Source: a virus
Virus record (IMG/VR): IMGVR_UViG_3300020392_000076
Location: 1-24,714 of that record
Length of the DNA stretch: 24,714 bases
Strand: one strand, 5' to 3'
Both the position numbers and the translations under genes were made by a program. The notes beneath the pieces are model-generated. The model saw only the letters and a program-made list of their open reading frames with translations, had not been told where the DNA came from and made no database searches. Shown here in pieces: positions 1 to 24,714 of this stretch (the first letter of the stretch is position 1; each line of letters begins with the position of its first letter).

Positions 1-55
1 TAAAATTGAGCAGTCGATGCTCAAGATACGTGGTTGCTGCGTTACTCGTTGCCAT
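1..55 (-). CDS. Virion or tail protein, N-terminus only (cut by window edge)
   Basis: Only the first 18 codons lie in the window; the reading frame runs open off the left edge. It starts at an ATG (53-55) preceded by a good GGAG ribosome binding site at about 7 bases. The visible start, MATSNAATTYLEHRLLNF, resembles the beginning of a widespread family of small phage tail or structural proteins that open with M-A-x-x-N-A-A-x-x-Y-L-E. It follows the adaptor gene on the same strand, so it belongs to the same late module. The family assignment rests on 18 residues and is tentative; that a gene starts here is well supported. Confidence 0.6.
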   Translation of the reverse strand, partial: MATSNAATTYLEHRLLNF

Positions 56-64
56 TTGTTACTC

Positions 65-712
65 CTAAGTCCTTGGCTGATCTGGTAAACCTCTACGATA
101 TGCGTCTGAGTTTTCTCTAGCTTCTGCTAAATCTTTAAGCCGCATTAACTCTTGCCCAAATCTTTGTTCATAAAGTTGCATCATATCCTGTTCACCCTTC
201 ATGTAAGTATACGCTTCCACGAGTGAACCGTAAAGCAAGGCGTTAGGAGCATTTTCTCCTAACCAAGATGTCGCAGAATCTGTTCCTGCAGTTATACTTG
301 CTGGTCGATAATAGTAATGTAATTCGACGGTGTAATTGTCATCTGGGGTGGGGCCGACAATAAAATTATCTATATCAAAAATTCCGTAATATTTGGGAAG
401 TCCGTTTGCCCCAACGTCTAAATGATATTGTTGAACAAAGTTTACGTCTTTAAAAAGAAGAAAATCTTGTTTTGTTGCGGTAGTAATCTGTAAGGAAAAT
501 GGTGCTAAATAATCTAATGGGCAACTTAAAAAAGGGTCGTTTGAAGATAAAGCAGATGTAGCGTTTTTACGAAACAACTCCAAATCCACTAATGAAAAAA
601 TTCGGTCCTCAACACCTCTTATAAAAATAGGCAAATTGGTGACAAAAGATGTTTCACTATTGTCTGTGAAATCTTGTATTGCCTGTTTTAGTTGTGCGTA
701 TGTAAATGACAT
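65..712 (-). CDS. Head-tail adaptor protein, SU10/P22 gp4-like
   Basis: A 215-residue protein resembling the adaptor proteins that sit under the portal ring and join head to tail in podoviruses such as SU10. The N-terminus (SFTYAQLKQAIQDFTDN, about residues 2-18) and the following helix with NLPIFIRGVEDRIF are the conserved opening of this family. The middle is beta-rich, with GLPKYYGIFDIDNFIVGP around 104-121 and a VELHYYYRPASIT strand. The C-terminus is helical, with an LLYGSLVEAYTYMKGEQD stretch. The general plan matches the gene product at 1951-2619, so the window encodes two related adaptor-like proteins. Family membership is recognised from sequence pattern; the place in the virion is inferred. 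Confidence 0.75.
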   Translation of the reverse strand: MSFTYAQLKQAIQDFTDNSETSFVTNLPIFIRGVEDRIFSLVDLELFRKNATSALSSNDPFLSCPLDYLAPFSLQITTATKQDFLLFKDVNFVQQYHLDVGANGLPKYYGIFDIDNFIVGPTPDDNYTVELHYYYRPASITAGTDSATSWLGENAPNALLYGSLVEAYTYMKGEQDMMQLYEQRFGQELMRLKDLAEARENSDAYRRGLPDQPRT

Positions 713-724
713 GTTACCCGCTCA

Positions 725-1375
725 CTATACTATTGCTATGTTTCCAACCATGCCGCCATGCACTGTACACTGATATACTAAAGAAGTGTCACTTGGCTCA
801 TGTGGGACAATGAATTGAGTTAGTCCAGTAGTGCTGTTGTAGTTATCTGTAACCCCTGTCGTAAAAGCGGAGCCTCCAGCCGCAGTTCGTATCTGCAAAG
901 GATGACTACCAACATGAGAGGTGTTATCGATTAGATAAGTGTGGCCCTTGTAAAATGTAAAATTAGGGTTATTGCCAGCGGTTGCCCCTGGACCAGAGAA
1001 TTGATAAGCAGAACCATTTGCTGATGTTGTTGTGTATTTAGTCACAGGACCAGTGGTTTCATCATTTAATCTAATCCAAACTCCACCATGAGCAAAATAC
1101 AATCCACCAGTTGCGTGAACGTGAGCTATTGCTCCATGATATGTTGAAGCACTTGGCAAATCAGTCAGGGCGTTATAGTAGAAAACAATTTTATTTGCCC
1201 CAGCACTTACGTCCAATAAACCCGCAGTATTGATAATGTCTGTCAGCGTTGTCCCGTTGCCCAGCGCATTGTAGATTTCGTTGAAGTTGTCGTTTATCTT
1301 ATCCGCTCCGGCACGAAGGGTGTCACCTGTACCGTCATTTGCAGCAGAGCCAATTCCTACTGTTTGTTTTGCCAT
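725..1375 (-). CDS. Tail or fibre structural protein with C-terminal cupredoxin-like domain
   Basis: A 216-residue modular virion protein. Residues 13-36 carry the GTGDTLRxGADKINDNFNEIY module found near the N-termini of many phage baseplate and fibre proteins. Residues 73-102 carry a LPSASTYHGAIAHVHATG...YFAHGG module that I associate with marine phage structural proteins. Residues 138-216 look like a cupredoxin fold: His154/His158 in the SHVGSHPLQI stretch, then C203-x2-H206-x2-M209 in VYQCTVHGGMVG. That matches the spacing of copper ligands in amicyanin (C-x2-H-x2-M). The start is supported by a GAGGG ribosome binding site. A role in the tail or host contact is inferred from the modules and from neighbouring adaptor genes. 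Copper binding is a prediction. Confidence 0.65.
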   Translation of the reverse strand: MAKQTVGIGSAANDGTGDTLRAGADKINDNFNEIYNALGNGTTLTDIINTAGLLDVSAGANKIVFYYNALTDLPSASTYHGAIAHVHATGGLYFAHGGVWIRLNDETTGPVTKYTTTSANGSAYQFSGPGATAGNNPNFTFYKGHTYLIDNTSHVGSHPLQIRTAAGGSAFTTGVTDNYNSTTGLTQFIVPHEPSDTSLVYQCTVHGGMVGNIAIV

Positions 1376-1951
1376 TTAACCCTCGTCAAAAGTCTTTGTT
1401 GTTGAGTCAAGTTTTACATTTGTGGTATCAAAGGTAGATGCAGAAGAAGGAGGAGTACTCGTACCTGTATCTACGGTTGCAACTTCTCCTCCGCCTCGTA
1501 TACCCCCAACTGTAGCCGTTTCCCCAGTGATTATAATTGTGTAGGTGTTCTCATCAACAACAGTTATTGTGTACCCCGTAGACACTTCAAGCGTTGCCTT
1601 TGTAAAACCATCAAACCCATTTACTTTTCTAAATCTCACTGAATCGGAGGTGCTTCTCCCATGAGAGGGCTCTGTCACAGTAATTACGGGAGACCCAGAT
1701 GAACTACTCTGAAAACAATTGGGTCTAAGTAACTGAATTACAGAAGGTTCTGTGCGGTCAACCTTTGCCAATCTTAACCCTTGAGGGTCGGACGGGTGTC
1801 TTCTTGGATTTAGTTGTGGATGTTTTTGTTCAAATTCGTCAGGTCCTACGGCTGCCCCCGTCCATTCAATCATCATTGATGAATACGGGTATCTAAATCC
1901 AGACCTATCTGAAATAAAATAAGCTTTTTTTCCACTTGCAAAAGAAGGCAT
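1376..1951 (-). CDS. Phage structural protein, possible FCCH-like beta domain
   Basis: A 191-residue protein of a type common in phage adaptor/tail clusters. The N-terminal 50 residues (ISDRSGFRYPYSSMMIEWTG, then EQKHPQLNPRR) form a conserved segment. Around residues 85-140 there is a small beta domain (VTEPSHGRSTSDSVRFRKVNG...YTITVVDENTYTI) resembling the domain annotated as ubiquitin-activating E1 FCCH in many phage proteins. That name reflects fold similarity, not ubiquitin chemistry. The C-terminus is low in complexity and rich in Gly, Thr and Ser. Its ATG overlaps the stop of the upstream adaptor gene (TAATG) and an AAGGGTG ribosome binding site precedes it. The exact virion role is unknown. 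Confidence 0.6.
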   Translation of the reverse strand: MPSFASGKKAYFISDRSGFRYPYSSMMIEWTGAAVGPDEFEQKHPQLNPRRHPSDPQGLRLAKVDRTEPSVIQLLRPNCFQSSSSGSPVITVTEPSHGRSTSDSVRFRKVNGFDGFTKATLEVSTGYTITVVDENTYTIIITGETATVGGIRGGGEVATVDTGTSTPPSSASTFDTTNVKLDSTTKTFDEG

Positions 1952-2619
1952 TAGTTCACCCTTAAATATTGATAGTTAGGTGAAATATTGAAAGATGATC
2001 GGTCGCGATCTTCTGCCCTAGCCCTTTCAAATTCTTCATCGTAAATTGCTTTTAAAAGCTGTATTCTATCGGGTGCACGTTTAATCGAAACGTAATAAGC
2101 AAGACCCGCCGCCAAACAAGGATAAAATCTAAACGGTAAGTCAAGCGTATTGTCTAATTGACTTGCGTCGTCCATACGAACAAGAGCGTCATAAATAATA
2201 GTGTCAGTGGCATTTTCAGGAGCATTGTATAAAAAAATCTTAGGCGTCACTTGTCTGTCTAAGAAAAATTGACTTGGCCTGCCCTGTTGAGTCTTATCGG
2301 GCAATACAAGATAATCTTGCCTGCTAATCCTATTTAATACCGTATCTGACCCGCTTCTACGACAAACTGAAGATAAAACATCTATGACATCCGCATCTAA
2401 ATCGTAGGACGCAGTGCCTTGAGTGAGCGTCAAAGACCGTTGTTTTATGGTCCATTGGTTCAAACCACGATTTGCCCAATCTGCTAGAAGCAGATTGAGC
2501 GATCGTTTTGCGGTGCGAGCATCGTATCCCGTCTTAAATTCGAGCCCGCATCGCTCAAAAGCCTCTTCGATATAATCATCGACTTGAAGCTCAAAGTTTT
2601 TTGAACCGGACGTTGTCAT
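1951..2619 (-). CDS. Head-to-tail connector/adaptor protein, P22 gp4-like
   Basis: A 222-residue protein matching the general plan of P22 gp4-type proteins, which bind the portal after packaging and stabilise the DNA. It opens with a helical segment (DDYIEEAFERCGLEFKTG, about 13-30) followed by AKRSLNLLLADWANRGLNQW. A beta region follows (QRSLTLTQGTASYDL) with the characteristic ISRQDYLVLPDKTQQGRPSQ stretch at about 98-117, and a C-terminal helix ends the protein. It is translationally coupled to the 50-residue basic gene upstream (TAATG) and to the next gene downstream (TAATG). It is more divergent from the adaptor at 65-712 than a recent duplicate would be. Confidence in the family is good; the exact position in the neck is inferred. 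Confidence 0.75.
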   Translation of the reverse strand: MTTSGSKNFELQVDDYIEEAFERCGLEFKTGYDARTAKRSLNLLLADWANRGLNQWTIKQRSLTLTQGTASYDLDADVIDVLSSVCRRSGSDTVLNRISRQDYLVLPDKTQQGRPSQFFLDRQVTPKIFLYNAPENATDTIIYDALVRMDDASQLDNTLDLPFRFYPCLAAGLAYYVSIKRAPDRIQLLKAIYDEEFERARAEDRDRSSFNISPNYQYLRVN

Positions 2620-2771
2620 TACTTCTTAACTCTACCGCCCATCCGCATTCTTTTTTTAGCCGCGCCGCCACCTCTCATGAAAGCAGGTTTTTTCTTTGCT
2701 TTTGCGGCTCCGCCGCGCATCATTTTTTTAGCGGCTCCGCCCTTCATCATTTTCTTTGCTTTTTTCACCAT
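2619..2771 (-). CDS. Tiny Lys/Met/Gly-rich basic protein (50 aa)
   Basis: A 50-residue ORF of four imperfect units of the form K-K-x-M-(K/R)-G-G-A-A, with more than a third of the residues Lys or Arg and almost no acidic residues. It is preceded by a strong ribosome binding site (AGGAG, 8 bases before the ATG) and its stop overlaps the ATG of the adaptor gene (TAATG), so it is very likely translated. Its first 44 bases overlap the end of the upstream gene in another frame. The repeat is also visible at DNA level (two GCGGCTCCGCC-type blocks on the plus strand). Similar short basic proteins occur between head genes of marine phages. DNA binding or virion association is inferred from charge alone. 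Confidence 0.6.
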   Translation of the reverse strand: MVKKAKKMMKGGAAKKMMRGGAAKAKKKPAFMRGGGAAKKRMRMGGRVKK

Positions 2772-3318
2772 TCTTTAGTCTCCTATAAAAATTTTGACGT
2801 TGCTGGTATAAAAAATCTGCATTATAATATTGTTGAGCAATTTTATAATACCCCTTTACTCTAAGGGCATCAGAGGCTTCCTGCAACTTAGAAAGTCTCT
2901 GTAGAAACACCATACCATACGGTGTATCAACAGTCGATTCAAACTCATTGTCCAAAAGTTCATTGCCATCATCTTCCGGATGAAATCCCATTAGAAACAT
3001 GTCTTTATTAATAAACACGCCTTCAGATATAGCGTGATTTAAGCCGTCTAAATACTTGTCCATTACGTCAACAGGAAGTGGGTCAAAATCTATTAATATG
3101 ACTACGTCTCTACTATCGTCCCAAGTAGAAATCAGAGTATATAAGGGTTGCCAATGACTATCGTACTTAAAAGAAAAACCTACTCTGTTTTTTGCCCAGG
3201 CTGTTTTTGCATAAGGACAAGCAGGTAAATTGTTATAATATTCGTTTGGCACTTCGAGCGCATGAGCAGACCAATCTCTCATTTCAGATTTTATAGCTTC
3301 TTCAGTCGCAAAATCCAT
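2728..3318 (-). CDS. Conserved phage protein of unknown function (196 aa)
   Basis: A 196-residue acidic protein without a recognisable enzymatic motif. The first half contains EYYNNLPACPYAKTAW (about 26-41), a pattern I believe recurs in hypothetical proteins of large marine phages, followed by beta strands (DVVILIDFDPLP). The second half is helical with FLQRLSKLQEASDALRVKGYY, and the C-terminus is charged. It starts at an ATG with a GAGG ribosome binding site. Its last 44 bases overlap the 50-residue basic gene. Position between basic mini-genes and adaptors suggests a late gene, but no function can be assigned. It has no signal peptide and no membrane segment. Confidence 0.6.
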   Translation of the reverse strand: MDFATEEAIKSEMRDWSAHALEVPNEYYNNLPACPYAKTAWAKNRVGFSFKYDSHWQPLYTLISTWDDSRDVVILIDFDPLPVDVMDKYLDGLNHAISEGVFINKDMFLMGFHPEDDGNELLDNEFESTVDTPYGMVFLQRLSKLQEASDALRVKGYYKIAQQYYNADFLYQQRQNFYRRLKNGEKSKENDEGRSR

Positions 3319-3325
3319 TAGATCC

Positions 3326-3694
3326 TCAAAATTGCACTACAGACCCGCGTGTTCTTTTTCTTCTGCCATTCATGACTGCGCCGCATCCCCTAGCAACAGC
3401 CGTGCCAGCCACTTTTTTACCCCGGAAAGGCCGTTTAACGGGGCCTCCATTTGCAAGTTTTGTGACTTTTGCTTGTTTTGTATTAGATACCACTGTCTGG
3501 CCCTTTGCTCCCGCTCTCTTCTTCTTTCGTGCTGTAGATGCTCTTTCAGTTTTTGAGAGGCTTCTAGCTTTTGAAGCTGGTAAGCAGCGGTCTGGGTTTT
3601 TCTTGTCTTTAGATGTACCGCATTTGCCCTTAATGCTTCCATCAGTTCCAATCCGAACCCAATTTTGATTTACCCATTTCTTTAACTCACCCAT
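3326..3694 (-). CDS. Small cationic protein with KCG/CLPASKA and RGCGAVM motifs
   Basis: A 122-residue strongly basic protein with two parts. Residues 1-60 (WVRIGTDGSIKGKCGTSKDK, then PDRCLPASKARSLSKTERAS, then a Lys/Arg run) match a small-protein family seen in marine phages and giant viruses, in which a Cys pair brackets a basic loop (Cys25 and Cys37). Residues 81-118 hold ANGGPVKRPFRGKK and VARGCGAVMNGRRKRT, a tail I have seen as a separate short protein in other phages, so this may be a fusion. The GGPVK string also occurs at the C-terminus of the polyvalent protein. It may bind DNA or sit in the virion; this is inferred from charge and position. Confidence 0.6.
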   Translation of the reverse strand: MGELKKWVNQNWVRIGTDGSIKGKCGTSKDKKNPDRCLPASKARSLSKTERASTARKKKRAGAKGQTVVSNTKQAKVTKLANGGPVKRPFRGKKVAGTAVARGCGAVMNGRRKRTRGSVVQF

Positions 3695-3695
3695 T

Positions 3696-3824
3696 TTAGG
3701 CTCTTTTTTTCTTACCTAACACTCGTTTTAAAGTTTTTGCTTGCTTTGCATGTAATTTTGAAGCTTTATTCAAACCTTTAACTACTTTACGAACTTTTTT
3801 CTTATTTGACTTTGTAAGCGTCAT
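3696..3824 (-). CDS. Tiny Lys-rich basic protein (42 aa)
   Basis: A 42-residue ORF of which about 40% is Lys or Arg, predicted to be one long amphipathic helix (KKKVRKVVKGLNKASKL in the first half, KTLKRVLGKKK in the second). Its ATG overlaps the stop of the upstream gene in an ATGA arrangement and its stop lies 1 base from the next ATG, so it fills the gap between two genes exactly. The helix resembles the one in the 27-residue protein at 4839-4922 (KKSVKRVIKAVKKATKK), which suggests duplication. Function is unknown; nucleic-acid binding is a guess from composition. The ORF is short, but its spacing argues for a real gene. Confidence 0.6.
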   Translation of the reverse strand: MTLTKSNKKKVRKVVKGLNKASKLHAKQAKTLKRVLGKKKRA

Positions 3825-4108
3825 TTACCTTTTCTCTTTCCACCCTTAGATTTTTTAGCATAATTGGGGTCTTTACAATATTTTGAGGCGGCAAGATTTG
3901 CATATGCACTAGGATATGTATCAAAGGTACGTTTTGCCCAAGCTTTACCTTCCGGGCAGATCTTACTTCCTTTTGATTTTTTTGAAGCCGCACCTCCTTT
4001 TCGGAAGTAACTTAAACCTTTTGGCGTAGGATTGCCTTTCATTTTTTTACGACCTTTCATCGGGGGCTTGGATATTTGATTTGCGATTTGTCCACGCGAT
4101 ATCGTCAT
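3821..4108 (-). CDS. Small cationic phage protein with CPEGKAWAKRTFDTYPSAYAN motif
   Basis: A 95-residue basic protein. Residues 51-79 contain the strongly conserved block ICPEGKAWAKR / TFDTYPSAYANLAASKYCKD, which recurs in small proteins of many marine phages and some giant viruses; the two cysteines (51 and 78) bracket it. A Gly/Lys-rich linker precedes it (KGLSYFRKGGAASKKS) and a Lys-rich tail follows. I chose the ATG at 4108 because a strong GGAG ribosome binding site lies 8-9 bases upstream, although this overlaps the upstream membrane-protein gene by about 60 bases. It is coupled to the next gene by an ATGA overlap. The biochemical role is unknown. Confidence 0.65.
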   Translation of the reverse strand: MTISRGQIANQISKPPMKGRKKMKGNPTPKGLSYFRKGGAASKKSKGSKICPEGKAWAKRTFDTYPSAYANLAASKYCKDPNYAKKSKGGKRKGK

Positions 4109-4277
4109 TTACCCTCTCCTGCAGATAAAAATCCCATAATTCAGCTAAAAGCTTATGATTTTGATCAACTTTTACTGAAATAACTGCGGTTTCTGTCTTC
4201 AATTCAACAACAGAAAAAGCAATCCAACCTATAAAAGCCAAACTTGCTCCACTTATCAATGTGCTTATGTTCAACAT
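4047..4277 (-). CDS. Small single-pass membrane protein with coiled-coil tail
   Basis: A 76-residue protein with one hydrophobic segment (about residues 5-22, LISGASLAFIGWIAFSVV) and a C-terminal amphipathic helix (ELKTETAVISVKVDQNHKLL). This layout is found in haemolysin XhlA-like and antiholin-like phage proteins. I prefer the ATG at 4277 over the in-frame one at 4283: the GGAG motif directly touches the first ATG but is 6 bases from the second. The 3' end overlaps the next gene by about 60 bases. It stands apart from the main membrane-protein cluster at 9180-10814. A lysis-related or virion-membrane role is possible, but nothing in the sequence decides it. Confidence 0.55.
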   Translation of the reverse strand: MLNISTLISGASLAFIGWIAFSVVELKTETAVISVKVDQNHKLLAELWDFYLQERVNDDIAWTNRKSNIQAPDERS

Positions 4278-4555
4278 TTCCATCTCCGACGAGCCTGACG
4301 TAAACGACTGTTTGGATTTTTTGCAGCTTTGGGAAATTTTTTCATTTGTCCTGCACTGCGAGCACAGAAGGATTTGCGACGTTTTGCGTCTTTTGAACCC
4401 TTTTTTACTTTTCCTGTGACAGCAGTTTTTAATTTGGATCCAGGGTTAGCTCTTCTGTACGCGGCAACACCTGCCTTTGTCATCCCCGCCCCAGCTTTTG
4501 TGGGGCGGAAATTCTTTTTGTTTCGCTTCGGCATTTTATCATTACGCGAAGCCAT
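4271..4555 (-). CDS. Small cationic phage protein (YRRANPGSKLKTAV family)
   Basis: A 94-residue very basic protein. Residues 26-70 carry a block of a family I recognise from marine T4-like and podoviral genomes: MTKAGVAAYRRANPGSKLKT, then KKGSKDAKRRKSFCARSAGQ. The C-terminus is SRLRQARRRWKC, ending in Cys, as is typical. It has an AGGTGA ribosome binding site just before the ATG. It is one of six basic genes between 2619 and 4922. Family members are usually annotated as hypothetical or virion-associated; no enzymatic motif is present. Function is unknown. Confidence 0.65.
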   Translation of the reverse strand: MASRNDKMPKRNKKNFRPTKAGAGMTKAGVAAYRRANPGSKLKTAVTGKVKKGSKDAKRRKSFCARSAGQMKKFPKAAKNPNSRLRQARRRWKC

Positions 4556-4562
4556 AACTCAC

Positions 4563-4835
4563 CTAATTAAAAAAGAAGGTCACTGCTGTGATATTGGTTA
4601 GAGTGCCGACAAAAATGTCACTTACACGAATACCTTCAGCAGGGATATTTACAGAGTGTGTGTCAGAAGCATTAAAGTCTAAATCTAAGACTGTAGCACC
4701 GCCTGAACCATCTGTAAGAGTGAGTCTTGGAGTTCCAGATGCAGTTTTTAACTGTATCTGTCGAATACGAGCAGGGCCAACACCTAGTGACCCGGTTCCA
4801 GTAATCCGTTTCGTTTTAACATCAGAGCCTGCCAT
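4563..4835 (-). CDS. Small beta-rich virion protein
   Basis: A 90-residue protein predicted to be all beta: RITGTGSLGVGPARIRQIQL, then PRLTLTDGSGGATVLDLDF, then DTHSVNIPAEGIRVSDIFVG, ending in NITAVTFFF. This pattern is familiar from short structural proteins encoded next to capsid decoration genes in marine phages. A GGAG ribosome binding site precedes the ATG, and the 27-residue basic gene ends 3 bases upstream. It follows the decoration-type gene at 4933-5412, so a role on the head surface or in a fibre is plausible. That is inferred from the neighbours, not from a known structure. Confidence 0.6.
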   Translation of the reverse strand: MAGSDVKTKRITGTGSLGVGPARIRQIQLKTASGTPRLTLTDGSGGATVLDLDFNASDTHSVNIPAEGIRVSDIFVGTLTNITAVTFFFN

Positions 4836-4838
4836 AGC

Positions 4839-4922
4839 TTACTCTCCGTTCTTTTTTGTAGCCTTTTTGACGGCTTTTATAACCCTCTTTACAGACTTTT
4901 TGCCACCGTTGAGCTTACCCAT
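4839..4922 (-). CDS. Tiny Lys-rich basic protein (27 aa)
   Basis: A 27-residue ORF with ten Lys and one Arg and a helix-forming pattern (KKSVKRVIKAVKKATKK). It starts 11 bases after the stop of the decoration-type gene, has an AGGGG ribosome binding site 7 bases before the ATG, and ends 3 bases before the next gene, so it fills the gap neatly. Its helix resembles the 42-residue protein at 3696-3824. The short length lowers confidence, but the ribosome binding site and tight spacing support translation. A role in binding nucleic acid is only suggested by charge. Confidence 0.5.
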   Translation of the reverse strand: MGKLNGGKKSVKRVIKAVKKATKKNGE

Positions 4923-4932
4923 GATAAACCCC

Positions 4933-5412
4933 TTATGAAACAGCGGCAGAGAATGGAGTAGCTTCAGAGCCCGTTGCTGCGCCACGAGACACAACAGAAA
5001 ATACATTTGTCGCTACATCTTGTATTTCAACAACGCCCCCAAGAATACCTCCTGTGGTCGTGCCATTCAAAGTAATGGTGTCACTATCTGCGGCAGTTTC
5101 AAAAATAGACGCTGTATCCCCGCCATCATTAGCCACAATCGCTACACCAGCCATAGTGTCATTGGCGTTTGCAACCTGAACTATGTAGTTGTTTGATGTA
5201 ATGGTAGTAGCCACAAAGAACTTGTAGATATTACCCGTACCGCTGGCAGCAGGAAGAGTAAGTGTCGCCCCACTCGCTACGCTTAACACCATTGTACGTC
5301 CCGCATGTGAAGCTGCGGTTAACGTGGCATCCGCAGTTATAGATACGAGAGAATTTGATCCTGAAATAAAACCGCCAGTAGAAATCACTGGACCTGAAAA
5401 AGTAGTAGACAT
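4933..5412 (-). CDS. Virion structural protein, probable head decoration or head fibre
   Basis: A 159-residue Thr/Ala/Gly-rich protein predicted to be nearly all beta, with no charged core. Blocks such as STTFSGPVISTGGFISG at the N-terminus, LPAASGTGNIYKFFVATT around 53-70, and FETAADSDTITLNGTTTGG around 103-121 match structural proteins often encoded beside the capsid gene in marine phages. The gene lies directly downstream of the major capsid gene but is separated from it by a terminator hairpin at 5513-5544, so its expression may be lower. An AAGGGTG ribosome binding site precedes the ATG. Whether it decorates the capsid or forms a fibre cannot be told from sequence. Confidence 0.65.
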   Translation of the reverse strand: MSTTFSGPVISTGGFISGSNSLVSITADATLTAASHAGRTMVLSVASGATLTLPAASGTGNIYKFFVATTITSNNYIVQVANANDTMAGVAIVANDGGDTASIFETAADSDTITLNGTTTGGILGGVVEIQDVATNVFSVVSRGAATGSEATPFSAAVS

Positions 5413-5512
5413 ATTGACACCCTTTGCACAAGGTTTCGCTTTGCAGTCCGTGCAATGTCAGGTGGGCATGATCCTGTCTACAAAGCTGAAGTTAAGCCCA
5501 AAATCAATATAT

Positions 5513-5544
5513 AATAAAAAAGAGCGACTGTGAAGCCGCTCTTT
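5513..5544 (-). terminator. Rho-independent terminator after the capsid gene
   Basis: An 8-bp perfect stem (5519-5526 with 5537-5544, AAAGAGCG/CGCTCTTT) with a 10-base loop, followed on the minus strand by a run of six U. It lies 20 bases after the capsid stop codon and about 100 bases before the next gene. It probably acts as a partial terminator or as an end that stabilises the capsid mRNA. Confidence 0.75.
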
Positions 5545-5564
5545 CTGTTTTTAAAAAAACTGTT

Positions 5565-6470
5565 TTACGCTCCAGGTGTTGCAAAAACACAACGCCAATC
5601 AGAGACACCAAAGCTGTACCGCTCACGAGCTTTAAAACGTGTGTTTCCTGTGTCAAAATCGCCCTCAAGAGCAGTTTTGATAGGTGAACGATTAAACATT
5701 TTAAAGCCGTTTGGTGCATCTGTTTTGATGAAGAAGGCGTCTGTATCTGTTAGGAAGTGATTAACCACTGCCCCTTCAGGTAACATTCCCATGTTCTTCA
5801 TTGCATTTGCATCATTGTCTGCTGTGCCAGAACGTAGATTTGAGTTGATAACTCGCTCTGCAATAAACTGAAGTTCTTTTGGAATTATCAGTTTTGTGCC
5901 GCGTACAGCAACTTTCAAACCACGCTCATCAGTGAACCCTGCAATATCAATCAACATTTGCTCAAGAGAGGTCTCATTGAGATCTGCTGCAGTTGACAAC
6001 AAGTTACGCTGATTGCCCGACAAAGAGGGATGCGCTGCGGAACACAGTGCTGCACCGTCACCAACAGGGCTTCCTGTGCTGAACGCATTGTTCAAAATAG
6101 AAGCTGCTTTGATTTGCTTGGTTTGCGCCATAGAGCGAGCCAAAGCTTTGGTGTAACGAGACGCCAGACGATCATACAGATTATCTTCAATAGCTTCCTC
6201 AGTAATAGAGAATGCAAGAGCGATAGTCTCATGTGTATACCGTGCGGTATATGTCTCTTGTGCATCATCAAATGTGATGGCAGAGCCTTCACCTTTGACA
6301 GGTGCTGTAGAAAATCCACCAAGCATTACCTCTTCTTCGAATGCTCTATCAGAGGTCTCTTCTTCAAAAATCTCTGTGTGTTCATTTTCGTAGCGGTTAT
6401 ATTCCAGACCGAACAGTGCGTTCAAACCTGGCTCTAGCTCTTTAGCTAGTTGTGCGCGAGATATAGCCAT
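5565..6470 (-). CDS. Major capsid protein
   Basis: A 301-residue protein with features of HK97-fold major capsid proteins of the Mu gpT-like type. The N-terminal part holds an extended acidic arm (RYENEHTEIFEEETSDRAFE). A spine-helix region follows (IALAFSITEEAIEDNLYDRL, about 83-102), then the QTKQIKAASILNNAF helix, and a C-terminal core with LIIPKELQFIAERVIN and RSPIKTALEGDFDTGNTRFK. It lies where expected, downstream of the scaffold gene and two structural genes and just before a terminator. A GGGGG ribosome binding site precedes the ATG. There is no sign of a fused protease. Family assignment is by pattern and gene order. Confidence 0.85.
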   Translation of the reverse strand: MAISRAQLAKELEPGLNALFGLEYNRYENEHTEIFEEETSDRAFEEEVMLGGFSTAPVKGEGSAITFDDAQETYTARYTHETIALAFSITEEAIEDNLYDRLASRYTKALARSMAQTKQIKAASILNNAFSTGSPVGDGAALCSAAHPSLSGNQRNLLSTAADLNETSLEQMLIDIAGFTDERGLKVAVRGTKLIIPKELQFIAERVINSNLRSGTADNDANAMKNMGMLPEGAVVNHFLTDTDAFFIKTDAPNGFKMFNRSPIKTALEGDFDTGNTRFKARERYSFGVSDWRCVFATPGA

Positions 6471-6484
6471 TATCTATGTCCCCC

Positions 6485-7132
6485 TTATATGCCAGTGCTT
6501 GCCGCTGTAGTCTGAGAATCAGAGCTAGAGCATGGAGCATTATGGTGGAAGTTAAAGCGAACTATGTAATTCACACCCGCAGCGTCAAAATCAAGGTTAG
6601 CCTCGTCACCTGAAAGGCCGACTATACGCATGATTAAGGTGGCTGTGGTTGCAACTGTTGAAATGTCCATTTCAGCAGTAGAACGCCCGTTGTTTGTTGA
6701 ACCAGAGGCTCCGTTTGCTAAAGAGACGTTTGCAAAGATGTTTGACAACGCTGTCGCACGATCTGTTGAACTGCCGTCCGCAGCAATCATAAACAACTGA
6801 TTTGGGTTGTCAGCAACAAAAGCTTTCACAGGAAAGTTTGTGTCTACACTGACGTTGTTGGACCCAGGCCAGAAGTTCTTAAAGACAGTCTTTTTTGTAG
6901 AACTATCTACGTACTCAACGCCCATAAAGACCCCAAGAGCAGGAACTGTACCACCGTTTGCCGCACCAACAATGTCAATTACACCAGCAGCCAATGGAAT
7001 CACTGGCGAATACTGGAAAATTGCATTGGTGTTGTTCGATGCGATCTCATATTGAGTCACACCAGTAGTGTTTGCACCTGAACCTGTAAGGCCAATTGGA
7101 CGCAGACCAAAAGCAGTATCTTGGTTTGCCAT
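6485..7132 (-). CDS. Head-associated virion structural protein
   Basis: A 215-residue protein that begins MANQDTAFGLRPIGLTGSG, a start typical of a family encoded next to the capsid gene in marine phages. The body is beta-rich, with IFQYSPVIPLAAG (about 38-50), GVFMGVEYVDSST (67-79) and FWPGSNNVSVDTNFPVKAFV (87-106). The C-terminus is Ser/Thr-rich. It is 14 bases upstream of the capsid gene and has a GGAG ribosome binding site. A hairpin at 7149-7167 lies immediately upstream of that site. It may be a decoration or minor head protein; that role is inferred from position. Confidence 0.65.
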   Translation of the reverse strand: MANQDTAFGLRPIGLTGSGANTTGVTQYEIASNNTNAIFQYSPVIPLAAGVIDIVGAANGGTVPALGVFMGVEYVDSSTKKTVFKNFWPGSNNVSVDTNFPVKAFVADNPNQLFMIAADGSSTDRATALSNIFANVSLANGASGSTNNGRSTAEMDISTVATTATLIMRIVGLSGDEANLDFDAAGVNYIVRFNFHHNAPCSSSDSQTTAASTGI

Positions 7133-7148
7133 TTTTTTTCTCCAATCA

Positions 7149-7167
7149 GGTCCTAGTTTTTAGGACC
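7149..7167 (-). other. Intercistronic hairpin overlapping a stop codon
   Basis: A 7-bp perfect inverted repeat (GGTCCTA/TAGGACC) with a 5-base loop. It contains the stop codon of the gene at 7153 and lies just upstream of the GGAG ribosome binding site of the next gene. No U-run follows, so it is not a terminator. It could protect or process the mRNA or tune initiation. Confidence 0.5.
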
Positions 7168-7638
7168 ACCAAAGGTTACACGCGACTGACGATCGGCGTT
7201 GCCGATCCTCATAGTAGAGTGAGAATTTTCTCTCATCATATCGTGGTCCACGGCATCCATCTGATCTTTAGTCCTACCATCAAAGTAGGCTTGTCTTTCG
7301 GCTACCGTTTCTAACGGAATACGAGCGAGAACTAATCCGCCAACTCCAAACACACCAGCATATTTACCTGATTCAACGACGGGTGCCTCAAAATCTGGGT
7401 ACTCATCTTGGCGGACCAGTTCGTATCCTTCGCGCAGACGAGCAGAAATATTTTTCGTATCGTCAAATCCACGAACTTCGGCCCTGACCCAACGATGTTT
7501 GTATCCATCGGGCGCAGGTGGTGCGTCTAGCATAGACGGGGGAGCCCAAGGCTTGCGCCGTGTCTCTTTCTCCCTTGTCTGACTAGCACGAGAGCTACGA
7601 TCAACGCCTACGTTCTTTGTAACTTGAATTTCAGCCAT
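7153..7638 (-). CDS. Conserved phage head-module protein (161 aa)
   Basis: A 161-residue protein belonging to a family I recognise from marine phages by KPWAPPSMLDAPPAPDGYKH (about 29-48) followed by VRAEVRGFDDTKNISARLRE, GYELVRQDEYPDFE, and a C-terminal RQSRVTFGG. The N-terminal 30 residues are polar and charged. I chose the ATG at 7638 over the in-frame GTG at 7641: the AAGGAG motif is 6 bases before the ATG but only 3 before the GTG, which overlaps the scaffold stop. It lies between the scaffold and head protein genes. Homologues are usually left as hypothetical or structural; a role in capsid assembly is plausible but unproven. Confidence 0.65.
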   Translation of the reverse strand: MAEIQVTKNVGVDRSSRASQTREKETRRKPWAPPSMLDAPPAPDGYKHRWVRAEVRGFDDTKNISARLREGYELVRQDEYPDFEAPVVESGKYAGVFGVGGLVLARIPLETVAERQAYFDGRTKDQMDAVDHDMMRENSHSTMRIGNADRQSRVTFGGPKN

Positions 7639-7640
7639 CA

Positions 7641-8534
7641 CTAGCTCCTTCCTAGTAATTCAACTTGCCTTGCGTAATCCTCAAGAGAAACTCCTAATTT
7701 TTTTGCAATAGCAACTTGAGATGGGGTCAAACTGACCTTCTTGAGTCCAGATTTATTAGCAGTCCTAGATGCAGAAGCAACCGTCTGAACGGGTCGATTA
7801 CTCTGTGACTGATTTGTGTCAAACTTATGCGGAAACTCCGTCTTAATTCGTTTGTCTAATTCATTATAGTACTCATCTGAGCTGGGGTCAAACCCTTCCT
7901 GCTCGACTAATTGCCTATGAATGCCAAAAGCCGCATAAGTCATGGTATTGTCTGCGCCAAACCATTCGTTTCTGTTCGCCCACTCCTCTGCTTTTGGATC
8001 CGCAGGTCTAGGTGCGGCTTGTTGTTGTTGCACGGGCTGTTCTTGAACAGGCTGTTCTTGGCGGCGTTTTTGTACCGCTTGAGCATTTTCAGCCTTGTCG
8101 GCAGAAACGGCAAGCTTTGCTAACTTTTCTTGCGCTTCTACTGCAGCGGCACTGTCCCCGACAGACAATGCCTGGCTCAAATCATTTTTAACTTGCGCTA
8201 TTTCTGCGTCAACTCTATTAGAAAATTCTCTAACAAACCCTTGGTCCAGATTTTGCAATCTCGCCTTTGTTTCTTCTAATTCTTTTTTCACTCCTTGAGC
8301 ATATTGGAGTGCATCTTGTTCGCGACGCTCAGCTTCTCTGCGAAGTTTTGTCAAACGATCAATGCGTTTTTTAGAATCTGATGCAGGTTTTTCTTGTGGC
8401 TCCTCTGAAGCCGCCTGCTCTACAACCTCAACAGCTTCTTCTGAAGGCGAAGCATCTACTTCTACCTCAACAGCTTCTTCTCTTGGCTCGACAGCCAAAG
8501 CTTCTTCTGATTTTTTATTTTCTTGGTTTTCCAT
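7641..8534 (-). CDS. Capsid scaffolding protein
   Basis: A 297-residue protein with the layout of a phage scaffold. There is an acidic, low-complexity N-terminus rich in Glu, Ala and Val (first 60 residues), a long coiled coil (KRIDRLTKLRREAERREQDA, continuing to about residue 165), a Gln/Pro repeat with QPVQEQPVQQQQ, and a C-terminal domain ending in SLTPSQVAIAKKLGVSLEDY, likely the capsid-binding part. Scaffolds guide procapsid assembly and are then removed. I start at the ATG at 8534, with GAGG 6 bases upstream, not at the in-frame TTG at 8546 that overlaps the previous stop codon. Its place just upstream of the capsid cluster fits. Confidence 0.8.
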   Translation of the reverse strand: MENQENKKSEEALAVEPREEAVEVEVDASPSEEAVEVVEQAASEEPQEKPASDSKKRIDRLTKLRREAERREQDALQYAQGVKKELEETKARLQNLDQGFVREFSNRVDAEIAQVKNDLSQALSVGDSAAAVEAQEKLAKLAVSADKAENAQAVQKRRQEQPVQEQPVQQQQAAPRPADPKAEEWANRNEWFGADNTMTYAAFGIHRQLVEQEGFDPSSDEYYNELDKRIKTEFPHKFDTNQSQSNRPVQTVASASRTANKSGLKKVSLTPSQVAIAKKLGVSLEDYARQVELLGRS

Positions 8535-8542
8535 AATGTTCC

Positions 8543-8977
8543 TCAACCGTGTAAAATGTCTTCAGGGTCAGATATCTTAGCAAGGATTTCATCATCGTTA
8601 AGTATCCGAACCTCACCACCTTCAATCTTAAAGCGAGAACCCGCATATCTTGCAAAAATAACCCAATCTCCTTTGTTGCACCAAGTGCCCAAAGGAAATT
8701 TGTCTTTATCTTCGTAAGCAAGAGGACCTACTTTAAGGACGTAACCCACTTGAGTGGATATTTCTTGATTTGCCAGTATCTGATCTGGAAGCAAAATGCC
8801 CCCTTCAGTTTTACCTTTACCCTTGTAAGGGAGAACCAATATACGCCAGCCTGTAGGCTCTGGCATTCTGTCCAATAGCGATTTATCAATTTTTGAAGGG
8901 TCGAGTACACGTTCTGAGGGATGTACCCAGGGAGAAGACGAGGCGTCTTCATTTGTAGTTTTGACTGCATCAGTCAT
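8543..8977 (-). CDS. GroES-like co-chaperonin
   Basis: A 144-residue protein whose residues 41-140 match the GroES/Cpn10 fold. The first strand is PTGWRILVLPYK. A probable mobile loop at 52-72 (KGKGKTEGGILLPDQI) should contact GroEL. Next come QVGYVLKVGP (76-85), CNKGDWVIFARYAG (100-113) and EVRILNDDEILA (122-133), which parallel the GroES order of motifs. About 40 extra residues precede the domain. Phage co-chaperonins such as T4 gp31 replace host GroES so that the chaperonin can fold the capsid protein. The gene sits just upstream of the scaffold and capsid genes, which fits that role. An AGGAG ribosome binding site precedes the start. The fold is a strong match; capsid folding is inferred. 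Confidence 0.85.
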   Translation of the reverse strand: MTDAVKTTNEDASSSPWVHPSERVLDPSKIDKSLLDRMPEPTGWRILVLPYKGKGKTEGGILLPDQILANQEISTQVGYVLKVGPLAYEDKDKFPLGTWCNKGDWVIFARYAGSRFKIEGGEVRILNDDEILAKISDPEDILHG

Positions 8978-9167
8978 CTATTAGCTCCTGTTTCTCTAGC
9001 AGGCTCTTGAGTTCCTGTTCAACATATTGCAGACCGTCAATGTTCCCCATTAACTGCCTGTAGTGTTCCATATCTTTAACTTCATTATTAACCAAAACAT
9101 CTACAATGTTTTCTTTGCGGTCTCTAATAAGCTTAAGTATGAATTGTGCGAGAGTTATCTCATCCAT
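8970..9167 (-). CDS. Small helical protein of unknown function (65 aa)
   Basis: A 65-residue acidic protein predicted to be all helix, ending in a coiled-coil-like stretch (LQYVEQELKSLLEKQEL). The block VNNEVKDMEHYRQLMGNIDG resembles small proteins encoded near head genes of marine phages. Its last 8 bases overlap the start of the GroES-like gene, so the two are co-translated. No clear ribosome binding site precedes its ATG at 9167, unlike most neighbours, so it may depend on read-through from upstream. Function is unknown. Confidence 0.55.
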   Translation of the reverse strand: MDEITLAQFILKLIRDRKENIVDVLVNNEVKDMEHYRQLMGNIDGLQYVEQELKSLLEKQELIDD

Positions 9168-9179
9168 ATAAGATATTTA

Positions 9180-9560
9180 CTATTTTTTCCTAAACTTGTC
9201 TACTCCTTTAATCCCTAAAGCTGCGGATATTGTAAGAAAAACTAGATACGTATACCACTCCGGTAATTCGTTCAAACGGTCAAAGCCGTTCTTGACTATA
9301 TCTTCCATTCCTGGAATGAAAACTAATATCAATGGAATGAGTATAATGACGGTGACTATTTCATCCTTGATGGACGATTTTGTAGACTCAGCCATAATTA
9401 ACTCCCACTTACTATCGTGGGTAGCCGCCGTTTTCATTATTTCAGCTTTTGCCTCTGCCTCAGTCTGTGCAAGAGTTGCCTTCGCCTTTTGCTTGGAAAC
9501 TTGCCCCTCAACAAATGAGCCTGCCAACGATGCGATAGGTCCAATAAGAGCTTGAAACAT
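9180..9560 (-). CDS. Holin, three-TM GTA-type family
   Basis: A 126-residue membrane protein matching the pattern of the three-TM holins first named from gene transfer agents. The N-terminus MFQALIGPIASLAGSFVEG is hydrophobic. A charged helix follows (KQKAKATLAQTEAEAKAEIM), then two strong membrane segments (about 68-84, VIILIPLILVFIPG; about 103-118, YTYLVFLTISAALG), then a basic tail, DKFRKK. Holins form lesions in the inner membrane that trigger lysis. It lies in a cluster of small membrane proteins between portal and scaffold genes; no endolysin is visible in the window. A GAGGAG ribosome binding site supports the start. Confidence 0.75.
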   Translation of the reverse strand: MFQALIGPIASLAGSFVEGQVSKQKAKATLAQTEAEAKAEIMKTAATHDSKWELIMAESTKSSIKDEIVTVIILIPLILVFIPGMEDIVKNGFDRLNELPEWYTYLVFLTISAALGIKGVDKFRKK

Positions 9561-9563
9561 GGG

Positions 9564-9773
9564 TTACTCCTCAATAAAATCTAAAATTTCTCCGTTTAAA
9601 ACCATCACTTTTAATTCTTTACAGGACCACTTTTGCTCAAAATTATTGGTATGCCCCACATTACGTTTAATTTTACGCCTTATTGCCAAACATTCGCCAA
9701 GCGATTTATACGGCGTATACTCAACTTTTTCGCCGCCCATAACCAATAATAAAACAAAGGTAAGCTCAACCAC
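9564..9773 (-). CDS. Small exported protein with paired cysteines
   Basis: A 69-residue protein with a hydrophobic N-terminus (LTFVLLLVMGG) like a signal sequence or membrane anchor. It has two cysteines (28 and 51) in the pattern PYKSLGEC ... KWSC. It starts at GTG inside the end of the upstream gene, with only a weak ribosome binding site. The pattern PYxSLxxC followed about 24 residues later by Cys is shared with the protein at 18571-18780, so these two may be paralogues. A periplasmic disulfide is plausible. It is part of the membrane-protein cluster and could belong to lysis or envelope interaction. Function is unknown. Confidence 0.55.
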   Translation of the reverse strand: MVELTFVLLLVMGGEKVEYTPYKSLGECLAIRRKIKRNVGHTNNFEQKWSCKELKVMVLNGEILDFIEE

Positions 9774-10161
9774 CGTTTCGCATCTTTTCTAAATTTTCTT
9801 CTATTGTTGTTATTCTTTTTTCGTAAAACTCCAACGTCAATTTCTGTTGTTGATCATAGGGAGCTTTGCCGTCTTCTATTTGAGATTGAAGCTTTTCAAA
9901 TTCTAAAGCAAGGTGTTCAATTAACATGAACTGTTCGCTATCTGCAGGAAGGCTCCCCATTTCCCCTCTAGGCCATTTAATTCTGAACTCTGTGTTATGT
10001 TGTACGTCAGATTCCATCATTGTGATATTGGTTTCAATCTGATTTAAGCGTTCAATAATGCCGAAGTAAGCCCACGTTGCTAGACTAGCTGCTGCAACCA
10101 TAGACACAATATTACGTAAGGGTAATGCTACCTCTGTATTTTCATTTAACCTTGCTGGCAT
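9766..10161 (-). CDS. Membrane protein with long coiled coil, lysis-cluster candidate
   Basis: A 131-residue protein with one membrane segment at about 16-35 (RNIVSMVAAASLATWAYFGI) and two helical stretches after it: residues 37-60 (ERLNQIETNITMMESDV) and 85-128 (EKLQSQIEDGKAPYDQQQKL and onward). The opening LNENTEVALPLRNIVS resembles proteins seen next to holins in marine phages. An N-terminal anchor plus a periplasmic coiled coil fits an antiholin or an inner-membrane spanin-like protein, but no Rz1-type lipoprotein partner is evident. It overlaps the next small gene by 8 bases. AGAGAAG precedes the ATG. The role is inferred from layout and neighbours. Confidence 0.6.
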   Translation of the reverse strand: MPARLNENTEVALPLRNIVSMVAAASLATWAYFGIIERLNQIETNITMMESDVQHNTEFRIKWPRGEMGSLPADSEQFMLIEHLALEFEKLQSQIEDGKAPYDQQQKLTLEFYEKRITTIEENLEKMRNGG

Positions 10162-10368
10162 TTACTTCTCTGAGTTCAGCCATACCGCCAGACTGCCTGT
10201 CATGGCACCCGTGACAACTGAAATTAGTGAAGCCTGTTGAGTTGTTAAATCCGGCTGTGAAAGTGCCCATTCAATGCAGCGTATGTAAACACCTGTCATA
10301 CACAGCATCATGAACCGTGGCAGTATCTTTAACTCTAACAGCTTTCTTGCTACATCTTCTGCGCTCAT
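10162..10368 (-). CDS. Small two-TM protein, holin-like
   Basis: A 68-residue protein with two membrane segments (about 15-34 and 46-64), the second being SLISVVTGAMTGSLAVWL, joined by a short loop (ALSQPDLTTQQ). Size and topology fit a class II holin or antiholin. The start is coupled to the stop of the preceding gene (TAATG). Together with the three-TM holin at 9180 this gives two holin-like proteins in one cluster, which could work as holin and antiholin. The family is recognised only loosely. The N-terminus before the first membrane segment is short and charged. Confidence 0.6.
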   Translation of the reverse strand: MSAEDVARKLLELKILPRFMMLCMTGVYIRCIEWALSQPDLTTQQASLISVVTGAMTGSLAVWLNSEK

Positions 10369-10814
10369 TAATCAAACATCCCTTTTAACCATGCTACCCA
10401 AGCAACAAGCCCTGCTACCATTGAAGCAACCAATAGACCCGCTGCCCCTAAACCAATTACTTCTGAGAGCTCTGCTCTTCTGCGTCTAGCCAACTCCTCT
10501 CGCACTCTGCGTTCTTTTCTAGCGTTTGCTTGAAACTTTTGCCAATCATGCCAAAGCCCCGGCCTTCCTGTGTATATCATTATTTGCTTTAGTTGTTCTT
10601 CTTTTTGACGAATACTTTCTAAGGCCATAAACTCTTCAAGATCAGACGAACGAACTCCCGACTTCTTTTTCTTATTACCTTTTCGCTGCAGCTCCTCTTT
10701 GGCTATGACAAAATCTGAAATAGCTCTTCCTGCTTTGGCAATATCTCCAGTGTTCTGGACAGCCTTCTTGATAATTGTAAAAGCCGCATTTGCAGCCGCC
10801 AGTTCCGCTAAAAT
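10368..10814 (-). CDS. Helical protein with C-terminal membrane anchor, probable ATT start
   Basis: The ATG at 10628 gives only 86 residues, but the frame stays open upstream to a TAA at 10824-10826. The added 62 residues (AELAAANAAFTIIKKAVQNT and onward, then AKAGRAISDFVIAKEELQRK) look like genuine protein and match the N-terminal part I would expect for this family. No ATG, GTG or TTG exists in that extension. An ATT at 10812-10814 lies 5 bases after AGAGG, a good ribosome binding site, so ATT is the best start; a CTG at 10800-10802 is a weaker choice. The full protein has 148 residues: two helices, a basic segment (residues 100-114), and one membrane helix at about 118-140. Function is unknown. 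Confidence 0.6.
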   Translation of the reverse strand: MLAELAAANAAFTIIKKAVQNTGDIAKAGRAISDFVIAKEELQRKGNKKKKSGVRSSDLEEFMALESIRQKEEQLKQIMIYTGRPGLWHDWQKFQANARKERRVREELARRRRAELSEVIGLGAAGLLVASMVAGLVAWVAWLKGMFD

Positions 10815-10828
10815 TTTCGCCTCTTATC

Positions 10829-11023
10829 TTACTTGCAGCTATGGTAGCTGCCGCCCTTAATTGCTGCGCCCATGCCGCGAACTTTTGAGATACCCATAGC
10901 GGTCGGTACAGATACTTCTTTTGCTTCGCCATATGGCACACGACCTTGCCCCTCAATCTCCGCAAAAGGTTTAGCTTTTGGTGACTCTGTTGGGGTGTTT
11001 GTCACTATCTTTACTACACTCAT
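10829..11023 (-). CDS. Small basic protein with GMGAAxKGG motif
   Basis: A 64-residue protein whose C-terminus, VRGMGAAIKGGSYHSCK, matches a short motif frequently found in small marine phage proteins encoded next to the portal gene. The N-terminus is a beta-like MSVVKIVTNTPTESPKAK. It overlaps the portal stop by 4 bases (ATGA) and has an AGGAG ribosome binding site, so it is co-translated with the portal. No catalytic motif is seen. It may be a minor virion protein; the role is unknown. It ends 14 bases before the probable ATT start of the next gene. Confidence 0.55.
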   Translation of the reverse strand: MSVVKIVTNTPTESPKAKPFAEIEGQGRVPYGEAKEVSVPTAMGISKVRGMGAAIKGGSYHSCK

Positions 11024-13419
11024 TGTACGCTCCTATCTTTCATGCGTTCTCTTTCTAAAGCAGCCTGTATTCTAGCGGCTGTCTGCTCTTCTTGACTTCT
11101 AATACGCTCATCAAACTGACGAGATTTATCCATCATTTGAGCTTGTTTCAGGTTGAGCTCCCGCTCTTCCCGTTCCTTGTCATTCTGCTCTGCCAATGCG
11201 TCAAGCTGCAATTCCTGTTGCTTCAACGCTACTACAGGATCTGGTTGAGCGTTACCAGATAGCTGGCGACCCATGTCCTGTACGGCTTTCATCCCCTCAG
11301 CCATATACACTGCAGCCAAAGCATCAATCTCCATCTTAACTTCAGGAGGTATTTGCTGCTGTCCTTCCATGCCAGACTCACGCATGGCTCTTTCTACCGC
11401 ATCTATCTGGACATGTTGGAAAACGTGCTTCTGAAGGTTCATGGCAACCATTGGGTTCGCCCCTACAAGCGGTGAACCGCTCATAACAAGGTGCGCCATA
11501 ATGTGCGCCTCATGATTCTGCCCAGGAAATGCCTGCATCTTCTTTCCATCAAGTGCTTCTTGGTTTTCTTGGGCCGGGTCCTTCGGTGTAGGCTGCTGTG
11601 CCTCTTCATTCATCAAATACTTATCAATATCCCGTACACCCAAGGCTTCGTACATGTCCCGATAGACCTCATACATGTTGTGTATTTGTGGGGCCTGGGA
11701 CGCAAGCTGCATTTTGGTTTGTGCAAGAGCAATCCGTTGTGCTTGAGAGAATACATTGGGGTTGGAAACAGGTATTACGTCTATTCGGTCATCAAAATCC
11801 TGCGCCTTTACTGCAGAATCTACGCCTTCAATAGAGTATGGGTAAACAGGCGGCAGACTCTCTGCCATAACCCTTGAAAGCAACTTAAATTCAAGCTTCA
11901 TCGCGTAATGAAGGCGTTTATGGACCGCGCTCATCACACGAGAGCCCTGCTCCATCATTGCGATTGTAGTCCCTACAGCAGCCTGTTGGTTGCCATCCCC
12001 TACCTTGAGGTCTGTTATGGTCGCGAATCGCCTGCCTGCGTCAACTACAAAGCCTAGAAGGTTAAATAATGTGCCGTCAGGGCCTTTAAACGGCAGGGGC
12101 ATCAGACTATCCCGAATTGCACCCCCAGGAGCGTCTACATCCCTAAATTCACCCGGCTGCAAAGGCTCATCATCGTCTCTTATCCGTAGGCCACGAGCTT
12201 TGAAGCCTGCGGGCAGGTTAGAAAGCGTCCCTGCATCTATCAATTGCCGTAAAGCTGCAGTCGCTGTCCTTGAAAGACCGCCAATAGTGTGAATAAGCCC
12301 CAATCCATAGAAACCAAAGCCTGGAAGGAACTTATAATGCACAAAATACTGGATTTTCTCCATATTTGGGTCATTTTCGCGGTAGTTTCTGCGAATGGAC
12401 AGTACCTGACCGTTGTCCTGAGAGATAGTTACGATGTATGGCAGCTTGATTCCTGTTGGTTCGCCGTCCTGACCCTTGTCTTCATACCCCTCAAGGTCCA
12501 AATCGACGTGACATTCCAGCAAGGTGCAGTCATAGTCCACAGATGACGGCTCAATTCCGGTAATACGATCGAGTTCAGAGCCCAAATCGTCATCCACCGC
12601 CTGTTGCGGCAACACAGGTATGTCCCTGTAAAAGCCCCCAATCTGCTTTTTACGCAATTCGTTCAAGCTCATACGCACGACATGCGTGATATTGGGGCAA
12701 GTTTCTAAATCAGCGGTTTCATAAGGCACTACTAGATGCTCTGCAGCTATAAATTTGCTTACAGCTCTGTCGATACCCTCGTCATAGTAGACTTTCTTAA
12801 AGGTACTCCCCGCTAAAGGTAAGTAAAACAGCATTTGGTCAAACTCAGGGGTGTACTCCTCCATCACATTCGTGATGTAAAAGTTCATAAAGTCCTTTAC
12901 ACGCTGAGCTTGGTCAGACTTTGCTGCGTCTGCTGACCCGACAATAGCAGTACGCACGGGTCCACCCGCTGGCAGCAGCTCATTGAACGCCTGAGCTTGG
13001 AACTGCACCGCCGCTTCAGCCAGCAACGGATGCGTGACGCCTGACGCACCTCTGAAAGGCTCCGATCTTTCTGAATAATTGAATCCCAATAATTCCAAAC
13101 CGTTTGCATAAGCATCTTCCCATTCCTGTCTGCTAGCTTTGTTAGCGTCAAAGTCACTTGTAAGCTCACTTGCAACCGCCCCAAGCGTTCTGTCGTCCAA
13201 ATCCTCTGCTAAATTGGCGTAAAAACCATTGTCAGGCATGTCTGTAGACGGTTCAAAATCTACAATGGCCCCACCATCCTCCGATATTTGTATGTCAAAC
13301 TCACTTTCAATAGGCATTTCAAGACTGCCAGGGGCTTCAATCTCCACCTCTGCCATCAACTCTTCTTGATCTATCTGTGGATTTTGATTCTCTACCAAAG
13401 AAATAGGGGGTCTAACCAT
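11020..13419 (-). CDS. Portal protein
   Basis: A 799-residue portal, the dodecameric ring through which DNA enters and leaves the capsid. Conserved stretches include FRGASGVTHPLLAEAAVQFQ with FNELLPAGGPV after it (about 122-155), QYFVHYKFLPGFGFYGLGLI in the wing, and a stem/crown helix with GTTIAMMEQGSRVMSAVHKR. The C-terminus from about 720 is a long charged coiled coil (KQQELQLDALAEQNDKEREE and onward), a barrel-like extension of the sort seen in long podoviral portals. The first 75 residues are acidic and probably flexible. It overlaps the preceding gene by 8 bases and the next by 4. GAGG precedes the ATG. Length and motifs agree with podovirus-type portals. Confidence 0.85.
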   Translation of the reverse strand: MVRPPISLVENQNPQIDQEELMAEVEIEAPGSLEMPIESEFDIQISEDGGAIVDFEPSTDMPDNGFYANLAEDLDDRTLGAVASELTSDFDANKASRQEWEDAYANGLELLGFNYSERSEPFRGASGVTHPLLAEAAVQFQAQAFNELLPAGGPVRTAIVGSADAAKSDQAQRVKDFMNFYITNVMEEYTPEFDQMLFYLPLAGSTFKKVYYDEGIDRAVSKFIAAEHLVVPYETADLETCPNITHVVRMSLNELRKKQIGGFYRDIPVLPQQAVDDDLGSELDRITGIEPSSVDYDCTLLECHVDLDLEGYEDKGQDGEPTGIKLPYIVTISQDNGQVLSIRRNYRENDPNMEKIQYFVHYKFLPGFGFYGLGLIHTIGGLSRTATAALRQLIDAGTLSNLPAGFKARGLRIRDDDEPLQPGEFRDVDAPGGAIRDSLMPLPFKGPDGTLFNLLGFVVDAGRRFATITDLKVGDGNQQAAVGTTIAMMEQGSRVMSAVHKRLHYAMKLEFKLLSRVMAESLPPVYPYSIEGVDSAVKAQDFDDRIDVIPVSNPNVFSQAQRIALAQTKMQLASQAPQIHNMYEVYRDMYEALGVRDIDKYLMNEEAQQPTPKDPAQENQEALDGKKMQAFPGQNHEAHIMAHLVMSGSPLVGANPMVAMNLQKHVFQHVQIDAVERAMRESGMEGQQQIPPEVKMEIDALAAVYMAEGMKAVQDMGRQLSGNAQPDPVVALKQQELQLDALAEQNDKEREERELNLKQAQMMDKSRQFDERIRSQEEQTAARIQAALERERMKDRSVQ

Positions 13420-13690
13420 TTACAACCTCACATCCGCAACGCGGGCTCATACCCTTTATAAAGACAGGTGTTCCCTCGCCCATGTATGCGCCTGTCACAT
13501 TAAAATCCATGAACTCTATCGCCTCTGTCAAAGACATGCCGTCTCGTTTCCGCAATATATCCACACATTTATCCCAATCGTAAGCAATCATCACGGGAAG
13601 TCCACATCTTTCAGCAGATCCAATGATGGCCTCATCAAACCCGTCCGCTTTCAACATGACTACTTCTTCGTCAAACTCTTCTTCTATCAT
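13412..13690 (-). CDS. Conserved phage protein, portal-associated (92 aa)
   Basis: A 92-residue acidic protein with a block widely seen in phages: a EEVVMLKADGFDEAIIGSAE start, then IAYDWDKCVDILRKRDGMSL, then EFMDFNVTGAYMGEGTPVFI. Three cysteines lie in the first two-thirds or at the C-terminal RCGCEV. I start at the ATG at 13690: GGAGG lies 8 bases upstream, whereas the in-frame ATG at 13705 that overlaps the previous stop has no ribosome binding site. The gene lies between the polyvalent protein and the portal, with an 8-base overlap into the portal. No function is known for the family; no enzymatic motif is visible. Confidence 0.65.
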   Translation of the reverse strand: MIEEEFDEEVVMLKADGFDEAIIGSAERCGLPVMIAYDWDKCVDILRKRDGMSLTEAIEFMDFNVTGAYMGEGTPVFIKGMSPRCGCEVVNG

Positions 13691-13704
13691 AGCATATCCC
13701 TCCA

Positions 13705-16700
13705 TTATTGCATATGTTTGATAAATTCTGCGATACCAGCCTTAACTGGGCCGCCTTTTGCCATTCCTATTTGAGGCCCCGCATATTTAAATATGTTAGT
13801 AAAAACATCTTCAATATCCATTTCGCCTCGTTTCACCTTCCTAATATTTTTGCTTAATTCCCTTTCAGAAGTCTTTTTTGTGTGTCGCCTATTTAAAAGA
13901 GCTTGAGACGGACCCGCACCTTCTGTCGCTTTTAGAGGAATATTTCTTTCTCTTAAAACATCTAAAGCAAGCAAAGGATGGTCCTCTGCAGTTGCAGGAG
14001 GGGCAAACATGTCAGAATCTTCATATAAATCAAATAATTTACCTTTTGTTTCAGGGTTTCCCAGTAAATTAAAATACACATTACTTGAACGATTTGGGTC
14101 CGCACCTTCTTTTTGAGAACGGCCCGCAGCATAAAGAAGAGCTGCATACCCCTCTATTCCAAATTCTTCAATTAGTTTCTCTGGGGAGGCATTATCAAGT
14201 AATAAATTAGCTTGAAAATTACTCTCTACGGCTTCTGCAAACTCATTAGCACGAGATTCTACTTCTCCCCCCTTCTGCATAAAAGGAATAAACTTGGCTA
14301 TTCCTGCTTTTACATGACCGCCTTTTGCAAACTCCTGTGGCTGGTTCGTGGGCCGCGTTTCGGTCAACGCCGCCCCTGTACCAATGCCCACGGTCCCCGC
14401 AAAACCGTATTTCTTTAAAATATCTAAAGTAGCCGCATCAAAAACAACGTAATTATAATCGTCTGCTCCGGGGTCTAACCTATCGTACCGCGTACCACGG
14501 GTTGAATACTTCGTTCCTTTTATGCCGTTATTGTTCAATAAAATAGAAATACGCGGGTCATCTAAACTAGAACCACCATAGAATTTGGCAATGGACAACA
14601 GAACTCCCTGACCGTCAGCCCGCCCCCGTTCGACCTCCTTAATCAACTTCTCATCGCCAATCTTACGAGCGATTGCTGAAACCTTTTCACGAACAGCAGG
14701 GTGCTGGTCCTCCATTGAGCGATAGAAATCAATCATTTCGGTACGCGGATCAATGTCCATAGCTACTTGCATAAGCGTACCGTCAGAAGGTCCAAGACCT
14801 ATAACCTCAAAACCATCTCGCTCCACACCCGTCTTCTCATCAACGTGAACTGCGTTTTTCAAACGTAAAGTTTTACCGTCATCGAAAGCGTAGTCTGTAA
14901 AGCCCCCGGTTAAATTTGTATTTACATTGTCCTCGCCAATGCCATAAACCAATTCATCGAGCAAATTTGAGAACTCTTCGTTATCTTCAACAAAAAGCTT
15001 TGGTCTTCCTGTGTCAGGGTCTGTCACACGATCTGTGTTAAACCGTCCAACAACCATGTTCAAATCGTCTTCATCTGCAAAAGGGTCTAACTCTTTGCGA
15101 AAACCTACGTTGCGTTTGTATGTTTCGCCCACCTGACGAAGATCCGAAAGATAAATACCATGACCAAACATGTTTGCTCCTTCACCTGTCTTTACATAGT
15201 GAAGATCAAACTTATCAAAATCAGTTCCTGCCCCGTGCCAAGTCTCAACTTTACGGCGACGAGCGGCTTCATTTATTTTTGGAACCATGCCCTGAATGCC
15301 GCCTTTACCTGTTGGGTACTGAACTCCCATAGGGCCGACTTCTTTAATTACGTCCTGCATGTCAAAGCCGCCTGGAGCAAACACTTCGATAGGAGCGGTC
15401 GCAGCTCTCATTTTGAGCTCATATAGTCGGCCATCTATTCTCTCTAATGCAGCAGGAGAAGTAGCCTTTCGTCGCGAACTTTCCAATTCACGAATTTCCG
15501 CAAACAGCTTCTCCCTTTCCTCAGAGCTTCGAGCAACCTTTTCCCCAATTATTCTTAAATAATTTCTATAAGAGTCTTCAGTAATGCCCAAAGCTTTCAT
15601 TACTTTTTGTTGTTTTTGTATCGCGCCTTGATATCTATTAGCCATTATTTCTTTAGCGCGAGCCAAAACTTCTTCACGCATAGCGAGATTATTAGGATCT
15701 AATTTAGCCCCTTGGTACATGGGACCTGGATAAACCATCGCACGAGAACGCATGTTATTGGGCATATTATTTTGCGAAAGAATATCATCACGAGCCATGT
15801 TTAAAGCTTGATAAATTCTACCATTTTCGCTTTGGGGGTTTGCCTGCGATAAGTTGCCCATACTGTAGGTTCCTTGATCAAGGCCAATTCTTAGGTTCCG
15901 GTCAACTTCATCTAGGCGTTTTACAAACTCATCAGAAACTTTTTGATAATCAGTCAGAGTAAAAGCCATGCCCCCTTGAGGTAAGCCCTCTACGTCTTGC
16001 AATAAATGCTGTAACTCGTGGATCATAATGCTTCTAAATTGATCTGGGTCACTAGAATCAAGCTGATCTGCTCTTATTGTAATGCGGTTATCATACGAAC
16101 TATAATGACCTAATTCGCCATTTGGGGTCGTTTCAGAAATACGAAGTTGATATTGATTGATGAAATCCCCATACGCCTGCATAATAGGGTGGTCAGAAGG
16201 CAAATGCTCTGACAAAGGACTGTCAAAGAATTTTCCAAAGCCAGGTTCTGTCGGAAGGCTTATGTTATTGTCTAAATAAGAAATAACATTCCCCCCATCC
16301 AAAGATTCATAATTAAAAAAGTCGTACATGTCATGGACAATGCTTTCCGTTGGGGCGTCTGTCCCAAAATTAATATCGGAAAGATCTGCTTCAAATTCAG
16401 TGTAAAAAGTTACGGTTGGTTTTCCGTCTGCGTTATATATAATGGAGGGCCCTGTTCCAAAGCCTGTTTGCTTTTTTGTCTCTCTGAAAATATCATCCGC
16501 TAAAGAGTAAACATTTTCTTCGTTTGCAAAGTCAGCTTTTTTTGCCTTGTATAACTTTTCAGCTAATTCTCTTGATTTTGTAATTTCAGGAAAAGCTCTA
16601 GCCGCCTCTTCGCCACCCATCATTTCTGTCCTTGACGTGTCGGGCAAATCTTGATCCGGGGACCGTGGTACGGGAACTATCTGTCCGTCAGGTGTGACCG

Positions 16701-17124
16701 CGACAGGAGTATTTTTGTTTTTCATATATTTTATAAAGCTTGCAATGCCGTCACTTAAAAGATCCGCTCCTTTAGCGGTGGCTATCTCCCCCAAACCTAG
16801 AGCACCCCCCACAAAACGTGCATCATCCCGCATTTTTTGGCGTAACTCTGTAGGGGCTTTGCCAAAAGTTTTCTCCCTTAAAAGCTCAGAGCCCGCTATT
16901 TTATCTAGCCCCTGCATTTGTTGAAGCATCAAAATATTTGATGTGACTGGAGGTAGAGAAGCAGCCCCTTTGCCTACTAATCCTGCAATATCAGCAAAGC
17001 TGCCTAAAAGTTCCGGCCCCATTCCTTCCAAAAGACCTTTAAGGGTTTCTATGCCCTCACCTGTACGGTCATACCCTTCCGGGTATCTTCGGGACGGTAC
17101 TAAAGAAATTTTTGATTCAGCCAT
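13705..17124 (-). CDS. Polyvalent protein: HELQH zincin-like and ADP-ribosyltransferase-like domains
   Basis: An 1139-residue multidomain protein. Residues 365-376 hold IMIHELQHLLQ, an HExxH zinc-protease motif (His369, Glu370, His373) preceded by a beta/alpha region. Residues 628-661 hold WHGAGTDFDKFD and TGEGANMFGHGIYLSD, the signature of ADP-ribosyltransferases in phage polyvalent proteins, with Tyr658 as the conserved aromatic; the domain ends near NYVVFD (891-896). The N-terminal 135 residues are hydrophobic and helical. The segments around 126-134, 933-950 and 1122-1139 share GIAxFIxxM. Such proteins are thought to be injected with the DNA and to modify host targets. It lies between terminase and portal and overlaps terminase by 8 bases. 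The enzyme activities are predicted from motifs only. Confidence 0.8.
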   Translation of the reverse strand: MAESKISLVPSRRYPEGYDRTGEGIETLKGLLEGMGPELLGSFADIAGLVGKGAASLPPVTSNILMLQQMQGLDKIAGSELLREKTFGKAPTELRQKMRDDARFVGGALGLGEIATAKGADLLSDGIASFIKYMKNKNTPVAVTPDGQIVPVPRSPDQDLPDTSRTEMMGGEEAARAFPEITKSRELAEKLYKAKKADFANEENVYSLADDIFRETKKQTGFGTGPSIIYNADGKPTVTFYTEFEADLSDINFGTDAPTESIVHDMYDFFNYESLDGGNVISYLDNNISLPTEPGFGKFFDSPLSEHLPSDHPIMQAYGDFINQYQLRISETTPNGELGHYSSYDNRITIRADQLDSSDPDQFRSIMIHELQHLLQDVEGLPQGGMAFTLTDYQKVSDEFVKRLDEVDRNLRIGLDQGTYSMGNLSQANPQSENGRIYQALNMARDDILSQNNMPNNMRSRAMVYPGPMYQGAKLDPNNLAMREEVLARAKEIMANRYQGAIQKQQKVMKALGITEDSYRNYLRIIGEKVARSSEEREKLFAEIRELESSRRKATSPAALERIDGRLYELKMRAATAPIEVFAPGGFDMQDVIKEVGPMGVQYPTGKGGIQGMVPKINEAARRRKVETWHGAGTDFDKFDLHYVKTGEGANMFGHGIYLSDLRQVGETYKRNVGFRKELDPFADEDDLNMVVGRFNTDRVTDPDTGRPKLFVEDNEEFSNLLDELVYGIGEDNVNTNLTGGFTDYAFDDGKTLRLKNAVHVDEKTGVERDGFEVIGLGPSDGTLMQVAMDIDPRTEMIDFYRSMEDQHPAVREKVSAIARKIGDEKLIKEVERGRADGQGVLLSIAKFYGGSSLDDPRISILLNNNGIKGTKYSTRGTRYDRLDPGADDYNYVVFDAATLDILKKYGFAGTVGIGTGAALTETRPTNQPQEFAKGGHVKAGIAKFIPFMQKGGEVESRANEFAEAVESNFQANLLLDNASPEKLIEEFGIEGYAALLYAAGRSQKEGADPNRSSNVYFNLLGNPETKGKLFDLYEDSDMFAPPATAEDHPLLALDVLRERNIPLKATEGAGPSQALLNRRHTKKTSERELSKNIRKVKRGEMDIEDVFTNIFKYAGPQIGMAKGGPVKAGIAEFIKHMQ

Positions 17125-18574
17125 AATATGCGCGGACCTGAGTATGCTTATCTTCGTCTATGTCCCAATCGTCCGTGGGCAGCGATACAAAGTTACCTTG
17201 CCGATAACGCATCAACGCTTGGGTCATGCTGTCAACAAGGTCATCATACTCTCCATTTGGAAACGCTGCAACTTCTTCAATAAGCTCATCGGCAAAGGTT
17301 TCATCAGGGGCGTACACCATGCCTGCCTCAAACAAAGGCGAGACCGCATGTACCCTTGAAACCTTGTCATTACCCCGTGATGGAGAGAAGTTAACAACAG
17401 GAATGCCGATATTGCGTAATTCATGCGTTAAAGGCATACCAGAAGCTTTCGCCTCAATTATCACCGTTTCTGGCTCCCAGAAGTTGTATTGATCCCAAGC
17501 TACCTGTTTTAACTCAGGAAAATCCCACCGCCCCTTCTTACTGTCTAACAAAATTAACCCTCTAGGGCCCCCAGCCTCCTCTGGCCTGAAGACACCCCAA
17601 GTTGTGATTGCAGAAAAATCCGCTGTCTCCTTCTTTGAAAACGCAGTATCATAGCTCTGTATTACATACTCAAGATTGGGCACATCCTCTTTTTCCCACC
17701 TTTGCCACCACTCTCGTGGTATAATAGCGTTTTCCTCGCCCGTGGGCCGTTGTTGGTACTGAGCGTTCCATTTCGAGGGCGGAATGGACGCTTTTACCTT
17801 CTCTAAATCATCTTTTGACCAAAACTCAGGCCATGTCGGGTCCCCATCATCTAACAAAGCAGGCAGCTCAACTATCTCCCACTGGTCCGCTTTGGGGTCT
17901 TTATTCATCTGTCGTATAAGTTGCCCGGTCAAATCCTTCTGAGACCACCGCGTCATAACCAGAATGATAGACCCACCCGGCTGTAGTCTCTGTCGGGGGC
18001 CCCCAGTATACCAATCCCAAGCGTCATCAAACCCGTTATTCGACATCGCAGTCTGCTCAGAATGTGGGTCGTCAATGATAACAAGGTCTCCCCCGCGACC
18101 CGCAAGGTTTGATCCCACGCCAACCGCATAATACGTGCCGCCCCTGGCGGTATCCCAACGACCAGAAGCTTTACTGTCGGCTGAAAGCTTGGCTTCAGGA
18201 AATATTTCTGTGTAATCTTCCCTGTCCAAAAGGTTTTTGACCTTACGACCAAAGCCTACGGCAAGCTCTGTGGTGTGCGTCGCCTGTATTATTTTCATAT
18301 TTGGATTGCGGCCTATAAACCATGCAGGCAGAAAGTTCGACGCAAACTCAGACTTTGTATGTCGCGGGGCCATGTTGATAATAAGTCTCTTGAGGGACCC
18401 ATCAGCCACCCTTTGGAACTTCTCTGCGATGATTTTGTGATGCTCACCTGCTATGAACTCAGGCCACATGGCGCGAACAAAGGTCAGGAAATCCTTGCGA
18501 CAGGAATCTATCCTATCTAATTGAGCTAATCTTAACTGAAGTTTGACCGCTCTATCTCTTGCGTCTTCACTCAT
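17117..18574 (-). CDS. terL: Terminase large subunit
   Basis: A 485-residue packaging motor with nuclease. The ATPase has a deviant Walker A at 69-75 (APRHTKS, in place of the common P-x-R-x-G-K-S), Walker B at 164-169 (LVIIDD) and a TRW coupling motif at 208-210. The nuclease domain supplies Asp309 (QSYDTAF), Glu374 (VIIEAKASG) and Asp444/Asp445 or Asp448 (GEYDDLVDS). The family's usual length is kept and the protein is complete. The ATG overlaps the stop of a small exported-protein gene by 4 bases and its own stop overlaps the polyvalent gene by 8 bases. The small terminase is not adjacent but lies at 23550-24113. Confidence 0.92.
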   Translation of the reverse strand: MSEDARDRAVKLQLRLAQLDRIDSCRKDFLTFVRAMWPEFIAGEHHKIIAEKFQRVADGSLKRLIINMAPRHTKSEFASNFLPAWFIGRNPNMKIIQATHTTELAVGFGRKVKNLLDREDYTEIFPEAKLSADSKASGRWDTARGGTYYAVGVGSNLAGRGGDLVIIDDPHSEQTAMSNNGFDDAWDWYTGGPRQRLQPGGSIILVMTRWSQKDLTGQLIRQMNKDPKADQWEIVELPALLDDGDPTWPEFWSKDDLEKVKASIPPSKWNAQYQQRPTGEENAIIPREWWQRWEKEDVPNLEYVIQSYDTAFSKKETADFSAITTWGVFRPEEAGGPRGLILLDSKKGRWDFPELKQVAWDQYNFWEPETVIIEAKASGMPLTHELRNIGIPVVNFSPSRGNDKVSRVHAVSPLFEAGMVYAPDETFADELIEEVAAFPNGEYDDLVDSMTQALMRYRQGNFVSLPTDDWDIDEDKHTQVRAYYG

Positions 18575-18780
18575 GCCTTTTCTTTCGTCTCAACTTCTTC
18601 GTTTAATATACATTTTCTTTGAAAAAAGATAACTGGTGAAAAATTCTGCTCGACGTTCAACGCTAATTGTTCCAATCTTTGCCCACATTGCTCTAGAGAC
18701 GTGTAGGGGCCCCAATCATCTCGTATATTAAAGCACTGTGGGTTTTGTCCTATACACACTACCAATAAGACAGTAAACAT
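18571..18780 (-). CDS. Small exported protein with paired cysteines, upstream of terL
   Basis: A 69-residue protein with a hydrophobic start (MFTVLLVVCIG) resembling a signal sequence, then four cysteines (9, 16, 32, 57), two of them in the pattern PYTSLEQC ... KC. The ATG at 18780 is preferred over the in-frame GTG at 18786 because AAGGAGGTGA is 5 bases upstream of the ATG; this is the strongest ribosome binding site in the window. It shares PYxSLxxC and cysteine spacing with the protein at 9564-9773. A TATAAT box at 18810-18815 could serve it. Its stop overlaps the terL start, so it may drive terminase translation. Function is unknown. Confidence 0.6.
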   Translation of the reverse strand: MFTVLLVVCIGQNPQCFNIRDDWGPYTSLEQCGQRLEQLALNVEQNFSPVIFFQRKCILNEEVETKEKA

Positions 18781-18809
18781 GCTCACCTCCTTTGCAGGGT
18801 TTTACCTTC

Positions 18810-18815
18810 ATTATA
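18810..18815 (-). promoter_or_regulatory. Candidate -10 box upstream of the terL operon
   Basis: A perfect TATAAT on the minus strand, about 30 bases upstream of the start at 18780. No good -35 box is found at 16-18 bases; the stretch upstream is AT-rich and includes ATGATATCAT. The promoter may be extended, activator-dependent or phage-specific. Evidence is limited to one hexamer and a suitable position. Confidence 0.4.
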
Positions 18816-19178
18816 TGCGATATTTTATATAATGATATCATTTTTTTACCTATTGTTTGTGAAAAACATGGACTACGTCGTCCTCTGGCGATCGCCCCTG
18901 GACGTCAATTTTTTGACGCGGGCCGTAAATCATTGTTTTTGTTAAAAATTAAGTCTACACGGGCCCCGATCAATAAAACTGGATCAATCGTTAATAACTA
19001 GATGCAGCGTGTCATGATCCGTGGCGCAGCTCCCACAATTCACTAACAATCGATCACGGATCACGGGTCATGGCGTCCAGTGATAGGTTTACAGCTCCGC
19101 CAGTTCGGCCCGTTGGGCAAGTTATCTGCTTTTATGTCACGGCTGCACCTCGGATTCCGACGCGGGAAAGTCGAATTT

Positions 19179-19232
19179 CAAGCCGATCGATGTATAAACA
19201 CCCGCCGATCGATCACGAGCTCGACGAGAATC
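19179..19232. repeat. 54-bp direct repeat, copy 1
   Basis: Aligns with copy 2 at 19354-19407 without gaps: 42 of 54 positions agree, and the last 21 bases, including the palindrome CGAGCTCG and ending in ACGAGAATC, are identical. The copies start 175 bp apart. The identical half is probably the functional part. It may bind a replication or regulatory protein. Confidence 0.7.
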
Positions 19233-19353
19233 AAGCAATTTTTGGCATTTTTTGGCAATTAAGTGCGTCTGGCGGGAAAAATCGAGGTGCAGCGCGATGA
19301 ATTTATTGATTTTGAGCAAAAAACCGCAAAAACTGGCTAAAAACTGCGATTTT

Positions 19354-19407
19354 CAGGCTGATCAGCGTGTAAACATACGACAATTAATCACGAGCTCGAC
19401 GAGAATC
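19354..19407. repeat. 54-bp direct repeat, copy 2
   Basis: Second copy of the repeat described at 19179-19232. The divergent left half keeps GTGTAAACA (copy 1 has TGTATAAACA), and the right half is unchanged. Copy 2 lies 33 bp from the terminator at 19440-19467. Confidence 0.7.
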
Positions 19408-19439
19408 GCGTTAAAATGGGCCTATTTTTAACAAAAGAC

Positions 19440-19467
19440 AAAAAAAGGCCCGCCATATAAGCGGGCC
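19440..19467 (-). terminator. Rho-independent terminator
   Basis: A 7-bp GC-only stem (GGCCCGC/GCGGGCC, 19447-19453 with 19461-19467) and a 7-base loop, followed on the minus strand by seven U. It lies 20 bases after the stop of the cysteine-rich protein gene and ends that transcript. Confidence 0.85.
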
Positions 19468-19487
19468 GGAGTCGTTAATTGTGGGGC

Positions 19488-20210
19488 TTATTTGGGCTTT
19501 TTAGACCTGCCAAGATCTCCAGCAATGTGATGACGGATTACAGCTCGCGGGCCAAGCTGGCCCATAAACTGATCGAGCTGCTCCGAATCGCTAAGCTGCT
19601 GATCAGAGTCTTTTGTGTTCTCCCATTGTCTCCGGACATTGTGGTAAGCCGCATAGCATCCGCCCTGCTCTTCGAGCTGTCCAGCAGCTCGCTTGCCGGA
19701 TCCATGCCCAGAAAAAATAACCGGATAATCACGATCGCCCCGTGCACAAAGTGGTTTTCCGTCCCCGCAATCAATACAGCTAAAATTTTCTAGATATTCC
19801 TGCGGGCATCTGACAAGAGTCGTCCCGTCATATTTTGAAGATCTAAATGATTTTGACTCGCGCCAGAATGATTCGTCCACAACAGAGACGGCGGGCTGGC
19901 CCCGTTTAATCCACTGAACGGCCTGTTGGAAAGTGTCGGCAGAAAAATTGATCACTGTTTTGGTTGGGCCCAAAAGGGCTTTATACCATTTGGGGTGAAA
20001 GTGAGAGTAAGTCATAGATTCACCCGCTCTGGGCTTAGCGTTCAAAACTGCATCCATATAAACCAGATCAGGCATGTCTGAACCGCAACCGCTTGGATTC
20101 AGGCTGCAGCTCTTTGGGCAAGTGTCAAAAACAGACTGGTCACCCGCCCTATATGTCACGGCGCAGCCCTTAGTTTTTGTAGCTCTGCTTATTTCCACTG
20201 TCTTTAACAT
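19488..20210 (-). CDS. Cysteine-rich phage protein of unknown function (240 aa)
   Basis: A 240-residue protein with nine cysteines. Their arrangement suggests metal binding: C31-P-x-x-C35 with C42, then C135, C145-x-x-C148, C155 and C185 (GGCYAAYHNVR). The C-terminal IRHHIAGDLG is a conserved motif. Similar proteins occur in phages and plasmids and I believe carry a DUF7227-like label, but I am not certain of that name. The gene overlaps the small upstream gene by 7 bases and ends at a strong terminator. The C-P-x-x-C pattern and His pair could bind zinc or an iron-sulfur cluster. It belongs to the accessory block between the terminase subunits. Function is unknown. Confidence 0.65.
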   Translation of the reverse strand: MLKTVEISRATKTKGCAVTYRAGDQSVFDTCPKSCSLNPSGCGSDMPDLVYMDAVLNAKPRAGESMTYSHFHPKWYKALLGPTKTVINFSADTFQQAVQWIKRGQPAVSVVDESFWRESKSFRSSKYDGTTLVRCPQEYLENFSCIDCGDGKPLCARGDRDYPVIFSGHGSGKRAAGQLEEQGGCYAAYHNVRRQWENTKDSDQQLSDSEQLDQFMGQLGPRAVIRHHIAGDLGRSKKPK

Positions 20211-20437
20211 TGCTCAATTCTCCGACCATATGAGTCAAGCTCCGTGTAAACTCGACGCTGAATTAAGTGCACTATGTCTGCGGTTTCGTGCTTGTCCGGT
20301 ATATCGTACAGATCGAGCTGCCAAAATTTTCCGCCGTATTCCATAATTACCCCGACGTCATCCCCATGTATTGGGTGTTCGTAAAACTTGCGGCCCGCGA
20401 CTTTAAAAAGCGGCTTGAATTTTGTAATTTTGTGCAT
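20204..20437 (-). CDS. Small protein of unknown function (77 aa)
   Basis: A 77-residue basic/aromatic protein, partly beta (KFKPLFKVAGRKFYEHPI, then VGVIMEYGGKFWQLDLYDIP) with a C-terminal helix. It has a GGAG ribosome binding site and overlaps the next gene by 7 bases, so both are expressed as one unit. A candidate promoter at 20477-20506 is just upstream. I recognise no family. The next gene may depend on it for translation. Nothing in the sequence points to a reaction or partner. Confidence 0.5.
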   Translation of the reverse strand: MHKITKFKPLFKVAGRKFYEHPIHGDDVGVIMEYGGKFWQLDLYDIPDKHETADIVHLIQRRVYTELDSYGRRIEQC

Positions 20438-20476
20438 TTTTGAATCTCCATTAATTGCACTGTTTTGATGAATATA

Positions 20477-20506
20477 AGACTAACCCCATATTGGGCTTTA
20501 TGTCAA
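20477..20506 (-). promoter_or_regulatory. Candidate sigma-70-like promoter
   Basis: TTGACA (20501-20506) and TAGTCT (20477-20482) with 18 bases between them. The -35 box begins inside the U-run of the preceding terminator. The -10 box has only three consensus positions. The spacer contains an imperfect palindrome, CCCAATATGGGG (10 of 12 symmetric). The call depends mainly on the perfect -35 and its position ahead of a two-gene unit. Confidence 0.4.
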
Positions 20507-20535
20507 AAAAAAAGCCCAGATCTGACTCTGGGCTT
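20505..20535 (-). terminator. Rho-independent terminator after the DUF932 gene
   Basis: A 9-bp perfect stem (AAGCCCAGA/TCTGGGCTT, 20512-20520 with 20527-20535) with a 6-base loop and nine U on the minus strand. It lies about 20 bases after the stop codon. Confidence 0.9.
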
Positions 20536-20556
20536 TTCTTAATGTTGAAGCTGCTG

Positions 20557-21702
20557 TTAGGCTGCTATACTGGCCCGACTCACGCTAGCCCAATTGGCGG
20601 GGCTCATGTTTAAAACATCCCCGCCCAGACGTTGCCATTCATCGACGTGATCAGCTTCAGCATTATTCGCGCAAGCTGTCACGGCGTTCATGAGGGTGGC
20701 GCGGCTTATCGGCTGGCCCTGCTCATATCCAGACTGGCCGATCGTATTTAAAAGCCCGTCAAAAATTGTGCTTGTTTGCTTTTTAGGAATTGCAAGCACT
20801 TTGCCAAGCTGTTCAACCGCGCCTTGCGTGTAGGTCCCTTCAATCACGTCCCCTGCTGCTGCCTTCATCTGCTCCAGTACAGCGTCGAAAGATTCGCGGC
20901 TGGCATAATTGCGGGTAATGTCGCGCAGCTTCAAGCCAAGTGCCGCATTATCCGCATTTTTTGCTTCGTCTGAAAGAATGCTCCAAGTGTCATCATCCCC
21001 GCGAGCTGACGTAATGTGCGAGCTGCGCGACCTGTTTTGCGTTTGCATTCCGTTTAAGCAGGCCAGTGTCCAGTTAATCTGAAACACTTGAATAGAGCCC
21101 TGACCAACCTCAGAATTACTGATACCGATTCCCAGTGCCATAACATCACCAACATTTGCGCCTTCGCCAATTATGGTCTCAGACTTGAATCGGGCATAAA
21201 GCCTTTTTTCTGTAATGTCTGCGTTTTGGATTTTCCACTGGGCGTCTGATTCCATCAGCTCAGGCAAAACAGTTTCAATCAAGTGCACATTGTCAAAAGT
21301 CTTGAACTTGTCAGAAACAAAAGCCCGTGCAGTCCCATAAGTTTCGGTGTCCATGTGCGTCCGGATCATGCGGGTCACTGGTTCATTTTGCCATATAGCA
21401 TTCACAAGTCCGTCCCATTCTTCAGGATAGCTAGACTGCAGCCGTCTAGCAGTCCGCACGTCTATTCCAGCACGGGCTGCTATCTGGTCAAAAGCAACAT
21501 CATTGATCCATAAATGTCTAGTGGGCTCACCGCCCTGACCCTCCAAAATAATTGAAGACTTACGGGGCTCTAATAATTCTGCAGTTTTATAAAAAGCTTG
21601 GTCAGTTGGCACTAGAAAGTCCTGTGATCTAGCAGCCTGATCCTGCACCTTTAGCATGAGGTTTTGTAAAGTGTTGCCTTCGTTTTCAATAACGTGTGTC
21701 AT
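20557..21702 (-). CDS. DUF932 family phage/plasmid-like protein
   Basis: A 381-residue protein of the DUF932 family, frequent in phages and plasmids and without an agreed function. Marks seen here: ARAFVSDKFKTFDN (125-138), GIGISNSEVGQGSIQV (191-206) and LACLNGMQTQNR (213-224). The N-terminal 60 residues are helical; a helical C-terminal part follows the core. It stands alone between its own promoter (21738-21766) and terminator (20505-20535), so it is expressed as a separate unit. The region belongs to the accessory block between terminase subunits. GGAG precedes the ATG. A part in DNA metabolism or host takeover is possible but not shown. Confidence 0.85.
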   Translation of the reverse strand: MTHVIENEGNTLQNLMLKVQDQAARSQDFLVPTDQAFYKTAELLEPRKSSIILEGQGGEPTRHLWINDVAFDQIAARAGIDVRTARRLQSSYPEEWDGLVNAIWQNEPVTRMIRTHMDTETYGTARAFVSDKFKTFDNVHLIETVLPELMESDAQWKIQNADITEKRLYARFKSETIIGEGANVGDVMALGIGISNSEVGQGSIQVFQINWTLACLNGMQTQNRSRSSHITSARGDDDTWSILSDEAKNADNAALGLKLRDITRNYASRESFDAVLEQMKAAAGDVIEGTYTQGAVEQLGKVLAIPKKQTSTIFDGLLNTIGQSGYEQGQPISRATLMNAVTACANNAEADHVDEWQRLGGDVLNMSPANWASVSRASIAA

Positions 21703-21737
21703 GTCTAAATCTCCATTATGACAGTTGAATTATTATT

Positions 21738-21766
21738 GTTATAGGCTTTGTCCTATATACTGTCAA
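21738..21766 (-). promoter_or_regulatory. Strong sigma-70-like promoter with dyad in the spacer
   Basis: TTGACA (21761-21766), a 17-base spacer, and TATAAC (21738-21743), read on the minus strand. A perfect inverted repeat TATAGG-6-CCTATA (21740-21757) lies across the spacer and enters the -10 box. Placed there, it would be a natural operator. It drives the DUF932 gene at 20557-21702. Confidence 0.75.
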
Positions 21767-21775
21767 ACAGAAATT

Positions 21776-21810
21776 TTAAAAAATTCCCCCGCCAAAATGT
21801 GACGGGGGAT
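21776..21810 (-). terminator. Rho-independent terminator
   Basis: A stem of nine pairs including one G-U (CCCCCGTCA/TGGCGGGGG, 21786-21808) with a 5-base loop, then a U-rich tail (AAUUUUUUAAAA) on the minus strand. It ends the operon that finishes at 21903. Confidence 0.75.
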
Positions 21811-21902
21811 CTTTTAAAGTTTAGGCCATTTAAGCTTTTTTCTTTTATAAGGTTTTGAGGGCTCTTTGCCCTGCGGATAAAAAAGCCAGTGATATATTTT
21901 GA

Positions 21903-22382
21903 TCAAGAACATGCGGCAGTTTCCATAACGACTTCTTCGTTGTACTCTTCATCATCATGCTGACGGGTTTCTTTTGTGATAATGAAGCCTTCCCGATTCA
22001 CGTAATGGCGGGGGTCTGTAAATGTCCAATGAACTCCCTCTTCTGTGTCGGTAATAATGACGGCCCAAATATGTTTCAAAACACTTTCTTTCCATTCGCC
22101 TGTCATGTCTGCGGGAGACAAGTTTTGTCTGTCTGCTATTTTGGCGAACGCTGCATTAAGTGTTAGGAAGTAATCTCCATTAGGGTCTCTGATTTCTTCA
22201 TAGGGAAATTCTTTCGCCTCAATAGTTCTTTCAATTGTGAAGTCGTGCCCGTCATCCGTTCGCTTCCAATTAAACTCATCAGGATTAATTTTTGCCAATT
22301 CAAAAGCTTTTTCTTCACTTTCGGCAATGACTATGGCCTCATAGCCCACATCTTTTGTTGCTATAACTTTAAAACTTTTCAT
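21903..22382 (-). CDS. Protein of unknown function (159 aa), DpnD/PcfM-like start
   Basis: A 159-residue acidic protein. The first 45 residues (KSFKVIATKDVGYEAIVIAE, then SEEKAFELAKINPDEFNW) have the beta-alpha layout of small DpnD/PcfM-like domains, a weak resemblance. The rest is mixed, with TGEWKESVLKHIWAVIITDT and a His/Asp/Glu-rich end (RQHDDEEYNEE). It overlaps the upstream gene by 4 bases and has an AGAAGG ribosome binding site. It is the last gene of the small operon starting at 23179. No catalytic residues are recognised. Confidence 0.5.
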   Translation of the reverse strand: MKSFKVIATKDVGYEAIVIAESEEKAFELAKINPDEFNWKRTDDGHDFTIERTIEAKEFPYEEIRDPNGDYFLTLNAAFAKIADRQNLSPADMTGEWKESVLKHIWAVIITDTEEGVHWTFTDPRHYVNREGFIITKETRQHDDEEYNEEVVMETAACS

Positions 22383-22723
22383 TTTTTTTCCTTCTCTATA
22401 ATTCCAGTGAATTTAACATAAACAGACTCACCACGGGCCTGTTCAGCAGCCTCTACTGCGTCTGCCCTGTGTTCATTAAGCTCATAAAAATCGACATTGG
22501 TATTTTTAACAGCTTGCCAAAGTAAGTCAAAAAACTGCTGCCTGTTCATGTCAGTGCCCACATCTTTCGGCATTATGCAAACTTCACGCTCACAATCATG
22601 ACACCATTGTGAAATGTCATCGTTATGCCATTGTTTGCGGCTGTTACAAAAAAACCTATTTGCAACCCAATCACTGCCGCCGCACTCCTCACAAACATGA
22701 GGTGTTTCTTCAAAACTAAACAT
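22379..22723 (-). CDS. Small zinc-ribbon-like protein (114 aa)
   Basis: A 114-residue protein with two CxxC pairs: C11-x2-C14 (HVCEECGG) and C41-x2-C44 (WCHDCE), plus Cys26 and Cys49. Two pairs about 27 residues apart fit a zinc ribbon. The C-terminal half is helical, with TDMNRQQFFDLLWQAV and HRADAVEAAEQARG. It overlaps both neighbours by a few bases (8 upstream, 4 downstream), and GAGG precedes the ATG. Zinc ribbons in small phage proteins often contact nucleic acids or host proteins, but no target can be named. Confidence 0.6.
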   Translation of the reverse strand: MFSFEETPHVCEECGGSDWVANRFFCNSRKQWHNDDISQWCHDCEREVCIMPKDVGTDMNRQQFFDLLWQAVKNTNVDFYELNEHRADAVEAAEQARGESVYVKFTGIIEKEKK

Positions 22724-22922
22724 TGTGAGTCCTCAAATACCATTCTTTATATTTTTTGTAGGCCAACAGCTTGTAGGCGTACAAGTCTGCGAACTCCCAA
22801 TCTGCTATGGGATCAAAATCATCAAAGACGGTTTCTATCTCATTCTCAATCATCACCATTAATGCGTTAGCTTCTTGTGGGGATAGCTCAAGAGGTTTAA
22901 GAATTTTCTGTGTTGTTTTCAT
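22716..22922 (-). CDS. Small helical protein of unknown function (68 aa)
   Basis: A 68-residue acidic protein predicted to be helical, with ELSPQEANALMVMIENEIET and a YAYKLLAYKKYKEWYL C-terminus rich in Tyr. It overlaps both neighbouring genes by 4-8 bases, in the operon starting at 23179. A G-rich stretch (GGGGGGC) precedes the ATG as a possible ribosome binding site. No family is recognised. Confidence 0.5.
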   Translation of the reverse strand: MKTTQKILKPLELSPQEANALMVMIENEIETVFDDFDPIADWEFADLYAYKLLAYKKYKEWYLRTHNV

Positions 22923-23179
22923 AGCAAGCCCCCCAGCATATAAGTCATAAAATCATTTTGCTTTGTGATAACGCCATCAGAATATTTATAGATGCCATGC
23001 AGCTCCATGCCCTCACGTTTCTTTTTACAAACGTGAATCATGTCCCCATCTTTCAAACTGTCTGGAAATACGGAAAGAGTGTGAGCTAAAGCAGGCCCAA
23101 TATCAGAAAGTTTCTTTGCTTTAGAATAAATAGAAAAGCCGCTGCTACGCTGCTTTGGGGTTGCATACCAATAGGTCAT
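22919..23179 (-). CDS. Small basic protein of unknown function (86 aa)
   Basis: An 86-residue protein, first gene of its operon. It contains TYWYATPKQRSSGFSIYSKA near the start and a beta-like GDMIHVCKKKREGMELHGIY stretch. I take the ATG at 23179, which lies 6 bases after AAAGGAG; the in-frame ATG at 23185 touches that motif. The ribosome binding site is inside a 9-bp hairpin (23187-23215), so its translation may be controlled. A promoter candidate lies at 23212-23239. No family is recognised. Confidence 0.5.
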   Translation of the reverse strand: MTYWYATPKQRSSGFSIYSKAKKLSDIGPALAHTLSVFPDSLKDGDMIHVCKKKREGMELHGIYKYSDGVITKQNDFMTYMLGGLL

Positions 23180-23186
23180 GCCCATC

Positions 23187-23215
23187 TCCTTTAGTTACTG
23201 TTGACGACTAAAGGA
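23187..23215 (-). promoter_or_regulatory. Hairpin that hides a ribosome binding site, or operator dyad
   Basis: A perfect 9-bp inverted repeat (TCCTTTAGT/ACTAAAGGA) with an 11-base loop. On the minus-strand RNA the 3' arm contains the AAAGGA of the ribosome binding site for the gene at 22919-23179. The same dyad touches the -10 box of the promoter at 23212-23239, so it may act in RNA, in DNA, or both. Confidence 0.55.
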
Positions 23216-23239
23216 TAAGTCTTATACAACAAATGTCAA
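23212..23239 (-). promoter_or_regulatory. Candidate sigma-70-like promoter for the 23179-21903 operon
   Basis: TTGACA (23234-23239), a 16-base spacer, and TATCCT (23212-23217) on the minus strand. The -35 box lies inside the last codons of the nuclease gene. The operon behind it ends at the terminator at 21776-21810, so promoter, four genes and terminator form one unit. Confidence 0.55.
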
Positions 23240-23647
23240 GTCTAAAAATTCTTGCCAATTTATTGGATTAGAAAATTTAAACTGGGGCTCTAACAACAAT
23301 CCTCTGTCCACCAACTCAATTGCTTGTTCCCCGTTATAGACAAAAATGTCTGCATTTTTTGTGTGTACAAAAATATAAGTTGGGGCGTGTTTGTGCTGAG
23401 TCATCCAAGACACTTGGTGTGGAGATAACCGGACGGCAGAGCCCTTTGTTGTTTTTAACTCTACAAAATAAAATTTTCCCAATTCAGAACAAACGACAAG
23501 ATCAGGCACACCAAGAGAAGCCCAACTCTCCAAACGGGTGAGTCGGATATTAGGCCGACACTTCTTCTGATGTTTCCGAAATTTCTGATAAAAGCTCGAC
23601 TCCAGATTTTTCTTCTTCTGGGGTGATGTTGATAATATCGTGTCCAT
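23222..23647 (-). CDS. PD-(D/E)XK nuclease, VRR-NUC-like
   Basis: A 141-residue nuclease-like protein. The catalytic pattern is visible: Glu16 in the first helix (NLESSFYQKF), Asp49 in LGVPDLVV, and Glu63-x-Lys65 in YFVELKTTKG, followed by SPHQ (Gln78). The first helix, the IRLTRLESWASLGVPD approach and the spacing fit VRR-NUC-type phage nucleases. Such enzymes cut branched or specific DNA. The ORF overlaps the end of the small-terminase gene by 98 bases in another frame; the start at 23647 has no good ribosome binding site, so a later start is possible, though it would lose the first helix. Its position next to terS suggests a task near packaging or replication; that is inferred. Confidence 0.7.
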   Translation of the reverse strand: MDTILSTSPQKKKNLESSFYQKFRKHQKKCRPNIRLTRLESWASLGVPDLVVCSELGKFYFVELKTTKGSAVRLSPHQVSWMTQHKHAPTYIFVHTKNADIFVYNGEQAIELVDRGLLLEPQFKFSNPINWQEFLDLTFVV

Positions 23648-24113
23648 GCTGGTCTTTTAATTCCTGCAAAGCCTTTTCAACTTCTTCACGAGACATGCTG
23701 TCAATCGACCCATGTCTAATTTCAGACTTATTAATGTAAATATTTCCCTGAGCCTGCCCCCTACGATATTCAGCTTGGACGGCTGCAGAGTATGCCCCAT
23801 TTTCAATAGCCAGGTCACGTATGCGCTGCATGTCACGGACATGACGGGCAAAAGTAATGCCGTACTTTTCATCCAACTCTGCCCTGTATGCTTTTATAGC
23901 AGCTACAACATTTGGGTGCATGTTTGAATTAGTAAGCTCAGAAGCTTTCACATGTGCAGACTTTTCAGGATAGCCTGCATTTATAGCGGCTTGACGTTTT
24001 GTAATCATACCGTCGTTTGCAACAAACTCTTTCACAAACTTCTCTTGTTTGGGCGTCAGAGGAGTTTCTATGCTTTTACGAGGTCTACCTCTAGATTTTT
24101 TGACGACTTGCAT
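23550..24113 (-). CDS. terS: Terminase small subunit
   Basis: A 187-residue DNA-recognition subunit of the packaging motor. Residues 8-13 (RGRPRK) look like an AT-hook. Residues 19-62 (LTPKQEKFVKEFVANDG, then ITKRQAAINAGYPEKSAHVK) are the typical helix-turn-helix opening of small terminases. A helical oligomerisation region follows, and an acidic tail ends the protein. The ATG at 24113 has AAGGG 6 bases upstream. It is separated from terL by about 5 kb of accessory genes. The region before it (24114-24521) is repeat-rich. The packaging site recognised by this protein is often near its own gene, but none can be identified here. Confidence 0.75.
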   Translation of the reverse strand: MQVVKKSRGRPRKSIETPLTPKQEKFVKEFVANDGMITKRQAAINAGYPEKSAHVKASELTNSNMHPNVVAAIKAYRAELDEKYGITFARHVRDMQRIRDLAIENGAYSAAVQAEYRRGQAQGNIYINKSEIRHGSIDSMSREEVEKALQELKDQHGHDIINITPEEEKSGVELLSEISETSEEVSA

Positions 24114-24185
24114 TGTAGCCCTTTATATAGCTTCCTATCCTAAAACTAAATGAATAAAGCTATTTTGGCAACCAATAGGAAAAAA

Positions 24186-24409
24186 GTTACATGTTACAAA
24201 AAAAGTTACAAAATTATTTTTGTATATATATGTTATTATTGTAGAAATTGCCTGTGTAACATTTTGATCATTTGAATCGCCTTAAAAAAATGAAAAAAAT
24301 ATTTTTTTGTTAAATCTGTACATATATAAGTTTCACAGCAAGCAACCCCTTATCCAGCAAGGGTTACAGCGTAACTTTTTTGTGTTTGAAAAGTGTTACA
24401 AAAGTTACA
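24186..24409. repeat. GTTACA repeat cluster upstream of terS
   Basis: Six direct copies of GTTACA at 24186, 24193, 24205, 24363, 24395 and 24404 on the plus strand, three of them continuing as GTTACAAAA. Inverted copies (TGTAAC at 24255, GTAAC at 24371) form GTTAC-AGC-GTAAC at 24363-24375. The intervals are not constant (7, 12, 32, 9), so these resemble operator or iteron sites, not a tandem array. The surrounding DNA is very AT-rich. Confidence 0.6.
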
Positions 24410-24444
24410 CCCTGCTCTGGTCATCGCAACAGAACAGGGTGTAA
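24405..24444 (-). other. 15-bp hairpin in the terS leader
   Basis: TTACACCCTGCTCTG (24405-24419) pairs with CAGAACAGGGTGTAA (24430-24444) across a 10-base loop. In plus-strand RNA one pair mismatches (C-A), but in minus-strand RNA it becomes a G-U pair, so all 15 pairs form only in the strand that is transcribed toward terS. Just four U follow, so it is at best a weak terminator or attenuator. It contains one GTTACA copy. Confidence 0.6.
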
Positions 24445-24483
24445 TTGTCAATCAACAGCAGAATGGAGATTCTTGCATACATA

Positions 24484-24512
24484 ACCCTAGTCCGTGGGCC
24501 GTGCATCGTCAA
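24484..24512 (-). promoter_or_regulatory. Candidate promoter upstream of terS
   Basis: TTGACG (24507-24512), 17 bases, and TAGGGT (24484-24489) on the minus strand, with an A-run (nine A) directly upstream of the -35 box like an UP element. The -10 box fits consensus at only three positions. A transcript from here would carry a leader of about 360 bases containing the hairpin and GTTACA repeats. Confidence 0.45.
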
Positions 24513-24521
24513 GTTTTTTTT

Positions 24522-24713
24522 TCAGCCAACTTTTTTAGAGTCGACATTAACCCAATGCTGGTAACTTTGGTTAAGAGAATCAAACCAATAGTCCATAAAC
24601 TCCTCATGAGTGAGGCGTTTGTCTTTGGACTTTTTCATTGTGGTTGACGTCAGCTTAAAAAAGCCGATTGGCACAATGGTGTTTGCCGTTTCGGACATCC
24701 ATGAGAGGCCACC
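24522..24713 (-). CDS. C-terminal end of an unidentified gene (cut by window edge)
   Basis: An ORF open at the right edge and ending at TGA (24522-24524). The 63 visible residues include MSETANTIVPIGFFKLTSTT and KDKRLTHEEFMDYWFDSLNQ, which look like a folded, charged and aromatic protein end. Two internal ATGs (24698 and 24638) allow a short complete gene of 58 or 38 residues, but neither has a ribosome binding site, so a truncated larger gene is more likely. No family is recognised. It is followed by a gene-free leader region. Confidence 0.4.
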   Translation of the reverse strand, partial: GGLSWMSETANTIVPIGFFKLTSTTMKKSKDKRLTHEEFMDYWFDSLNQSYQHWVNVDSKKVG

Positions 24714-24714
24714 G

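What the first reader, a model, noticed from the sequence alone, without database searches (positions are those of the whole stretch)
13705..17124. Polyvalent protein combining a zincin-like HELQH motif and an ADP-ribosyltransferase-like domain
Seen: IMIHELQHLLQ at residues 366-376 and WHGAG plus TGEGANMFGHGIYLSD at 629-661 in one 1139-residue protein between terL and portal. Known: polyvalent proteins of phages and conjugative elements join effector domains and are thought to enter with the DNA; ADP-ribosyltransferases of such proteins carry HG, GEGxxxFGxGxY and a final NYVVFD-type strand. Inferred: this virion may deliver a protease and an ADP-ribosylating enzyme to act on host defence or transcription. 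The N-terminal 365 residues match nothing I recognise and could hold a further domain.
Basis: partly seen in the sequence, partly recalled or inferred. Interest (0 to 1): 0.75.

Follow-up and report, generated by a model that had tools for sequence, protein, structure and literature searches.

The report
Swappable phage cargo protein with ADP-ribosyltransferase
A marine phage carries, between its DNA-packaging and portal genes, a large protein joining a metal-dependent protease-like domain to an ADP-ribosyltransferase-like domain; in sister phages the body of this protein is swapped for unrelated ones while a short tail end is kept, which suggests an address label for cargo loaded into the virus particle and injected into the host.

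Summary
The 1139-aa ORF (13705-17124) sits between terL and an SU10-type portal gene in a marine podovirus related to the HTVC023P-type pelagiphages. Both domain calls hold up at family level. HELQH belongs to a polyvalent zincin family (96 distinct sequences; H-E-Q-H 100% conserved). The second domain belongs to a large ART-PolyVal-like subfamily (159 distinct domains; His630 98%, Tyr658 99%, strand-5 Asn891 100%). Neither activity nor packaging was tested, and no solved ART structure matched. The new part is context. The terL-portal interval is a hypervariable slot (0.1-5.4 kb) holding mostly unrelated proteins. Two pairs of sister phages have 98% or 94% identical portals and unrelated slot-protein bodies, yet share an 86-89% identical C-terminal tail (GG-V...GIxxFIxxM), with the swap junction immediately upstream of the tail. 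The tail also recurs inside several slot proteins (clearly once more in this one), and a natural deletion between copies keeps one tail. I read this as a virion cargo slot with a backbone-matched docking tail, the cargo here being a zincin+ART effector. Known kind (polyvalent protein); new variant because of the tail and slot logic.

The parts
13705..17124 (-). Polyvalent slot protein, 1139 aa
   Evidence: ORF; homologues in other contigs; overall dN/dS 0.18-0.27
16717..17124 (-). N-terminal exchangeable module, residues 1-136; contains a weak tail-like stretch at 119-136
   Evidence: dN versus L005 is 0.59 in residues 1-118 and 0.05-0.07 in the next regions; AF2 pLDDT mostly below 50; tail HMM i-E 0.001 at 119-136, not kept in L005
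15730..16599 (-). Zincin-like metallopeptidase domain, about residues 176-465
   Evidence: 96 distinct family sequences, 456 relatives among viral contigs, AF2 pLDDT about 80-94 in most of 180-250 and 290-390
16006..16020 (-). HELQH active-site motif, residues 369-373
   Evidence: H, E, Q, H 100% conserved, Q376 99%, E379 97%, G384 98%
15271..15729 (-). Mostly helical linker, residues 466-618; homologue L011 carries an extra ART-PolyVal domain inserted at about residue 608
   Evidence: secondary structure; L011 insert alignment and PF18760 E=7.5e-11
14395..15270 (-). ART-PolyVal-like domain, residues 619-910
   Evidence: 159 distinct relatives; hhalign to PF18760-type ARTs 97.3% over 48 columns; Foldseek to viral ART-PolyVal-like models, best E 5e-15
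15226..15240 (-). ART motif I WHGAG (His630)
   Evidence: H 98%, G 100% conserved
15142..15189 (-). ART motif II TGEGANMFGHGIYLSD (Glu648, Tyr658)
   Evidence: E 95%, Y 99% conserved
14437..14454 (-). ART strand-5 motif NYVVFD (Asn891, Asp896)
   Evidence: N 100% conserved, D 74%
14269..14337 (-). Tail copy A, residues 930-952 (QEFAKGGHVKAGIAKFIPFMQKG)
   Evidence: tail HMM i-E 8e-6; no hit to reversed sequences
13768..14268 (-). C-terminal domain of unknown function, residues 953-1119; absent from homologue L009
   Evidence: alignment; dN/dS about 0.3
13708..13767 (-). Tail copy B, C-terminus, residues 1120-1139 (GMAKGGPVKAGIAEFIKHMQ)
   Evidence: shared with L026, whose slot protein is otherwise unrelated outside a short zincin match
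17117..18574 (-). TerL, upstream border of the slot
13412..13705 (-). 97-aa ORF between slot protein and portal, no family
11020..13419 (-). SU10-type portal, downstream border of the slot

Best explanation
This is a polyvalent effector that I infer is carried in the phage head. It is made late, docked into the assembling procapsid through a short C-terminal tail (GG-V...GIxxFIxxM) matched to the phage's own portal/head backbone, ejected into the host with the DNA, and there the ART domain uses NAD+ to ADP-ribosylate a host protein early in infection, while the zincin domain either cleaves the polyprotein between its modules or cleaves a host protein. The gene sits in a slot whose cargo is exchanged between related phages. 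Shown here: gene, domain families, conserved active-site positions, purifying selection, slot hypervariability, tail sharing across unrelated bodies. Inferred: late synthesis, packaging, docking by the tail, injection, catalysis, targets.
For: Zincin and ART family conservation, hhalign, Foldseek to viral ART-PolyVal-like models. Head-gene context between terL and portal. ART relatives elsewhere lie next to an internal virion protein (vir555) or between portal and scaffold (phiGT1). The same slot in relatives holds other polyvalent-type domains: PcfJ 5e-9 and GP88 3e-7, LPD23 3e-17, DUF6782 3e-6 and DUF6884 4e-11. Tail: window/L026 share 53/60 nt of tail with 35/100 nt just upstream and 280/300 downstream; L111/L028 share 82/90, 24/100 and 272/300. 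The tail HMM hits many slot proteins, none of the reversed ones, and in the window and G003 only this protein convincingly. Tail copies repeat inside L031, L032, L033; L009 has lost about 188 aa between copies in frame. Literature: polyvalent phage proteins are predicted to be virion-packaged (PMC5512222).
Against: No proteomics or assay. Foldseek finds no PDB ART, and the zincin PDB matches are weak. Asn instead of an acidic residue at the strand-5 position could mean an atypical or non-catalytic ART. The third zinc ligand was not located. The tail could be passenger sequence left with the backbone at a recombination border. Tail HMM seeds came from the same set of slot proteins, so its E-values are not independent. 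The broader A-x-GG motif is found in only 13 of 33 slot-protein clusters.
Confidence: 0.6

Rival explanations
1. The protein is an ordinary polyvalent protein and the conserved tail is only a by-product of where recombination happens: the tail stays with the backbone because the crossover lies just inside the 3' end of the gene.
For: Tail DNA identity (88-91%) is close to that of the downstream backbone (91-93%) in both sister pairs.
Against: The tail motif is recognisable between lineages whose portals are only about 68% identical and whose bodies are unrelated (window versus L031/L032, 68% tail identity over 19 positions). It occurs internally, far from the gene end, and in the window protein 9 of the 14 shared residues of the two copies use different synonymous codons, so the protein sequence is being kept.
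Confidence: 0.25
2. The slot protein is a head-assembly or portal-associated structural factor (MuF-like role), and the zincin and ART folds are degenerate and non-catalytic.
For: Position between terL and portal; strand-5 Asn instead of an acidic residue; third zinc ligand unclear.
Against: Sister phages carry unrelated proteins or almost nothing in the slot (gap 106-182 nt in L077, L087, L098), so an essential structural role is unlikely; active-site positions are nearly invariant across large families.
Confidence: 0.15
3. The protein is made early in the infected cell and acts there (anti-defence or superinfection exclusion), without being packaged.
For: Hypervariable gene content is also typical of early accessory genes; the HTVC027P transcriptome is mosaic and gene-level timing of its slot genes was not readable here.
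Against: Position inside the head-gene block; tail shared across bodies; ART relatives in other phages lie beside virion genes.
Confidence: 0.15

Closest known systems
Phage polyvalent proteins (Iyer et al. 2017, PMC5512222)
   Same: Multidomain head-region protein joining a zincin metallopeptidase and an ART; relatives in other giant phage proteins
   Different: Sits in a terL-portal slot with exchangeable bodies and a conserved, repeated C-terminal tail; no such tail was mentioned in the passages of the paper read here
ART-PolyVal (Pfam PF18760; Tox-ART-HYD2 clade)
   Same: H in strand 1, Y in strand 2, NYVVFD-type strand 5; profile and fold similarity to viral ART-PolyVal-like models
   Different: GTGEGAQ subfamily with an invariant strand-5 Asn; PF18760 gives no hit to this protein at E<1 and only sub-threshold hits, over motifs I-II, to canonical members
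Roseovarius Plymouth podovirus 1 vRNAP protein (CBX87992)
   Same: Giant phage protein carrying an ART and HExxH motifs; the ART prototype named by Iyer et al.
   Different: No RNA polymerase here; its ART has Glu (GEIMVVK) where this subfamily has Asn; its HExxH regions do not match this zincin profile
Phage T4 Alt
   Same: Works-like comparison only: a head-packaged, injected ART that modifies host RNA polymerase (as cited in PMC5512222)
   Different: R-S-E active site, different ART clade; no membership claimed
HTVC023P-type pelagiphages (HTVC027P, HTVC023P, 023Pt_psg01)
   Same: TerL 55-62%, portal about 50% identical; same terL-slot-portal order
   Different: Slot holds unrelated proteins in each

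Membership tests
Polyvalent protein (phage type) | Several functionally unrelated domains in one polypeptide | tested here: met
   Zincin plus ART domains, both with family-level support
Polyvalent protein (phage type) | Encoded among virion genes of a portal-terminase phage | tested here: met
   Between TerL and SU10-type portal
Polyvalent protein (phage type) | Packaged in the virion and delivered with DNA | not testable with these tools
   Needs proteomics; phiGT1 virion data are in a figure and supplement not readable here
Zincin-like metallopeptidase of polyvalent proteins | HExxH in a conserved domain context | tested here: met
   100% conserved H-E-Q-H in 96 distinct sequences, shared upstream motifs
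Zincin-like metallopeptidase of polyvalent proteins | Third metal ligand and zincin fold | tested here: inconclusive
   Candidate E433 or E484/E485; a GE.EA motif was found in only 33 of 110 family sequences; AF2 zincin core confident but Foldseek matches weak, best probability selecase 0.63 at E 1.8
ART-PolyVal (PF18760) | Pfam model at gathering score | tested here: not met
   No hit at E<1 for this protein; canonical subfamily members just below cutoff, e.g. 30.0 versus 31.2 bits
ART superfamily, polyvalent H-Y-D type | H in strand 1 and Y in strand 2 | tested here: met
   H630 98%, Y658 99%
ART superfamily, polyvalent H-Y-D type | Asp in strand 5 | tested here: inconclusive
   D896 present here but 74% in the subfamily; N891 is the invariant one
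ART superfamily | ART fold | tested here: inconclusive
   Matches viral ART-PolyVal-like predicted models, none to solved structures

The most novel reading that the evidence does not exclude
A group of marine podoviruses has a dedicated cargo slot in which the injected effector is exchanged freely while a short C-terminal address tag, matched to each phage's own head backbone and sometimes repeated between modules, loads whatever cargo is present into the virion.
Probability: 0.4. Interest if true: 0.75.

Novelty: new variant of a known kind. Interest (0 to 1): 0.55.

Why it matters
How phages choose which proteins to load into the head and inject is known for few systems. A short tail that stays with the backbone while the cargo changes gives a directly testable loading signal, a way to find injected effectors by their tail rather than by their (mostly unknown) domains, and a natural set of interchangeable cargoes in phages related to those of SAR11. 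The invariant strand-5 Asn makes the ART subfamily a clear target for testing whether it is catalytic.

Tried and rejected
No near DNA match and no protein match of the whole protein in the phage collection. NCBIfam and the PDB sequence search found nothing; a profile search of the ART against PDB sequences gave only coiled-coil-like noise. Foldseek of the ART model against the PDB gave no ART, which I report as a failure rather than explain away. The search for related loci with the diverse zincin alignment had no usable pattern and was replaced by a closer subset. The looser motif [AMFYLV]xGG was only weakly enriched in slot proteins (36 observed, 17.6 expected, shuffle maximum 28; proteins carrying it not above the shuffles), so I use A[DEKNRHQ]GG (21 observed, 4.8 expected, maximum 10) and the tail HMM; TerL controls also show a mild excess (6 observed, 1.9 expected) and portals a deficit. 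An RNA or regulatory element was considered: Rfam found none in the window, and internal tail copies argue against a gene-end DNA signal. The comparison of internal and terminal tail DNA in L031 was out of register and is not used.

Full report
Observation. Its borders are TerL (Terminase_6C; 60% identical to HTVC027P) and an SU10-type portal (about 50% identical to HTVC027P, HTVC023P, 023Pt_psg01 and DSL-LC04), with a 97-aa ORF before the portal. The record is a 24.7-kb IMG/VR fragment; identical or 84-92% identical copies of the protein lie in other contigs, two of them 56 and 61 kb long. Selection is purifying: overall dN/dS 0.18-0.27, ART 0.06-0.14, zincin about 0.19-0.21 in three comparisons.

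Zincin. Pfam alone is sub-threshold (DUF6782 0.004, PhageMetallopep 0.018). Relatives L111, L026 and L034 link it to a family with the pattern D.P.LF.AYP...G.Y...I...LLHEIQHAIQ..EGF..GG; 456 viral-contig stretches encode relatives of that family. Over 96 distinct sequences H369, E370, Q372 and H373 are 100%, Q376 99%, E379 97%, G384 98%. AF2 of residues 1-620 is confident in most of the zincin part and not in residues 1-160. PDB matches have high E-values; the highest probability belongs to selecase, a small metallopeptidase (prob 0.63, 56 residues at 2.1 A). The third ligand was not located (candidates E433, E484/E485).

ART. Profile searching gave 159 distinct domains. Signature: H630 98%, G631 100%, E648 95%, Y658 99%, Y669 100%, N891 100%; D896 is 74%. 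The prototype polyvalent ART in RPP1 has Glu at the Asn position by eye. PF18760 does not reach E<1 here and hits canonical members only just below its cutoff. hhalign to a set of PF18760-type ARTs gives 97.3% over strand 1 to strand 2. The AF2 core is confident; Foldseek matches viral models named ART-PolyVal-like or PolyVal ADP-ribosyltransferase but no solved ART. So family membership is supported, the fold against solved structures is not, and catalysis is untested.

Slot. From 80 portal-related contigs plus annotated relatives, the terL-portal gap runs from 106 to 5386 nt and holds many kinds of protein. Recognised domains include PcfJ and GP88, DUF6884, LPD23 and DUF6782; most members have none. 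L011 has an extra, confident ART-PolyVal domain (7.5e-11) inserted beside the native ART. Residues 1-118 differ between the window and L005 (dN 0.59) while the regions from 137 on are at dN 0.02-0.07, so the N-terminus is exchanged too.

Tail. Window and L026 have 98% identical portals and slot proteins related only by a short zincin match (35% over 37 aa), yet a shared tail: 53/60 nt in the tail, 35/100 just upstream, 280/300 downstream. L111 and L028: 94% identical portals, no body match, 82/90, 24/100, 272/300. L111 is related to the window protein over its N-terminal and ART regions (43% and 35%), but its tail is L028's. Tail identity rises with portal identity over all pairs (Spearman 0.58), though body relatedness does so too (0.38) and the pairs are not independent. 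The tail HMM, seeded by hand from these proteins, finds further slot proteins and no reversed sequence, and in the window and G003 only this protein convincingly. Copies recur internally: two in the window protein plus a weak third; one internal and one C-terminal in L031 and L032, two internal in L033; L009 has lost about 188 aa between the window-type copies in frame. In HTVC027P the looser GG motif appears in gp41 of the slot and in several late-region genes, but also in primase and gp80, so it is not specific by itself.

Mechanism. Best reading: late synthesis, docking through the tail, ejection with DNA, ADP-ribosylation of a host protein, zincin processing of the polyprotein or of a host protein. 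Iyer et al. propose packaging and zincin processing for such proteins; T4 Alt is the working analogy only. The rival with most weight is that the tail is recombination border sequence; the internal copies with synonymous divergence and the recurrence across lineages argue against it without excluding it.

Verdict. New variant of a known kind; the tail and slot logic carry the interest.

Noticed in passing
window 19488-20210 (-): Encodes a DUF7227 protein (E 2.6e-21), function unknown.
   Followed up: partly
window 8543-8977 (-): Phage-encoded GroES-type co-chaperonin (Cpn10, 2e-13) in the head-gene block, as in HTVC023P-type pelagiphages.
   Followed up: partly
window 3326-3694 and 3821-4108 (-): Two short basic proteins carrying GG motifs (ANGGPVKRPFRG, RKGGAASK) without any Pfam family.
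   Followed up: no
L011 3826-4344: In-frame insertion of a second, different ART-PolyVal domain beside the native ART, flanked by GGI on both sides.
   Followed up: partly
L009 6001-8850: Natural in-frame deletion between tail copies A and B that removes the C-terminal domain and keeps one tail.
   Followed up: yes
L031, L032, L033: Slot proteins with the tail motif repeated between modules.
   Followed up: partly
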